From Vulcaniibacterium tengchongense (GTDB lineage: Bacteria; Pseudomonadota; Gammaproteobacteria; Xanthomonadales; Xanthomonadaceae), in assembly GCF_003814555.1 (NCBI RefSeq), contig NZ_RKQN01000002.1, positions 806,001 through 870,000 of the forward strand: 64,000 nt of DNA, read 5' to 3'. This document shows positions 1-64,000 of the stretch, in pieces (position 1 is the first letter of the stretch; each line of letters begins with the position of its first letter). The notes under the pieces are model-generated. The model saw nothing but the letters and a program-made list of their open reading frames with translations. It was not told the origin of the DNA and searched no databases. Both the position numbers and the translations under genes were made by a program.

Positions 1-531
1 CTGGTGCTGGAGGGCTACGACCTGGCGATCCGCTTCGGCAGCCAGCTGCGCGACTCCAGCCTGGTCGCGCGGCGGCTGTGCGACGTGCGCGTGCTGCTGT
101 GCGCGGCGCCGGACTATCTCGAACGGCACGGCCGCCCCGGCCACCCGGACCAGCTCAACGGCTACGATTGCCTGCACTACTCCTACAACCCGACCGGCCG
201 CGCCTGGCAGTTCCGCCGCGGCGAGGAGACCGTGCGGGTGGCGCTGGCGACGCGGATGGAGGCCAACTCCAGCCTGGCGCTGCGCGCGGCGATGCTGGCC
301 GGCGGCGGCCTGGCGCGGGTGCCGGAGTTCGTGGTCGCCGACGACGTCGCCGCCGGGCGGCTGGAAATCGTGTTGCCGGACTGGCAACTGCCGGCGCTGA
401 GCCTGCACGCGGTGATGCCCGAGCGCCGCTACGTGCCCGCGAAGGTGCGCGCGTTCGTCGATTTCCTCGCTGCGCGCTGGGCGGCGCAGCCGGGCTGGCG
501 CCGCGCCGCGGACGGTGCCGATCCGCGGTGA
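1..531 (+). CDS. LysR-family regulator, C-terminal part (5' end outside window)
   Basis: The frame is open from the first base and ends at 531, so the start codon and the N-terminal helix-turn-helix lie upstream of the window. The visible 176 residues match the effector-binding half of LysR regulators of the CrgA-like group. They show the 'GYDLAIRFG' segment, the 'LVARRLCDVR' strand and the closing 'VPAKVRAFVDFLAARW' helix that ends this subfamily. The ligand and target genes cannot be read from this fragment. The internal GTG at 4 should not be taken as a start, because the protein clearly lacks its DNA-binding domain. The next gene is convergent. Confidence 0.85.
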   Translation: MVLEGYDLAIRFGSQLRDSSLVARRLCDVRVLLCAAPDYLERHGRPGHPDQLNGYDCLHYSYNPTGRAWQFRRGEETVRVALATRMEANSSLALRAAMLAGGGLARVPEFVVADDVAAGRLEIVLPDWQLPALSLHAVMPERRYVPAKVRAFVDFLAARWAAQPGWRRAADGADPR

Positions 532-712
532 CGCCGTGATCCCGGCGGTGTCGCCGCGGCGGACGCGGCCGCCCGGCCTGGACTGCGCGGCGCACCGCCC
601 GCCGCGTCTCGCGCGGGACGGCGCGTTCCGGTGCGCGGTCCGCGCGCCCGCGCAAATCCGTGGCGCAGGGCCGGCCCGGCGCGCGCCGGCACGCCAGCGG
701 AAGGCGCCGGCC

Positions 713-1060
713 TCAGAGCGCGCGGCCGTCGAACTGCCGCACCGGGATCGCCGCCAGGTCGATGTCTTCCAGGCAGCGCAGGTTGACCGCCGCCATCGCC
801 TGGCCGTCGGGGCCGACGCCTTCGCCGTACGGATGCATGCCGCAGGTGCGGCAGAAGCGATGGCGGACCACGTGCCGGTTGAAGGTGTAGCTGGCCAGCG
901 CGTCCTCGCCGCGCACCTGCAGGCGTGCGCGCGGCACGAACCACAGCAGCGCGCCCTTGCGCCGGCAAATCGAGCAATTGCAGGACAGCGCGCCGTCGAT
1001 CTCGCCGTCCACTTCGAACTTCACCGCCCCGCAGTGGCAGCTGCCTTGGTAATACGCCAT
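713..1060 (-). CDS. GFA-family (CENP-V/GFA) zinc-binding protein
   Basis: This 115-residue protein belongs to the GFA family, named after the glutathione-dependent formaldehyde-activating enzyme. It carries the expected zinc ligands: a CxC pair at C8/C10, the 'CNCSIC' cluster at C27/C29/C32, and CxxC at C70/C73. Length and cysteine spacing are typical of stand-alone GFA proteins. Most members have no proven substrate, so formaldehyde detoxification should not be assumed. The start is supported by a GGAGAG ribosome-binding site 6 nt upstream and a -10-like CATAAT at 1104-1109. It is transcribed away from rmuC, with only about 96 bp between the two starts, so both promoters lie in that gap. Confidence 0.85.
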   Translation of the reverse strand: MAYYQGSCHCGAVKFEVDGEIDGALSCNCSICRRKGALLWFVPRARLQVRGEDALASYTFNRHVVRHRFCRTCGMHPYGEGVGPDGQAMAAVNLRCLEDIDLAAIPVRQFDGRAL

Positions 1061-1103
1061 CGTCGCTCTCCGTCCGGACGCCGCCGGCATCGGCGGCCGG
1101 CGC

Positions 1104-1109
1104 ATTATG
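1104..1109 (-). promoter_or_regulatory. Putative -10 box of the GFA gene
   Basis: On the minus strand this reads CATAAT, five of six matches to the sigma-70 consensus, in otherwise GC-rich sequence. It would give a leader of about 36 nt containing the GGAGAG Shine-Dalgarno sequence. No good -35 box is visible. Confidence 0.45.
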
Positions 1110-1144
1110 CCGCCGCCGGTCGCAGCCGCTGCGAACGCGGCGCT

Positions 1145-1156
1145 TACACTAGGCCC
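1145..1156 (+). promoter_or_regulatory. Putative leaderless promoter of rmuC (-10 followed by 6 nt, then ATG)
   Basis: TACACT at 1145-1150 is followed by exactly six bases and then the ATG at 1157. Transcription would start at or next to the A of the start codon. No Shine-Dalgarno sequence precedes the ATG, which fits a leaderless mRNA. No clear -35 box is visible. Confidence 0.45.
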
Positions 1157-2527
1157 ATGCCCGACGTTTCCCTGCTCCTGTTGCTGCTGCTGATCGCGGT
1201 CGTGGTCGCGGTGGTCCTGCTCGTCGTCCTGCTGTTGCGCCGCCCGGGCAACGGCCACGTCGAACTGCTCGCGCGGCTGGAGCAGGCCCTGCGCGAGGAG
1301 CAGCGCGCCGGCCGCGGCGAGCTGCGCCAGCTGCTGGACAGCCTGTCGGCGCAGCAGGAACAGCGCATCGAAGGCTTCGGCGCGCGCCTGACCGACCTGA
1401 CCGTGCGCACCGACCAGCGCCTGGACGTGCTGCGCGAGGCGCTGACCGAGGACGCGCGCAAGGCCCGCGCCGAGAACGCGCAGTCGCTGCGCGACTTCGC
1501 CGCCGCGCTCGACCTGCGCATCGCCGAACTCGGCCGCGGCAACGAACTGCGCCTGGGCGAGATGCGCGCCACGCTGGAGCAGAGGCTGCGCGAGCTGCAG
1601 GCCGACAACGCCGCCAAGCTCGAGCAGATGCGCGCCACCGTCGACGAGAAGCTGCACGCCACGCTGGAGACGCGCCTGTCGGAAAGCTTCGGCCACGTCG
1701 CGCAGATGCTGGCGCAGGTGCACCAGGGCCTCGGCGACATGAGCAAGCTCGCCGCCGACGTCGGCGGCCTGCAGCGGGTGCTGACCAACGTGAAGTCGCG
1801 CGGCATCTTCGGCGAGGTGCAGCTGGCCGGGCTGCTCGAGCAGGTGTTCGCGCCGGAGCAGTACGCCGCCAACGTCGCGACCGTGCCGGGCAGCAACGAG
1901 CGGGTCGAATACGCGGTGCGCTTCCCCGGCTCCAGCGGCGAGGCGCCGGTGTGGCTGCCGATCGACGCCAAGTTCCCGCGCGAGGACTACGAACGCCTGC
2001 TCGACGCGCAGGAGCGCGGCGAGCCCGACGCGGCGCGCGCCGCCGGCGAGGCGCTGGAGCGGCGCGTGCGCCAGGAAGCCGCGCGCATCCGCGAGAAGTA
2101 CGTCGCGGTGCCGCACACCACCGAGTTCGCGATCCTGTTCCTGCCCACGGAGGGCCTGTACGCCGAGGTGCTGCGCCGGCCGGGACTGGTCGAGGCGCTG
2201 CAGCGCGAGCAGCGCATCGCGGTCGCCGGCCCGACCACCCTGCTGGCGCTGATGACCAGCTTCCAGATGGGCTTCCGCACGCTGGCGATCCAGGAGCGCT
2301 CCAGCGAGGTCTGGCGCACGCTGGGCGCGGTCAAGACCGAGTTCGCCAAGTTCGGCGCGGTGCTCGACGCGGTGAAGAAGAAGCTCGACGAGGCCAGCAA
2401 CAAGATCGACGAGACCGGGCGCCGCACGCGCGTGCTGACGCGCAAGCTGCGCGAGGTCGAGGCGTTGCCGGCCGAGGACAGCCAGCGCCTGCTCGGCGTC
2501 GAGCTCGACGGCGGCGACGAGGACTGA
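1157..2527 (+). CDS. rmuC: RmuC-family DNA recombination protein
   Basis: This 456-residue protein is a membrane-anchored RmuC homologue, near the roughly 475 residues of E. coli RmuC. Residues about 4-28 form one hydrophobic segment rich in Leu and Val. A long charged coiled coil follows to about residue 230, with repeated 'RLRELQADNAAKLEQMRATV'-type heptads. The conserved RmuC domain follows, with 'KSRGIFGEVQLAGLLEQV', 'WLPIDAKFPREDYERLL' and 'AGPTTLLALMTSFQMGFR'. The family limits DNA inversions at short inverted repeats and has a PD-(D/E)XK-like nuclease fold; its biochemistry is poorly known. The reading frame extends far upstream without a stop. The ATG at 1157 was chosen because the membrane anchor begins there and a -10-like hexamer lies directly in front. 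Confidence 0.9.
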   Translation: MPDVSLLLLLLLIAVVVAVVLLVVLLLRRPGNGHVELLARLEQALREEQRAGRGELRQLLDSLSAQQEQRIEGFGARLTDLTVRTDQRLDVLREALTEDARKARAENAQSLRDFAAALDLRIAELGRGNELRLGEMRATLEQRLRELQADNAAKLEQMRATVDEKLHATLETRLSESFGHVAQMLAQVHQGLGDMSKLAADVGGLQRVLTNVKSRGIFGEVQLAGLLEQVFAPEQYAANVATVPGSNERVEYAVRFPGSSGEAPVWLPIDAKFPREDYERLLDAQERGEPDAARAAGEALERRVRQEAARIREKYVAVPHTTEFAILFLPTEGLYAEVLRRPGLVEALQREQRIAVAGPTTLLALMTSFQMGFRTLAIQERSSEVWRTLGAVKTEFAKFGAVLDAVKKKLDEASNKIDETGRRTRVLTRKLREVEALPAEDSQRLLGVELDGGDED

Positions 2528-2863
2528 GCGCTCGCGGGGCGATTCGAACGCACGGGGACAAGGGGCCTGGGCGCGCCGCGTTGCGGCCCGGTCGGCGCGG
2601 GCGTGCCGCGGTTCCGGGCGGGGCCCCGGGCGAGGGCCGCGCTGGTCGAATAACGGGTGCGATGTCGCGCGATGACCGATCGCCGCGCGACCACCCTGCG
2701 CGCGCGCAGGTCCCTCACCGCGTTCGACGACGTGGCGGGGCCCGACTCGACGGCAGGCGCTCGCCGCAGGCGCTGCGATGTCGCCTTCGAGCCGCGATCC
2801 GCGCCGGACGCGAGGCGCCGCCGCGCTTGCGTCCGCACGCGGCCGCGCGGACGCGGCCCGCCC
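2528..2863. other. Convergent intergenic region, no gene seen
   Basis: These 336 bases separate the convergent rmuC and mlaA. I see no credible reading frame, no RNA gene and no strong terminator with a T-tract. The sequence is GC-rich with several short GC inverted repeats, such as those around 2660-2700 built from GCGCGATG/ATCGCCGCGC-type segments. These could end transcription from either side but are not clear enough to call. Confidence 0.5.
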
Positions 2864-3988
2864 TCAGGTGCCGTCGATCGGGGTGATCGGCATCGCGTCC
2901 ACCGGCACGGTCGGGTTGTTCTCCTCGCGCAGGTAGTCGGGGAGGCTCGCCTCGTCGCCGTTGATGCGGTCGCCGAAGATCTGGTAGTCGCGGCGCTGCA
3001 TCCAGGCGTCGCGGACCAGGGTGTAGTCGTCCTCGGCGCCTTCGCGGAAGCTGTCGGTGGCCAGCAGCTGCGCGCGCACGTCGACCAGCTGCAGGCCCTG
3101 CAGGCCGACGCGCACGCGGTCCTCCTCGATCTGCCGCACCGGGCTCAGCGGCGCGTCCGCGGCCAGGCCGAAGGTGTCGCGCAGGGTGCGCGGGCCGAAC
3201 AGCGGCAGCTCGACGTAGCGCGACTTCCTCCAGCCCCACACGCCCAGGGTCTGGCCGAAGTCCTCGCTCTTGTTCGGCAGCTTGGCGTCGGTGGCCGGGT
3301 CGAACAGCCCGCCGATGCCGAGGGTGGAATTGAGCAGGAAGCGGCCCAGCGACTGCCCGGCCTGCTTCGGCTTGCCCTGCAGCAGCGCGTTCAGCGCCGA
3401 CACCGGCTGGCGCAGGTTGTCGAAGAAGTTGCTCACGCCCAGCCGCACCGGCCGCGGCACCACCTTGACGTAGCCGCGCGCCAGCGGCCGCGCCACGGCG
3501 CGGTCGACCGCGTTGTTGAAGCGGTGCATCCGGCGGTTGTAGCCCTCCCAGGGATCGTAGGCGGCGGGCACCGCCGCCGGCGCCGGCAGGCTCGGGTCGG
3601 CGACCGGGTTGTAGCCGTTGCGGCCGTAGAGCGCGTCGAAGTCGCGCTCGGCCTCGGTGCGCGGATCCTGCGCCGCGGCGGCGCCTGGCGCCGGCACGGC
3701 CTCCGCGCTGGCCGGAACCGCGGGCGCGGTGCCGGCCGGAGCCGCGGCCGGTGCGTCCGCGCCCGTCGCCGCCGCGGGCTCGCCGGTCTCCGGCGGCACC
3801 GGCTCGGTGGCCGGCGCCGGCGCATCCGCGCCCGCCGGCGTGCAGTCCGGCGCGGCGCCGGGGTCCGCGGCCTGCGGGCACGGCGCCGCGGCCACGGCTT
3901 GCGCGACCGGGGGCGGGAGATCCTGGGCGTGGCCGGCCAGCGGCAGGCTCGCGAGCGCGAGGGCGATGACGGGGGCGGTAAGGCGCAT
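2864..3988 (-). CDS. mlaA: MlaA/VacJ-family outer-membrane phospholipid-removal protein, apparently not a lipoprotein
   Basis: MlaA sits in the outer membrane and extracts surface phospholipids, passing them to MlaC for return to the inner membrane. The MlaA core spans about residues 145-330 and includes 'DPWEGYNRRMHRFNNAVDR', 'FFDNLRQPVSALNALLQGK' and 'LLNSTLGIGGLFDPATD'. The protein is 374 residues, against about 250 in E. coli, because an Ala/Pro-rich linker of about 110 residues follows the signal peptide. The signal peptide ends in 'PLAGHAQD' with no lipobox cysteine, so cleavage by signal peptidase I after A21 is more likely than lipidation. It is the last gene of the mla cluster. It also appears to have its own leaderless promoter, TAGACT followed by 6 nt and the ATG. 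Confidence 0.9.
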   Translation of the reverse strand: MRLTAPVIALALASLPLAGHAQDLPPPVAQAVAAAPCPQAADPGAAPDCTPAGADAPAPATEPVPPETGEPAAATGADAPAAAPAGTAPAVPASAEAVPAPGAAAAQDPRTEAERDFDALYGRNGYNPVADPSLPAPAAVPAAYDPWEGYNRRMHRFNNAVDRAVARPLARGYVKVVPRPVRLGVSNFFDNLRQPVSALNALLQGKPKQAGQSLGRFLLNSTLGIGGLFDPATDAKLPNKSEDFGQTLGVWGWRKSRYVELPLFGPRTLRDTFGLAADAPLSPVRQIEEDRVRVGLQGLQLVDVRAQLLATDSFREGAEDDYTLVRDAWMQRRDYQIFGDRINGDEASLPDYLREENNPTVPVDAMPITPIDGT

Positions 3989-4000
3989 GGTCGCAGTCTA
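3989..4000 (-). promoter_or_regulatory. Putative leaderless promoter of mlaA
   Basis: On the minus strand TAGACT (3995-4000) is followed by six bases and then the mlaA ATG. The 74-bp mlaB-mlaA gap therefore may hold a separate promoter in addition to read-through from mlaF. No ribosome-binding site precedes the ATG. Confidence 0.4.
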
Positions 4001-4062
4001 GGTCTCGGAACGGGGCGGCGCGCGCGGCGGTCGGCGCGGCCGATGGAACGCTGCGTCCGCGC

Positions 4063-4341
4063 TCAGCCGGCGAACGCCAGGCCGGCGTCGAGGCGGTAGG
4101 CGGCGCGCAGCTCGGCCAGGCCCGGCGGCGTGCCGACCAGCTCGGCGCCGCCGGCGCGTTCCGCCAGCTCGGCCAACAGGGCCAGGCCGGCGCTGTCGAC
4201 CGCCTCGACCGCACGCAGGTCGAACCGGCGCGGCGGCGGCGCGAGCGCGCGCAGCCGCGGCCATAGCGCCGCCACCGCGGCGCGGTCGAGCGGCCCGGCG
4301 AAGACCAGCGCGTCGCCTTCCTGGCGCACGGACGCGCTCAT
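4063..4341 (-). CDS. mlaB: MlaB-like STAS-domain protein
   Basis: This 92-residue cytoplasmic STAS protein corresponds to MlaB (97 residues in E. coli), which binds the ATPase MlaF and supports assembly of the MlaFEDB complex. The central 'VDSAGLALLAELAER' is the conserved STAS loop and helix containing the key Ser/Thr position. The ATG lies one base after the mlaC stop codon, so translation is probably coupled. The identity rests on the STAS motif together with its place inside an otherwise complete mla operon. As a lone sequence it would be called only a STAS-domain protein. Confidence 0.85.
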   Translation of the reverse strand: MSASVRQEGDALVFAGPLDRAAVAALWPRLRALAPPPRRFDLRAVEAVDSAGLALLAELAERAGGAELVGTPPGLAELRAAYRLDAGLAFAG

Positions 4342-4342
4342 G

Positions 4343-5005
4343 TCAGTCGTTGCCGGTCTGCGGCTGGGCCTGCAGGCGGCCGGCCTTGATGTCGGCGGCG
4401 ACCTGGGCGATCGACTTCTGCCGCAGCGGCGCGTCGAACTGGTTGCGGAAGGTCTGCACGAAGCTGACGCCTTCCACCATCACGTCGAACACCTTCCAGC
4501 TGCTGCCGGTCTTGCGCATCAGGTAGTCGACCGGCACCGGCTCGCCGCCCTGGCGCAGGTACTCGCTGGAGACCTTGACGATGGCGCCGCCGCGGATCGG
4601 CGTCTCCGACTTCACCCGCACCTGCAGCTTGGAGTTCAGGTCGAGCAGGGCCGAGCCGTAGCGCTGCATCAGGCTGTCGGTGAGCGCGTCGGCGAACAGC
4701 TTGACGTCGGCGTCCGAGGCGCCGCGCCCGTGCGCGCCGAGCACCAGGCGCGCGGCGTAGTCGCGGTCGAAGACGTTGTCGAACTCGGTGGCGATGAACT
4801 GGCGCAGCGCGGCGCGGTTCTGGGTGAACTCGGCGCGGCGCTTCTCCAGCGTGGCGAGGATGCGGGTGCTATTGCTCAGCACCAGCTGGCTCGGGGTCTG
4901 CGCCGCGGCGGCGGCCGGCGCCGGCGCGGACTGGGCCAGCGTCGCGGCCGGGGCGACGGCGAGCAGCGCGGCGGAGAGGATCAGGGAAACAGGCGTGCGC
5001 TTCAT
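4343..5005 (-). CDS. mlaC: MlaC-like periplasmic phospholipid carrier
   Basis: MlaC shuttles phospholipid through the periplasm between MlaA and the inner-membrane MlaFEDB complex. The 220-residue product has a clear signal peptide, 'MKRTPVSLILSAALLAVAP', with a likely cut after 'TLAQ'. An Ala-rich stretch follows, then the MlaC/Ttg2D domain with 'NRAALRQFIATEFDNVFDRDYA', 'FADALTDSLMQRYG' and 'SWKVFDVMVEGVSFVQTFRNQF'. That last segment is the most conserved part of the family. The frame runs upstream, but the signal peptide fixes the start at 5005. The gap to mlaD is 25 bp and the gap to mlaB is 1 bp. Confidence 0.93.
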   Translation of the reverse strand: MKRTPVSLILSAALLAVAPAATLAQSAPAPAAAAAQTPSQLVLSNSTRILATLEKRRAEFTQNRAALRQFIATEFDNVFDRDYAARLVLGAHGRGASDADVKLFADALTDSLMQRYGSALLDLNSKLQVRVKSETPIRGGAIVKVSSEYLRQGGEPVPVDYLMRKTGSSWKVFDVMVEGVSFVQTFRNQFDAPLRQKSIAQVAADIKAGRLQAQPQTGND

Positions 5006-5030
5006 GATGGGTTCGTCCTGAGTGGGGGCG

Positions 5031-5585
5031 TCACTGGCCTTGCAGATAGGCGGGAACGTCGTCGCCGGCGGGCTTCTCGGCCGGGCCGGGCGCGGCGGGA
5101 GTCGCGGCATTGTCGGCGCCGGCGCCGCCACCGCCGCTGAACATGTACTTGCCGACCAGCTGGATCAGGTCGACGGCGGACTGGGTCAGGTAGATCTCGT
5201 CGCCGGGCTTGAGCGGGTCCGGATCCCCGCCCGGGGCCAGGTTGACGTAGCTCTCGCCGAGCAGGCCGCTGGTGAGGATGCTCGCGGCGGTGTCGGCCGG
5301 CAGCTTGTCGTAGCGCTTGCTGATCGCCAGCGTGACCACGGTGTCGAACTTGACCGGATCGACGTCGATCGCGGCGACGTGGCCGATGGCGACGCCGCCG
5401 ATCTTGACCGGCGCGTTCGGGCGCAGCGCGCCGATGCTGGTGAAGCGCGCGGTCAGCGGATAGGTGTCGCTGCCCAGGCCCCAGCGGCCGTTGGTCGAGG
5501 CCAGGGCCAGCACCAGCAGCGAGGCCAGGGCCAGCAGCAGGAAGGCGCCGACGGCGAATTCGATACGGGGTGCGCGGATGCTCAT
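5031..5585 (-). CDS. mlaD: MlaD-like MCE-domain protein
   Basis: This 184-residue protein has an N-terminal membrane anchor at about residues 10-29 ('VGAFLLLALASLLVLALAS'). A single MCE domain follows, with 'APVKIGGVAIGHVAAIDVDP' and 'LLGESYVNLAPGGDPDPLKPG'. The length is almost identical to E. coli MlaD (183). MlaD forms the hexameric ring on MlaE through which phospholipid passes between MlaC and the membrane. After the domain come the hydrophobic 'SAVDLIQLVGKYMF' helix, which lines the hexamer pore in the family, and a Gly/Ala/Pro-rich tail. The upstream gap to mlaE is 167 bp, unusually long for this operon, and contains an inverted repeat. Confidence 0.94.
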   Translation of the reverse strand: MSIRAPRIEFAVGAFLLLALASLLVLALASTNGRWGLGSDTYPLTARFTSIGALRPNAPVKIGGVAIGHVAAIDVDPVKFDTVVTLAISKRYDKLPADTAASILTSGLLGESYVNLAPGGDPDPLKPGDEIYLTQSAVDLIQLVGKYMFSGGGGAGADNAATPAAPGPAEKPAGDDVPAYLQGQ

Positions 5586-5619
5586 GGGTCACTCGTTGGA
5601 GGTTGCTGCCGCGAAGGGC

Positions 5620-5748
5620 GCGGATAGGCACGGATCGAGCGGGAGCCGGGGCCGCGGGCGCCTCCGGCCCGGCCCCGGAACCGCGCGGTTGGACGCGGCA
5701 GCCGTCGCCTTCGCTTCATCCGTGCGCATCCGCGTCGATCCGTGGCCC
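5620..5748. repeat. Imperfect inverted repeat with tandem GGATnnGCACGGAT-type units in the mlaE-mlaD gap
   Basis: GCGGATAGGCACGGAT at 5620-5635 is matched by ATCCGTGCGCATCCGC at 5718-5733, its reverse complement with two mismatches. The right side continues with another ATCCGTGG unit at 5738-5745. The loop is about 82 bp and very GC-rich. Such 'ATCCGTG..ATCCG' units are a recurring type of intergenic palindrome in bacterial genomes. Here it sits inside an operon, where a folded transcript could affect the mlaE/mlaD expression ratio. Confidence 0.6.
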
Positions 5749-5752
5749 AGGT

Positions 5753-6502
5753 TCACTTGAAAAGAAAAGCGGACATGACGAAGTTGAACATCAGCACCAG
5801 CAGCGAGGCGTTGACCACCGCGCGGGTGGTCGCCACCGAGGTGCCCTCGATGGTCGGCTCGGCGTGGTAGCCGACGTAGGCGGCGACCAGCGCCGCGGTG
5901 GCGCCGAACACCGCCGCCTTGACGAAGGCCATCAGGAAATCGTCGACGGAGTCGACGCTGTCCTTCATCACCTGCCAGAACATGCCGGCGTCCAGCCCGA
6001 TCACGTGCACCGACTCGAAGTAGCTGGCGCTGATCGCCAGGCTGCAGAAGAAGCCGGTCAGCAGCGGCACGCACAGCACCGCGGCCCAGAAGCGCGGCGC
6101 CACTGCCTTGCCGACCGGGTCGATCGCCATCAGCCCGAGCGCGGTGATCTGGTCGGTGGCGCGCATCAGGCCGAGCTCGGCGGCGATCGAACTGCCGGCG
6201 CGGCCGATGAACAGCAGCGCGGTCAGCACCGGGCCGAGCTCGCGGTACAGGCCCAGCCCGAGCATCGCGCTGACCTGGTTGGAGGCGCCGTAGGTGTCGA
6301 GCGCGCGGTAGCCGAGCAGGGTCACCGACAGGCCGACGAAGGCGCCGCCGACCGCGACGATCGGCAGCGAGCGCGCGCCGATCTTGTAGATTTCGCGCAC
6401 CAGCTCGCGGAAGAAGTCGGCGGTGGGTTTGGACGCGCGCAGCACCGACAGCGAGAACAGGCCGGCGCGGCCGAGCGAACGGGTCGCGGCGACGAAGGGC
6501 AT
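5753..6502 (-). CDS. mlaE: MlaE-like inner-membrane permease
   Basis: MlaE is the transmembrane subunit of the Mla ABC transporter. The 249-residue product has the family's hydrophobic segments and hallmark sequences: 'GGAFVGLSVTLLGYRAL', 'ELGPVLTALLFIGRAGSSI', 'AAELGLMRATDQITALGLMAIDP' and 'YVGYHAEPTIEGTSVATTRAVV'. Length is close to E. coli MlaE (260). The start overlaps the stop of a 45-codon reading frame in a TGATG arrangement, and a GGAG ribosome-binding site lies about 9 nt upstream inside that frame. Confidence 0.94.
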   Translation of the reverse strand: MPFVAATRSLGRAGLFSLSVLRASKPTADFFRELVREIYKIGARSLPIVAVGGAFVGLSVTLLGYRALDTYGASNQVSAMLGLGLYRELGPVLTALLFIGRAGSSIAAELGLMRATDQITALGLMAIDPVGKAVAPRFWAAVLCVPLLTGFFCSLAISASYFESVHVIGLDAGMFWQVMKDSVDSVDDFLMAFVKAAVFGATAALVAAYVGYHAEPTIEGTSVATTRAVVNASLLVLMFNFVMSAFLFK

Positions 6503-6639
6503 CAGGCGGTCTCCAAGGGCGTTGATCCGCCGCGCGCGCGGGGCGGCAGGGCGGCATGCGGCGCGCGGCGCCCGCGCCGCGGCATGCGCGCGGGCCGGGA
6601 CGGTGGGCGGGCGGCGAGCCGGTCCGGGGGCGTGCTCAT
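6502..6639 (-). CDS. 45-residue mini-ORF bridging mlaF and mlaE
   Basis: This frame fills the mlaF-mlaE gap exactly. Its ATG overlaps the mlaF stop (ATGA), a GGAGG sequence lies 4 nt upstream, and its TGA overlaps the mlaE ATG (TGATG). The product would be a basic, Arg/Pro/Ala-rich peptide with no hydrophobic segment or known motif. Its composition is what random GC-rich sequence gives, so a functional peptide is doubtful. The arrangement would still let ribosomes pass from mlaF to mlaE by re-initiation, acting as a translational bridge. I list it because of the two precise overlaps and the ribosome-binding site. Confidence 0.4.
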   Translation of the reverse strand: MSTPPDRLAARPPSRPARMPRRGRRAPHAALPPRARGGSTPLETA

Positions 6640-7424
6640 GCCGCCTCCGAGGCCCGCGGCGCCGCGTCGAACGCGATCGGCCCGTCCGGTTCGCCGTTGA
6701 GGAACTGCCGCACCAGCGGGTCGGCGCTGGCCTGCAGCTGCGCCGGCGTGCCGGAGAAGACGATGGCGCCGTTGGCGATCACGATCGCGTGGTCGGCCAC
6801 CGGCAGGGTCTCGTGCACGTGGTGGGTGACCACGATGCTGGTCAGGCCGAGCGTGTCGTTGAGCCGGCGCACCAGGTCCATCACCACGCCCGAGGCGATC
6901 GGGTCCAGCCCGGTCAGCGGCTCGTCGTAGATCATCAGGGGCGGGTCCAGGGCCAGCGCGCGCGCCAGCGCCACGCGCCGCGCCATGCCGCCGGACAGCT
7001 CGCGCGGATAGGCGTCGGCGGCGGCGCGCAGGCCGACCGCGTGCAGCTTCATCAGCACCAGGCGGCGGATCACCGGCTCCGGCAGGGCGGTGTGCGCGCG
7101 CAGCGGCAAGGCGACGTTCTCGGCGGCGGTGAGGTCGGTGAGCAGGCCGTTGCCCTGCAGCAGCACGCCGATACCCTTGCGCAGCTCCAGCAGCGCGCGG
7201 CGGCCCTGCGGCACCGGCTGTCCCAGCACTTCCACCGAGCCGGCGGCCGGCGCCAGCTCGCCGGTCAGCGCCGCCAGCAGGGTCGACTTGCCGCTGCCGG
7301 AAGGGCCGAGCACCGCGACCACGCGGCCGCGCGGCACCTCGAGGTCGACGTCGCGCAGCACGGTGCGGCCGCCTCGGTCGAGGCGGAGCTGGCGGAGGCG
7401 GACGATGGGGCCTTCGTGGCGCAT
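6636..7424 (-). CDS. mlaF: MlaF-like ABC transporter ATPase
   Basis: This 262-residue ATPase energises the Mla phospholipid transporter at the cytoplasmic face. Walker A is at about residues 40-48 (GPSGSGKST), the signature LSGGMARR at 143-150, Walker B 'LMIYDEP' with D167/E168, the D-loop 'TGLDP', and the switch His at 201 in 'VVTHH'. Length matches E. coli MlaF (269). It is the first gene of the cluster mlaF-E-D-C-B-A and is divergent from recC. The 295-bp region between them must hold both promoters. No Shine-Dalgarno sequence stands out before this ATG. Confidence 0.94.
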   Translation of the reverse strand: MRHEGPIVRLRQLRLDRGGRTVLRDVDLEVPRGRVVAVLGPSGSGKSTLLAALTGELAPAAGSVEVLGQPVPQGRRALLELRKGIGVLLQGNGLLTDLTAAENVALPLRAHTALPEPVIRRLVLMKLHAVGLRAAADAYPRELSGGMARRVALARALALDPPLMIYDEPLTGLDPIASGVVMDLVRRLNDTLGLTSIVVTHHVHETLPVADHAIVIANGAIVFSGTPAQLQASADPLVRQFLNGEPDGPIAFDAAPRASEAA

Positions 7425-7505
7425 GCGGTTCGCGGTTCGGCGGTCGAGCGGCGACCAAGCGCAACAGCTTGGCCGGAAGAAGCTGAACGATTACGGGGCG
7501 ATTGT

Positions 7506-7535
7506 CGCAGGTCGAGCGGGAAAGCTCGACCTGCG
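7506..7535. repeat. Perfect 12-bp inverted repeat between mlaF and recC
   Basis: CGCAGGTCGAGC (7506-7517) and GCTCGACCTGCG (7524-7535) are exact reverse complements around a GGGAAA loop. No T-tract follows on either strand, and it lies between divergent genes, so an intrinsic terminator is unlikely. It could be a REP-type element or an operator for one of the two promoters in this gap. Confidence 0.65.
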
Positions 7536-7719
7536 GGCGATGGCAGCCTACGACGCGGTTATTGGGGCGGCCTTAAACATCGCGCCGCGCCGCGGTGCGC
7601 GCGCCCGCGCCCCCGCGCGGCGTCGCGGCGGCGGTCTTGGCGTCGCCGCCGGCCGCGCCGCGCGCGCGATCCCGCGCCGGTCTCGGCAGGCGAGACGCGA
7701 GCGGGCAAGATGTGCCGCT

Positions 7720-10700
7720 ATGCCCGTCGCCGCCGATTTCCGCCTCTACCACTCCAATGCGCTGGAGGTGCTGGCCGGGCTGCTGGCGGAGCAGGTCGCC
7801 GCGGTGCCCGCCGGCGACGACTGGCTGCGCCCGGACACGGTGCTGGTGCCGCAGTTCTCGATGCGGCGCTGGCTGCAGCAGGCGCTGGCCGAGCGGCTGG
7901 GCGTCTGCGCCAACCTGCGTTTCCTCACCCCGGGCGAGTTCGTCGACGAGGTGCTGGACGCCCACCTGGGCCCCGCGCCCGAGGGCGATCGCCTGGCTCC
8001 ACCGACGCTGCGCTGGCACCTGCTGCGCGAGCTGCGCACCGCGCCGCCGCCGGCGCTGGCGGGCTTCCTCGCCGAACCGGACCCGCTGCGCGCCTGGTCG
8101 CTGGCCGGCGCGCTCGCCGACACCTACGAGCGCTACCAGGCCTGGCGCCGCGACTGGCTGCTGCGCTGGGAGCGCGGCGCCGACGGCGGCGACTGGCAGG
8201 CCGCGCTGTGGCGGCGGGTCGGCCGCGGCCGGGCGCACCGCGCGCGCCGCATCGACGACTACCTGCGCCGCTTCGGCGCCGCCGACGCGCCGCCGCCCGC
8301 GGCGATGCCGCCGCGGCTGTTCGTGTTCGCCTGCCAGAACGTCTCGCCGGACGTGCTGCAGGTGATCGCCAGCCAGGCCCGCGCCGGCGAGCAGCACTTC
8401 TACCTGCACACGCCGGCGCGCGCGTTCTGGGGCGACCTGTCGCGCTGGGACGCGTACCGCCCGGCCGACGACGACGCCTTCCTCGGCGGCGGCGACGGCG
8501 GACCGAACCCGCTGCTGGCGGCCTGGGGCCTGGCCGGCCGCGACTTCGTCGCCGCGCTGCTCGGCGGCGAGGCGGTGGCGCCGCGCTTCGAACTGGCGCC
8601 GCACGCCGAGCCGCCGCGCGATACCCTGCTCGGCCGCCTGCAGGCCGACGTGCTCGACAACCGCGCGCCGCTGGCCGGCGAGCCCGGCCCCGGCTGGCCG
8701 CGCGCGGCGGTCGAGCGCGGCGACGCCAGCCTGCAGTTCCACGCCTGCCACACCCCGCTGCGCGAGGTGCAGGTGCTGCACGACCAGCTGCGCGCGCTGC
8801 TGGAGGCGCCGCCGCCGCCGGGCGAGCCGCCGCTGCAGCCGCGCGACATCGCCGTGCTCGCGCCCGACATCGACCGCTACGCGCCGCACGTCGAGGCGGT
8901 GTTCGGCGGCGCGCTCGGCACCGCGCGCGAGCTGCCCTACACCATCGCCGACACCAGCCCGCTGGCCAGCGCGCCGGTGGCGGAGGCGTTCCTGCGCCTG
9001 CTCGAGCTGCCGCTGCGCGCGCCGACCCTGGCCGACGTGCTCGACCTGCTCGCGGTGCCGGCGATCGCCGCGCGCTTCGGCGTCGACGACGCCGACCGCG
9101 GCGCGCTGCAGGACTGGCTGCAGGCGGCCGGCGCGCGCTGGGGCCTGGACGCCGCCGACCGCGCCGCGCACCACGCCGGCGGCGACGGCGCCTACACCTT
9201 CGAGTTCGCGCTCGACCGCCTGCTGCTGGGCTACGCCAGCGGCGCCGAGGCCGAGATCGGCGCGGTCGCGCCGTGGCCGGAGCTGGAAGGCCAGGCGGCC
9301 GATGCGCTGGACGCGCTGCTGCGCTTCCTCGCCCTGCTGCGCGAGGCGCGCGCCCGCCTCGCCGCCGCGCAGCCGCCGGCCGCCTGGCAGCAGGCGCTGG
9401 AGGCGCTGCTCGAGGACGCGTTCGCGGCCGAACGCGACGGCGCCGACGCGGCGGCGCTCAGGCGCCTGCGCGAGGCGGTCGCGGCGTTCGCCGACGGCGC
9501 GCGCGAGGCCGGGTACGACGCGCCGGTCGAGCACGCGGTGGTGCTGGCGCAGCTGCGCGACGCGCTCGGCCAGGCCGATGCGCGCGCGCCGTTCCTGTCC
9601 GGCGGCGTCTGCTTCGGCCGGATGGTGCCGATGCGGCTGATCCCGTTCCGGGTGATCTGCCTGCTCGGCCTGGACGAGCAGGCGTTCCCGGCGCGCGACC
9701 CGCGCGACCCGCTCAACCGCATCGCCCGCGCGCTCGACACCCGCGAGCGCCGCGTCGGCGACCCCTCGCGGCGCGACGCCGACCGCTACCTGTTCCTGCA
9801 GCTGTTCGCCTCCGCCGGGCGCGCGTTCTATCTGAGCTGGTGCGGCATGGACCCGCGCGACAACGCGCGCCGCGAACCCTCGGCGCTGGTCAGCGAGCTG
9901 CTCGACGCCGCGGCGCGCTACCACGCCGGCGAACGCGAGGCGGTGCGCGAGGCGCTGGTGGTGCGGCACGCGCTGCAGCCGTTCGCGCCGGCGGCGTTCG
10001 GCGCGCCGCACGAGGGCGAGCGCCTGCCCGGCGGCCTGGAGCCGCGCCGCTTCAGCTACGACGAGCGCTGGCACCCGGCCGCGCGCGAGGCGCCCGGGGC
10101 CGCCGCGCCGCCGCCGTTCGCGGCGCCGGCGCTGCGCCTGCCGCCGCGCGGCGAGGGCGAGCCGGTGCTGGCGCTGGAGCGCCTGCGCCGCGCGCTGCTG
10201 CGCCCGCACGCGGTCTACCTGCAGGACGGCCTCGGCCTGCGCCTGCCGGACGACGAGCCGCCGCTGCCGGAGCACGAGCCGCTCGGCGCGCCGGATGCGC
10301 TCGCGCAGTACCAGCTGCGCGAAGCGGTGTTCGCGGCCTGGCTGCGCGCCGGCGCGCGGCCGGACCCGCGCCGGCTGCACCCGCGGCTGGTCGCGCGCGC
10401 GCTGGCCGCGCCGGGGGCCGACGGCCTGGCCACGGTCGCGGCGCTGCTGGACGAGGTCGAACCGTTCGCGGCGATGACGCTCGAGGCCGGCTTCGGCGCC
10501 GAAGGCGCGCGCGTGCCGGTCGCGATCGACTGCGGCGGCGGGCGCGCGCTGCACGCCAGCCTCGACGGCGTCCACGGCCGGCGCGTGCTGCGGGTGGCGC
10601 TGCGGCCGAAGGGGCTGCACGGCGGCCACGCGCTGCGCCACGGCCTGGACCGGCTGTGCGCGGCTTGCGCCGGGCTGCAGTTGCACGAACTGGCCCGCCC

Positions 10701-11088
10701 CGAGGCCGAGGCGCCGCCGCAGTGGCGCACGCCGCCGGCGCTGGCGCCGGCGCGGGCGCGCGCGGCGCTGGCCTGGCTGCTGGCGTTGCGCGAACGGGCG
10801 CTGCGCGAGCCGCTGCCGTTCCTGCCCAAGGCCGGCTACGCGTTCGTGCGCGCCTGGGCCAGGAAGGGCGACGCCGAGGCCGCGCTGAAGGCCGCGCGCG
10901 ACTGCTGGGTCGGTGGCGAACGGGCCGGCGCGCCGGAGGCCACGCCGGCCACCCGCCTGGCGTTGCGCGGCCGCGACCCGTTCCTCGACGACGACGCGCA
11001 GTCGCGCCGCGACTTCGCCGCGCTCGCCACCGCGCTGTTCGCCGCGCTCGAGGACGGCGCCGCGCCCGACCCGGAGGCCGGCGCATGA
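7720..11088 (+). CDS. recC: RecBCD exonuclease subunit gamma (RecC)
   Basis: RecC is the Chi-recognising scaffold of RecBCD, which unwinds and resects double-strand breaks and loads RecA. The product is 1122 residues, the same length as E. coli RecC. Family hallmarks include 'LVPQFSMRRWLQQALAERLG', 'TPGEFVDEVL', 'VFACQNVSPDVLQVI', 'SFHACHTPLREVQVLHDQL'-type sequence near residue 340, 'GGVCFGRMVPMRLIPFRVICLLGLDEQAFP' in two blocks, and 'SAGRAFYLSWCGMDPRDN'. The ATG at 7720 begins the conserved 'FRLYHSNALEVL' start. The reading frame extends far upstream but without homology. The stop overlaps the recB start (ATGA). No frameshift is seen. Confidence 0.95.
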   Translation: MPVAADFRLYHSNALEVLAGLLAEQVAAVPAGDDWLRPDTVLVPQFSMRRWLQQALAERLGVCANLRFLTPGEFVDEVLDAHLGPAPEGDRLAPPTLRWHLLRELRTAPPPALAGFLAEPDPLRAWSLAGALADTYERYQAWRRDWLLRWERGADGGDWQAALWRRVGRGRAHRARRIDDYLRRFGAADAPPPAAMPPRLFVFACQNVSPDVLQVIASQARAGEQHFYLHTPARAFWGDLSRWDAYRPADDDAFLGGGDGGPNPLLAAWGLAGRDFVAALLGGEAVAPRFELAPHAEPPRDTLLGRLQADVLDNRAPLAGEPGPGWPRAAVERGDASLQFHACHTPLREVQVLHDQLRALLEAPPPPGEPPLQPRDIAVLAPDIDRYAPHVEAVFGGALGTARELPYTIADTSPLASAPVAEAFLRLLELPLRAPTLADVLDLLAVPAIAARFGVDDADRGALQDWLQAAGARWGLDAADRAAHHAGGDGAYTFEFALDRLLLGYASGAEAEIGAVAPWPELEGQAADALDALLRFLALLREARARLAAAQPPAAWQQALEALLEDAFAAERDGADAAALRRLREAVAAFADGAREAGYDAPVEHAVVLAQLRDALGQADARAPFLSGGVCFGRMVPMRLIPFRVICLLGLDEQAFPARDPRDPLNRIARALDTRERRVGDPSRRDADRYLFLQLFASAGRAFYLSWCGMDPRDNARREPSALVSELLDAAARYHAGEREAVREALVVRHALQPFAPAAFGAPHEGERLPGGLEPRRFSYDERWHPAAREAPGAAAPPPFAAPALRLPPRGEGEPVLALERLRRALLRPHAVYLQDGLGLRLPDDEPPLPEHEPLGAPDALAQYQLREAVFAAWLRAGARPDPRRLHPRLVARALAAPGADGLATVAALLDEVEPFAAMTLEAGFGAEGARVPVAIDCGGGRALHASLDGVHGRRVLRVALRPKGLHGGHALRHGLDRLCAACAGLQLHELARPEAEAPPQWRTPPALAPARARAALAWLLALRERALREPLPFLPKAGYAFVRAWARKGDAEAALKAARDCWVGGERAGAPEATPATRLALRGRDPFLDDDAQSRRDFAALATALFAALEDGAAPDPEAGA

Positions 11089-14000
11089 GCGCCACCGTGT
11101 TCGACACCCCGCTCGACGCGCGCAGCCTGATCGAGGCCAGCGCCGGCACCGGCAAGACCTACGCGCTGGCCGGGCTGTTCGCGCGCGCGGTGATCGTCGG
11201 CCGGCTGCGCGTGCCGCAGGTGCTCGCGGTCACCTACACCGTCGCCGCCACCGCCGAACTGCACGAGCGCGTGCGCCTGCGCCTGCAGCGCGCCGCCGAG
11301 CTGGCCGCGCAATGGCGCGAGGGCGACGCCGGCGAGCGCGCCGGCGACGAGGCCGAGACCGCGCTGCTGCGCCGCCTGATCCAGGCCGCGCTCGCCGCCG
11401 GCGAGGCGCTGCCGGCGCTGCGCCTGCGCCTGGCCCGGGCCGAGCGCGAGATGGACCTGGCGGTCATCGCCACCATCCACGGCTTCTGCCAGCGGGTGCT
11501 GGCCGAGCACGCGCTGGAGGCCGGCGAGCCGCTGCTCGCCGCCGAGGTGGTGCCGGCGAACGCGGCCGGCCGCAGCGCGCTGGCGGTGACGCTGTGGCGC
11601 GAACGCGCGCGCGACGCCGACGGCGCCGAGTTCCTGCAGCGCCACTTCCGCAGCCCGGACGGGCTCGCCGCCGCGCTCGGCGCGCTGCTCGCGCCCGAGC
11701 CGCTGCTGCCGGCGCCGCCCGCGACGCTGCCGCCGGACCCGCGCCCGCGCCTGCGCGCGGCCTGGCAGGACTTCCGCGCCGCCTTCACCGCGCACGGCGA
11801 GGACGCCCACGCCGCGTTCGCCGCGGCGATCGCCGGCAAGGCGCTCAACGGCACCCGCTACAAGCGCGAGCAGCTCGACGCCCTGTGGGCTTGGCTGCAG
11901 GCGGCGACCGCGCGCGAGGCGCCGCCCGCCGACTGGCCCGAGCGCCTGGCCCGCTACACCCCCGCGGCGCTCGCCGAGGGCAGCAACAAGGGCCGCCATC
12001 CGCCGCAGACGCCGCTGTCGGGCGCCCTCGCCGCGCTGCTGGACGCGCGCGAGGCGCTCGCGCCCTGGCGCGAGGCCGCCGACCTGCAGCGCCTGCACGC
12101 CCTGCGCGCGGCCGCCCGCGCCCGCGACGCCGCCGACAAGCGCGCGTTCCGCTACCGCGACTACGACGACCTGATCGGCGCGCTGCACGCGGCGGCCACC
12201 GACCCGGCGCTCGCGCCGCGGCTGGCGGCGGCGCTGCGCGAGCAGTTCCGGCTGGTGCTGGTCGACGAGTTCCAGGACACCGACGCGCGCCAGTGGACGA
12301 TCTTCGAACGCCTGTTCGGCGACGGCGGCCTGCTGCTGGTCGGCGATCCCAAGCAGGCGATCTACCGCTTCCGCGGCGGCGACGTCGAGACCTACCTGCT
12401 GGCCCGCGACGGCGCCGCGCTGGCGGCGCCGCTGCGGCACAACTTCCGCTCGCGGCCGTGCGTGCTGGCGGCGGTGAACGCGCTGTTCGCGCAGCCGCAC
12501 CTGGAGGGCGCGCTCGGCGCCGGCATCCGCTTCGAGCCCTCGCTGCCGGGCCGCGACGGCGACTGCGACGGCGACCTGCGGCTCGACGGCGCGCCGGCGC
12601 CGGCGCTGGTGTTCCGCCGCGTGCCGCCGCGGCAGGCCGAGAAGGACGGGCACGTCGAGCAGAAGGAGTGGGACAAGGCCGAGTCCACCCGCCACGCCGC
12701 GCGGCTGTGCGCCGACGCGATCGCCGAACTGCTGCGCCAGGCGCGCGAGGGCCGCGCGCAGCGGCGCGAGCACGGCGCGCTGCGGCCGCTGCTGCCGCGC
12801 GACTGCGCGGTGCTGGTGCGCGAGCACCGCGAGGCCGCGGCGATGCGCGAGGAACTGGCGCGGCGCGGGGTGTCGGCGGTCAGCGCCGGCCGCGGCAGCC
12901 TGTTCGCCACCGAGCACGCGCGGACCCTGCAGACGCTGCTGCTGGCGCTGGCCGCGCCGGGCGACGAGCGCCGCCTGCGCGCGGCGCTGGCGACGCCGCT
13001 GTTCGGCTTCGACGCCGCCGCGCTGGCGGCGCTGGAGGACGACGGCGCCGCGCTGCGGCAGTGGCAGCACGGATTCATGCAATGGCGGCTGCGCTGGGAG
13101 CGCCACGGCCCGCAGGCGCTGCTGGCCGAGGTGCTGGCGCGACAGGCGCCGCAGCTGCTCGCGCGCGCCGACGGCGAGCGCGCGCTGACCAGCCTGCTGC
13201 AGCTGGCCGAGCTGATGCAGGAGGCGCGCGCGCAGCGGCTCGGCGTGCAGGGCCAGCTCGACTGGCTGCAGGCGGCGATCGCCCATGCCGACGCCGACGA
13301 CGAGCACCAGCAGCCGCGCCTGGAATCCGACGCCGGCCGCGTGCAGATCCTCACCCTGCACCGGAGCAAGGGCCTGGAGTTCCCGCTGGTGTTCCTGCCG
13401 TTCGCCGGCATCGGCCGGCGCAACGGCAACGGCAAGGCCTTCGTCGACTACCACGACGAGAGCGGCCAGCGCGTGCGGCAGTGGAGGACCGCGTTCGCGC
13501 ACGCCGGGGCGCCGGCCTGGGACGAGGCCTGCAGGCGCGCCCGGGCCGAGGAGGCGGCCGAGGACATGCGCCTGCTCTACGTCGGCCTGACCCGCGCCCG
13601 CGACCTGCTGTGGCTGTGCGGCGGCGCGCTGGCCAAGAACGCGGATACCGCCTTGCACCGCCTGCTCGGCGGCGAGCTGCCGGGCGATGCATTGCGCGCC
13701 GCGCTGGGCCCGCGCCTGCAGCTGGTCGACGCGCCGCTGCCCGCCGCCGAGGCGCCGCTGCGCCTGCCGCCGGCGCCGGCGCCCGCGGTGCCGCCGCCGC
13801 GGCGACCGCAGCGGGCGCTGCGCCGCGACTGGTGGATCCACAGCTTCAGCCAGCTGCACCGGCAGCGCCCGCACGGCGCCCAGGCGCTGGTCGAAGAGGC
13901 GCCGGCGGACGATGAGCGGCCGCTCGCGGCGGCGGCGCCGGCCGGCCCGGTGCGCTTCGGCGGCACCCGCTTCGGCAACGCCCTGCACCTGGCGCTGGAG

Positions 14001-14702
14001 CAGGTGGACTTCGCGCGCTGGCGCGGCCACGCCGGCGAGACGCCGCCCGCCGGCGAGGACGCGCCGCTGCGCCGCGCCCTGCGCGCGCAGGACTATCCGG
14101 ACGCGGACCTGGATGCCGGCGTGCGCGAGCTGGCGCCGCTGGTCGCGCGCACCCTCAACGCGCCGCTGCCCGCCGCGCCCGGCACCGCGCCGGTGCGGCT
14201 GTGCGAGCTGCCGGCCGCGGCGCGCCGGGTGGAGATGGAGTTCCACTTCGCGCTCGCCGACGCCGACGGCGAGGCGCTGCTGGCGCTGCTGCACGCGCAC
14301 GGCGTCGCCCTCGACCGCCGCGGCTTCGGCGCCTGGCCGCGCCTGAGCGGGCTGATGAACGGCAAGATCGACCTGGTCTACCGCCACGACGGCCGGCTGT
14401 ACGTGCTCGACTACAAGTCCAACCTGCTGCCCGACTACGGCCCGGCCGCGCTGGCGCAGGCGATGCGCGGCAGCGAGTACGACCTGCAGGCGCTGCTGTA
14501 CGTGGTCGCGCTGCACCGCTGGCTGCGCCTGCGCCGCGGCGCGGCCTACGATTACGAGCGCGACTTCGGCGGCGTGCACTACCTGTTCTGTCGCGGACTG
14601 AGCGCGGAGGACCCGCAGCGCGGCGTGGTCGCGCTGCGCTTCCCGGCGGCGCTGGTCGAGGCCGCCGACGCGCTGTTCGCGCCGGGCGGAGGCCGCGCAT
14701 GA
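11085..14702 (+). CDS. recB: RecBCD exonuclease subunit beta (RecB), helicase-nuclease
   Basis: RecB is the 3'-5' helicase and sole nuclease of RecBCD. The 1205-residue product (E. coli 1180) starts with the UvrD-type Walker A 'EASAGTGKT' at residues 17-25. Motif II 'LVLVDEFQDTD' is around 389-399, followed by 'GDPKQAIYRFRGGDV' and the C-terminal helicase motifs 'ILTLHRSKGLEFPLVFLP' and 'LLYVGLTRARD'. The nuclease domain keeps the 'DYKSN' motif with D1109 and K1111, equivalent to the catalytic D1080/K1082 of E. coli, so nuclease activity is expected. The start overlaps the recC stop by 4 nt and the stop overlaps the recD start by 4 nt, giving a tightly coupled recC-recB-recD operon. Confidence 0.96.
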   Translation: MSATVFDTPLDARSLIEASAGTGKTYALAGLFARAVIVGRLRVPQVLAVTYTVAATAELHERVRLRLQRAAELAAQWREGDAGERAGDEAETALLRRLIQAALAAGEALPALRLRLARAEREMDLAVIATIHGFCQRVLAEHALEAGEPLLAAEVVPANAAGRSALAVTLWRERARDADGAEFLQRHFRSPDGLAAALGALLAPEPLLPAPPATLPPDPRPRLRAAWQDFRAAFTAHGEDAHAAFAAAIAGKALNGTRYKREQLDALWAWLQAATAREAPPADWPERLARYTPAALAEGSNKGRHPPQTPLSGALAALLDAREALAPWREAADLQRLHALRAAARARDAADKRAFRYRDYDDLIGALHAAATDPALAPRLAAALREQFRLVLVDEFQDTDARQWTIFERLFGDGGLLLVGDPKQAIYRFRGGDVETYLLARDGAALAAPLRHNFRSRPCVLAAVNALFAQPHLEGALGAGIRFEPSLPGRDGDCDGDLRLDGAPAPALVFRRVPPRQAEKDGHVEQKEWDKAESTRHAARLCADAIAELLRQAREGRAQRREHGALRPLLPRDCAVLVREHREAAAMREELARRGVSAVSAGRGSLFATEHARTLQTLLLALAAPGDERRLRAALATPLFGFDAAALAALEDDGAALRQWQHGFMQWRLRWERHGPQALLAEVLARQAPQLLARADGERALTSLLQLAELMQEARAQRLGVQGQLDWLQAAIAHADADDEHQQPRLESDAGRVQILTLHRSKGLEFPLVFLPFAGIGRRNGNGKAFVDYHDESGQRVRQWRTAFAHAGAPAWDEACRRARAEEAAEDMRLLYVGLTRARDLLWLCGGALAKNADTALHRLLGGELPGDALRAALGPRLQLVDAPLPAAEAPLRLPPAPAPAVPPPRRPQRALRRDWWIHSFSQLHRQRPHGAQALVEEAPADDERPLAAAAPAGPVRFGGTRFGNALHLALEQVDFARWRGHAGETPPAGEDAPLRRALRAQDYPDADLDAGVRELAPLVARTLNAPLPAAPGTAPVRLCELPAAARRVEMEFHFALADADGEALLALLHAHGVALDRRGFGAWPRLSGLMNGKIDLVYRHDGRLYVLDYKSNLLPDYGPAALAQAMRGSEYDLQALLYVVALHRWLRLRRGAAYDYERDFGGVHYLFCRGLSAEDPQRGVVALRFPAALVEAADALFAPGGGRA

Positions 14703-16546
14703 GCGCGCCGGTACCGGAGCGCGGCGTGCGCGCGGTCGACCGCGCCTTCGCCGCGGCGCTGCGCCGGCTCGACCCGGCGACCGACCCGCAGGTGCTGCGC
14801 GCGGCCGAACTGGCCTCGCTGGCGGTGAGCGCCGGCCATGCCGGCCTCGACCTGCGCCGCCCGCAGGCGCTGCTCGACGGCGACTGGCCGCCGCCCGCCG
14901 CCTGGCGCGAGGCGTTGCGCGCCTCGCCCTGGATCGCCGCGCCGGCGCCCGACGCCGAAGCCGATCCGCAGGCGCCGCTGGTGCTGGAGCGCGACCTGCT
15001 CTACCTGCGCCGCTACCGCGAGTACGAGCGGCGCCTGGCCGCGCGCCTGCGCGCGATCGCGCGGCAGCCCGCGCGGGCCGGCGACCTCGCCGCGCTGGCG
15101 CCGCTGTTCGCGCAGCTGTTCCCGCAGGCGCGCGGCGACGACGGCGGCCAGGCGCGCGCGGCCGCGCTGGCGTTGCTGCGGCCGCTGCTGCTGGTCACCG
15201 GCGGCCCCGGCACCGGCAAGACCACCACCCTGGCGCGGTTGCTGGTGCTGCTGATCGCGCAGCGCCGGCGGCTGGGCGGCGCGCCGCCGCGCATCGCCCT
15301 GGCCGCGCCCACCGGCCGCGCCGCCGAGCGCATCGCCCAGAGCCTGCAGCAGGCCGCCGCGCAGCTGCGGGCGGCCGGCGTCGACCCGGCGCTGTGCGAG
15401 GCGCTGCCGCTGCAGGCGCGCACCCTGCACCGGCTGCTCGGGCCGATCCCGGACCGGCCGCGCTTCCGCCACGACGCCGCGCATCCGCTGCCCTACGACG
15501 TGGTCGTGGTGGACGAGGCCTCGATGGTCGACCTGCCGCTGATGTGCAAGCTGGCCGAGGCGGTGCCCGACGGCGCCGCGCTGGTGCTGGTCGGCGACCC
15601 CGACCAGCTGCCGTCGGTGGAGGCCGGCGACGTGCTGGCCGCGATCGTCGCCGCCAGCGGCGACGGCGCGACGCTGCCGGCCGCGGTGGAGGCCGCGTTG
15701 GCGCCGCTGCTCGGCGCGCCCGCCACCGGCGACCTGTTCGCCGCGGCGGAGGACGCGCCGCTGGCCGGGCACCGCGTGCACCTGCGCCGCGGCTGGCGGC
15801 AGTCGTCGGCGCTGGAGCTGGCGCCGCTGGCCGACGCCGCGCGCACCGGCGACGGCGAACGCGCGCTGGCGCTGCTGCAGTCGGGCACGTTGCGCGGCGT
15901 GCACTACCACGCCGGGATCCACGACCCGCTCGCGCCGGCGCTCCGCGAGGCGCTGCTGGCGCCGTGGCGCGCGCTGCTCGCCGCGGAGGATGCGGAGCAG
16001 GCGCTGGCGCTGGCCGGCCGCGCCCGGCTGCTGACCGCGCTGCGCGAGGGCCCGTGGGGCGCGGCGCAGCTCAACGCGCGGATCGAGGAGGCGTTGGCCG
16101 GCGCGCAGCGCGAGCCCTACTTCCACGGCCGCCTGCTGCTGGTCACCGAGAACAGCTACCGCCACGGCCTGTTCAACGGCGACGTCGGCGTGTGCCTGCG
16201 CGACCCCGGCGGCGCGCCGGTGGTGTGGTTCGCCGGCGCGGAGGGCGTGCGCGGCTTCCATCCGGCGGCGCTGCCGGCGCATGCCGGCGCGTTCGCGATG
16301 ACCGTGCACAAGGCGCAGGGTTCGGAGTTCGATGCCGTGTGGTTGCTGCTGCCGCGCCAGGACGCGCGCACGTTGTCGCGCGAGCTGGTGTACACCGGCC
16401 TCACCCGCGCCCGCGAGGCGCTGCACCTGTGCGCCGGCGAGGCGGTGCTGCGCGCGGCGCTGGCGCGGCGCGCCGAGCGGGTGTCGGGCCTGGCCTGGCG
16501 CCTGCGCGAGCCGCCGGCGGACGCGGCGGCCGGCGCCGTCCGCTGA
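14699..16546 (+). CDS. recD: RecBCD exonuclease subunit alpha (RecD), 5'-3' helicase
   Basis: RecD is the fast 5'-3' helicase motor of RecBCD. The product has 615 residues (E. coli 608). Walker A GGPGTGKT lies at residues 168-175, and motif II 'VVVVDEASMVD' contains D272/E273. These are followed by 'LVGDPDQLPSVEAGDVL' and the C-terminal motifs 'AMTVHKAQGSEFDAVWLLLP' and 'LVYTGLTRARE'. All helicase motifs are intact. Its ATG overlaps the recB stop (ATGA). The 85-bp gap after it, to the convergent LysR gene, is GC-rich with nested GCGCC/GGCGC repeats but lacks a T-tract. Confidence 0.96.
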   Translation: MSAPVPERGVRAVDRAFAAALRRLDPATDPQVLRAAELASLAVSAGHAGLDLRRPQALLDGDWPPPAAWREALRASPWIAAPAPDAEADPQAPLVLERDLLYLRRYREYERRLAARLRAIARQPARAGDLAALAPLFAQLFPQARGDDGGQARAAALALLRPLLLVTGGPGTGKTTTLARLLVLLIAQRRRLGGAPPRIALAAPTGRAAERIAQSLQQAAAQLRAAGVDPALCEALPLQARTLHRLLGPIPDRPRFRHDAAHPLPYDVVVVDEASMVDLPLMCKLAEAVPDGAALVLVGDPDQLPSVEAGDVLAAIVAASGDGATLPAAVEAALAPLLGAPATGDLFAAAEDAPLAGHRVHLRRGWRQSSALELAPLADAARTGDGERALALLQSGTLRGVHYHAGIHDPLAPALREALLAPWRALLAAEDAEQALALAGRARLLTALREGPWGAAQLNARIEEALAGAQREPYFHGRLLLVTENSYRHGLFNGDVGVCLRDPGGAPVVWFAGAEGVRGFHPAALPAHAGAFAMTVHKAQGSEFDAVWLLLPRQDARTLSRELVYTGLTRAREALHLCAGEAVLRAALARRAERVSGLAWRLREPPADAAAGAVR

Positions 16547-16631
16547 ACGCCGACCGCGAGGCCTCGCGGCGCCTGCGGCCGCGCCGCGGGCGTCGCGCGG
16601 GATGCGCGCCGCGGTTCGATGGCGCCGGCGG

Positions 16632-17714
16632 CTACGCCAGCGCCGGGTCGCGCCCCTCGCCCGCCTCGGCTTCCGCCGGCGCCTCCGGCGCGGGCGCGCG
16701 CTTGGTCCTGGCCTGGCGCACCACCTTCGCCAGTTCCGCCTTGATCGCCTCGCTCGAGGCCTGCTTGGCCGCCTGGCAACGCGCGCGCGCGTCCGGGCAG
16801 AGCACCTGCATGTAGTCGGCATCGAAGTTCAGCCGCTCGACCAGGAAGTCGACGAAGGCGCGCACCTTCGGCGACTGCACCCGGCCGCGCGGGAACACCG
16901 CGTTGAACGCGTAGTCCGGTCCGGTCCAGCCGGCCAGCACGCGCTGCACGTAGCCCTGCTCGGCGTAGGCCTTGACGGTGACGTCGCTGGCCAGCATCAG
17001 CGCCTCGCCGCAGAGCAGCGCGCCGGTGAGCGGCGCCGGGTCGTTGGCGACCAGCACCGGGTCGATGCGGTAGTCGTCGAGCCGGGTGCCGTCGCTGAGC
17101 GGCCAGAAGTACTGGCCGTTGCGGCGGAACTTCGGCATCGCCAGGGTGCGGTGGTGCTGCAGGTCGTCGGGGTGCAGCGGTTCGCCGTGGCGGGCGATGT
17201 ACTGCGGGCTGGCGTAGACCTGGGTGCGGAAGGTGGCGAGCCGGCGCGCGATCAGGTTCGAATCCGGCAGCGGCCCGCCGCGCAGGGCGACGTCGATCTC
17301 CTGGTCGATCAGGTCGACGTTGTCGTTGCTCAGCACCATGTCCACCCGCACCTCCGGGTGGCGCGCGTGGAACTCGCCCAGCAGCGGCGCGATCCAGGTG
17401 ATGCCGATCGAGTACGGCGCGGTGAAGCGCAGCCACCCGCGCGGGCCGCCCTGCAGCTGGCTGACCGCGCTCTCGGCCTCGTCCAGTTCGCGGGCGATGC
17501 GCTGGCAATGCTCGAAGTAGACGTTGCCGGCCTCGGTCAGGCCGAGCTTGCGGGTCGTGCGGTGCAGCAGTTGCGCGCCCAGGCGCGCTTCCAGTTCCTG
17601 CACCTTGCGGCTGACGGTGGTCTTGGGCAGCTGCAACGCGCGCGCCGCGGAGATGAAGCTGCCGTGCTCGACCACCTTGACGAAGATCAGGGTGTCGTTG
17701 AGATCGCGGGCCAT
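16632..17714 (-). CDS. LysR-family regulator, divergent from the RND efflux operon
   Basis: The 360-residue product has the LysR winged helix-turn-helix at about residues 5-62 ('DTLIFVKVVEHGSFISAARALQLPKTTVSRKVQELE' in two blocks) and an effector-binding domain to about 300. A charged Ala/Glu/Lys-rich tail of about 55 residues follows and is longer than usual. The start at 17714 places 'MARDLNDTLIFVKVV' at the N-terminus; an in-frame Pro-rich extension upstream is not LysR-like. The gene is back-to-back with an operon encoding a MexE/MexF/OprN-type pump, like mexT and mexEF-oprN of Pseudomonas. Control of that operon is therefore the simplest inference. The inducing ligand is unknown. Confidence 0.88.
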   Translation of the reverse strand: MARDLNDTLIFVKVVEHGSFISAARALQLPKTTVSRKVQELEARLGAQLLHRTTRKLGLTEAGNVYFEHCQRIARELDEAESAVSQLQGGPRGWLRFTAPYSIGITWIAPLLGEFHARHPEVRVDMVLSNDNVDLIDQEIDVALRGGPLPDSNLIARRLATFRTQVYASPQYIARHGEPLHPDDLQHHRTLAMPKFRRNGQYFWPLSDGTRLDDYRIDPVLVANDPAPLTGALLCGEALMLASDVTVKAYAEQGYVQRVLAGWTGPDYAFNAVFPRGRVQSPKVRAFVDFLVERLNFDADYMQVLCPDARARCQAAKQASSEAIKAELAKVVRQARTKRAPAPEAPAEAEAGEGRDPALA

Positions 17715-17822
17715 GACGAGGCTCCGGTGGGGGCGCGCGGGAGGGGGAGGAGGCGGCGCGCGCGAACGCCGGTAGGACGATACGGCAAGGAAGCGCGGGG
17801 TCATTGACCCGTCGCCGGGACA

Positions 17823-17850
17823 ATTATTCCCTCATTTACCGGCTAATCAA
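17823..17850 (-). promoter_or_regulatory. AT-rich regulatory island with putative lysR promoter
   Basis: This is the only AT-rich stretch in the 191-bp divergent gap. On the minus strand TTGATT (17845-17850), 16 bp and AATAAT (17823-17828) form a plausible sigma-70 promoter for the LysR gene. The same stretch has a short dyad ATTA-N17-TAAT (17823-17847), of the kind LysR proteins can bind between divergent genes. No convincing -35/-10 pair is seen for the efflux operon on the plus strand. Confidence 0.4.
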
Positions 17851-17905
17851 GTGCCGCACGCGGCCCTAGCCTGTGTCGCGGATTCCCCCGACTCCCTCCC
17901 CCGCC

Positions 17906-18163
17906 ATGCCCGCCTCCCGCCCCCTCCGTTACGCCTACCTGCCGCTGATGCTGCTCGGCATGGGGGCGTTGTTCGCGGTCGCGTCCCGCGCGGTTCGGGC
18001 GAGCTTGCCGGCCGGATCGGCGGAATTCCTGCTGCTGGCCTGGATCTTGGCGTTCGTGCTCGCGCTCCCGGCGGCGTTGTTGCTGCTGGGGGTGGCCGCG
18101 GCGCTGCGCAGGTTGCGCGGCGATGTCGCCACTGTCCCGTGCACGGGAGTAAATGTCCCATGA
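17906..18163 (+). CDS. Small two-helix membrane protein (DUF2798-like)
   Basis: This 85-residue protein has two hydrophobic helices ('YLPLMLLGMGALFAVASRAV' and 'FLLLAWILAFVLALPAALLL') and ends in a basic 'RRLRGD' segment. Size and layout resemble the DUF2798 family of small membrane proteins of unknown function, but the match is from general pattern only. It is the first gene of the efflux operon: its TGA overlaps the ATG of the next gene (ATGA). No ribosome-binding site is obvious. A GTG at 17873 would add 11 residues, but the ATG at 17906 starts the membrane-protein-like sequence. Confidence 0.6.
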   Translation: MPASRPLRYAYLPLMLLGMGALFAVASRAVRASLPAGSAEFLLLAWILAFVLALPAALLLLGVAAALRRLRGDVATVPCTGVNVP

Positions 18164-18170
18164 GCGGGAC
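18135..18170. promoter_or_regulatory. Two adjacent inverted repeats spanning the stop/start overlap
   Basis: TCCCGTGCACGGGA (18135-18148) is a perfect 14-bp palindrome. Seven bases later GTCCC (18155-18159) and GGGAC (18166-18170) pair around the loop ATGAGC, which contains the start codon of the downstream SDR-like gene and the overlapping stop of the upstream gene. In mRNA the second hairpin would hold the start codon in its loop. On DNA the pair could be a tandem operator. Confidence 0.55.
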
Positions 18171-19068
18171 GATTTCGCCGCCCTTGGTGGTGCTGGGCGC
18201 GACCGGCGGCATCGGCCGCGGCGTGGTCCAGGCCGCGCTGGAGCAGGGCCGCCCGGTGGTCGCGGTGGCCGCGGACCGCGCCGAACTGCAGGCGCTGCGC
18301 GACCGCCATCCCGGCGCCGAGCTGCACACCGTGGTCGGCGCGGTCACCGGCGATGCCGACGGCGCCCGCCTGGCGCGCGCGCTGCGCCGGCTCGGGCGGC
18401 CTTTCGCCGGCGTGGTCGCGGCGATCTGCGGCGATCCCGAGCGCGGCCGCCTGCTCGACCGTCCGGCCGCGTTCCTGCGCCGCAAGCTCGACGAGGAACT
18501 GCTGCCGCACCTGGCCGCGGCCCGCCACCTGATGCCGCTGCTGGCCGCGGGCGAGCGCGGCGGCGGCTACGTGCTGATCGGCGGCCCCGGCAGCGAGCAC
18601 CCGTGGGCCGGCTACGGCCATCGCTCGGTCGCCGAGGCGGCGCTGCGCATGCTCGCCCGGGTGCTGCACGACGAGGCCCGGCCGCTCGGCGTGCGCGTGC
18701 AGCTGCTGGCGATCGAGCGGCCGGTGTGCACCGAGCGCAACCGCGAGCACGCCTGCCCGCAGTGGCCGAGCGCGCTCGCGGTCGGCCAGCGCGCGTTGGC
18801 GCTGATCGGCGCCCACGGGCCGCCGCGGCCGGACGCGGTGGTGCGCTACCCGGACGCCGCCGGCGACGCCGGTGTCGATTCCGCGCCCGCCGGATCGACG
18901 CAGGGACATGCGGCCGGATCCGGCGCCGACGCGCCCACGGCCGATCTGCTGCCAGCACGTTGTCTGCAGGACGCGCGCACGCTGCTGCGCAACCTGCTGG
19001 TCACGGACCGCAACGCGATCTCGTCTCCCTCTTCCAACTCCAACCCTCAGGAACCTTCGCCCCCATGA
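18160..19068 (+). CDS. Atypical short-chain dehydrogenase-like protein, catalytic motif degenerate
   Basis: The 302-residue product begins with a Rossmann nucleotide-binding loop, 'VVLGATGGIGRG' (about residues 10-21), and keeps an overall SDR-like order. The usual active site is not preserved. The YxxxK position reads 'GYGHRS' (Y152, with Ser at 156 where Lys is expected), and the NNAG segment reads 'VVAAICG'. It may bind NAD(P) without being a normal oxidoreductase, or act like NmrA-type sensors. The last 70 or so residues are Ala/Ser/Pro-rich and look like read-through into the leader of the next gene. Its ATG overlaps the preceding stop, and its stop overlaps the next ATG, so it is translationally coupled on both sides within the efflux operon. 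Confidence 0.7.
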   Translation: MSGTISPPLVVLGATGGIGRGVVQAALEQGRPVVAVAADRAELQALRDRHPGAELHTVVGAVTGDADGARLARALRRLGRPFAGVVAAICGDPERGRLLDRPAAFLRRKLDEELLPHLAAARHLMPLLAAGERGGGYVLIGGPGSEHPWAGYGHRSVAEAALRMLARVLHDEARPLGVRVQLLAIERPVCTERNREHACPQWPSALAVGQRALALIGAHGPPRPDAVVRYPDAAGDAGVDSAPAGSTQGHAAGSGADAPTADLLPARCLQDARTLLRNLLVTDRNAISSPSSNSNPQEPSPP

Positions 19069-20258
19069 TGCCCCGCAAAACGCCAGCCCGGTCCGGAACC
19101 GGGATCCCCGCCCTCGCCCTGGCGGCGAGCCTGGCCCTGAGCGTCGCGCTCGCGGCGTGCAGCAGCCAGGCCGAGCCCGCCGCCGGCCACCCGCCGCCGC
19201 CCGAGGTCAGCGTCGCCCAGGTGCTGACCAAGCCGGTCCGGCAATGGGACGAGTTCACCGGCCGCGTCGCCGCGGTCGAGACCGTCGAGCTGCGCCCGCG
19301 CGTGTCCGGCTACGTGCAGCGCGTCGCCTACCAGGAAGGCCAGGAGGTCAAGAAAGGCGACCTGCTGTTCGTGATCGACCCGCGCCCGTACCGCGCCCGC
19401 CTGGCCCAGGCCGAGGCCGACCTCGAGCGCGCCCGCGCCGAGGCCCGCCTCGCCCGCGCCCAGGACGAGCGCGCCAGGACCCTGCTCGAGGCCAAGGCGA
19501 TCTCGCGCGAGGAGTTCGAGAGCCGCCGCGCCGCGCTGACCCAAGGGGACGCCGCGGTGCGCGCGGCCGAGGCCGCGCTCGCCAACGCGCGCCTGGACCT
19601 GCAGTTCACCGAGGTGCGCGCGCCGATCGACGGCCGCGCCGGCCGGGCGATGGTCACCGAAGGCAACCTGGCCCAGGCCGACGCGACCCTGCTGACCACG
19701 CTGGTCTCGCAGGACCCGGTCTACGTCTACTTCGAAAGCGACGAGCAGAGCTTCCTGCGCTACCAGGAGCTGGCCCGCAAGGGCGAACGCGCCGCGTCGA
19801 AGAACCCGGTGCGGGTCGGCCTGGCCAGCGAGCAGGGCTACCCGCACCAGGGCACGGTCGACTTCGTCGACAACCAGGTCGACCCGACCACCGGCACGAT
19901 CCGCGCCCGCGCGGTGCTGCGCAACCCGGACCGGATCTTCACCCCCGGCCTGTTCGCGCGCGTGCAGCTGGAAGGCAGCGGCGAGTTCAAGGCGATGCTG
20001 ATCGACGACAAGGCCGTGCTCACCGACCAGGACCGCAAGTACGTCTACGTGCTCGGCCCGAACAACACCGCGGTGCGCAAGGACGTGGTGCTGGGCCGGA
20101 TGATCGACGGCCTGCGCGTGGTCCAGTCCGGCCTGGCGGCGAACGACAAGGTGATCGTGCACGGCGTGCAGAAGGTGTTCATGCCGGGCATGCCGGTGGC
20201 GCCGAAGACCATCGCGATGGGCGCGCCGCCGCCGGACGGCCGCGTGGCGATGAAGTGA
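19065..20258 (+). CDS. mexE: RND efflux periplasmic adaptor (MexE/AcrA type)
   Basis: This 397-residue membrane fusion protein links the RND pump to the outer-membrane channel. It has a lipoprotein signal with lipobox 'LAAC' (C32). The lipoyl halves follow ('VELRPRVSGYVQRVAYQEGQ', 'VRAPIDGRAGRAMVTEGNL'), flanking an alpha-hairpin of about residues 110-180 rich in Ala/Arg/Glu. The beta-barrel segment 'DNQVDPTTGTIRARAVLRNP' and a C-terminal membrane-proximal domain complete it. The ATG at 19065 overlaps the preceding TGA. A second ATG follows immediately at 19068, and an AGGAA lies about 13 nt upstream. Similarity to MexE rather than MexA is inferred from the partner pump. Confidence 0.92.
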   Translation: MMPRKTPARSGTGIPALALAASLALSVALAACSSQAEPAAGHPPPPEVSVAQVLTKPVRQWDEFTGRVAAVETVELRPRVSGYVQRVAYQEGQEVKKGDLLFVIDPRPYRARLAQAEADLERARAEARLARAQDERARTLLEAKAISREEFESRRAALTQGDAAVRAAEAALANARLDLQFTEVRAPIDGRAGRAMVTEGNLAQADATLLTTLVSQDPVYVYFESDEQSFLRYQELARKGERAASKNPVRVGLASEQGYPHQGTVDFVDNQVDPTTGTIRARAVLRNPDRIFTPGLFARVQLEGSGEFKAMLIDDKAVLTDQDRKYVYVLGPNNTAVRKDVVLGRMIDGLRVVQSGLAANDKVIVHGVQKVFMPGMPVAPKTIAMGAPPPDGRVAMK

Positions 20259-20449
20259 CCCGCGCGGCCCCTCCCCGACCGCGGGGAAGGGCCGCACAGG
20301 ACTGAGGCCGCCGCGCCGGCTGCTGCGGCGCGCGCGCCTCGTGCCTCGCGACCTCCCTCCGCACGCGGTGGGAGCCGCTCCCCGCATTCCTGCGCCGGCG
20401 ACGGCGCAGCCCAGGATCTTGCGGCCGCGCGCCGCAGAGGAAACCCGTT

Positions 20450-23400
20450 ATGGACTTCTCCAAGTTCTTCATCGACAGGCCGATCTTCGCCGCGGTGCTG
20501 TCGATCGTGATCTTCGCCGCCGGCCTGATCGCGATACCGATCCTGCCGATCAGCGAATACCCGGAAGTGGTGCCGCCGTCGGTGGTGGTGCGCACGGTGT
20601 ACCCGGGCGCCAACCCGAAGGTGATCGCCGAGACCGTGGCGACGCCGCTGGAAGAGGCGATCAACGGCGTCGAGGACATGATGTACCTCAAGTCGGTGGC
20701 CGGCTCCGACGGCGTGCTGCAGATGACCGTGACCTTCCGCCCGGGCACCGACCCGGACGACGCCGCGGTCAAGGTGCAGAACCGCGTCGCCCAGGCGCAG
20801 GCGCGCCTGCCCGAGGACGTGCGCCGCCAGGGCGTGACCGTGCAGAAGCAGTCGCCGACCTTCCTGATGGTCGTGCACCTGACCTCGCCGGACGGCCGCT
20901 ACGACACCCTGTACCTGCGCAACTACGCCCGCCTGCACGTCAAGGACGAGCTGGCGCGCGTCCAGGGCGTGGGCGACGCCCAGATCTTCGGCGGCGGCGA
21001 CTACGCGATGCGCGCCTGGCTCGACCCGGACAAGATCGCCTCGCGCGGCCTGACCGCCGGCGACGTGGTGCGGGCGATGCGCGAGCAGAACGTGCAGGTC
21101 TCGGCCGGCCAGCTCGGCGCCGAGCCGATGCCGAACAGCCAGTTCCTCACCCTGATCAACGCCCAGGGCCGCCTGCGCAGCGAGCAGGAGTTCGGCAACA
21201 TCGTGATCAAGAGCGGCGAGGGCGGCGAAGTGGTGCGCCTGTCCGACGTGGCCCGCCTGGAGCTCGGCGCCGGCGACTACACCCTGCGCGCCAAGCTCGA
21301 CGGCAAGAACGCGGTGGCGATCGGCATCTTCCAGGCGCCGGGCGCGAACGCGCTGCAGATCCGCGACGAGGTCGTGGCGAAGATGGACGAGATGTCCAAG
21401 CGCTTCCCGCCGGGGATCGAGTACGCGGCCGTGTACGACACCACGATCTTCGTGCGCGACTCGATCAAGGCGGTGGTCTCGACCCTGTTCGAGGCGATCG
21501 CGCTGGTGGTGCTGGTGGTGATCCTGTTCCTGCAGACCTGGCGCGCCTCGATCATCCCGCTGATCGCGGTGCCGGTGTCCGTGGTGGGCACGTTCGCCGC
21601 GCTGTACCTGCTCGGCTTCTCGATCAACACCCTGACCCTGTTCGGCCTGGTGCTGGCGATCGGCATCGTCGTCGACGACGCGATCGTGGTGGTGGAGAAC
21701 GTCGAGCGCAACATCGAGGAGGGCCTGACCCCGCTGGAAGCGGCGCACCAGGCGATGAAGGAGGTGTCCGGCCCGATCATCGCGATCGCGCTGGTGCTGT
21801 GCGCGGTGTTCGTGCCGATGGCGTTCCTGTCCGGCGTGACCGGCCAGTTCTACAAGCAGTTCGCGGTGACCATCGCCATCTCGACGGTGATCTCGGCGAT
21901 CAACTCGCTGACCCTGTCGCCGGCCTTGGCGGCGCGCCTGCTGCACTCGCACGATGCGCCCAAGGACCGCGCCACGCGCCTGATCGACCGCCTGTTCGGC
22001 TGGCTGTTCCGCCCGTTCAACCGCTTCTTCAAGAGCAGCTCGGACAAGTACCAGGGCGCGGTCTCGCGCACGCTCGGCCGCCGCGGCGCGGTGTTCGCGG
22101 TCTACGCCGGTCTGCTGCTGGCCACCGGCCTGATGTTCAAGGTGGTGCCGCCGGGCTTCATCCCGGTGCAGGACAAGCTGTACCTGATCGCCGGCGTGAA
22201 GTTGCCGGAAGGCTCGTCGCTGGCCCGCACCGACGCACTGCTGAGCAAGGTGAGCGACATCGCCATGGCCACCGAGGGCGTCGAGCACTCGATCGCCTTC
22301 CCCGGCCTGAACGCGCTGCAGTTCACCAACACGCCCAACACCGGCGTGGTGTTCCTGCCGCTCAAGCCGTTCGCCGAGCGCGGCGGCCGCAGCGCCGCGG
22401 AGATCAACGCCGAGATCAACCAGAAGATCGCCGGCCTGCAGGAAGGCTTCGCGTTCTCGATGATGCCGCCGCCGATCCTCGGCCTCGGCAACGGCAACGG
22501 CTACCAGGCCTTCATCGAGGACCGCGGCAACCTCGGCTACGGCGCGCTGCAGAGCGCGGTGCAGGCGATGCAGGGCACGGTGGCGCAGACCCCGGGCATG
22601 GCCTTCCCGATCACCAGCTACCAGGCCAACGTGCCGCAGCTGGACGCCGAGGTCGACCGGGTCAAGGCCAAGGCCCAGGGCGTGCCGCTGACCGAGCTGT
22701 TCGACACCCTGCAGACCTACCTGGGTTCGGCCTACGTCAACGACTTCAACCAGTTCGGCCGCACCTGGCAGGTGATCGCGCAGGCCGACGCGCCGTACCG
22801 CGACAGCGTCGAGGACATCGCCAACCTGCGCACCCGCAACGAGCGCGGCGAGATGGTGCCGATCGGCTCGATGGTCACGATCAAGGAGACCTACGGCCCC
22901 GACCCCGTGCTGCGCTACAACGGTTACCCGGCCGCGGACCTGGCCGGCGAATCGGACCCGCGCGTGCTGTCCTCGACCCAGGCGATGCAAACGCTGACCG
23001 ACATCGCCGCGAAGGTGCTGCCCAACGGCATGACCATCGAGTGGACCGACCTGAGCTACCAGCAGGCGACCCAGGGCAAGGCCGCGCTGATCGTGTTCCC
23101 GCTGGCGATCCTGCTGGTGTTCCTGGTGCTGGCCGCGCTGTACGAGAGCTGGACGCTGCCGCTGGCGGTGATCCTGATCGTGCCGATGTGCATGCTCTCG
23201 GCGCTGCTGGGCGTGTGGCTCACCGGCGGCGACAACAACGTGTTCGTGCAGGTCGGCCTGGTGGTGCTGATGGGCCTGGCGTGCAAGAACGCGATCCTGA
23301 TCGTCGAGTTCGCCCGCGAGCTGGAGATGCAGGGCAAGGGCATCGTCGAGGCGGCGCTGGAAGCCTGCCGCCTGCGCCTGCGCCCGATCGTGATGACCTC

Positions 23401-23623
23401 GATCGCGTTCATCGCCGGCACCGTGCCGCTGGTGCTGTCGCACGGCGCGGGCGCCGAAGTGCGCTCGGTGACCGGCATCACGGTGTTCGCCGGCATGCTT
23501 GGCGTGACCCTGTTCGGGCTGTTCCTGACCCCGGTGTTCTACGTCGCCCTGCGCAAGCTGGCCGGGCGGCCGCTGGTCAGCCATGGCCACTCCACGCTGG
23601 AGGCGCACGTCGTCAAGGGATAG
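20450..23623 (+). CDS. mexF: RND efflux pump inner-membrane transporter (MexF/AcrB type)
   Basis: The 1057-residue product is a full-length HAE1-family RND transporter that drives drug efflux with the proton gradient. The N-terminus 'MDFSKFFIDRPIFAAVLSIV' and 'TVATPLEEAINGVEDMMYLKS' closely resemble MexF of Pseudomonas. The proton-relay residues are intact: D409/D410 in 'VVDDAIVVVENVERN' and K946 in 'CKNAILIVEFA'. A 191-bp gap separates it from the adaptor gene, with GC-rich repeats around 20270-20340 that could tune the ratio. An AGAGGAAA ribosome-binding region precedes the ATG. Typical MexF substrates are chloramphenicol, quinolones and quinone-type toxins, but specificity here is not readable. 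Confidence 0.95.
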   Translation: MDFSKFFIDRPIFAAVLSIVIFAAGLIAIPILPISEYPEVVPPSVVVRTVYPGANPKVIAETVATPLEEAINGVEDMMYLKSVAGSDGVLQMTVTFRPGTDPDDAAVKVQNRVAQAQARLPEDVRRQGVTVQKQSPTFLMVVHLTSPDGRYDTLYLRNYARLHVKDELARVQGVGDAQIFGGGDYAMRAWLDPDKIASRGLTAGDVVRAMREQNVQVSAGQLGAEPMPNSQFLTLINAQGRLRSEQEFGNIVIKSGEGGEVVRLSDVARLELGAGDYTLRAKLDGKNAVAIGIFQAPGANALQIRDEVVAKMDEMSKRFPPGIEYAAVYDTTIFVRDSIKAVVSTLFEAIALVVLVVILFLQTWRASIIPLIAVPVSVVGTFAALYLLGFSINTLTLFGLVLAIGIVVDDAIVVVENVERNIEEGLTPLEAAHQAMKEVSGPIIAIALVLCAVFVPMAFLSGVTGQFYKQFAVTIAISTVISAINSLTLSPALAARLLHSHDAPKDRATRLIDRLFGWLFRPFNRFFKSSSDKYQGAVSRTLGRRGAVFAVYAGLLLATGLMFKVVPPGFIPVQDKLYLIAGVKLPEGSSLARTDALLSKVSDIAMATEGVEHSIAFPGLNALQFTNTPNTGVVFLPLKPFAERGGRSAAEINAEINQKIAGLQEGFAFSMMPPPILGLGNGNGYQAFIEDRGNLGYGALQSAVQAMQGTVAQTPGMAFPITSYQANVPQLDAEVDRVKAKAQGVPLTELFDTLQTYLGSAYVNDFNQFGRTWQVIAQADAPYRDSVEDIANLRTRNERGEMVPIGSMVTIKETYGPDPVLRYNGYPAADLAGESDPRVLSSTQAMQTLTDIAAKVLPNGMTIEWTDLSYQQATQGKAALIVFPLAILLVFLVLAALYESWTLPLAVILIVPMCMLSALLGVWLTGGDNNVFVQVGLVVLMGLACKNAILIVEFARELEMQGKGIVEAALEACRLRLRPIVMTSIAFIAGTVPLVLSHGAGAEVRSVTGITVFAGMLGVTLFGLFLTPVFYVALRKLAGRPLVSHGHSTLEAHVVKG

Positions 23624-23738
23624 GCGCGCGGGGGGAGGCGCGGGGAGCGAGCGCAACCGGCGCTCCTCCTTCTCCCCCCGGCCGGGCGCCCTGCGCCGTG
23701 CCCGCTTCGTTTCTCACTCCCCATCCACGGAATCCCCC

Positions 23739-24491
23739 ATGTCCACCGTTCCCACTCCCGATTCCAGGGTCGCCCTGGTCACCGGCGCGACCCGCGGCAT
23801 CGGCTTCGAAACCGTGCGCCAGCTGGCCCGGGCCGGCGTGCACACGCTGCTGGCCGGGCGCGACCGCGCCAAGGCGGTCGAGGCCGCGCTCAGGCTGCAG
23901 GGCGAAGGCCTGCCGGTCGAGGCGATCGCGCTCGACGTGACCCGCGCCGAGAGCATCGCCGCGGCGGCCGACGAGGTCGCGCGCCGGCACGGCCGCCTCG
24001 ACATCCTGGTCAACAACGCCGGCATCATCGCCGAGGACCCGCGCGCCGCGGCCCCCTCGCAGCAGCCGCTGCAGGCCTGGCGCGAGACCTTCGAGACCAA
24101 CCTGTTCGGCGTGGTCGCCGTCACCCGGGCGTTGCTGCCGCTGCTGCGCCGGGCGCCGGCCGCGCGCATCGTCAACGTGTCCAGCCTGCTCGGCTCGCTG
24201 GCCGCGCACAGCGACCCGGCCTCGCCGGTCCACGGCTTCAAGGCGGTCCCCGCCTACAGCGCGTCCAAGAGCGCGCTGAATTCCTGGACCGTGCACCTGG
24301 CCCACGAGTTGCGCGACACGCCGGTCAAGGTCAATGCGGTGCACCCGGGCTACGTCCGCACCGACATGAACGCCGGCGCCGGCGAGCTCGACGTCGCCAC
24401 CGGCGCGAAGACCAGCGTCGAAATGGCCCTGCTCGGCGGCGACGGCCCGAGCGGCGGCTTCGTCCATTTGGGAGAAACCCTGCCATGGTGA
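23739..24491 (+). CDS. Classical short-chain dehydrogenase within the efflux operon
   Basis: This 250-residue SDR has all classical motifs: cofactor loop 'TGATRGIG' near residues 15-22, 'NNAG' near 90, the catalytic Ser in 'IVNVSSLLGSL', and 'YSASK' with Tyr and Lys. The sequence 'HPGYVRTDMN' matches carbonyl-reductase-like SDRs. It probably reduces a carbonyl or quinone compound using NADPH. Its position between the pump and channel genes suggests it modifies or detoxifies the same compounds the pump exports. The stop overlaps the start of the channel gene by 7 nt. The upstream in-frame extension lacks homology, and the ATG at 23739 gives the expected N-terminus. Confidence 0.92.
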   Translation: MSTVPTPDSRVALVTGATRGIGFETVRQLARAGVHTLLAGRDRAKAVEAALRLQGEGLPVEAIALDVTRAESIAAAADEVARRHGRLDILVNNAGIIAEDPRAAAPSQQPLQAWRETFETNLFGVVAVTRALLPLLRRAPAARIVNVSSLLGSLAAHSDPASPVHGFKAVPAYSASKSALNSWTVHLAHELRDTPVKVNAVHPGYVRTDMNAGAGELDVATGAKTSVEMALLGGDGPSGGFVHLGETLPW

Positions 24492-25948
24492 TCCGTTCCC
24501 TTGCCCTGGGCGTCGCCGCGGCGCTGCTCGCCGCCTGCGCGGTCGGCCCGGACTACGTGCGCCCGAGCGTGGCCACGGCGGAGCGGTTCGTCCGCGACGA
24601 ACCCGCCGCGGCGCAGGACGGCGCGGCGGCCGCGCCGGCCCCGACGCCGGAAGCCGAGGCCGAGTTCTGGCGCAGCTTCGGCGATCCGCTGCTGACCCGG
24701 CTGGTCGAGGACGCGCTCGCCGCCAACCACGACCTGCGCATCGCCCTGGCCCGCTACGACCGCGCCAACGCGCTGCTGCGCGGCGCCAAGCTCGATCGCT
24801 GGCCGGCCGTCACCGCCAGCGGCAGCGCCGGCGAGTCGCGCGCCAGCGCCGACCAGATGCCCGGCGTGCCGCGCGCGGACCGCGACGTCGAGAACTACCA
24901 GCTGCAGGCCGACGCGAGCTGGGAGCTCGACCTGTTCGGCCGCGTGCGCCGCAACGTCGAGGCGCAGCGCGCCGAGGCCTGGGCGGCGGCTTCGGACCTG
25001 GACGCGCTGCAGGTGGCGATCGTCGGCGAGGTCGCGCGCAGCTACGCCGAACTGCGCGGGCTGCAGGAGCGCCTGCGGGTGGCGCGCGAGAACGCCGACA
25101 ACCAGCGCGAGACCCTGCGCCTGGTGCAGGCGCGCCTGGACGCCGGCCGCGGCACCGAGTTCGACACCGCGCGCGCGAACGCGCAGCTGCAGGCCACGCT
25201 GGCGCGGGTGCCGGTGCTGGAGGCGCAGGTCGCGGTGACGATGCATCGCTTGGCGGTGCTGACCGGGCGCACGCCGGAGGCGCTGATCGCCGAGCTGACC
25301 CCGCCGCAGCCGCTGCCGGTGCTGCCGGCGCGGCTCGATCCCGGCACGCCCGGCGAGCTGCTGCGGCGGCGCCCGGACGTGATCGCCGCCGAGCACCGCC
25401 TGCACGCGGCCACCGCCCGCATCGGCGTGGCCACCGCCGACCTGTTCCCGCGCTTCACCCTCGGCGGGCTGATCGGCAGCCAGGCGATCGACAGCGACGC
25501 GCTGTTCGAGCGCGACAGCGAAACGCGCCTGGTCGCGCTCGGCGTCGACTGGTCGTTCCTCGACATCGGCCGGGTGCGCGCGCGCATCGCCGCCGCCGAC
25601 GCGGAGGCCAGCGGCGAACTGGCGCGCTACCAGCAGGCCGTGTTGCTGGCGCTGGAGGACACCGAGAACGCGCTGGTGCGCTACGCCCGCTCGCGGGTCG
25701 AGGACCAGCACCTGCAGCAGGCCGCCGCCGACAGCGCGCGCGCCGCGCAGCTGGCGCGGGTGCGCTACGACGCCGGCGCCGCCGACCTGTTCGAGGTGCT
25801 CGACGCCGAGCGCACGCGGCTGACCGCGGAGGACGCCCTGGCCGAGGCGCGCACCCGCAGCGTCGCCAATGCGGTCGCGCTGTACAAGGCGCTGGCCGGC
25901 GGCTGGCCGACGCGCGTGCCGCTGCGCGAGGACGTGGCCCGGCGCTGA
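24485..25948 (+). CDS. RND efflux outer-membrane channel lipoprotein (OprN/OprM, NodT family)
   Basis: The 487-residue product is an outer-membrane factor of the TolC superfamily that completes the pump. The lipobox 'LLAAC' puts the lipidated Cys at residue 18, followed by the typical 'AVGPDYVRP'. Two repeats of the outer-membrane efflux domain follow, with 'WRSFGDPLLTRLVEDALAAN', 'YQLQADASWELDLFGRVRRN', 'ELLRRRPDVIAAEHRLHAAT' and 'LVALGVDWSFLDIGRVRARI'. The start overlaps the SDR stop by 7 nt, and a GGGAGAAA ribosome-binding site lies upstream within the SDR gene. Whether it is closest to OprN or OprM cannot be settled by eye. Confidence 0.93.
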   Translation: MVIRSLALGVAAALLAACAVGPDYVRPSVATAERFVRDEPAAAQDGAAAAPAPTPEAEAEFWRSFGDPLLTRLVEDALAANHDLRIALARYDRANALLRGAKLDRWPAVTASGSAGESRASADQMPGVPRADRDVENYQLQADASWELDLFGRVRRNVEAQRAEAWAAASDLDALQVAIVGEVARSYAELRGLQERLRVARENADNQRETLRLVQARLDAGRGTEFDTARANAQLQATLARVPVLEAQVAVTMHRLAVLTGRTPEALIAELTPPQPLPVLPARLDPGTPGELLRRRPDVIAAEHRLHAATARIGVATADLFPRFTLGGLIGSQAIDSDALFERDSETRLVALGVDWSFLDIGRVRARIAAADAEASGELARYQQAVLLALEDTENALVRYARSRVEDQHLQQAAADSARAAQLARVRYDAGAADLFEVLDAERTRLTAEDALAEARTRSVANAVALYKALAGGWPTRVPLREDVARR

Positions 25949-25959
25949 GTCGCGGCGGG

Positions 25960-26010
25960 CCGGCGGCGCGCGCGAGTCCCCTCCTCCTTCCTCGCTCGCG
26001 CCGCCGCCGG
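25960..26010 (+). terminator. GC-rich stem-loop after the efflux operon
   Basis: CCGGCGGCG near 25960 pairs with CGCCGCCGG at 26002-26010, and GCGCGAG near 25970 pairs with CTCGCGC-like sequence, with bulges, around a C/T-rich loop. It follows the last gene of the operon by about 12 bp. No T-tract follows, so efficiency as an intrinsic terminator is uncertain. Confidence 0.35.
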
Positions 26011-26162
26011 TCCGTCCCCGCGCGTCCGCGTGCACGCGGCTTCGACCTCGCTGAGCCGTCGCCGACTGAACGGAGCGCCTTCACCTCGGCTGCAACCTCC
26101 GCCGCCTAAGGTCTGTGCTCGCCGACGCCGCTCGGCGCCGGCCCACGACACGAGGCACAGCG

Positions 26163-26624
26163 ATGAGCGAGATCAAGAAAGACCACAGCATCGGTGCGGG
26201 CACCGGCGCGGTGGCGGGTGCGGTCGCCGGCGCGGCGATCGGTTCGGCCGCCGGGCCGCTGGGCACCGCCGCCGGCGCGGTGGTGGGCGGCGTGGTCGGC
26301 GCCAGGGCCGGCGATTCGATCGCCGAATGGGTGAACCCCACCGAATACCGCGCGCACTTCGAGCGCGAGTACAAGCGCGCGCCGTACTACGTCTCCGGCA
26401 GCCGTTGGGAAGACTACGAGCCGGCCTACCGCTACGGCTACGACACCTATCCGCATTACCGCGGCCGCCGCCTCGACGAGGTCGAGCGCGACCTCGAGCA
26501 CGGCTGGGACCGCGCCCGCGGCGAGTCGCGCCTGGCCTGGCCCGAGGCGCGCGAGGCGGTGCGCGATTCCTGGCACCACATCGAGCGCGCGATGCCGGGC
26601 GACGCCGACCGCGACGGGCGCTGA
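26163..26624 (+). CDS. Glycine-zipper protein of unknown function
   Basis: This 153-residue protein starts with a short charged stretch and then a glycine-zipper membrane segment, about residues 10-50, made of GxxxG/AxxxG repeats ('[20 protein letters not shown]'). The rest is hydrophilic and aromatic-rich: '[20 protein letters not shown]', '[20 protein letters not shown]' and 'WHHIERAM'. This matches a common family of small stress-associated proteins with Y/W/R repeats, seen in many bacteria without assigned function. The Gly-rich part could insert into a membrane. It is a single-gene unit ending in a strong terminator at 26689-26713. Confidence 0.75.
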
Positions 26625-26688
26625 GCGCGCGGGTTCACGATACGGATCGTCGGCAAGCAGCGCAGCACGGCGCAACGCAACGTCTCTG

Positions 26689-26713
26689 GGGCCGCACCTT
26701 GCGGCCCTTTTTT
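26689..26713 (+). terminator. Intrinsic terminator downstream of the glycine-zipper gene
   Basis: GGGCCGC (26689-26695), loop ACCTT, GCGGCCC (26701-26707) and six T residues (26708-26713) form a textbook Rho-independent terminator. It is the clearest in the window. It lies 64 bp after the stop and immediately upstream of the folE promoter. Confidence 0.9.
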
Positions 26714-26738
26714 CATCGCCGCGGCGCTGGGGTAGGAT
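26710..26738 (+). promoter_or_regulatory. Putative folE promoter, -35 overlapping the upstream T-tract
   Basis: TTTTCA (26710-26715), a 17-bp spacer and TAGGAT (26733-26738) give four matches each to the -35 and -10 consensus with ideal spacing. The -35 box reuses the T-tract of the preceding terminator. The transcript would start near 26745, leaving a short leader with the GAGGAGG ribosome-binding site of folE. Confidence 0.5.
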
Positions 26739-26766
26739 GCCCGTCCCCCAAGAGGAGGCCGCCGCG

Positions 26767-27357
26767 ATGGCCGATACCGACAAGCCGACCCGCGAGCAGG
26801 CCGAAGCCGCGGTGCGCACGCTGTTGCGCTGGGCCGGCGACGACCCGCAACGCGAAGGCCTGCTCGACACGCCCAAGCGCGTGGTCGAGGCCTATGCCGA
26901 CTGGTTCAGCGGCTACGCCGAGGATCCGGGCGAGTACCTCAAGCGCACCTTCGAGGAAGTCGAGGGCTACGACGAGATGATCGTGCTGCGCGACATCTCG
27001 TTCGAAAGCCATTGCGAGCACCACATGGCGCCGATCATCGGCAAGGCCCACGTCGGCTACCTGCCCGACGGCAAGGTGGTGGGCATCAGCAAGCTCGCCC
27101 GCGTGGTCGAGACCTACGCGCGCCGCCTGCAGGTGCAGGAGAAGATGACCGCGCAGATCGCGCAGGTGATCCAGGACGTGCTGCATCCGCGCGGCGTCGG
27201 CGTGGTGGTCGAGGCCGCGCACGAGTGCATGACCACCCGCGGCGTGCACAAGCGCGGCGTCAGCATGATCACCTCGAAGATGCTCGGCAGCTTCCGCGAC
27301 GACGCCCGCACCCGCGCCGAGTTCCTGCGCTTCATCGACGTCGGGCAGGGGCGCTGA
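26767..27357 (+). CDS. folE: GTP cyclohydrolase I
   Basis: FolE converts GTP to 7,8-dihydroneopterin triphosphate, the first step of tetrahydrofolate synthesis. The 196-residue product has the zinc ligands C83 and H86 in '[11 protein letters not shown]' and C154 in '[10 protein letters not shown]'. The substrate-binding segments '[20 protein letters not shown]', '[10 protein letters not shown]' and '[16 protein letters not shown]' are also present. All three zinc ligands are present, so it is a normal zinc-dependent type IA enzyme. A GAGGAGG ribosome-binding site lies about 10 nt before the ATG at 26767; an upstream in-frame ATG at 26737 sits in the promoter and is not used. It is transcribed alone. 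Confidence 0.96.
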
Positions 27358-33754
<6,397 letters not shown>

Positions 33755-33950
33755 GCCGCGCAGCGCCTCGCGCGGCGCTTTCCTGGGTTGCGGCGCGGCT
33801 CGCGGCGCGCATCCGCCGCTTTCGATTCGGCCGGGCAGGCGTCGCGCGGCGGCGGCGCGCAGGCGCGCACCGGTGGTTCTTCGTTCGCGGCGACCGCGCC
33901 CGGAGGTCGGCCGCGGCGCCGCGCCGGGCCGGAGGGACCGTCCGCGCCGC

Positions 33951-33959
33951 TGCTAGACT
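33951..33959 (+). promoter_or_regulatory. Putative extended -10 promoter of the MFS transporter gene
   Basis: TGC followed by TAGACT (33954-33959) matches an extended -10 element. Transcription would start near 33966, giving a leader of about 27 nt before the GTG at 33993. No -35 box is visible. Confidence 0.4.
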
Positions 33960-33992
33960 GCGCGCCTCGCCGCAAGCACCCCGGCTCCTCCC

Positions 33993-35252
33993 GTGACCGA
34001 TCCCGCTCCCGTCTCCGGCACGCGCCGCCGCGCCGCGCTCGCCTTCATCTTCGTCACCGTGCTGATCGACGTGCTGGCCTTCGGGGTGATCATCCCGGTG
34101 CTGCCGCACCTGGTCGAACAGTTCGTCGGCGGCAAGACCGACACCGCCGCGTACTGGATCGGCGCGTTCGGCACCGCGTTCGCGCTGATCCAGTTCGTCA
34201 CCTCGCCGGTCCAGGGCGCGCTGTCGGACCGCTACGGCCGCCGGCCGGTGATCCTGCTGTCCTGCCTGGGCCTGGGCCTGGACTTCGTGTTCATGGCACT
34301 GGCGCCGTCGCTGGCCTGGCTGTTCGTCGGCCGGATCATCTCCGCGATCACCTCGGCCAGCTTCACCACCGCCAACGCCTACGTCGCCGACATCACCCCG
34401 CCGGAGCAGCGGGCGAAGCACTACGGCCTGCTCGGCGCCGCGTTCGGGCTGGGCTTCATCGTCGGCCCGCTGATCGGCGGCTGGCTGGGCGAGCTCGACC
34501 TGCGCCTGCCGTTCTGGTTCGCGGCCGTGCTGGCGCTGCTGAACTTCGTCTACGGGTTGCTCGTGCTGCCCGAGTCGCTGCCGGCCGAACGCCGCGCGGC
34601 GAGGTTCGACTGGTCGCAGACGGTGCCGTTCGGTTCGCTGAAGCTGCTGCGCCGCTATCCGCAGATCTTCGGCCTGGCGGTGGTGGTGTTCATCGCCAAC
34701 CTGGCGCATTACGTCTACCCGAGCGTGTTCGTGCTGTTCGCCGACTACGCCTACCGCTGGGGCCAGAAGGAAGTGGGCTACGTGCTGGCGGTGGTCGGCG
34801 TGCTCAACGTGATCGTCAACGTGGTCCTGGTCGGGCGCGTCGTGCGCGGGCTGGGCGAGCGCCGCGCGTTGCTGTTCTCGCTGGCCTGCGGCGCGCTCGG
34901 CTTCGCGATCTACGGCGCGGCCGACGTGGGCTGGATGTTCCTGCTCGGCCTGCCGGTCGGCGCGCTGTGGGCGATCTCGGCGCCGGCGACGCAGGCGCTG
35001 ATCACCCGCCAGGTCGGGCCCGAGGCGCAGGGGCGCATCCAGGGCGCGCTGATGAGCCTGGTCTCGGTCGCCGGCATCGTCGGCCCGGGCCTGTTCGCCG
35101 GCAGCTTCGGCTACTTCATCGGCGAGCGCGCGCCGCTGCACCTGCCCGGCGCGCCGTGGTACATCGCCGGCCTGCTGCTGGCGCTGGCGGCGCTGATCGC
35201 CTGGCGCTACGCGCCGCGGTCGCAACCGGCGGGCGAGGCCGCGGGGCCGTAG
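33993..35252 (+). CDS. TetA/TCR-family MFS efflux transporter
   Basis: This 419-residue protein is a 12-helix major facilitator drug:proton antiporter of the tetracycline-resistance subgroup (DHA1). The loop 2-3 motif A 'GALSDRYGRRP' is at residues 75-85, preceded by 'FGVIIPVLPHLVEQFVG' typical of TetA-like proteins. Motif C-like 'GLGFIVGPLIGGWLGEL' lies in helix 5. Chromosomal members of this group often do not give tetracycline resistance, so the substrate is open. The gene starts with GTG at 33993 and is flanked by GC-rich intergenic DNA. The next gene is in the same direction after 122 bp and is functionally unrelated. Confidence 0.9.
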   Translation: MTDPAPVSGTRRRAALAFIFVTVLIDVLAFGVIIPVLPHLVEQFVGGKTDTAAYWIGAFGTAFALIQFVTSPVQGALSDRYGRRPVILLSCLGLGLDFVFMALAPSLAWLFVGRIISAITSASFTTANAYVADITPPEQRAKHYGLLGAAFGLGFIVGPLIGGWLGELDLRLPFWFAAVLALLNFVYGLLVLPESLPAERRAARFDWSQTVPFGSLKLLRRYPQIFGLAVVVFIANLAHYVYPSVFVLFADYAYRWGQKEVGYVLAVVGVLNVIVNVVLVGRVVRGLGERRALLFSLACGALGFAIYGAADVGWMFLLGLPVGALWAISAPATQALITRQVGPEAQGRIQGALMSLVSVAGIVGPGLFAGSFGYFIGERAPLHLPGAPWYIAGLLLALAALIAWRYAPRSQPAGEAAGP

Positions 35253-35374
35253 CGCCAGGGAGCGAGCGCACAGGCGCGGGGAACGGGCGGCGGCCGGCGG
35301 GCCCGTTCGTCGCTCTCCACGGTTCCTCCGCCGTTCTCGCGTCCTTGACGGCGCGGCGCCGATGCTCGACATCG

Positions 35375-36436
35375 ATGCCGAAACGCCACGAGCTCGCGCC
35401 GGACCCGCCCGCCGACGAGGCGGCGCAGGCGGCCGTGGCGGCGGGGCTGGTCTACGTCAGCGACCGCGACCCCGGCATCCGCCGCCGCCGCTCCGGCACG
35501 GGGTTCCGCTATGTCGACGCGCAGGGCCGGCCGGTGCGCGACGCGGCCACCCTGGCGCGCATCCGCGCGCTGGCGATCCCGCCGGCCTACACCGACGTGT
35601 GGATCTGCGCCGACGCGCGCGGCCATCTGCAGGCCACCGGCCGCGACGCGCGCGGGCGCAAGCAGTACCGCTACCACCCGGACTGGCAGGAGGCGCGCGG
35701 CAACGGCAAGTTCGAACGCATCGTCGCGTTCGGCCAGGCGCTGCCGCGGCTGCGCCGGCGCCTGCGCCGCGACCTCGCCAGGCCCGGCTTCCCGCGCGAG
35801 AAGGTGCTGGCGATGGTGGTCGCGGTGCTCGCCGAAACGCGGCTGCGGGTCGGCAACGACGAATACCTGCGGCAGAACCGCTCCTACGGCCTGACCACGC
35901 TGCGCAACCGCCATGTCGACTTCGTCCGCGGCGGGCGCGCGCGTTTCCATTTCCGCGGCAAGAGCGGGCTGGAGCACGAGGTGGTGCTCGACGACGCGCG
36001 CCTGGTGAAGCTGATCCGGCGCTGCCAGCAGCTGCCCGGCCAGGCGCTGTTCCAGTACCTCGACGACGAGGGCGCGGTGCAGCCGGTCGATTCGGGCCAG
36101 GTCAACGACTACCTGCGCGAGGCGATGGGCGAGGCCTTCACCGCGAAGGACTTCCGCACCTGGAGCGGCACGCTCGAGGCGTTCCAGCGCCTGGCCGCGA
36201 TCCCGTGCCCGGCCGACGCCGGCGAGCGCGCGCTGGCGGCGACGGAGAAGGCGGTGCTCGCCGAAGTCGCGCGGGCGCTGGGCAACACGGTCGCGGTGTG
36301 CCGCAAGGCCTACGTCGACCCGGCGGTGTTCGCCGGCTGGCGCGACGGCCGCCTGCCGCGCTTCGCGGCGCGGGCGCACGGCGCGCGGCAATGGGAACAG
36401 GCGGCGCTGCGCTTCCTGCGGCGCGCGCACCATTGA
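35375..36436 (+). CDS. Bacterial type IB DNA topoisomerase
   Basis: The 353-residue product is a eukaryote/poxvirus-like topoisomerase IB, which relaxes supercoils through a 3'-phosphotyrosine intermediate. The N-terminal domain has 'YRYHPDWQEARGNGKFERI'. The catalytic domain has 'AETRLRVGNDEY' with R156/R158, 'FRGKSG' with K196, 'KDFRTWSGT' with R261, and the nucleophile Y313 in 'CRKAYVDPAVF'. All catalytic residues are present and the length is usual for bacterial members (about 320-360). Such enzymes are scattered among bacteria and often found in Xanthomonadaceae. The ATG at 35375 starts a Pro/Ala-rich N-terminus and no strong ribosome-binding site is visible. Confidence 0.93.
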   Translation: MPKRHELAPDPPADEAAQAAVAAGLVYVSDRDPGIRRRRSGTGFRYVDAQGRPVRDAATLARIRALAIPPAYTDVWICADARGHLQATGRDARGRKQYRYHPDWQEARGNGKFERIVAFGQALPRLRRRLRRDLARPGFPREKVLAMVVAVLAETRLRVGNDEYLRQNRSYGLTTLRNRHVDFVRGGRARFHFRGKSGLEHEVVLDDARLVKLIRRCQQLPGQALFQYLDDEGAVQPVDSGQVNDYLREAMGEAFTAKDFRTWSGTLEAFQRLAAIPCPADAGERALAATEKAVLAEVARALGNTVAVCRKAYVDPAVFAGWRDGRLPRFAARAHGARQWEQAALRFLRRAHH

Positions 36437-36522
36437 GACGAACGCCTTCTCTGCCCGCGATTCGCCGCGCCTACGGCCCCTCTCCCGCCGCGCGGCAGGG
36501 GGGAAGGGCATCCGGGCGCGCG

Positions 36523-36568
36523 CCCTCATCCGCCCTCCGGCACCTCCTCCCGCGAGCGGGAGAAGGGA
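36523..36568. repeat. CTCCCGC/GCGGGAG palindromic intergenic element (copy 1)
   Basis: CTCCCGC (36547-36553), GA, and GCGGGAG (36556-36562) form a perfect hairpin, extended by CTC/AAG-type pairing to ten base pairs with one mismatch. A CCCTCATCCGCCC-type segment precedes it. It lies between convergent topoisomerase and barstar genes and may also end transcription on both sides. A related hairpin is at 51705-51725. This type of element is a common intergenic repeat in Xanthomonadaceae. Confidence 0.6.
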
Positions 36569-36599
36569 AACGCAACGACGACGAACGCGGACGTTCCGC

Positions 36600-37037
36600 T
36601 CATCCCTCCAGCGCCGACAACAACTCCGCCGGCAGCGGCAGCAGCGCCCAGAACGCGGTGTCGGCCTCGGCCCAGCGGGCCGCGGCCTCGCCGAGGATCT
36701 CCAGCAGGGTGTCGAAATCCTCGCCGTGCGCGGCGCGCCAGTCGCCGGCGTGCTCGACCAGCAGCAGGTAGCCCGCGGCCGGCTTCCACGACAGGTCGGC
36801 GAGCGCGTCGGCCAGCGCGTCCCAGTTGTGCCCGAACCAGTCCGGGAATCCGCCGGCCGCGGCGAAGCGGCGCAACAGCGCGGCCTTGTCGGCGCAGCCG
36901 GCCAGGTCGATCCGCAGCACCGCGTAGCCGAGCCCGCCGGCGGCCTGCGCCATCGCCTCGGTGTCGCGCGCGTCGACGAAGTACACGCCGCTGTGGCGCG
37001 CGTCGGCCAGCAGCATGCGCAGGTCGACCGCGCTCAT
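36600..37037 (-). CDS. Barstar-family ribonuclease inhibitor
   Basis: The 145-residue product is a barstar homologue (Bacillus barstar is 90 residues) that would bind and block the active site of the RNase encoded just upstream. The characteristic inhibitory helix is 'FPDWFGHNWDALADALAD', with D77 at the position of barstar D39. The fold also shows 'GVYFVDARDTEAMAQAAGG' and 'YLLLVEHAGDW'. The N- and C-termini are longer than in the Bacillus protein. Its ATG overlaps the RNase stop (ATGA), so RNase and inhibitor are made from one transcript with coupled translation. This protein is cytoplasmic, with no signal peptide. Confidence 0.9.
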   Translation of the reverse strand: MSAVDLRMLLADARHSGVYFVDARDTEAMAQAAGGLGYAVLRIDLAGCADKAALLRRFAAAGGFPDWFGHNWDALADALADLSWKPAAGYLLLVEHAGDWRAAHGEDFDTLLEILGEAAARWAEADTAFWALLPLPAELLSALEG

Positions 37038-37462
37038 CGCGCCTCCGCGGCGTGGAAGTCGAAGCGGCGGAAGCTGCGGTAGTGGTCGGCGGTGTACCAG
37101 AACTCGCTCGGCGGGTCGCCCCCGGCGACGATGCGGCGCGCGCCGCGGTCGCGCTCGCCGGGCGTCGGCACGGTGTACTCGCGATACCAGCCGCGCGGCC
37201 GCGGCGGCAGGCGCCGCTCGCGGTTCTGGAAGACCGAGCCGTCCTGGCGGTACGGATGCGGCCCGCCGGCGACGATCCGCGCCAGCACCGGCGCCGCTTC
37301 CGGCGGCAGGAACCCGGGAAGGCTTTCCCGCGGCGCCGCGTCGGATCGCGCCGGCGCCCGCGCCGCCGGTTCGGACCCCGCGTCGCCGCCGGGCCGCTGC
37401 AACCACAGGCCCAGGCCGAGCAGCGCGATCGCGGCGAGCAGCCAGGGCAGGGTGCGGCGCAT
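37034..37462 (-). CDS. Barnase-like (N1/T1 family) ribonuclease, secreted or membrane-anchored
   Basis: The 142-residue product has an N-terminal hydrophobic segment ('LPWLLAAIALLGLGLWLQ') that is either a signal peptide or an anchor. A 30-residue Ala/Arg/Pro linker and a microbial guanyl-specific RNase domain follow. Expected catalytic residues are E95 in 'WYREYTVPTPG', R110 in 'GARRIVAGG' and H127 in 'YTADHYRSF', equivalent to barnase E73, R87 and H102. 'PYRQDGSVFQNRE' is the family's substrate loop. It is followed directly by its barstar-type inhibitor. A role as a secreted nutrient or antagonistic RNase, with cytoplasmic self-protection, is the usual interpretation. Confidence 0.9.
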   Translation of the reverse strand: MRRTLPWLLAAIALLGLGLWLQRPGGDAGSEPAARAPARSDAAPRESLPGFLPPEAAPVLARIVAGGPHPYRQDGSVFQNRERRLPPRPRGWYREYTVPTPGERDRGARRIVAGGDPPSEFWYTADHYRSFRRFDFHAAEAR

Positions 37463-37493
37463 CTTCGTTCCGGAACGGGAGGGGCGAACGCAG

Positions 37494-37499
37494 AGTCTA
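37494..37499 (-). promoter_or_regulatory. Putative -10 box of the RNase-barstar operon
   Basis: On the minus strand this reads TAGACT, the same hexamer seen before mlaA and the MFS gene. It would give a leader of about 25 nt before the RNase ATG at 37462. No -35 box is clear. Confidence 0.35.
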
Positions 37500-37593
37500 G
37501 GCCAGCGCGCGCCTGCGGCCCATCGCGGCGGCCGGGCGCGTCGCCTTCCGTTCCGGTCTCACCCGCGCGGAGGCGCGGTACGCCGCGCCGCGG

Positions 37594-38136
37594 TCACGCG
37601 GGCGCCGGGCCCGGCCGCGCTTCGTCCGCGAGCGGGATCGGCGCCAGTTCGTACTGCTCTTCCACCACGTCCACGCCCCAGGCGCGGCCGGGCTTGCGCG
37701 CGATGCGGCGGAAGCCGGCGGCGCGGTACAGGTGCGCCGCCGCCTGCAGGTCCTCCACCGTCCACAGCATGATCGAGCGATAGCCCTGCTCGCGGGCGAA
37801 GGCGATCGCCTCCCCGATCAGGCGCCGGCCCAGGCCCATCCCGCGCGCGTTCGGGTCGACCAGGAACCAGCGCAGCTGGGCGACTTCCGGCGCGGCCTCG
37901 ACGATGGCGATGCAGCCGACGACGCGCTCGTCGCGCTCCACCAGCCAGAGCCGCTCGCGCGGCGAGCCCGCCTGCGCGAAGCGCGCGAGCGGTTCGGCGA
38001 CGTAGGCCTCGAACGTGTGGTCGTAACCGTGCTCGCGCGCGTACAGCTCGCCGTGCAGCAGCACCACCCGGCCGATGTCGCCCGGGCGCAGCTGCGTGCG
38101 CAGCACGATCGGCGCGGCCGCGGCGGGGTCGCTCAT
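37594..38136 (-). CDS. GNAT-family N-acetyltransferase
   Basis: This 180-residue protein is a single-domain GNAT acetyltransferase. The acetyl-CoA binding motif A is 'LRWFLVDPNARGMGLGRRLI', with the Q/RxxGxG/A loop 'ARGMGLG', followed by 'EAIAFAREQGYRSIMLWTV' and 'AAHLYRAAGFRRI'. The group resembles acetyltransferases often found fused to MarR regulators, but here there is no such domain. The substrate is unknown. Its start is 8 nt after the stop of the I78-family gene, so the two probably share a transcript. Confidence 0.88.
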   Translation of the reverse strand: MSDPAAAAPIVLRTQLRPGDIGRVVLLHGELYAREHGYDHTFEAYVAEPLARFAQAGSPRERLWLVERDERVVGCIAIVEAAPEVAQLRWFLVDPNARGMGLGRRLIGEAIAFAREQGYRSIMLWTVEDLQAAAHLYRAAGFRRIARKPGRAWGVDVVEEQYELAPIPLADEARPGPAPA

Positions 38137-38144
38137 CGCCGCCT

Positions 38145-38447
38145 TCAGCCGCAGCGCAGCCCGGTGATCGCGCCGCGGTCGTTGACGTCGACGTTGATCC
38201 GGTCCTCGCGGTAATCCATGGTCGCCGGCTGGCCGGGCCGCAGCACGCGCGCGTCGCGGCTGCCGGTGTCGCGCAGGATGCGGTTGACGACCTCGTCGTT
38301 CACCCCCTGGCCGATCGCCCAGCGCGCGCCTTCGGCGTTGCACACGCCCGACGGCGGGCGCGCGTCGGCGGTCGGCGGCGGCGCCGACGCGCAGCCGAAC
38401 AGGACGAGCGAAAGCGTCGATGCGAAAAGCGAGCGTATCGCGAGCAT
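38145..38447 (-). CDS. I78-family peptidase inhibitor lipoprotein
   Basis: The 100-residue product has a lipoprotein signal with lipobox 'LFGC' (C19) and then a small domain with two cysteines (C36 and C99). Conserved segments 'GVCNAEGARWAIGQ', 'VLRPGQPATMDYREDRINVD' and 'GAITGLRCG' match the I78 family, related to elastase and serine-protease inhibitors of fungi and bacteria. It would sit in the cell envelope and protect against extracellular or periplasmic proteases, plausible for a bacterium that secretes many lytic enzymes. It starts a two-gene unit with the acetyltransferase downstream. Confidence 0.85.
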   Translation of the reverse strand: MLAIRSLFASTLSLVLFGCASAPPPTADARPPSGVCNAEGARWAIGQGVNDEVVNRILRDTGSRDARVLRPGQPATMDYREDRINVDVNDRGAITGLRCG

Positions 38448-38577
38448 GGCCGGTCTCCGTGGGTCGGTGCGGTGCGATGGCCGCCGTGTGCGGCGCGTGC
38501 ACCCGGCGCAGCTTAGCAAACGGCCGCGCCGCCGCCCTGCACGCGCGCGTCGCGGCGGCCGGTGCGGACGCGCGGGG

Positions 38578-38583
38578 TATGCT
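38578..38583 (+). promoter_or_regulatory. Putative -10 box of the BCCT transporter gene
   Basis: TATGCT lies 27 bp before the ATG at 38611, and the leader contains the strong GGAGGAGAAGG ribosome-binding site. No convincing -35 box is seen upstream. Confidence 0.35.
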
Positions 38584-38610
38584 GGGCCGTTCCATTGATG
38601 GAGGAGAAGG

Positions 38611-40182
38611 ATGGTTTTTCGCCTATCGGTGGCGCTGCTGGGCGCCCTAGTGCTGGCGGGCGTGCTGGCGCCGGATGCGTTCGGCCACTGGAGCGGGCGT
38701 CTGCAGGCTTCGACCCTGGCCGGAGCCGGCTGGCTGTACCTGGTGATCGTGTTCGCGGCCCTGGTGTTCCTGGGCGCCCTGGCCTTCGGCCGCACCGGCG
38801 CGCTGCGCATCGGCGGCGACGATGCGGAGCCGCAGTTCTCGCGCGGCTCGTGGTTCGCGATGCTGTTCTCCGCGGGCATGGGCATCGGCCTGGTGTTCTG
38901 GGGCGCGGCCGAGCCGCTGTCGCACTACCACACGCCACCGGAAGGGCTGGCGCCGGACAGCTTCTCCGCGGCGCGCGCGGCGATGCGCTACACGTTCTTC
39001 CACTGGGGCCTGCACCCGTGGGCGGTGTACGGGCTGATCGGCCTGGCGATGGCGTGGTTCCAGTACAACCGCCATTCGCGCGGCCTGATCAGCGACCTGC
39101 TCTCGCCGCTGATCGGCCGCCACGCGCACGGCGCGTTCGGCCACCTGGTGGACGTGCTGGCGGTGGTGGCCACCGCGATCGGCGTGGCCACCACGCTGGG
39201 CTTCGGCGCGGCGCAGATCGGCGCCGGGCTCGGCCATGTCGCCGGCGTGCCGAGCGGCCTGGCCACGCAGCTGGCGGTGATCGCGGTGGCGTTCGTGCTG
39301 TACATGCTGTCGACGCTGTCCGGGCTGGACCGCGGCATCAAGTGGCTGTCGAACTTCAACCTCGGGGTGGCCTTGCTGCTGTTGGCGCTGGTCGTGGCGC
39401 TGGGGCCGACCGCGTTCGTGTTCGAGACGCTGACCACCACGCTGGGCGGCTACCTCAACGAGCTGCCGGCGATGAGCCTGCGCATGTCGCCGTTCTCGCA
39501 GAGCGCCTGGGTCGGCGAGTGGACGATCTTCTACTGGGCCTGGTGGATCGCCTGGGCGCCGTTCGTCGGCGCGTTCTTCGCGCGCATCTCCTACGGGCGC
39601 ACGGTGCGCGAGTTCGTGCTCGGCGTGGTGTGCGGCCCGGCGCTGGTCAGCTTCCTGTGGTTCTCCGGCTTCGGCGGCAGCGCGCTGTTCCAGCAGATCA
39701 TCGGCCACCACGACCTGCTGCCGGTGCTGGAGCGCGGCTACGAGTACGTGCTGTTCGCGGTGCTGGAGCCGCTGCCGTTCGCGCCGGCGCTGGCGTGGCT
39801 GGCGATCGTGCTGCTGCTGAGCTTCTTCGTGACCTCGGCCGATTCGGCGACGCTGACCCTGGCCAGCATGTCCAGCCCGACCGCGGCGGATCCGCCGCTG
39901 CGCCGCAAGCTGGTCTGGGGCGTGCTGCAGGCCGGCATCGCGGTCGCGCTGCTCGGCGCCGGCGGGCTGGACGCGTTGCAGGCGGTGGTGATCGTGGCCG
40001 CGTTGCCGTTCGCGCTGCTGCTGGCGGCGGTGATGCCGGCGCTATACCGGGTGCTGGCGCAGGACCTGGCCGAACACGACCGCCTCGCGCGCGAACTGCA
40101 CCGCGCCGAGCTGCGCTGGCTGGCGCAGGAGCGCGACCGCGGCGCGCCGCGGCCGGAAGGCGAGGGCGGCCCATCGCGCTAG
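38611..40182 (+). CDS. BCCT-family betaine/choline/carnitine transporter
   Basis: The 523-residue protein has the 12-helix BCCT fold. The family signature 'EWTIFYWAWWIAWAPFVG' lies at about residues 302-319, and the N-terminal 'FAMLFSAGMGIGLVFWGAAEPLSHY' glycine-rich segment carries the substrate-site features. Members import betaine, choline or carnitine with sodium or protons, usually for osmoprotection. The C-terminal tail of about 35 residues is charged ('EHDRLARELHRAELRWLAQE'), shorter than in the osmosensing BetP. The ribosome-binding site is strong. Substrate preference cannot be decided by eye. Confidence 0.93.
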   Translation: MVFRLSVALLGALVLAGVLAPDAFGHWSGRLQASTLAGAGWLYLVIVFAALVFLGALAFGRTGALRIGGDDAEPQFSRGSWFAMLFSAGMGIGLVFWGAAEPLSHYHTPPEGLAPDSFSAARAAMRYTFFHWGLHPWAVYGLIGLAMAWFQYNRHSRGLISDLLSPLIGRHAHGAFGHLVDVLAVVATAIGVATTLGFGAAQIGAGLGHVAGVPSGLATQLAVIAVAFVLYMLSTLSGLDRGIKWLSNFNLGVALLLLALVVALGPTAFVFETLTTTLGGYLNELPAMSLRMSPFSQSAWVGEWTIFYWAWWIAWAPFVGAFFARISYGRTVREFVLGVVCGPALVSFLWFSGFGGSALFQQIIGHHDLLPVLERGYEYVLFAVLEPLPFAPALAWLAIVLLLSFFVTSADSATLTLASMSSPTAADPPLRRKLVWGVLQAGIAVALLGAGGLDALQAVVIVAALPFALLLAAVMPALYRVLAQDLAEHDRLARELHRAELRWLAQERDRGAPRPEGEGGPSR

Positions 40183-40697
40183 TTTGAGGTTCCGAAAGGT
40201 CGTTCCCTCTGCCCGGAGCGGATGTCGCCGAACAGACGCTCCACTCCGCGAGGGAACCACCATGTACAGGATGCGTGCTTGATCGGGAGGAGCCGAGAGG
40301 CGTTGATCGAGCTCCCGGTCCGGCCAGCCCCACCCTCTTGATCTTTCGTGGCAACGATATGGCTGCCCGGGAACCTGTTGGCCTCGCAGGTACCCTGAGG
40401 ACGGCAAGCAGAGCATGGAGACGCCTGCGCGCCAGGCCCGAAGACGCACGCAAGCGGTACGAGCGGTACCCAAGGAACCGTGGAAGTCCGGATGCTATGC
40501 GGCTGCGTGCGTGCAAAAGCCGCCGCCTCTGTTGGGCCAGGACATCGCCGGGTGGGTCACGACCCAGCAAGTGTCCGACGATGCCGAGTTGGCGGAGTTC
40601 GACACCCTCGGCAAGGTGCCTCCGCCCGCTCGAGACCCCCGGGAACCTGCGAACGCGCCCCCGGCATCCTTCCCGTCGCCGCGACGCACTTCGACCG
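40183..40697. other. Non-coding stretch upstream of the type VI remnant, with a nested hairpin
   Basis: I see no recognisable gene here. The sequence is less GC-rich and less ordered in codon pattern than its surroundings. A nested inverted repeat lies at 40202-40257: GTTCCCTC/GAGGGAAC as outer 8-bp arms, and GGAGCG (40215-40220)/CGCTCC (40237-40242) inside. It may be a terminator for the BCCT gene without a T-tract, or the edge of an inserted segment. The open frames across this stretch have no family resemblance and look like decayed or random sequence. Confidence 0.5.
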
Positions 40698-41189
40698 ATG
40701 AGGGCCTGTCGGCCGCTGGCTTGGCTAGCTGGCCGCGCTCGTTTGCTGTGGGCGAAGATCGGCGTCAGCGACGCCTGGCTGGGCATCGCCGAGGGGATGA
40801 GCGGTTACGAACGGATCGACGTGGAGATCCGCATCGTCGGGTTCGACCGGGCGCGCAGCGCGTACGAGTGGCGGCTGTACGCGCGGCACGAGAAGCGTGG
40901 CGAAATCGCGGCGACGGCCGGGCGCCACGGCATGCCGGCGCCGCCGATGTACGTCCAGGCGGCGCCCAACCGAGGTATTTTCGGTGGGCTCACGCGGGAC
41001 GAATCAGAAGACTGGTTTCGCGGGTTCGATAAGGGTACCGAGACCTACGAGGACGGTGCGTGGGTGATCCGGGATTCGGTGGAAGTGCAGCGGAGCAGGT
41101 TCCAGCGTGCGCGGCTGCGGCTGGACTACTGGCCGGACTATGCCGACCGCAGCGCGCGCGCGAGCGTGGAACTGAGAGACGAAGACTGA
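40698..41189 (+). CDS. Uncharacterised protein next to DUF6708 gene, possibly truncated at N-terminus
   Basis: I do not recognise a named family. The product of up to 163 residues has a basic N-terminal stretch with 'LAWLAGRARLLW', then a soluble domain: 'GYERIDVEIRIVGFDRARS', 'YEWRLYARHEKRGEIAATAG', 'QAAPNRGIFGGLTRDESEDW' and 'RARLRLDYWPDYADRSARAS'. It is 2 bp upstream of a DUF6708 gene, which is followed by a PAAR gene remnant, so a type VI secretion accessory role is inferred from context only. The start is uncertain: 40698 and 40797 are both possible and neither has a well-spaced ribosome-binding site. A lost N-terminal membrane segment is possible. Confidence 0.5.
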   Translation: MRACRPLAWLAGRARLLWAKIGVSDAWLGIAEGMSGYERIDVEIRIVGFDRARSAYEWRLYARHEKRGEIAATAGRHGMPAPPMYVQAAPNRGIFGGLTRDESEDWFRGFDKGTETYEDGAWVIRDSVEVQRSRFQRARLRLDYWPDYADRSARASVELRDED

Positions 41190-41191
41190 CC

Positions 41192-42169
41192 ATGGCGAAA
41201 GGCGAGTCGAAGCGGGTGCCCGAGCATCCGCACTGGTACGAGGACCTTCCGGAGCGGGATGCGCCGCTGGATCGCGCGCCGAAGATGGTGCATGGCGATG
41301 TCAATGCGATGGATGCGGTTTGCCTGGAAGTTTCCCGGGCATCGACGCTGATGCGGGGATTGTGTGTTGTTGCCGGGCTTTTAGCCCTCGTTGCTGCTGG
41401 TGTGAGTGTGGTCTTTTTGGGGCTCGTCCTGTCGGATCCAGATGTTACGGGCGATGAATTTGTCGTTCTTCTGCTCGGTTTTCTATTAACGATCACCACT
41501 TCGGTTTGGCTTGGCGGTTGGGCCTTCAAGACAGACTTTACGGTCCCTCGTGATCGCCCCGTCCGCCTCAACCGCACTCAACGCAAGGTCTACGTCTACG
41601 AGCATGCCTACGGCATGAACCCGTTCAAGAAATGGCCGACCACCATCAAGGTGTTCGACTGGGACACCCTGCAGGCCGAATTGCACCGGCAGGCGGGCTT
41701 CAACGGCAAGGCGTACATCCAACGCTTCTCGCTGTGGCTGGTGAGCTGCAAGCCGGGCACGAACGAGGTGGTGGACCGGTTCGAATTGAAGGGCAATCAC
41801 CCGACTACGGCCGAGTTGTACAACATGTGGGCGTACTGCCGGACGTACATGGAACATGGACCAGAAGGGTTGCCGACGTATCCGCCGCGACGGCAGGAGA
41901 TCACGTTCCGACGTAGCTTGTTCGAGCATATCCGCTTCCTGGACCCCACCGAGGAAGGGCGGGAGGTGCGTGCGCGCATGACCGTATGGGACTGGGTCAT
42001 CAATCTTCCGATTTTCCTGGCGGGGTTCTGGCTGATGATTCCGGCGGGCATCGGCCACTACATCGCGATGCGCTTCGCACCGGAAGTGAAATGGCCGCCG
42101 GAGATCGACGCCGAATCGCGCCGCGGTCCCTCGCACCCGGCGGAGGCTGCATCCGCCGCGGGAGGTTGA
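41192..42169 (+). CDS. DUF6708-type membrane protein, type VI secretion-associated
   Basis: This 325-residue protein has two central hydrophobic helices, about residues 55-78 ('LCVVAGLLALVAAGVSVVFL') and 90-112. A cytoplasmic domain with 'RPVRLNRTQRKVYVYEHA', 'IKVFDWDTLQAELHRQ' and 'NHPTTAELYNMWAYCRTYME' follows, and another hydrophobic segment near the C-terminus ('WVINLPIFLAGFWLMIPAGI'). The R-x-NR-x-RKVYV and DWD features are those of DUF6708 proteins encoded beside PAAR/VgrG genes. The sequence around 41310-41560 is visibly AT-richer than the window average, suggesting horizontal transfer. The PAAR gene starts 1 nt after its stop. Confidence 0.7.
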   Translation: MAKGESKRVPEHPHWYEDLPERDAPLDRAPKMVHGDVNAMDAVCLEVSRASTLMRGLCVVAGLLALVAAGVSVVFLGLVLSDPDVTGDEFVVLLLGFLLTITTSVWLGGWAFKTDFTVPRDRPVRLNRTQRKVYVYEHAYGMNPFKKWPTTIKVFDWDTLQAELHRQAGFNGKAYIQRFSLWLVSCKPGTNEVVDRFELKGNHPTTAELYNMWAYCRTYMEHGPEGLPTYPPRRQEITFRRSLFEHIRFLDPTEEGREVRARMTVWDWVINLPIFLAGFWLMIPAGIGHYIAMRFAPEVKWPPEIDAESRRGPSHPAEAASAAGG

Positions 42170-42170
42170 A

Positions 42171-42344
42171 ATGGCGAAGCCTTTCATTGTCGTCGGCGAC
42201 AAGACCGAGCACGGCGGCACGGTGCTGACCGGTTCGCCGGAGACCGGCATCCGCGGCCAGGCGGTCGCCCGGTGCACGACGAGGTGCAGCGGAACGGATG
42301 CGCCGGCGTAGCCCGTCGCGGCCGGCGATCCCTTGCGCATCGGC
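42171..42344 (+). pseudogene. PAAR-domain type VI spike protein, broken by frameshifts
   Basis: A good ribosome-binding site (GGGAGG, then 5 nt) precedes the ATG. The first 34 codons are a typical PAAR N-terminus ('MAKPFIVVGDKTEHGGTVLT', then 'GSPETGIRGQAVAR'). The frame then enters 'CTTRCSGTDAPA' and stops at 42309. Reading one base later from 42272 restores 'VHDEV', as expected after VAR in PAAR proteins. A further shift near 42311-42316 is needed to reach 'VAAGDPLRIG', like the second PAAR half. Each shift is consistent with loss of one G in a CGGG context. Intact PAAR proteins cap the VgrG spike; this copy cannot make a whole domain. Confidence 0.75.
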
Positions 42345-42515
42345 GCGGAGACGGACAGCGCGGGATCCGCGGTGCCTGCGTGCCCGCTTCGGCCCGGGTC
42401 GGGCAGGCGTCCTGGGACGGCGGCGGGCGACGCCGCTGCCGCGGCGGGGCCGGATGCCGGCCGCCGCCGTGGCGCGTCCGTGCCGGTCCGCGGCACGGGG
42501 ACGAGGGCGCGCGGC

Positions 42516-43049
42516 TCAGCCCCGCGGTGCCGCGGCCGCGTCCAGCGCGTACAGGTGCAGCGCTTCGCCCGCCTCGTTGACGAAGGTGCGCTCGAAACGC
42601 AGGCCGAGGTGTTCGAGCACCCGGATCGACGCGGCGTTGTCCGGCGCGACGATCGCCAGCAGGCGCGGCAGCTTCAATGCGCCCAACGCATGGTCTCGCA
42701 CCGCGGCGCAGGCCTCGCGCGCGTACCCGCGCGACCAGTGCCGCGGCAGGAAGGCGTAGCCGATGTCGGGCGCGGGCAGGCTGTCGCGCTGGAGCAACCC
42801 GCACAGCCCGAGCGCCTCGCCGCTCGCGCGCGCCTGCACCATCCACAGGCCGAAGCCGTGCTGCGCGTAGCTGGCGCGCGGGCCGTTGCGGATGTAGTCG
42901 CGCGCGCTGTCCAGGTCGCGCACGCCGCGGTCGCCGATGTGCCGCAGGAACGACGGATCGGTCAGCAGTTCCAGCACGAACGCCGAGTCGCGCCGTTCGT
43001 CCAGTTCGCGCAGGCGCAGGCGGTCGGTGGCGAGGACGTCGCGGGACAT
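42516..43049 (-). CDS. GNAT-family N-acetyltransferase (RimJ/RimL type)
   Basis: The 177-residue product begins 'VLATDRLRLRELDERRDSAFV', the classic N-terminus of RimJ/RimL-like acetyltransferases. It continues with 'DIGYAFLPRHWSRGYAREAC', where 'HWSRGYA' is the acetyl-CoA loop, and 'LLAIVAPDNAASIRVLEHLG'. Members acetylate ribosomal proteins, antibiotics or other amines; the substrate here is unknown. It starts 8 nt after the SIMPL-domain gene stop and likely shares its transcript. It converges with the PAAR remnant, leaving about 170 bp of decayed DNA between them. Confidence 0.88.
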   Translation of the reverse strand: MSRDVLATDRLRLRELDERRDSAFVLELLTDPSFLRHIGDRGVRDLDSARDYIRNGPRASYAQHGFGLWMVQARASGEALGLCGLLQRDSLPAPDIGYAFLPRHWSRGYAREACAAVRDHALGALKLPRLLAIVAPDNAASIRVLEHLGLRFERTFVNEAGEALHLYALDAAAAPRG

Positions 43050-43057
43050 GCGGCGGA

Positions 43058-43768
43058 TCAGCGCTGCAACTCGAATACCGCGCGCACCGACTCCCGGTAC
43101 TCCACGGTGGGCTGCAGGTAGCGGCCGGGCGCGGCTGCCGCGCGGCTGCCGGACACCGTGACGGCGTGCAAGGGCGACGGCTCGGCGACCACATACGTCT
43201 CCAGCTGCGAGTTCAGGCTGTTGATGCTGTAGACGGGACCGAGGCCGGCCTGGAACACACGCGCCAACTCGGCGGCCTCCTGGCGCGCGTCCGCGACCGC
43301 GCGGCGCTTGGCTTCCGCGCGCAATTGCTCGGCGCGGCTGGATTCGTAGGAGACGCCGCCCACGGTCGCGCCGGCGGCCAGCGCCGTATCGAGCAAGGCG
43401 TTCAGGCGACCGACGTCGCGCAACAGCACGTCGACGTTGCGCGAGGCGGCATAGCCGTTGGGGACGCGCCTGCCGTCGACGAAATCGAATTCCTCGTTCG
43501 CGAGCAGGTTCGAGGCGCGCACGTCCTTTTCGGCGATCGCGAACGTCGGCAGCGCTTCCAGCAGCCGATTCACCCCGGCGTCGACCCGTTGCTTGGCCGG
43601 CAGCGGCGCATCGGCGCGGTGCCGGAAATCCAGCGACACCCGCGCCGTGTCCGGCGTGGCCTTGACCTCGCCGGTGCCCGAGGCGACGACGTGCGGCGCG
43701 TCGGGCAGCGGGGTGCCCGCCAGGCCGCACAAGGGAACGAGCCACAACAGCCAGCCGATTGAACGCAT
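43058..43768 (-). CDS. SIMPL (DUF541) domain periplasmic protein
   Basis: The 236-residue product has a signal peptide ('IGWLLWLVPLCGLAG') and a SIMPL/DUF541 domain: 'HVVASGTGEVKATPDTARVSL', 'GYAASRNVDVLLRDVGRLNALL', 'VGGVSYESSRAEQLRAEAKR' and 'YLQPTVEYRESVRAVFEL'. The family includes Brucella BP26 and E. coli YggE, envelope proteins linked to oxidative stress; the molecular role is unknown. A strong AGGAGGGG ribosome-binding site lies just before the ATG. It is 92 bp after tamB and in the same direction. Confidence 0.9.
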   Translation of the reverse strand: MRSIGWLLWLVPLCGLAGTPLPDAPHVVASGTGEVKATPDTARVSLDFRHRADAPLPAKQRVDAGVNRLLEALPTFAIAEKDVRASNLLANEEFDFVDGRRVPNGYAASRNVDVLLRDVGRLNALLDTALAAGATVGGVSYESSRAEQLRAEAKRRAVADARQEAAELARVFQAGLGPVYSINSLNSQLETYVVAEPSPLHAVTVSGSRAAAAPGRYLQPTVEYRESVRAVFELQR

Positions 43769-43860
43769 ATGCCCCTCCTGTTTTTCCGGCGACGGCGACG
43801 ATGGACCGGAACGCTCCCGCGGCCCGAACGGGGTCGCCGGCGCGCAGCGGCCGCCGGCCG

Positions 43861-46800
43861 TCATTTCTCCTTGCGCCAGTTGATCGACGCCCGGTTCTCC
43901 ACCGTGCTGGATTCGATCTGGATGTCGAAGCCCTTGCGCAGCAGGTACTTGAGCATCAGCACCTGGCCGGTGCCGAGCAGCGACACGCCGTAGCCGACGT
44001 ACAGGCGCGGCGAGATGCGCTTGCCGAAGCCCAGCACCGAGCCGCCGAGGGCGCGGCTCTCGGACACGCCGGCGTCCTCCAGGCCGAGCCTGGCGCCGAG
44101 CTGCGAGGCGATCAGGCTGCCGCCGGCGGACAGCGCCGCGCTGGCGGCGTTGAGCTGGCGGCTCTCGTCGCCGCTGAGGGTCGACAACGGCCGGCCGAGG
44201 GTCAGGTAGGCCAGCGCCTCGGACTGCGAGCTGGCCGGGTCGGACCAGACCTCCGCCTTCGGCGCGCTGGCGCGGCCGCTGATGTCGACGCCGGCGGTGA
44301 CGTCGCCGACCACGCGCTGCGCGCGCACGTCGAGGATCGGATCGTCCACCGGGCCGCCGGACCAGGCCAGCGCGCCGCGGGTGATGTCGAGTTGCTGGCC
44401 GTAGGCCTTGTAGCGGCCCTCGACCTCCAGCTTGCCGCTGCCGGTGGTCTCGCGGCCCGGGCGCGCGCGCACGCGCAGCTGCCCGGCGAGGCTGCCCTCG
44501 AGGCCGAAGCCGTTGAGCCGCACGTCGTCGCCGACCTGCAGGGTGAGGTCGAGCTCGAGCGCGGTGGCGCCGCCCTCGTCCGGGTCGGCCGGGTCCAGCA
44601 CCACCACGTCCTCCGAGGCCGACACGCCCTGGTCCAGACGCTCCAGGTCGATCCGCGCCGACGGCACCGCGACCGTGCCGGTCAGCTGCAGCGGTTCGCC
44701 GGCCTTGTAGCGCAGTTGCAGGTCCGGGCTGGCGACCGCGCGCAGGTCGCGCGTATCCGACACCAGCACGTTCCGTCCGCGCAGGCCGAGCAGCAGCGGC
44801 GCGTCCTGGTTGCGCCAGTCGAGCGCGCCGTCGATCGCCAGCGTGCCCTCGCCGGAGCGCACGCTGCCGACGATGCGCGCGCTGCCGTCGTCGCGCGCGT
44901 CCAGGCGCAGGTCGCCGTCCTCCAGCGCGATCGCCAGCGACGGCAGCTCGGTGGCGAACTGCGACAGCCGCGCCTGGCCGCCGAGCTGCGGCCGCGCCGG
45001 GGTGCCGGCCAGGCGCAGCCGGCCTTCGAGCCGGCCCTTGGGCTCGACGATGTCGGGCGAGAACAGCTCGATCCAGGTCAGCTCGTCGGTGGCGAAGCTC
45101 AGTTCGCCGGCCATCGGCGCGTACGCGTCCCAGCCGCCGCTCAGGCGCGCGTCGATGCGGCCGCCGCCGTTGAAGCCGGTGCCGAATTCGGCGTTGATCC
45201 GGCGCGGGTCGAAGCTCGCGTGCAGGCGCAGGCCCTGGTAGCTGAGCAGCTCGCGGCGGGCGCGCTGGCTGTTGCGCATGCCGCCCTCGGCCGATTCCAG
45301 GTCGAGCTGGCCGCGCCAGCCGTTGCCGAGCGGGCGCAGCTGCGCGGTCAGCGCGATCTCGCCGCGCAGCAGCCAGGGCAGGCCGTGCTCGCGCTCGGGC
45401 AGGTAGGGGGCGAGCAGCGCCAGCGGCAGGCCCTGGCCGCGCAGCGCGACGCCGCGCCGCGGCCAGTCGGCGCTGGCGCACAGCGCGCCGCCGTCGCTCG
45501 CCGCCAGGCAGCTTTCGCCGAGGCGGCCGTTGCGGCCGTCCCAGGCGTACGGCGCCGGCTCGCGCAGGCGCCAGGCCGCGCCCTTGGCCGGCTGCAGCTG
45601 CAGCGCGGCCAGGGTGCCCTGCCAGCTCGCGCCGCGCCGATGGGCGCTGCCGGCGAGGCTCAGCGTGCCGATCCCGCCCTGCGCGCGCGCCTGCAGCTGC
45701 AGCGCCTCGACCGCGCCGCGCGCGTCCGCTTCCAGCGACGCCAGCGGCACGCCCACCTCCAGCCCGCCGGCGCGCAACGCCAGTTCGCCGCCGCCGCGCC
45801 GCCACGGCAGGCGGCCGCGCAGGCTCAGGCTGCCGACGCGGTAATCGGCGTACTTCAACCCGGTGCCGGTCAGGTCCGCGGCGAGGTCCGGCGCGTCGCG
45901 CGGGCCGCGCAACTGCACGCGCCCGCGCAGGCTGCCGGCACCCTGCGGCAGCAGGTCGGCGAGCACCAGCGGCTCGAAGCGGGCGTCGACGTCGAGTTCG
46001 CGCGCGAGCTTGCCCCGGGCCTCGATGCGGCTGGCGCCCAGGCCCAGCGCCGCGTCGCCTTCGTAGGCGTCGAGGTCGGCCGGGCGCGCCGCGCCGTGCA
46101 TCGCGAAATGCGCACGCCCGCGCAGCGGGCGGCCGCGCAGGCGCCCGCCGAGGTCGGCGGCGTCGGCGACGATCTCCAGGCCGCCGTCGCTGCGGGTGCG
46201 GCCGGTGCTGCTCAGGCGGCCGTCGATCGCGCCCTTCCAGTCGGGAGCGAAATAGCCCGGGTCGAAGCCGGCCAGCGTCGCGCGCGCGTCCCAGCCCAGC
46301 GCCGGCGCCCAGGCTAGGCTGCCCTCGGCGTCGAGGCGGCCGCTGGGCATGCGCGCCTGCAGCGACTTCAGGGTGGCGCGCGCGTCGTCGCCGCGCGCGT
46401 CGAAGCGCAGTTCGGCGCGGTCGCGCTCGCGGCGCAACTCGGCGCGCCCGATCGCCGCCCAGGCCTGCAGCGTGCCCGCGACGCCGAGGTCGGCATCGGC
46501 CGCGACCGGCGCCGGCGCCGGCCCGCCCGGCGCCGGCGCGGCGCCGCGCCACTGCAGGCCGCGCGCGTTGACCGCGAAGCGGAACCGGGCGTTCGCCGGG
46601 TCGGTGAAGTCGGCGCGGCCGCGCAGCGTGGCGGTGCCGTCGAGCAGCGCCAGCGCCAGCGGCTGCACCTCCAGCACCTGGTTCTCCAGCCGGACCTTCG
46701 ACGGCCGCACCTCTGCGCGCAGGTCGCCGCGGGCGAAGCGGCCGCCCAGGTCGGCCGCGCCGCCGACACCGTCGGCTCGGAAGTCCAGCGCGATCGGCGG

Positions 46801-47706
46801 CGCGCCGTCGGCGTCGGCGCCGGTCAGCAGGGTCGGGTCGAGCGCGTCGGCGCGCGCGCGCAGGTGCCAGCGCGGGTCGTCCCTGCCGCGCAGGGTCAGC
46901 GTGGCCTGCAGCGGCTCGGGCGCGCGCCCGGCCACGGCCACGTCCATGCGCGCCAGGTCGCCGCGCGCGACCAGCCCCAGCCGCGCCGGCGTGCGCCCGG
47001 CCGCGGCCGGCAGCACCGCGGTCGCGGTCAGGTCGGTGCGGTAGTCCTCGCGCGGCGCGTACACGCCGTGCGCGGCGAAGCGGCCGCGGTCGCTGTCCAT
47101 GTCCAGGCGGGCGATCCGCAGGCGGCCGTTCTGCGCATCCAGCCCGGCGCGCAGGCGGCGCACTTCCAGCAGCCGCTCGCCCTCGCGGACCAGCACGAAA
47201 CCGTCCACGCGCACGTCGTCGGCCTGCAGCTCCAGCGGCGGCGCGATCTCCGGCAGCACCTCCGGCCAGCGCGGCAGTTCGAACGGCTCGTCTTCGCTGC
47301 GCGGCAGGGTCAGGGTCGCGCCCTCGACCTGCAGCGCGTCCAGGCGCAGGCGCCGGCCGAGCAGCGGCATCAGCGCCGGATCCAGGTGCACGCGGCGGGC
47401 GGCGAAGGCGGTGTCGCGGTAGCGGAAGCGCACGTCGTGCAGGGTGAGCGGCCCGGACACCGGCCCCTCCGCGGCGCGCCAGGCCAGCGAGGCGTCGGCC
47501 GGCAGCCGCGCGACGATCTGCGCCAGCAGCAGGTCGCGCCCGCCGACCGTCGTCAACAGCCAGTACACGAACGCGGCCAGCAGCAGGGTCAGCGCGGCGG
47601 CGGCCAGGCTGCCGCGCACCGCCAGCCAGCGCAGGCGCGCGCGCCGCCGCCGGCGCAGCTCGGCGATGCGCTGCTCGTGCGGGTCGCTGGGGGCGGGGTC
47701 GCTCAT
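43861..47706 (-). CDS. tamB: TamB-family translocation and assembly module protein
   Basis: TamB spans the periplasm from the inner membrane and works with TamA in outer-membrane protein assembly and lipid transport. The 1281-residue product (E. coli 1259) has an Arg-rich N-terminus, one membrane helix at about residues 29-50 ('GSLAAAALTLLLAAFVYWLL'), a very long beta-rich region, and the C-terminal DUF490/TamB domain. That domain shows 'LDLTLQVGDDVRLNGFGLEG', 'SGKLEVEGRYKAYGQQLDI', 'GVDISGRASAPKAEVWSDP' and 'LPREAYLTLGRPLS'-like sequence ('ALAYLTLGRPLSTLSGDESR'). The C-terminal 'INWRKEK' ending is typical. The start lies 4 nt after the tamA stop. Confidence 0.95.
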   Translation of the reverse strand: MSDPAPSDPHEQRIAELRRRRRARLRWLAVRGSLAAAALTLLLAAFVYWLLTTVGGRDLLLAQIVARLPADASLAWRAAEGPVSGPLTLHDVRFRYRDTAFAARRVHLDPALMPLLGRRLRLDALQVEGATLTLPRSEDEPFELPRWPEVLPEIAPPLELQADDVRVDGFVLVREGERLLEVRRLRAGLDAQNGRLRIARLDMDSDRGRFAAHGVYAPREDYRTDLTATAVLPAAAGRTPARLGLVARGDLARMDVAVAGRAPEPLQATLTLRGRDDPRWHLRARADALDPTLLTGADADGAPPIALDFRADGVGGAADLGGRFARGDLRAEVRPSKVRLENQVLEVQPLALALLDGTATLRGRADFTDPANARFRFAVNARGLQWRGAAPAPGGPAPAPVAADADLGVAGTLQAWAAIGRAELRRERDRAELRFDARGDDARATLKSLQARMPSGRLDAEGSLAWAPALGWDARATLAGFDPGYFAPDWKGAIDGRLSSTGRTRSDGGLEIVADAADLGGRLRGRPLRGRAHFAMHGAARPADLDAYEGDAALGLGASRIEARGKLARELDVDARFEPLVLADLLPQGAGSLRGRVQLRGPRDAPDLAADLTGTGLKYADYRVGSLSLRGRLPWRRGGGELALRAGGLEVGVPLASLEADARGAVEALQLQARAQGGIGTLSLAGSAHRRGASWQGTLAALQLQPAKGAAWRLREPAPYAWDGRNGRLGESCLAASDGGALCASADWPRRGVALRGQGLPLALLAPYLPEREHGLPWLLRGEIALTAQLRPLGNGWRGQLDLESAEGGMRNSQRARRELLSYQGLRLHASFDPRRINAEFGTGFNGGGRIDARLSGGWDAYAPMAGELSFATDELTWIELFSPDIVEPKGRLEGRLRLAGTPARPQLGGQARLSQFATELPSLAIALEDGDLRLDARDDGSARIVGSVRSGEGTLAIDGALDWRNQDAPLLLGLRGRNVLVSDTRDLRAVASPDLQLRYKAGEPLQLTGTVAVPSARIDLERLDQGVSASEDVVVLDPADPDEGGATALELDLTLQVGDDVRLNGFGLEGSLAGQLRVRARPGRETTGSGKLEVEGRYKAYGQQLDITRGALAWSGGPVDDPILDVRAQRVVGDVTAGVDISGRASAPKAEVWSDPASSQSEALAYLTLGRPLSTLSGDESRQLNAASAALSAGGSLIASQLGARLGLEDAGVSESRALGGSVLGFGKRISPRLYVGYGVSLLGTGQVLMLKYLLRKGFDIQIESSTVENRASINWRKEK

Positions 47707-47710
47707 GCGC

Positions 47711-49495
47711 TCACCATTCCGCGCCGATGTTGAGGTAGATCTCGAAGTTCGAATCCGGGTCGTTCAGCCCGCGCGCGATGTCCACCCGCACCGGCCCCAC
47801 CGGCGAGCGCCAGCGCGCGCCGATGCCGACGCCGGTGTGGATGTCGGGCGAGCCGTCGAACGCGTCGCCGGCGTCGACGAACGCGGCCGCGCCCCAGCTG
47901 TCGTTGAAGTAGTGCTCGAACTCGGCGCTGCCGGTGACCACGTTCTTGGCGCCGAGCGCGTAGGTCTTGCCGTCGCTGCCGACCGTGGTCGGGCCGACCT
48001 CGCGGTAGCCGTAGCCGCGGATGCTGCGGTCGCCGCCGGCGAAGAAGCGCAGGGTCGGCGGCATGTCGATCAGCGCGCCGGTGAAGGTGCGGCCGAGCTC
48101 GCCGCGCACGATCAGGCGGTTGCGTTCGCCCAGGCCGCGGTACCAGTTCGCGCGCGCGTAGGCCTGGAGGAAGTTGGCGTCCGAGCCGACGCCCTCGAGC
48201 CCGCCCTTGAGCTCCACCGTCACGCCGATGCCGCGGCGCGGGAAGATGCGGTCGTCGGCGTCGATGTACTCGGCGCGCACCGACGGATACAGGAAGGTCG
48301 CATAGCGGTAGCTGACCGGCGTGGCGTCGTCGCCGTCGTCGTCGGCGGCGTAGCTCCAGCGCTCGCGCAACGCATGCAGCGAGGCCACCGCGTTGAGGCG
48401 GCGGTTGACCTGGCCGCTGCGGCTGGCGACGAACTCGACCCGGCGGGTGTCGATGTAGTCGGTCTGCTCGTCGGCGAACTGCAGGCTCGCGGTGTACCAG
48501 CCGTCGAGCCAGGCGAACGCCGGCACCCGGTACTGCACGGTCGCGGTCTTGCGCCGGGTGGCCCAGTCGAGCTGGGCCAGGGCCTTGTGCCCGCGGTCGT
48601 TGACGTAGCGGCGCTCGGCGCCGAGGCGGATGCCGGCGCCGCTGTCGGTGCCGTAGCTGATGCCGGCGGTGTAGATGTTGCGCTTGGCCGGGGTCAGCGT
48701 CACCGTCACCGGCACCTGGTTGTCGGCCGCCCGCTCCGGGTGCGGCTCGATGTCGATGGTGGAGAAGTAGTCCAGCCGCGCCAGCGATTCGCGCAGGCGG
48801 TCGAGCTTGCCCTGGTGGTAGTAGCTGCCCTGGTCCCAGTACACCAGCCGCTCGAGCAGGCTGTCGCGGACGATGCGCTTGGGCGACTGCACGAACGCGA
48901 TCGGGCCCATGTCGTAGCGGCCGCCGCTGTTCCAGACCAGGTCGATGTCGGCGGCGTGCTCGGCGCGGGTGACCTCGACCCGGCGCGAGCTGAAATCGGC
49001 GTCGAAGTAGCCGCGCTCGGCCAGGCGCCGGGTGATCTTGGTCTTGCTGGCCTCGTACAGGGCGTGGTCGAACACGTCGCCGGCCTGCGGCCGGAACGCG
49101 GCGAGGTCGCGCTGCAGGTAGTGGTCCTCGCCGCCCTCGCCGATGATCGCCACGTCGGCGCGGCGCACCCGCACCGGCTCGCCGCGCTCGACCGTGATCG
49201 TCACCGCCACCGCGTCCGGCGTGCCGCCGCGTTCGACGCTGATCCGCGGCGAGTAGTAGCCGAACGGCTCCAGCGCCTCGCGCGTCTCCTCCTCGGCCTC
49301 GCGCACCAGGTAGGCCAGGCGGCGGCCGGACAGCTGCTTGCCGATCGCCTCGACCAGGCCCAGCGAGACGCGCACGTTCTCGGTCTGCGCCTCGTCCAGG
49401 CCGCGGATGTCGACGGTCGCGACCTTCGCCGCCCGCGCCGCGCCGCAGGCGAGCAGCAGCAGCGCGGCGGCGAGCAGGGCGGGCAAGGGGCGCAT
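47711..49495 (-). CDS. tamA: TamA-family Omp85 outer-membrane protein
   Basis: The 594-residue product has a signal peptide ('LPALLAAALLLLACGAARAA'), three POTRA domains (about residues 25-270, with 'LVREAEEETREALEPFGYYS' and 'GYFDADFSSRRVEVTRAEHA') and a 16-strand Omp85 barrel. The barrel has 'GGDRSIRGYGYREVGP', the conserved lid-lock motif containing RGY, and 'GVGIGARWRSPVGPVRVDIA' with the final strand 'NFEIYLNIGAEW'. It pairs with TamB encoded immediately downstream. A start at 49519 is possible. I chose 49495 because it begins the signal peptide and lies exactly 6 nt after a -10-like TATTCT. Confidence 0.94.
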   Translation of the reverse strand: MRPLPALLAAALLLLACGAARAAKVATVDIRGLDEAQTENVRVSLGLVEAIGKQLSGRRLAYLVREAEEETREALEPFGYYSPRISVERGGTPDAVAVTITVERGEPVRVRRADVAIIGEGGEDHYLQRDLAAFRPQAGDVFDHALYEASKTKITRRLAERGYFDADFSSRRVEVTRAEHAADIDLVWNSGGRYDMGPIAFVQSPKRIVRDSLLERLVYWDQGSYYHQGKLDRLRESLARLDYFSTIDIEPHPERAADNQVPVTVTLTPAKRNIYTAGISYGTDSGAGIRLGAERRYVNDRGHKALAQLDWATRRKTATVQYRVPAFAWLDGWYTASLQFADEQTDYIDTRRVEFVASRSGQVNRRLNAVASLHALRERWSYAADDDGDDATPVSYRYATFLYPSVRAEYIDADDRIFPRRGIGVTVELKGGLEGVGSDANFLQAYARANWYRGLGERNRLIVRGELGRTFTGALIDMPPTLRFFAGGDRSIRGYGYREVGPTTVGSDGKTYALGAKNVVTGSAEFEHYFNDSWGAAAFVDAGDAFDGSPDIHTGVGIGARWRSPVGPVRVDIARGLNDPDSNFEIYLNIGAEW

Positions 49496-49507
49496 CGACG
49501 CAGAATA
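49496..49507 (-). promoter_or_regulatory. Putative leaderless promoter of tamA-tamB
   Basis: On the minus strand TATTCT (49502-49507) is followed by six bases and the ATG at 49495. No Shine-Dalgarno sequence precedes this ATG, which fits a leaderless transcript and supports the shorter start. Confidence 0.4.
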
Positions 49508-49568
49508 ACCGGGCGTCATCCTGAACCTGGTTAATGGGGGATGAGTCCGGCGCGCGCGCCGGACCCGG

Positions 49569-51686
49569 TCAGAGCGAAAGGTACTCGATCGCGGCGACGC
49601 TGCCGAGGCGGTCGGCGAGGCGCTTGAGCAGGGCCAGGCGGTTGCGGCGCAGCGCCGCGTCGTCGACGTTGACCAGCACCGCGTCGAAGAACGCGTCCAC
49701 CTGCGGCCGCAGCCGCGCCAGGCGGCCGAGCGCGGCGACGTAGTCGCGCCGCGCCAGCAGCGGGTCGGTGTCGGCGACCGCCGCGTCCACCGCGTCGGCC
49801 AGCTCGCGTTCCGCGGCTTCGGCGAACAGCGCCGGGTCGGGCGCGTCGGCGATCGCGTCCTCGGACTTCCTCAGGATGTTGCGGATGCGCTTGTTGGCCG
49901 CGGCCAGCGCCGCGGCCTCGGGCAGCTTGGCGAATTCGCCGATCGCCTGCAGGCGGCGGTCGAAGTCCAGCAGCGAGGCCGGGCGCAGCGCCGCGACCGC
50001 TTCGAACTGCTGCGGCGGCACCGCGCGGTCGGCGTAGTAGCCGCGCAGGCGGTCGAGGACGAAGTCGCGCAGCTCGTTCGCGTCCGCGCGCGAGCGGCCC
50101 TTCGCGTCGCCCACTTCGCCGACCACGTCGCAGGCGCGCGCGAGCGCGGCATCGAGGTCGAGCTCGATCTCGCGCTCGATCAGCGTGCGCGCGAGCCCGA
50201 GCGCATTGCGGCGCAGCGCGAACGCGTCCTTGTTGCCGGTCGGCTTCAGCCCCGCGGCGAAGCCGCCGGCCAGCGTGTCCAGCCGCTCGGCGATCGCCAG
50301 CACCTGGCCGAGCCCGCTCGGCGCGACCGCGTCGCCGGCGAAGCGCGGCATGTAGGCCTCGTCGATCGCCGCGGCCAGCGCGGCGCGCGCCTCGTAGGGC
50401 AGCTCGGCTTCGAGCGCCCGGTCGGCCATCGCGTAGTAGCGGCCGGCGATGCCCTGCAGTTCCGGGAACTCGCCGACCAGGCGCGACTGCAGGTCGGCCT
50501 TGCCCAGCTCGGCGGCGCGGCGCGCCAGCGCCGGGTCGACGCCGACCGCCTGCGCCACCGCCTCGGCCAGCGCGGCCACGCGCGCGGCCTTGTCGGCGAC
50601 GGTGCCGAGCTTGGCCTGGTAGGTGACCGTCTTCAGGCCTTCGTTCATCGACGCCAGGCCCTGCTTCATGTCCTCGACGAAGAAGAACTGCGCGTCGGCG
50701 AAGCGCGGGCGGATCACCCGCTCGTAGCCCTTGCGCACCGCGGCCTCGTCGCGGCTGTCGATGTTGGCGACGCCGACGAAGCGTTCGGACAGCCTGCCGG
50801 CCGCGTCCAGCACCGGGAAGAACTTCTGGTTGGCTTCCATCGTCGCGATCAGCGCCTCCTGCGGCACCGCGAGGAACTGCGGCTCGAAGCCGCAGGCCAC
50901 CGCCTTGGGCCACTCGGTCAGGCCGTTGACCTCCTCGAGGATGCCGGCGTCGATGCGCGCCTGCCCGCCGGTCGCCCGCGCCGCGGCCTCGACCTCGGCG
51001 ACGATGCGGGCGCGGCGCTCGTCCGGGTCGACCAGCACCTTGGCCGCGCGCAGCGCCTCGACGTAGTCGCCCGGCGCGCCCAGCCACACCGGCTTGTCGT
51101 GCATGAAGCGATGGCCGCGGCTCATGCGGTCGCCGCGCAGGCCGAACAGCTCGGCCTCGATCACCTCGCCGCCGAACAGCAGCACCAGCCAGTGCGCCGG
51201 GCGGGCGAAGCCGTAGTCGTGGTCGCCCCAGCGCATCGGCTTGGGAATCGGCATCGCCGCGACCGCCTCGCGCAGGATCTCCGGCAGCAGCGCCGCGGTC
51301 GCGGCGCCGGGCTTCACCGCGCGGTGGACGAAGCGCTCGCCCTTGGCGTCGCGCAGCTTCTCCAGCGCGGTCCACTCGACCCCGGCCTTGGCGGCGAAGC
51401 CTTCCAGCGCGCGGGTCGGGCGGCCGCCGGCGTCGAGGGCGATGTTCAGGTACGGCCCGAGCACCTCGGAGGTCTGCTCCGGCTGCTGCGTCGCCACCGC
51501 CGGCAGCAGCACCGCGAGGCGGCGCGGGGTGTAGAGCGGCTTGGCGTCGCCGCGCTCGAAGGCGATGCCGCGCCTGGCCAACCCGTCGATCACCCCGTCG
51601 AACAGCGCCTGCGCCAGGCCGGGCAGGGCCTTGACCGGGAGTTCCTCGGTGCCGAGTTCGATGAGCAGCGGTTGCGTCGTGGTCAT
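49569..51686 (-). CDS. glyS: Glycine-tRNA ligase beta subunit
   Basis: GlyS is the large subunit of the alpha2-beta2 glycyl-tRNA synthetase and binds tRNA-Gly. The 705-residue product (E. coli 689) has the canonical start '[20 protein letters not shown]', then '[11 protein letters not shown]', '[20 protein letters not shown]', '[20 protein letters not shown]' and 'ITFRRGHRFMH'-like sequence ('[15 protein letters not shown]'). It continues with '[17 protein letters not shown]' and a C-terminal DALR anticodon-binding region. An AAGGCAAG ribosome-binding region precedes the ATG. It lies 199 bp downstream of glyQ, in the same direction. Confidence 0.96.
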
Positions 51687-51704
51687 GTCTTGCCTTTGCT
51701 GTTC

Positions 51705-51750
51705 CCCTCTCCCCGCGGGAGAGGGCGGCGCGCAGCGCCGGAGGAGGGGG
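51705..51750. repeat. CCCTCTCCC/GGGAGAGGG palindromic element (copy 2) in the glyQ-glyS gap
   Basis: CCCTCTCCC (51705-51713), loop CGC, and GGGAGAGGG (51717-51725) form a perfect 9-bp hairpin, followed by GCGCAGCGCCGGAGGAGGGGG. It is related to the element at 36523-36568 and is of the kind scattered between genes in Xanthomonadaceae. Here it lies inside a co-directional operon just before glyS, so it would be transcribed. Confidence 0.65.
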
Positions 51751-51885
51751 CGGCGGAACGGCGACGGGGCCTGCGAACCGTCGCCTGGCGCGGGAGCCGG
51801 CGCATCGATCGCGCGGCGCGCCGGATTCGCGGCCGCCTCGCCGCACGTCCCTGCGGCACGGCCGAAGGGGCGCGCGGCCGGGAGA

Positions 51886-52824
51886 TCACGCGGCCGGCCT
51901 CGCCTGGCGCATCCCCGGGAAGCCGAGCTTCTCGCGCTGCGCGTAGTAGGCCTCGGCCACGCCCTGGGCGAGGCGGCGCACCCGCAGGATGTAGCGCTGG
52001 CGCTCGGTCACGCTGATCGCCCGGCGCGCGTCGAGCAGGTTGAAGCTGTGGCTGGCCTTGCACACCTGGTCGTAGGCCGGCAGCGGCAGGCCCAGCTCGA
52101 CCAGCTTCAACGCCTCGGCCTCGCAGGCGTCGAAACGGTGGAACAGTTCGGCGACGTCGGCGTGCTCGAAGTTGTAGGCGCTCTGCTCGACCTCGTTCTG
52201 GTGGTAAACCGCCCCGTACGTCACCGGCGCGCCGTCCGGGCCGTAGGTCCAGACCAGGTCGTAGACGTTGTCGACGTTCTGCAGGTACATGCACAGGCGC
52301 TCGAGGCCATAGGTGATCTCGCCGAGCACCGGCTTGCACTCCAGGCCGCCGGCCTGCTGGAAATAGGTGAACTGGGTCACTTCCATGCCGTTGAGCCAGA
52401 CTTCCCAGCCCAGGCCCCAGGCCCCGAGCGTGGGCGACTCCCAGTTGTCCTCGACCAGGCGCAGGTCGTGCACCAGCGGGTCGACGCCCAGCGCCTTGAG
52501 CGAATCGAAGTACAGCTCGACGATGTTGTCCGGCGAGGGCTTCATCGCCACCTGGTACTGGTAGTAGCGCTGCAGGCGGTTGGGGTTCTCGCCGTAGCGG
52601 CCGTCGGTGGGGCGGCGGCAGGGCTGCACGTAGGCGGCGTTCCACGGCTCCGGGCCGAGCGCGCGCAGGAAGGTGGCGGGGTGGAAGGTGCCGGCGCCGA
52701 CCTCCAGGTCCAGCGGCTGGATCAGCACGCAGCCCTGCTGCGCCCAGTAGGCGTTGAGCCGCTGGATCAGCTCCTGAAACGTCGGCGGTTGCGGGATCGT
52801 GGGGGCGGCCATGGCGTCGCTCAT
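51886..52824 (-). CDS. glyQ: Glycine-tRNA ligase alpha subunit
   Basis: GlyQ is the catalytic class II subunit of glycyl-tRNA synthetase, activating glycine with ATP. The 312-residue product (E. coli 303) has '[20 protein letters not shown]', '[21 protein letters not shown]', '[21 protein letters not shown]', '[20 protein letters not shown]' and '[17 protein letters not shown]', the diagnostic motifs of the alpha subunit. Starts at 52836 (TTG) and 52812 are possible. The ATG at 52824 fits the -10 box TATACT at 52845-52850, giving a leader of about 14 nt. Confidence 0.96.
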
Positions 52825-52844
52825 GCGCTGCGGCAAAGCGCGCT

Positions 52845-52850
52845 AGTATA
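52845..52850 (-). promoter_or_regulatory. Putative -10 box of the glyQ-glyS operon
   Basis: On the minus strand this reads TATACT, five of six matches to consensus, in a GC-rich setting. Transcription would begin near 52838. No matching -35 box is visible at the usual distance. Confidence 0.55.
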
Positions 52851-52997
52851 GCCACGGGCCCATGCGGCCCCGCTGTGTCCGCCTTCGTTCCGCTGCGGTG
52901 GAACCTGGCCCGGGGAAAGGAGCGAAGCGGTTGCCGACGCGTCGGCGGCCGGCGCGCCCGCCTCGTGGAGACGGCGCAACCCGCCTCGAACTTCGCC

Positions 52998-53723
52998 GTG
53001 AATCTCCCGTTCCTGATCCTCGAGACCGGCCAGCCGGTCGCCTCCATGCGCCGCCACCGCGGCTTCCCGCACTGGATCCGCGTCGCCGCCGGCCTGGCCC
53101 GCGACGAGGCGGTGGCGGTCAACGTCGAGGCCGGCGACCCGCTGCCGCGCCGCGACGGCTTTGCCGGCGTGCTGATCACCGGCTCCGGCGCGATGGTCAC
53201 CGACCGCGCCGACTGGAGCGAGCGTTCCGCCGACTGGTTGCGCGAGGCCGCGCACGACGGCCTGCCGCTGTTCGGCATCTGCTACGGCCACCAGCTGCTC
53301 GCGCACGCGCTCGGCGGCGAGGTCGGCGACAACCCGGCCGGACGCGAGATGGGCACGGTGCACGTCGAACTGCATCCGCACGCCGGGGCCGACCCGCTGT
53401 TCGCCGGCCTGCCGCCGCGCTTCCCCGCCCAGGCCACCCACCTGCAGACGGTGCTGCGCCCGCCGGAGGGCGCCACCGTGCTGGCGCGCTCGGCGCAGGA
53501 CGACTGCCACGCGTTCCGCTGGGGCGAGCGCGTCTGGGGCGTGCAGTTCCACCCCGAATTCAGCGCCGCGCACATGCGCGGCTACGTGCGCGCGCGGCGC
53601 GAGGCGCTGCAGCGCGAAGGCCGCTGCGCGAAGGCGCTGGCGCGCGAGGTCAGCGCCGCGCCGCACGCGCGCCGGGTGCTGCGCCGGTTCGTGCGCCATG
53701 CGCGCGCGCTGCACGCGCGCTGA
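52998..53723 (+). CDS. Class I glutamine amidotransferase-like protein (YfeJ/GuaA-like)
   Basis: The 241-residue product is a stand-alone class I glutamine amidotransferase. It has the nucleophile C95 in 'FGICYGHQLLAHALGG' and the catalytic pair H185 and E187 in 'VWGVQFHPEFSA'. The triad is intact. Partner enzymes for the released ammonia are not apparent nearby, and related proteins (YfeJ, or fungal gamma-glutamyl peptidase types) have several proposed roles, including hydrolysis of gamma-glutamyl bonds. The GTG start at 52998 begins 'NLPFLILETGQPVASMRRH', the conserved N-terminus. The frame extends further upstream without homology. It is divergent from glyQ. Confidence 0.88.
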   Translation: MNLPFLILETGQPVASMRRHRGFPHWIRVAAGLARDEAVAVNVEAGDPLPRRDGFAGVLITGSGAMVTDRADWSERSADWLREAAHDGLPLFGICYGHQLLAHALGGEVGDNPAGREMGTVHVELHPHAGADPLFAGLPPRFPAQATHLQTVLRPPEGATVLARSAQDDCHAFRWGERVWGVQFHPEFSAAHMRGYVRARREALQREGRCAKALAREVSAAPHARRVLRRFVRHARALHAR

Positions 53724-53759
53724 GGCCACGGGCGAACACGAAGGAAAACGGAAACCACG

Positions 53760-54605
53760 ATGACGCAGATCCGCAAAGTCCCGTTCAGCGCCGGCGCCGA
53801 GTGGCTGCTCGGCGGTTTCGCCCTGCTGCGCCGGGCGCCGCTGGCGCTGAGCCTGCTCGGCCTGATCTGGGGCGGCCTGTCGGCGTTGGCCTCGGTCACC
53901 GGCCAGGCCTGGCTGAGCCTGCTGCTGGCGGTGCTGGGGCCGATCTTGTTCGCCGGGATGATCTACGCCGCGCGCGAGGTCGACCAGGGCCGCAGCGCGC
54001 AGCCGGCGCACCTGCTGGCCGGGCTGCGCGAGGGCAAGGCCGCGCGCCTGCTGGCGATGCTGCTGCCGCAGCTGGCGGCGCTGGTGGTGCTGGCGATCCT
54101 GCTGGTGGCGATGCTCGGCGGCGAACAGTTGCAGCACATCGCCCGGGTGATGGAGCAGGTGCAGGCCGGCACCGCCGATCCGGAACTGGCCAAGACCCTG
54201 CCGGCCGGGCGCATGCTCGGCTGGCTGCTGCTGGCGATCGTGATCGGCGTGCTCGCCGGCTTCTTCACCTTCCTCGCGATCCCGGACGTGATGTTCACCG
54301 AGCGCGGCCCGTTCCAGGCGATGGCGATCAGCTTCCGCGCCTGCGTGCGCAACCTCGGCGCGCTGGTCGTGATGCTGGTGCTGATCGTGATCGCGACCTT
54401 CGGGCTGAGCCTGGCCGCGAACATCGTGATCGTGCTGCTGGCGCTGGCGATCGGCCAGGTGGCGGCGCTGTTCGTCGGCCAGCTGCTGATGATGGCGGTG
54501 CTGATGCCGGTGATGGCCGGCACGATCTACTACGCCTGGCGCCAGCTGCTGGGCGGCGAGCCGCCGCCGCTGCCGAGCGCGAACGGCGCCGGCATCGAGG
54601 TCTGA
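53760..54605 (+). CDS. BPSS1780-family multi-helix membrane protein
   Basis: This 281-residue integral membrane protein has about six hydrophobic helices and the N-terminal 'RKVPFSAGAEWLLGGFALLRRAPLA' in two blocks, where charged residues lead into the first helix. That start is characteristic of the BPSS1780 family of unknown function. A polar loop at about residues 120-155 separates two helical bundles. A GGAAA-type ribosome-binding region precedes the ATG. It lies 36 bp after the amidotransferase gene, so both may be co-transcribed, but no functional link is evident. Confidence 0.8.
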   Translation: MTQIRKVPFSAGAEWLLGGFALLRRAPLALSLLGLIWGGLSALASVTGQAWLSLLLAVLGPILFAGMIYAAREVDQGRSAQPAHLLAGLREGKAARLLAMLLPQLAALVVLAILLVAMLGGEQLQHIARVMEQVQAGTADPELAKTLPAGRMLGWLLLAIVIGVLAGFFTFLAIPDVMFTERGPFQAMAISFRACVRNLGALVVMLVLIVIATFGLSLAANIVIVLLALAIGQVAALFVGQLLMMAVLMPVMAGTIYYAWRQLLGGEPPPLPSANGAGIEV

Positions 54606-54714
54606 AGCCGCGGCCGGCGCGCGTAGCGCCGCGCCTCGCGCACGGCCGGATCGCTGCCGGCCCGGGCTATACGGCGCACGGCCGCCCTCGACGCGGCGCG
54701 CCCGCCGCGGGATT

Positions 54715-54730
54715 CGCCCGCAGGCGGGCG
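54715..54730. terminator. Short GC hairpin in the convergent gap
   Basis: CGCCCG (54715-54720), CAGG, CGGGCG (54725-54730) forms a compact hairpin in the 255-bp gap between the convergent membrane-protein and tatC genes. It has no T-tract on either side. A bidirectional terminator role is possible but weakly supported. Nothing else recognisable lies in this gap. Confidence 0.25.
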
Positions 54731-54860
54731 CGCAGCGCGGTAGCCGGAAGCGGAGTCCCCGAGCGCTGCAGGACGGAGGCGATCCGGCTCGCCGCCCGCG
54801 CGGTCGGCCGGGGCGCCGGGATCGTCGCGCGGCTGCGCCGCGGGCCCGCGCGAACCGGGC

Positions 54861-55655
54861 TCAGCCGTCCTGCGCCTCGTCCGCGGATTCGCGTCCCGGG
54901 TCGCCGGCGCCCGGCACCAGCCAGCGCGCCGCATGGATGCCGAGCTCGTACAGCAGGCACATCGGGATCGCCAGCATCAGCTGCGAGATCACGTCCGGCG
55001 GCGTGATGATCGCCGCCAGCACGAACACGCCGACGATCGCGTAGCCGCGCGCCTCCTTCAGCTGCTGCGGCGTGACCCAGCCCAGCAGCACCAGGATCAC
55101 CAGCGCCACCGGCAGCTCGAAGCTGGCGCCGAAGGCGAGGAAGATCACCAGCACGAAGTCGAGGTACTTGCCGATGTCCGGCATCATCGCGACCACGTCC
55201 GGGGTGAACTTGGCCAGGAAGCCGAACACCGTCGGCAGCACCATGAAATAGGCGAAGGCGCAGCCGATGTAGAACAGCGCCACCGACGAGACCAGCAGCG
55301 GCAGCGCCAGGCGCTTCTCGCGCCGGTACAGGCCGGGGGCGACGAAGGCCCAGGCCTGGTACAGCAGCCACGGCACGGTCACGATCAGCGCGGCGAAGAA
55401 GGCCAGCTTCATCGGCACGAAGAAGCCGCCGGCCGGGTCGTTGGCGATCAGCTGGCCGCCGGCGGGCAGGTTGCCCAGCAGCGGCCGCGCCAGCCAGCCG
55501 TACAGCTCGGCCGCGAACGGCACCAGCGCCAGGAACGCCAGCAGCAGGCCAGCGGAGGCGCGCAGCAGGCGCGCGCGCAGTTCGATCAGGTGGTCGATCA
55601 GCCTCGGCTCGTCGCCGGCGGCGGCGGACTCGTCCCCGGCGCGGTCGCGCAGCAT
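54861..55655 (-). CDS. tatC: Sec-independent protein translocase subunit TatC
   Basis: TatC recognises twin-arginine signal peptides and, with TatB and TatA, exports folded proteins. The 264-residue product (E. coli 258) has six membrane helices and conserved segments 'LIDHLIELRARLLRASAGLL', 'PMKLAFFAALIVTVPWLLYQ', 'WAFVAPGLYRREKR', 'FGASFELPVALVILVLLG' and 'IVGVFVLAAIITPPDVISQL'. E in 'HLIELR' and 'FELP' are the expected signal-binding residues. The ATG at 55655 overlaps the tatB stop (TGATG). A GTG three bases upstream is also possible. Confidence 0.95.
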   Translation of the reverse strand: MLRDRAGDESAAAGDEPRLIDHLIELRARLLRASAGLLLAFLALVPFAAELYGWLARPLLGNLPAGGQLIANDPAGGFFVPMKLAFFAALIVTVPWLLYQAWAFVAPGLYRREKRLALPLLVSSVALFYIGCAFAYFMVLPTVFGFLAKFTPDVVAMMPDIGKYLDFVLVIFLAFGASFELPVALVILVLLGWVTPQQLKEARGYAIVGVFVLAAIITPPDVISQLMLAIPMCLLYELGIHAARWLVPGAGDPGRESADEAQDG

Positions 55656-56107
55656 CACCGGCGCTCCCCGGACGCGTCGCTGCGCGGCGCCGGCGCCTCC
55701 GCAGGCGCGTCGCCCCGGCCGGCGTCCGGGGCCGGGGCGGTCTCGTCGCCTTCAGGCAGTTCCAGCGGCCGCGAGGACGACTCCAGCGCCGGTTCCTCGC
55801 CGCCGCGCTCGAATTCCTCGCGCAGGGCGCGTTCCTCCTCGCGCAACCGCTCGCGCGCCTCGTTCAGGCCGCTGCGCAGCTCCTCCTGCGCCTCGCGCAG
55901 CTGCGCCTCGGTCTGCTGCAGGCTGCGCTTGAGCTCGTCGGCGGCCAGTTCGTGCTCGAGCTCGGCCTTGACCGAATGCCATTGCGCGCGCGCGCGCCGC
56001 ACCCACAGCCCGGCGAAGCGCGCGGCCTTGGGCAGGCGCTCCGGCCCCAGCACCACCAGGGCCACGAGCGCGATCAGCAGCAGCTCGGAAAAGCCGATGT
56101 CGAACAT
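55655..56107 (-). CDS. tatB: Sec-independent protein translocase subunit TatB
   Basis: TatB forms the signal-peptide receptor with TatC. The 150-residue product has an N-terminal membrane helix '[20 protein letters not shown]' followed by the conserved '[20 protein letters not shown]'. An amphipathic and coiled-coil region rich in Glu, Arg and Leu follows, then a Pro/Ala/Glu-rich tail. The E8 and 'GPERLP' features distinguish TatB from TatA. It sits between tatA, 27 bp upstream, and tatC, whose ATG overlaps its stop. Confidence 0.94.
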
Positions 56108-56134
56108 GGCGACGGCCGCGCGCGCGGCGGCGGG

Positions 56135-56368
56135 TCAGCGCGGCTGCTCGTCTTTGCGTTCGGCGCTCTCGCTGCCGGCGCCGGTGGCGTCCTTGCGCGA
56201 CTCGTCGGGCAGCCGCGCCTGCGGCTTGTCCTCGTCGCGCATGCCCTTCCGGAAGCCCTTGACGGCTTCGCCGATGTCGTGGCCGACGTTCTTCAGCCGC
56301 TTGGTGCCGAAGATCAGCACCACGATCAGCAGCACGACCAGCCAGTGCCAGAGACTAAAACTGCCCAT
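56135..56368 (-). CDS. tatA: Sec-independent protein translocase subunit TatA
   Basis: TatA oligomers form the translocation path of the Tat system. The 77-residue product has a short helix '[20 protein letters not shown]' followed by '[20 protein letters not shown]', the amphipathic helix with the FG hinge typical of TatA, then a charged tail. It is the first gene of tatA-tatB-tatC. Upstream on the minus strand a TATCCT -10-like box (56398-56403) and a palindrome (56405-56417) may form its promoter region. Confidence 0.94.
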
Positions 56369-56397
56369 GAGGGTATCCGCGCGAATCGGGACGACGA

Positions 56398-56417
56398 GGA
56401 TAACGCAGCGTCGCTGC
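56398..56417 (-). promoter_or_regulatory. Putative tatA promoter with 13-bp palindrome
   Basis: On the minus strand TATCCT (56398-56403) is a possible -10 box about 30 bp before the tatA ATG. GCAGCG-T-CGCTGC (56405-56417) is a perfect palindrome lying in the spacer just upstream, positioned as an operator would be. The -35 region (56421-56426) is weak. Confidence 0.35.
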
Positions 56418-56458
56418 AGATGACGTTACGGCGCGGCGCCCGCGCGACGACGCGGCCT

Positions 56459-57307
56459 TTACGGCAGCGGCTCGGACTTCACCGGGCTTTCCACGGTCTC
56501 GAACGGTTGCGGCTGCGGCTCGGTGGCCGGCGTGGCCAGCGGCGCGGTCTGCGCGGCCGCCGGAGCGGGAGCGGCAGCCGGCGCGGCGGCGGCGCGCACG
56601 GCGGGCTCGCCGCGGCGCGCGCGGGCGGTGGCGCTGGCCTCCTCGAGGCGGTCGCGGAAGTCGACCACCGCGTTCGACGGCTGCTGCGCGGCGCGGCCCT
56701 CGAAGATCATCCGCGGGGTGGTGCCGGGGCCGTACACCGCCTGGTTGGCGTCGTCGTCGATGCTCAGCACCGCGCCGTCCAGGGCGATGCCGGCGAACAG
56801 GCCGCGCGCGCGCGACCACGACCAGATCTCGGCCTTGAGCTGGCCGTCGGTGGCGGTGGCGGCGTTGCGCCCGACCGGGCCGGCGGCGACGCCGGCGTCG
56901 GCGCCGAGCGTGACCTTGCCGTTCACGATCGAGTCCAGGCCGCGCTCGCTGCGGAACACCAGCACGATGTCGGCCGACTGCACGCCGGCCTGGAAGCCGA
57001 TGCTGCCGCCGGTGAGCTTCACGAAGCTCGGGTTCGACCAGGTGCCGTCCGGATTCTTCACCGACATCACGCCGTGGCCGCGGCGCCCGCCGAGCACCAG
57101 GCCGAGCTTGATCGTGTCGGGCACGACCACGACCGCGCGCGCCTCGTCGAGCAGCTTGTCCGGGATCGCCGACTCCGGGATCGCCTGGATGTCGGCGAGC
57201 ACGCGCACCGCATTGCGGGCGCGCTCGTCCTCGCCGGGGCCGGCGACGGCGGCGCCGAACGCGCCGAGGCAGAGGATCAGGGCGGCGAAACGCGACAGGC
57301 GGGACAT
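56459..57307 (-). CDS. SYLF (Ysc84-type) domain lipid-binding protein, secreted
   Basis: The 282-residue product has a signal peptide ('LSRFAALILCLGAFGAAVA') and a SYLF/Ysc84 domain: 'AIPDKLLDEARAVVVVPDTI', 'LGLVLGGRRGHGVMSVKNPD', 'SIGFQAGVQSADIVLVFRSE', 'VTLGADAGVAAGPVGRNAAT' and 'SRARGLFAGIALDGAVLSI'. An Ala/Pro-rich tail of about 70 residues follows. SYLF domains bind phosphoinositides or other lipids in eukaryotes; bacterial members are envelope proteins of unclear role. The frame extends upstream, but the signal peptide fixes the start at 57307. It is the gene upstream of tatA in the same direction, after a 90-bp gap with its own promoter. Confidence 0.9.
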   Translation of the reverse strand: MSRLSRFAALILCLGAFGAAVAGPGEDERARNAVRVLADIQAIPESAIPDKLLDEARAVVVVPDTIKLGLVLGGRRGHGVMSVKNPDGTWSNPSFVKLTGGSIGFQAGVQSADIVLVFRSERGLDSIVNGKVTLGADAGVAAGPVGRNAATATDGQLKAEIWSWSRARGLFAGIALDGAVLSIDDDANQAVYGPGTTPRMIFEGRAAQQPSNAVVDFRDRLEEASATARARRGEPAVRAAAAPAAAPAPAAAQTAPLATPATEPQPQPFETVESPVKSEPLP

Positions 57308-57466
57308 GGCGGGGCTCCGGAGCAAGGCCCGAGGAACACGACGGACCGTAAGGGTAGCGGGGTGCGGCCGCAAGCGGACTTTCGGTTCAGGCTAGTGACG
57401 CGGCAATGAATCGGCGCGGAACCGCGCCGACGCCGCGCCGCGTAGGCGCCGGCGCGGCGCAACTGT

Positions 57467-57478
57467 CATGCTATGCGC
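57467..57478 (+). promoter_or_regulatory. Putative leaderless promoter of hemH
   Basis: CATGCT (57467-57472) is followed by six bases and the ATG at 57479, the same spacing seen for rmuC, mlaA and tamA. The hexamer itself is a weak match, three of six, so the call rests mainly on spacing. It would put the in-frame ATG at 57473 upstream of the transcript. Confidence 0.3.
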
Positions 57479-58522
57479 ATGCCCGCCCACGCCAGCCTCG
57501 CCGCCAGCGACCCGCGCGACACCGCGCTGCTGCTGGTCAACCTCGGCACGCCGGAGGCGCCGACCGCGCCGGCGGTGCGCCGCTACCTCGCCGAATTCCT
57601 CTCCGACCGACGCGTCGTGGACCTGCCCGCGTGGCTGTGGCGGCCGCTGTTGCGCGGCGCGGTGCTGCCGCTGCGCGCGCCGAAGGTGGCGCACAAGTAC
57701 GCCAGCATCTGGCTGCCGGGCGCGGACGGCGGTTCGCCGCTGGCCGCCTACACGCGCCGCCTGGCCGCGGCGACCCAGGCCGAGCTGCCGGAGCTGCGGG
57801 TGGCCTGGGCGATGCGCTACGGCGCGCCGTCGCTGGCGCGCGCGCTCGCCGGGCTGCGCGCCGGCGCGCGCCGGCTGCTGGTGCTGCCGCTGTACCCGCA
57901 ATACTCGACCACGACCACCGCCTCGGTCGCGGACGTCGCGGGCCTCGACGTCGACCGCGCCGACCTGGCCGCCGACGCCGCCGGCGCGCCGCATCTGCAG
58001 TCCGGCGACGGGCGCACGCGGCTGGTCCTGCACTACCACCGCGACGCCGGTTGGGTCGATGCGGTCGCCGCGTCGATCCAGGCCGGGCGCGCCGCGCGCG
58101 GCGCCGGCGAGCACCTGCTGTTCTCGTTCCACGGCCTGCCGCAGCGGCTGGCCGACCGCGGCGATCCGTACCCGCGCCAGTGCGAGGCCAGCGCGCGGGC
58201 GATCGCGCAGCGGCTGGGCCTGGCCGAGGGCGAGTGGTCGCTGAGCTACCAGTCGCGCTTCGGCCGCGCGCGCTGGCTGGAGCCGGCCACCGATGCGACC
58301 CTGGACGCGCTCGCCGAACGCGGCCTGCGCCGGGTCGACGTGGTCGCCCCGGGCTTCGCGGTGGACTGCATAGAGACCTTGGAGGAAGTGGCGATGATGC
58401 TGGCCGAGCGCTTCGCCGGGCGCGGCGGGCAGCTGCGCTACCTGCCCTGCCTCAACGATGCGCCGGCGCACGCGCGGGCCCTCGCGGCGATCGCGCGCGG
58501 CGCGCTGCGGGACTGGGGCTGA
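57479..58522 (+). CDS. hemH: Ferrochelatase
   Basis: HemH inserts ferrous iron into protoporphyrin IX, the last step of haem synthesis. The 347-residue product has '[21 protein letters not shown]' in two blocks, '[11 protein letters not shown]', 'AMRYGAPSL', '[18 protein letters not shown]', the metal-site His (about 218) in '[20 protein letters not shown]', and Glu (about 299) in '[13 protein letters not shown]'. All active-site residues are present. ATGs at 57473 and 57479 are both possible; I prefer 57479 because of the -10 spacing. Its stop overlaps the next gene's ATG (TGATG). Confidence 0.94.
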
Positions 58523-59394
58523 TGCCGGCGGCGGGACTGCGCGAATTCGCGCTCGACATCCGCATCGGCCGCATCGCCGGCCTGCGCGGCGGCCGCGCCG
58601 GCGCGCCGCGGGTGCTCGCGCTGCACGGCTGGCTCGACAACGCCGCCAGCTTCGCGCCGCTGGCCGCGCACCTGCACGGCATCGAACTGGTCGCGCCGGA
58701 CCTGCCCGGCCACGGCGCCAGCGCGCACCTGCCGCCGGGGGCGGACTATTCCTTCGCCGGCGCGGTCGACAGCGTGCTCGACATCGCCGACGCGCTCGGC
58801 TGGGAGCGCTTCGCGCTGCTCGGCCATTCGATGGGCGCCGGCATCGCCAGCCTGATCGCCGCCGCCTGCCCGCAGCGGGTCGAGCGGCTGGTCGCGATCG
58901 AGGCCTTGGGCGCGCTGGCGGAGGCGCCGGAGCGCACGGTGCCGCGGCTGCGCGAGGCGATCGCCGCGCGCCGCGCGCTGCCCGGCAAGTCGCTGCGGGT
59001 GTTCCCCGACCTGGCGCTGGCGGTGCGCGCGCGGATGGCCGCCGGGCAGCAGCTCGGCAGCCGCCTGGACGAAGCGGCGGCGCGGCTGCTGGTCGAGCGC
59101 GGGGTGGCGCCGGTGGAGGGCGGCTTCGTCTGGTCGAGCGATCCGCGCCTGACCCTGCCGACGATGCAGCGGATGAGCGAGCCGCAGGTGCGCGCGCTGA
59201 TCGCCGGCATCGAATGCCCCACCCGGGTGATCTACGCCGAGCCGGCGCAGCCGTACCTGCCCGAGCCGCAGCGGCGCGAGCACGCCGCGCTGCTGCCGCG
59301 CGGCGAGCTGATCGTGCTGCCGGGCGGGCACCACCTGCACATGGAACGGCCGCAGGCGGTGGCGGCGGCGATCGGCGACTTCTTCCTGGCCTAG
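58522..59394 (+). CDS. Alpha/beta-fold hydrolase
   Basis: The 290-residue product is a typical alpha/beta hydrolase with the oxyanion segment 'LALHGWLDNAASFAPLA', 'VAPDLPGHGAS', the nucleophile elbow 'GHSMGAG' (S103), a helical cap around residues 140-215, and the catalytic His in 'LPGGHHLHME'. This resembles serine hydrolase-like (SERHL/MEST) enzymes. The substrate is unknown. The ATG overlaps the hemH stop, so the two are translationally coupled. The same hemH-hydrolase pairing recurs in related bacteria as far as I recall, without a known reason. Confidence 0.88.
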   Translation: MPAAGLREFALDIRIGRIAGLRGGRAGAPRVLALHGWLDNAASFAPLAAHLHGIELVAPDLPGHGASAHLPPGADYSFAGAVDSVLDIADALGWERFALLGHSMGAGIASLIAAACPQRVERLVAIEALGALAEAPERTVPRLREAIAARRALPGKSLRVFPDLALAVRARMAAGQQLGSRLDEAAARLLVERGVAPVEGGFVWSSDPRLTLPTMQRMSEPQVRALIAGIECPTRVIYAEPAQPYLPEPQRREHAALLPRGELIVLPGGHHLHMERPQAVAAAIGDFFLA

Positions 59395-59443
59395 CCGGCC
59401 ACGCGCGCCTCGTTTCGGCGGCGACGGGCGGGAGCGGGCGCGG

Positions 59444-60253
59444 CTACCGCCCCGGCTTGCCGCACAGGGCGCGCAGCGTCGCCTTCAGCCGGCGGCCTTC
59501 GCGGTGGAAGTAGTCGCGCTCCTGGCGCCAGTGCGGGAAGCGCGCCTCGACCTCGCGCCAGAACGCGCGCGAGTGGTCGGCGCGGATCAGATGGCACAGC
59601 TCGTGCACCAGCACGTACTCGTACGCGCTCGGCCGCGCCAGCACCAGCGACAGGTCCAGCGCCATCGAGCCGTCCGGCGCCAGCGAGCCCCACTGCGACG
59701 ACATCGGCTTGAACGCGACCCGCCGCGGCGGGCGCGGCAGCGCCGGCAGGTAGCGCGGCAGCCAGCGGCCGAGGTCGGCGCGGGCCTCGGCCTCGTAGAA
59801 CTCGCGCAGCGCGCGCCGCAGCGCGGCCTCGCCGGCGCGCGCGGGCTGCACGAACAGCAGCGCCTGCGGATCGTCCGGGTCGCGCCGCACGCCCGCGTAG
59901 CGGCCCTCGCGCCAGCGCAGCGGCAACTGCGCGCCGCGCAACGGCAGCTGCGCGGTGACGCCGGGCTGCAGCGCCGGCACCTGGTCGAGCGCGTAGCGGT
60001 CGAGTTGCGCGAGCAACCAGTCGCGGTGCTCGGCGAGGAACCGGTCGCCCGCGGCCAGGCTGCTGCGCGGCGGCAGGGTCAGGCGCGCGCCGCGTTCGTC
60101 CACCGACAGCTTGAGCCGGCGCGCACGCGGATCGCGCACGCGCTGCAGGGCGACGACCCGGCCATCGGGCAGGTGCAATTCGAGCGACTCGCGCTCGATC
60201 GCGCGCGGCTTGGGCGCGAGCAGGCGGGCGAGCGATGAGGGCGGGGACGGCAT
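59444..60253 (-). CDS. YgjP-like zinc metallopeptidase-fold protein (DUF45)
   Basis: The 269-residue product belongs to the YgjP/DUF45 family, which shares the WLM/SprT-like metalloprotease fold. It has the zinc motif 'VLVHELCHLIRADHSRAFW' with H217, E218, H221 and a third ligand H227. The preceding 'FKPMSSQWGSLAPDGSMALD' is the family's second conserved block. The N-terminal half carries 'RRLKLSVDERGARLTLP' typical of the group. YgjP of E. coli has been reported to act on UTP, but the general role is not established. A TATGAT -10-like box lies about 58 bp upstream. The start at 60253 begins the conserved region, and upstream in-frame sequence has no homology. Confidence 0.88.
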   Translation of the reverse strand: MPSPPSSLARLLAPKPRAIERESLELHLPDGRVVALQRVRDPRARRLKLSVDERGARLTLPPRSSLAAGDRFLAEHRDWLLAQLDRYALDQVPALQPGVTAQLPLRGAQLPLRWREGRYAGVRRDPDDPQALLFVQPARAGEAALRRALREFYEAEARADLGRWLPRYLPALPRPPRRVAFKPMSSQWGSLAPDGSMALDLSLVLARPSAYEYVLVHELCHLIRADHSRAFWREVEARFPHWRQERDYFHREGRRLKATLRALCGKPGR

Positions 60254-60310
60254 GGGGGACTCGCCGGACGTGCGGGAAGGTGACCACGCACCGCTCCTTG
60301 GCGCGCTTCG

Positions 60311-60316
60311 ATCATA
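60311..60316 (-). promoter_or_regulatory. Putative -10 box of the YgjP-like gene
   Basis: On the minus strand this reads TATGAT, five of six matches to consensus, with transcription expected near 60304 and a leader of about 50 nt. No -35 box is obvious. Confidence 0.45.
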
Positions 60317-60523
60317 CCCGCGCGGCGCGGCATCCAGGTCGCGGCGTCCACGCGCACCGGCGCGCCGCCACTCCGATCCTCGCGCACGCGGTGCCGGCAG
60401 GACGTCGCCGCGGCCCGCCATCTTCGCTTCTTGCGGGTGGAGGCTCACCCCGGGGCGCAGGGAGCCACCGGGAACGGCGGCGCGCGTCTGTCGTCCCGGA
60501 CGGCTCCGCACCGGTTGCTCGCC

Positions 60524-61429
60524 TCAGGCCTCGGCCTTGGACAGCTTCAGCGCGCCTTCCAGCACCGTGAACAGGCGGCGGAACTCGCCGGCCATGAGCA
60601 CGAAGCGCGCGTCGAGCTCCGCGCGCAGGTCGTCGCGCTCGGTCGCCTCGAGCTCGTCGACCGCGCCGTCGAGCAGCTTGAACTTGCGCACGATCAGGTC
60701 CTCGCCGAGCACGAACGAGACGTGGTCGTCGAGGTTCAGCGCCAGGCGGGTGACCTGCTTGCCCGACTCCAGGTGCTTGGCGATCTCGTCGCTCTGCAGT
60801 TCCATGCGCTGCACCTTGACCACCGCGCCCTGGTCGATCGGGTCGCGCAACTCGCATTCGTCGCCCAGCGACAACCCGTCGGGCAGCGGCTCGCCGGCGA
60901 CCCAGCCGGTCAGCACCGCGCGCGGCGCGACCTCGGCGTTCAGCGGCAGCGCCGGGAAGCTGCCGAGCGCGCGGCGGATCTCGCTGACCACGTTCTCGCC
61001 GCTCTTGCGGCTGGAGGTGTCGACCGCGACCACGCCGTGGCCGAGATCGACCAGCGCGTCGGTGCGCGAGGGCTTCACGAACGCGCGCGGCAGCAGGTCG
61101 GTGATCAGCTCGTCCTTGATCCGCTTGCGGGTGCGGCCGCCGGGCTTGCGGCCTTCCTTCTGCTCGATCTCCGCCAGCTTCTTCTGCAGCAGGTCGTTGA
61201 CCACCGAGCCGGGCAGGATCTTGTCCTCGCCGCCGACCGCCAGCCACAGCGCGTCGCCCTGGCGGTGCGACAGCGCCTCGGCGTCGCGCCCGAACGGGCT
61301 GATGAAGCCGCGGCTGGACAGTTCCAGCGGGCCGACCGGCTTGAGCTGGCATTCGTCGAGGCCGGCGTCGAGGTCGTCGAACCTGGTCGAGGTGGGGAAG
61401 CGGAACAGGGTCAGGTTGCGGAAGAACAT
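60524..61429 (-). CDS. rdgC: Recombination-associated protein RdgC
   Basis: RdgC forms a ring-shaped dimer on DNA and limits RecA-driven recombination. The 301-residue product (E. coli 303) starts 'MFFRNLTLFRFPTST', the conserved N-terminus, and includes 'GFISPFGRDAEALSHRQGD', 'ILPGSVVNDLLQKKLAEIEQ', 'LIDELLPRAF'-type sequence ('ELITDLLPRAFVKPSRTDAL') and 'LALNLDDHVSFVLGEDLIVRK'. Length and motifs are fully typical. It lies in the same window as recBCD and rmuC but not in an operon with them. No ribosome-binding site is clear before the ATG. Confidence 0.95.
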   Translation of the reverse strand: MFFRNLTLFRFPTSTRFDDLDAGLDECQLKPVGPLELSSRGFISPFGRDAEALSHRQGDALWLAVGGEDKILPGSVVNDLLQKKLAEIEQKEGRKPGGRTRKRIKDELITDLLPRAFVKPSRTDALVDLGHGVVAVDTSSRKSGENVVSEIRRALGSFPALPLNAEVAPRAVLTGWVAGEPLPDGLSLGDECELRDPIDQGAVVKVQRMELQSDEIAKHLESGKQVTRLALNLDDHVSFVLGEDLIVRKFKLLDGAVDELEATERDDLRAELDARFVLMAGEFRRLFTVLEGALKLSKAEA

Positions 61430-61636
61430 CGAGGATCCAGGTCGAAAATCGGAAAGGGGCGGTGCGGCGATCGACGCCGGCGTTCGCGCGAAGGCGGAGA
61501 TTGGGCCGCGGCGGAGCGGCGCCATCCAGCGGCTTCGCCTTCACCGGAGCCGGCCGGGCAAAGTCTCTAGGCGCTGCCGTCACGCGGCCCGAAGCCCCTG
61601 CCCTCGCGGGAACGACGATGCGGGTTCATGGGTCCA

Positions 61637-62542
61637 TCAGGCCTCGCCCTCGCCGCCGGCGGCTTGCGGCTCGCCGGCGAGCCACGCGTGCGCGTCCGGC
61701 AGCGGCGCCGCGCCCTGGCGGCCGAGCGCGAGGAAGTCGAACAGCTTCGGGTCGCTCAGCTGCGAGGGGCGGATGTCGCCGAGCGCGCGGGCGATGGTTT
61801 CGATCCGGCCCGGCGATTCCTTCTCCCAGGCCTCCATCATCCGCTTGACCTGCTTGCGCTGCAGGTTCTCCTGCGAGCCGCACAGGTTGCAGGGAATGAT
61901 CGGGAAGCCCCTGGCCTGCGCGTAGGCGGCGATGTCGTCCTCGCGCACGTAGGCCAGCGGGCGGATCACCACGTGCCTGCCGTTGTCGCTGAGCAGCTTC
62001 GGCGGCATGCCCGCCAGCTTGGCGTGGAAGAACAGGTTGAGGAAGAAGGTCGCCACCAGGTCGTCGCGGTGGTGGCCCAGCGCGATCTTGGTGAAGCCCT
62101 GCTCTTCCGCGTACGAGTACAGCGCGCCGCGGCGCAGCCGCGAGCACAGCGAGCACATCGTCTTGCCTTCGGGCACCACCCGGGTGACCACCGAGTAGGT
62201 GTCCTGCTCGAGGATCCTGTACGCCACGCCGATCGATTCGAGGTACTGCGGCAGCACGTGCCCGGGGAAGCCCGGCTGCTTCTGGTCGAGGTTGACCGCG
62301 ACCAGTTCGAACCTCACCGGCGCGCTGCGCTGCAGCTGCAGCAGCACGTCGAGCATGGTGTAGCTGTCCTTGCCGCCGGACAGGCACACCATCACCTTGT
62401 CGCCGTCCTCGATCATGCCGAAATCGGCGATCGCGCGGCCGACCTGGTGGCGCAGGCGCTTGGCCAGCTTGTTGGCTTCGTGCGCGCGGCGGCGCGCGGC
62501 GCTGGCCGGCGTCGGGTCGAGGAGGGGCAGGACGGTGCTCAT
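61637..62542 (-). CDS. ttcA: tRNA 2-thiocytidine(32) synthetase TtcA
   Basis: TtcA thiolates cytidine 32 of some tRNAs using ATP and a 4Fe-4S cluster. The 301-residue product has the PP-loop 'SGGKDS' at residues 55-60 and two CxxC pairs, C130/C133 in '[11 protein letters not shown]' and C218/C221 in '[13 protein letters not shown]', which bind the cluster. Other conserved blocks are '[19 protein letters not shown]' and '[20 protein letters not shown]'. The ATG at 62542 follows a TAGAAT -10 box (62553-62558) by 10 nt. Upstream in-frame codons lie in the promoter. Confidence 0.95.
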
Positions 62543-62552
62543 CGGACCGCCG

Positions 62553-62558
62553 ATTCTA
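62553..62558 (-). promoter_or_regulatory. Putative -10 box of ttcA
   Basis: On the minus strand this reads TAGAAT, five of six matches to consensus, ending 10 nt before the ttcA ATG. The leader would be only a few bases long. Confidence 0.5.
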
Positions 62559-62616
62559 CCGGAGCGGCGCGTCCGCACCCCGGATCGGGCGCCATGCGGG
62601 CGCAACCGGCGCGCGC

Positions 62617-62628
62617 TAAGCTTCGGCC
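62617..62628 (+). promoter_or_regulatory. Putative leaderless promoter of the YdcH-like gene
   Basis: TAAGCT (62617-62622) is followed by six bases and the ATG at 62629. No ribosome-binding site precedes the ATG. The hexamer matches consensus at three positions, so this rests mainly on the recurring spacing. Confidence 0.35.
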
Positions 62629-62838
62629 ATGATCGCCAGCGACGATCCCGCCGCCATCGCCCGCCAACTGGCCGAATTGCGCCGGGAGCACCGCGATCTG
62701 GATGCGGCGATCGAGCGCCTGGCGCACGCCAGCGGCGCCGACGAGCTGACGGTCAAGCGGCTGAAGAAGCGCAAGCTGTGGCTGAAGGACTGCATCGCCC
62801 GGCTGGAGAGCGCGCTGATCCCCGACGAACCGGCCTGA
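62629..62838 (+). CDS. YdcH/DUF465-family small protein
   Basis: The 69-residue product is a helical hairpin-type protein of the DUF465/YdcH family: '[20 protein letters not shown]' followed by '[20 protein letters not shown]' and an acidic end. The 'L-KK-RL-LKD-I' pattern is diagnostic. Function is unknown in the family; the sequence suggests a short coiled coil. It is divergent from ttcA, and the 86-bp gap holds both promoters. Confidence 0.9.
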
Positions 62839-62914
62839 GGCGAGAAACGGAGGGGGAGCGGCGCGGCGCGGGAAGGGCGACGACGCCCCGCGCCCTCCAC
62901 GCTTCCCTTCGCGC

Positions 62915-64000
62915 TCACTCGCTCCGCGCCTCTTCGCCCGTCCCCACCCTTTCCGGGCTGACCTTCTCGATCGAATGGCGCAGCTCGCGGCCGAGGATGA
63001 ACTTGGCGTCGCGGGCCCAGGACTCCAGGCGTTCGTCGAAGGCGAGCTTGCCGTGCTCGTCCGGCCACACCAGCTTCAGCTCGCGCAGCTTCTGGATGAA
63101 GCCGCGGAACAGGGTCTTGTCGAAGAACTCCGGCGCGGCCGGCGCGTACAGCAGCGACAGGCGCTGCGCCGCGAGCTGGCACAGCGTCTCCAGTTCGGCC
63201 GAGGTCAGCCGGCCGGGGCCGTTCTTGGCCAGCACCGAGGTGGCGATGTAGTAGCGCTCGAACGCCTGCTGCAGCGAATGGCCGATCGCGCGCAGGCGGA
63301 ACACCTCGTCGGTCTGGCCGGCGTTGCGCTGGAGGATGCCGCCGTCCTCGTCGCCGACCTTCTCCAGCAGGCCCTCGCGCACGAACAGCTCGACCGTGCG
63401 CTCCAGGCGTTGCGCGAACTCGTCCTCGCTCCAGGGCAGGAACAGCTCGGCCTGCAGGAACGGATACACGCTGCGGCCCAGGCGCAGCAGGGTGCGCTGG
63501 CTCATCCGCCGGTTGTTCTGGAAGCAGCACGCGGTCCACGCCGCGGCGGTGAACAGGTGCAGGACGTTGTTGCGGAAATAGCTCAGCAGCACCGCGGTGT
63601 CGCCGCTCACCGAGAGCACGTCGCCGAGCGGATGCGAGGTGCGGGTGAGCACGCCGATCTCCTCGCCGTGGGCGACGATCTCCTGCGGCGTGTGCGGAGT
63701 CACCGTGACCCGGTCGGAGTAGGGCAACTCGGCCAGCACCGACTTGGACAGGGCGATCTGCGCCAGCAGGTCCGCCTCGCCCATCGCGTGCTTGGGCGTG
63801 GACAGCAGCGCCAGCGCGAGCAGGTTGATCGGGTTGACGTCGGCGGCGCGGTTGACGTTGATCTGGATCCGCTGCGCCAGCGCATCGACGGTGTCGGACA
63901 GCCACTTGGGCTTCTCGTCCTCGCCGACCGGGCGGCCGTCCCAGTCGGGCGCGTGCTCGGCCAGGATGTCGTTCAGGCGGATCGGCTCGCCGAAGTTCAC
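62915..64000 (-). CDS. plsB: Glycerol-3-phosphate 1-O-acyltransferase PlsB, C-terminal part (5' end outside window)
   Basis: PlsB acylates glycerol-3-phosphate at the inner membrane, the first step of phospholipid synthesis. The window holds the last 361 residues of a protein expected to be about 800-900 long. Visible family segments are 'NFGEPIRLNDILAEHAPDW', 'DTVDALAQRIQINVNRAADV', 'NPINLLALALLSTPKHAMGE', 'AVLLSYFRNNVLHLFTAAA', 'YPFLQAELFLPWSEDEFA' and 'LAAQRLSLLYAPAAPEFFDK'. The HX4D acyltransferase motif and other catalytic blocks lie beyond 64000. The ATG at the window edge is an internal Met, not the start. The C-terminal tail is charged and ends in 'GEEARSE'. Confidence 0.94.
   Translation of the reverse strand: MNFGEPIRLNDILAEHAPDWDGRPVGEDEKPKWLSDTVDALAQRIQINVNRAADVNPINLLALALLSTPKHAMGEADLLAQIALSKSVLAELPYSDRVTVTPHTPQEIVAHGEEIGVLTRTSHPLGDVLSVSGDTAVLLSYFRNNVLHLFTAAAWTACCFQNNRRMSQRTLLRLGRSVYPFLQAELFLPWSEDEFAQRLERTVELFVREGLLEKVGDEDGGILQRNAGQTDEVFRLRAIGHSLQQAFERYYIATSVLAKNGPGRLTSAELETLCQLAAQRLSLLYAPAAPEFFDKTLFRGFIQKLRELKLVWPDEHGKLAFDERLESWARDAKFILGRELRHSIEKVSPERVGTGEEARSE

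Follow-up and report, generated by a model that had tools for sequence, protein, structure and literature searches.

The window, a stretch of 64,000 nucleotides of DNA from Vulcaniibacterium tengchongense, carries on its plus strand three genes that run in the same direction: a short open reading frame (ORF1), a gene for a DUF6708 membrane protein, and a PAAR gene (Table 1). The gaps between them are 2 and 1 bp, as described in an earlier note on this DNA. The AT-richer stretch which that note placed at about 41310-41560 is also real. Measured in 500-base windows, the GC content is 0.58-0.63 over 41000-42249, versus 0.67-0.73 in the flanking windows on either side and 0.70-0.82 in much of the surrounding 11 kb, and the AT-rich stretch coincides with the codons of the first transmembrane (TM) hairpin of the DUF6708 protein. 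As an observation of the locus, the note was right about the anatomy, the DUF6708 assignment, the loss of the PAAR frame and the AT-rich stretch; its tracing of the PAAR damage to just two single-base losses was not confirmed.

Table 1. Features of the locus, with positions in the window
Feature	Position	Strand	Remarks
Junction	40728..40768	+	Resembles the sequence 3' of the PAAR stop codon in the intact C4 module and leads into the start of the effector piece
ORF1, C-terminal effector remnant	40698..41189	+	DNA homology from about 40752
DUF6708 membrane protein, intact, predicted immunity	41192..42169	+	PF20455, E 2.3e-75; context in relatives; model pLDDT 84
Hypervariable TM hairpin, codons 51-112	41342..41527	+	AT-rich core; proposed specificity cassette
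Second variable stretch, codons 248-292	41933..42067	+	Around the third predicted TM helix; nearly the same allele on C7
PAAR gene, 5' part	42171..42311	+	46 open codons, then stop; PF05488, 30.5 bits
PAAR continuation, decayed	42312..42420	+	Similarity at chance level

About 540 bp (40187-40727) separate a BCCT transporter gene from the orphan unit; their GC content is somewhat below that of the BCCT gene, and they contain nothing recognisable. A tblastn search of 40150-40760 for remnants of an effector N-terminus returned chance-level matches only (best E 0.28), and a search of a plasmid collection with the locus gave no match. An empty site was sought via the acetyltransferase gene downstream of the locus, which matched in 25 of 60 genomes, including its own. 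The BCCT transporter was absent from all 24 other acetyltransferase loci, with about 1.5 kb covered on each side.

ORF1 had been taken for an adaptor, an immunity protein or an accessory protein. Instead, a search of its own genome showed that residues 17-163 of its product (P0001) are 84% identical to the end of a 1109-aa protein encoded on contig C4, with a second match to a fragment on contig C7 (72%, residues 20-81). The 1109-aa protein is an effector of the BTH_I2691 family (NF041559, 468 bits versus a cut-off of 150) with a VasX_N region at its N-terminus (E 1.4e-32), and its sole match in the PDB is 9r8g (996 aa, named VasX N-terminal protein; E 8.8e-06, residues 28-226), which we take to be Tke5 on account of its length and name. 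At the start of the effector piece, the junction has 86% similarity over 43 bp to L013 5442-5400 (blastn), and the same order, PAAR followed by an effector piece, was seen on contig C7. Judged from these matches, ORF1 is the C-terminal piece of a pore-forming effector of the BTH_I2691/VasX type, exported by the type VI secretion system (T6SS). P0001 itself had no NCBIfam match; in the intact paralog, NF041559 spans residues 36-960, and P0001 corresponds to the part after it. P0001 is a remnant and not a member of the BTH_I2691 family. The structure model of the ORF1 product, of moderate confidence (pLDDT 69), is strand-rich and resembles a beta-sandwich. Its best VIA-align Z was 7.0, with many tied rows, mostly Ig-like, and Foldseek returned no match at E <= 0.001. 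Neither P0001 (E up to 1) nor P0002 (E up to 0.1) had a match in the PDB by sequence.

The DUF6708 gene, on the other hand, is an intact frame of 325 codons that matches PF20455 with 253.2 bits (cut-off 27). Its product is 78% identical to the DUF6708 protein that adjoins the intact C4 effector. A homologue therefore occupies the immunity position beside an intact effector, and an intact effector is missing at the window locus itself. The model of the DUF6708 protein had no PDB match at E <= 0.001. Among 30 loci outside this genome, an effector or pieces of one were found beside DUF6708 at 26, and PAAR of this type at two, about 2 kb away, as counted with a profile built from the copies of this genome, which may miss others. 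The effector is thus a more constant neighbour of DUF6708 than PAAR is outside this genome. At least two DUF6708 genes were present at 16 of the 30 loci (e.g. in Luteimonas, Herbaspirillum, enterobacteria and Gilliamella). Most of the 30 loci were found via DUF6708 itself. In the converse search, by effector, 6 of 35 Gilliamella genomes matched (one being the query itself), and in all six a DUF6708-type gene lies directly downstream of the effector. E. coli genomes searched with the immunity region of Citrobacter gillenii gave no match. We also observed that the Gilliamella genome of locus L077 (G200) has nine VasX_N matches on eight contigs.

In the family to which the window genome belongs, DUF6708 is present in 19 of 198 genomes, its own included. 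The family sample comprises 18 regions, of which two belong to a single array, and makes up 17 of the 26 tabulated outside loci, mostly the better-scoring ones. The effector or its pieces were found at 13 of these 17 loci and were absent from four (L046, L047, L048 and L061). At each of the four, a lone DUF6708 gene has no effector piece within about 9 kb on either side, and these genes may be lone orphans or may have another role; L047, taken to be the same locus as L064, is apparently from Lysobacter sp. Root690. A scan of named genomes yielded 16 loci, three of which were taken as repeats (L062, L063 and L064), and all 13 new loci carry the effector or pieces of it.

The available text of one report lists a DUF6708 protein of Stenotrophomonas rhizophila, followed by 12 homologous genes, as the immunity protein for a BTH_I2691 effector (PMC13340143). 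Both the genomic context and this listing suggest that the DUF6708 protein of the window is probably the immunity protein of a BTH_I2691-type effector. The earlier reading of a decayed cargo locus, with ORF1 as adaptor, immunity or accessory protein and DUF6708 as cargo, agrees with the gene order and the proximity of PAAR but has next to no chance of being right, since its ORF1 part is already contradicted by the match to the end of the 1109-aa effector and DUF6708 lies directly downstream of intact effectors and is in print as an immunity protein. What remains of that interpretation is that the locus is T6SS-related, partly decayed and foreign-looking in composition, with DUF6708 beside PAAR; the roles given to the genes change, DUF6708 being most likely the immunity protein.

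The genome contains four DUF6708 loci, and a PAAR match adjoins DUF6708 in each of them. The linkage of DUF6708 to PAAR mentioned in the earlier note holds for all four copies of this genome; measured by the condition that the note itself set, loci without an adjoining PAAR of this type exist outside it. The single TssC match of the genome is on contig C4, where the intact module has the order VgrG, an unrecognised 315-aa protein, effector, DUF6708 and PAAR, and is adjoined by a ClpV-like ATPase and TssG. Also near TssC on C4 (L016 8950-14940), a second VgrG of 1202 aa is followed by a LysM protein and is perhaps part of another effector module. The other three DUF6708 modules lack an intact effector and are scattered: two, separated by about 236 kb, are on contig C2, and the third is on contig C7. 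In the second C2 copy, DUF6708 and PAAR are accompanied by an effector 3' end reduced to about 60 bp. The C7 copy consists, in this order, of the 3' part of DUF6708, an intact PAAR gene and a 5' piece of the effector C-terminal domain, and it shares most of the second variable stretch with the window copy (30 of 32 residues). Because the window unit starts with sequence found 3' of the PAAR stop codon on C4, the C7 and window copies appear to be different sections cut from a tandem array of one unit. Type I restriction-modification genes (N6_Mtase and Methylase_S) are found some 3 kb from the C7 copy (L014 1237-4097).

The PAAR gene of the window loses its frame after codon 34, as the earlier note described, and 33 of the 70 positions of the PAAR domain (PF05488) precede the frame loss, so that no single open frame contains the complete domain. 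A stretch of 45 residues matches positions 1-33 of the profile above the cut-off of 27 bits; reading across the stop in the genome search extended the match to positions 1-45, with one TAG inside. The proposal that just two single bases were lost is not confirmed: clear DNA similarity to the paralogs stops at 42289, and what follows is no closer to them than chance. While 47 of 50 positions are identical to the paralogs at 42178-42227, only 26 and 28 of 48 are identical at 42277-42324. When the part after 42277 was compared with the three intact PAAR genes found elsewhere in the genome, it scored no better than shuffled sequence: of 300 shuffles, 55, 49 and 31 matched or surpassed the real score. 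The sequence past the breaks is unlike that of a PAAR gene that is otherwise sound. That the breaks are sequencing errors in an intact gene is suggested by the closeness of the frame changes and the GC-rich region; this is nevertheless very improbable, as a few base errors would not bring the similarity to three intact paralogs down to chance.

We consider it highly probable that the window locus is an orphan immunity cassette derived from a T6SS effector-immunity-PAAR module, whose DUF6708 protein blocks the matching effector of a neighbour and whose hairpin reads a segment of the pore. The effector is reduced to its C-terminal piece and the PAAR tip gene is broken, with the DUF6708 immunity gene left intact. 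The DUF6708 protein would probably reside in the inner membrane and block a matching effector arriving from a neighbouring cell, and the TM hairpin of the immunity protein would read a segment of the pore region of the effector by direct contact. The window copy of DUF6708 would then be expressed and protect the cell. As to its kind, the locus is a further orphan immunity gene of an already described sort: the available text on Vibrio cholerae reports immunity genes that were retained after the loss of the effector (PMC5361080).

A less likely explanation is that the whole locus is a dead relic, in which the DUF6708 frame is open only because of recent copying or gene conversion and protects against nothing. 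The broken effector and PAAR genes are consistent with a relic. In the C7 sister copy, half of the DUF6708 gene is lost and the match carries two stops, and a search of 40180-42520 for a sigma-70-like promoter found none. Two observations argue against it. All 325 codons of the window gene are open despite a hairpin that differs strongly from those of the paralogs. Furthermore, the last 253 bp of V. cholerae vasX are described, in the part of the report available, as carrying the promoter for the immunity gene (PMC3857813), and about 435 bp of the effector 3' end are retained in the window. By analogy, this 3' end may have been kept as the carrier of the immunity-gene promoter.

We compared the DUF6708 genes of the window, of C4 and of the second C2 copy. 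The DNA identity among the three paralogs is 100% in codons 1-25, 96-100% in codons 126-200 and 93-99% in codons 301-325. The variable columns are 51-125 (43-75%) and 251-275 (55-64%), with 201-250 intermediate for some pairs. Differences at fourfold sites were found at 14/29 sites in the variable blocks versus 16/100 in the rest, at 10/23 versus 15/103, and at 15/26 versus 15/103 (Fisher p 7.8e-4, 3.6e-3 and 1.8e-5; the comparisons are not independent). For this test and for the hairpin GC3 test described below, the block borders were picked after the identity, Mangrovibacter and composition results had been seen. Change at silent sites in a block means that the history of the block differs from that of its flanks, by recombination or by gene conversion of the flanks. 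In the predicted structure, the first variable block corresponds to the first TM hairpin (helices 57-80 and 88-117). The three hairpins have a fourfold-site GC content of 0.59, 0.56 and 0.56, and the rest of the same genes has 0.83-0.86; for the window copy, the counts are 26/44 in the hairpin versus 111/134 in the rest (p 0.0019).

In the arrays of genome G096 (presumably Luteimonas endophytica), of the relative G001, of Gilliamella and of Mangrovibacter, no long stretch, or hardly any, varies more than this hairpin. Among copies 1-4 of Mangrovibacter yixingensis, the flanks are nearly identical and the hairpins have 39-55% identity, with an excess of silent-site change in the hairpin in all six pairs (p 0.005 or less); copy 5 of this locus (L071) did not show the excess. 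In three of the five array sets (L051, L077 and L049), the silent sites of the flanks have diverged too, and a hairpin excess at p < 0.05 was found in 2 of 23 pairs. For 30 effector-immunity pairs (25 once a duplicated locus is counted once), with the effectors found by profile search, the 40-residue window of lowest identity in the immunity protein was the hairpin in all but one, by reading of the segments. The GC3 of the immunity hairpin was lower in 17 of 21 genes, after 15 of 36 immunity genes that could not be mapped had been left out.

Matching variation was found in the effectors. The effectors of M. yixingensis (L071) and Mangrovibacter plantisponsor (L075) are 87% identical over 608 aligned columns. 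In 60-column windows, their lowest identity is 0.40, the next non-overlapping window has 0.80 and the median is 0.92, and the low window is in the pore region, at about residues 770-830. For the compared part, the cognate immunity proteins of the two effectors are identical at 148 of 152 positions outside the hairpin and at 17 of 47 inside it. The hairpin of the M. plantisponsor cognate immunity protein recurs (49/49) in the second immunity gene of M. yixingensis. The assembly has the effector gene of M. plantisponsor as two separate reading frames (L075 2785-5863). The effectors of Lelliottia (L072) and Enterobacteriaceae RIT691 (L068) have an identity of 0.87 with the lowest window in the corresponding block, and the minimum of their immunity proteins (0.25) is in the hairpin. 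Gilliamella repeats the pattern in part: in a set of six genomes, the lowest 25-column window of the pore region was in the block in 8 of 15 pairs. Of the five effector pairs with an identity of at least 0.85, three had their lowest window in the pore block and two had it within or beside the C-terminal domain; in more distant pairs, it was mostly elsewhere in the effector.

The pore block also resembles the hairpin in base composition. In the C4 effector, the fourfold GC is 0.42-0.67 in 50-codon windows within residues 826-950 and 0.74-1.00 in the others. We measured 21 of 36 effector ORFs (37 before a duplicated locus was removed), the other 15, including six from Gilliamella, having been dropped as cut off, short or unmappable on the C4 block. 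The fourfold GC of the pore block was below that of the preceding 75 residues in 18 of the 21 effectors, and below that of the most hydrophobic upstream stretch and of more distant parts in all 21. Since the loci are related, the tests are not independent trials.

We lean slightly towards the view that the pore block of the toxin (about 60-90 residues) and the TM hairpin of the immunity protein (about 50-60 residues) are paired, exchangeable specificity cassettes that are swapped by recombination while the rest of each gene stays conserved, and that orphan immunity genes, that of the window included, would be a reserve of keys to the toxin alleles that other strains carry. An internal promoter, relaxed constraint on hydrophobic helices or a codon choice that suits membrane insertion might also make the hairpin and the pore block variable and AT-rich, a possible though doubtful explanation. 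Hydrophobic segments tolerate change, the vasX 3' end mentioned above provides an example of an internal promoter (PMC3857813), and the flank silent sites diverged as well in the three array sets. On the other hand, silent changes are few in the flanks and many in the hairpin in two sets. The most hydrophobic upstream stretch of the same effectors has a higher fourfold GC than the block (21/21), and the polytopic BCCT gene next to the locus has a fourfold GC of 0.97. In addition, both partners of the Mangrovibacter pair differ chiefly in the block and the hairpin. Hypervariable or recombining TM segments of T6SS immunity proteins are unreported in the open-access titles and abstracts searched, a scope outside which most subscription papers and all bioRxiv preprints fall.

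How membrane immunity proteins recognise pore-forming T6SS toxins has, for Tke5, been narrowed only to the whole helical region in the text available to us (PMC12909789), in which Tki5 neutralises the helical toxic region of Tke5 even when the C-terminal domain is missing. Should the hairpin and the pore block be the matching parts, recognition would come down to two short segments, and the sequence of a strain would allow its immunity range to be predicted. The proposal also offers a role for DUF6708, which is still of unknown function in Pfam.

Several known systems resemble the locus in part, as described in the available portions of the T6SS reports cited here. In Pseudomonas putida, the operon order is vgrG3-tap3-tke5-tki5-tsp5, with effector, immunity and, last, PAAR (PMC12909789). 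The C4 module has the order of Tke5-Tki5-Tsp5 after vgrG, and its effector is like Tke5 in belonging to the BTH_I2691 family with a MIX domain, a helical pore region and a predicted beta-rich C-terminal domain; unlike the Tke5 operon, the window copy lacks the N-terminal and pore regions and an intact PAAR gene. Tse3-Tsi3a of S. rhizophila (PMC13340143) likewise combines a DUF6708 immunity protein of a BTH_I2691 effector with multiple homologous immunity genes, but these form a 14-kb array beside the effector, whereas the copies described here are scattered orphans. Staphylococcus aureus TspA and its DUF443 proteins (PMC7456083) also combine a membrane-depolarising toxin and, in a repeat region, polytopic membrane proteins of which one was shown to give immunity, although they belong to type VII secretion and to other families. 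The orphan immunity arrays of V. cholerae (PMC5361080) share with the window locus the loss of the effector, the retention of the immunity gene, recombination and mosaic clusters. In V. cholerae, effector-immunity modules are described as being displaced and recombined, whereas here the exchanged unit would be the TM hairpin segment inside the immunity gene.
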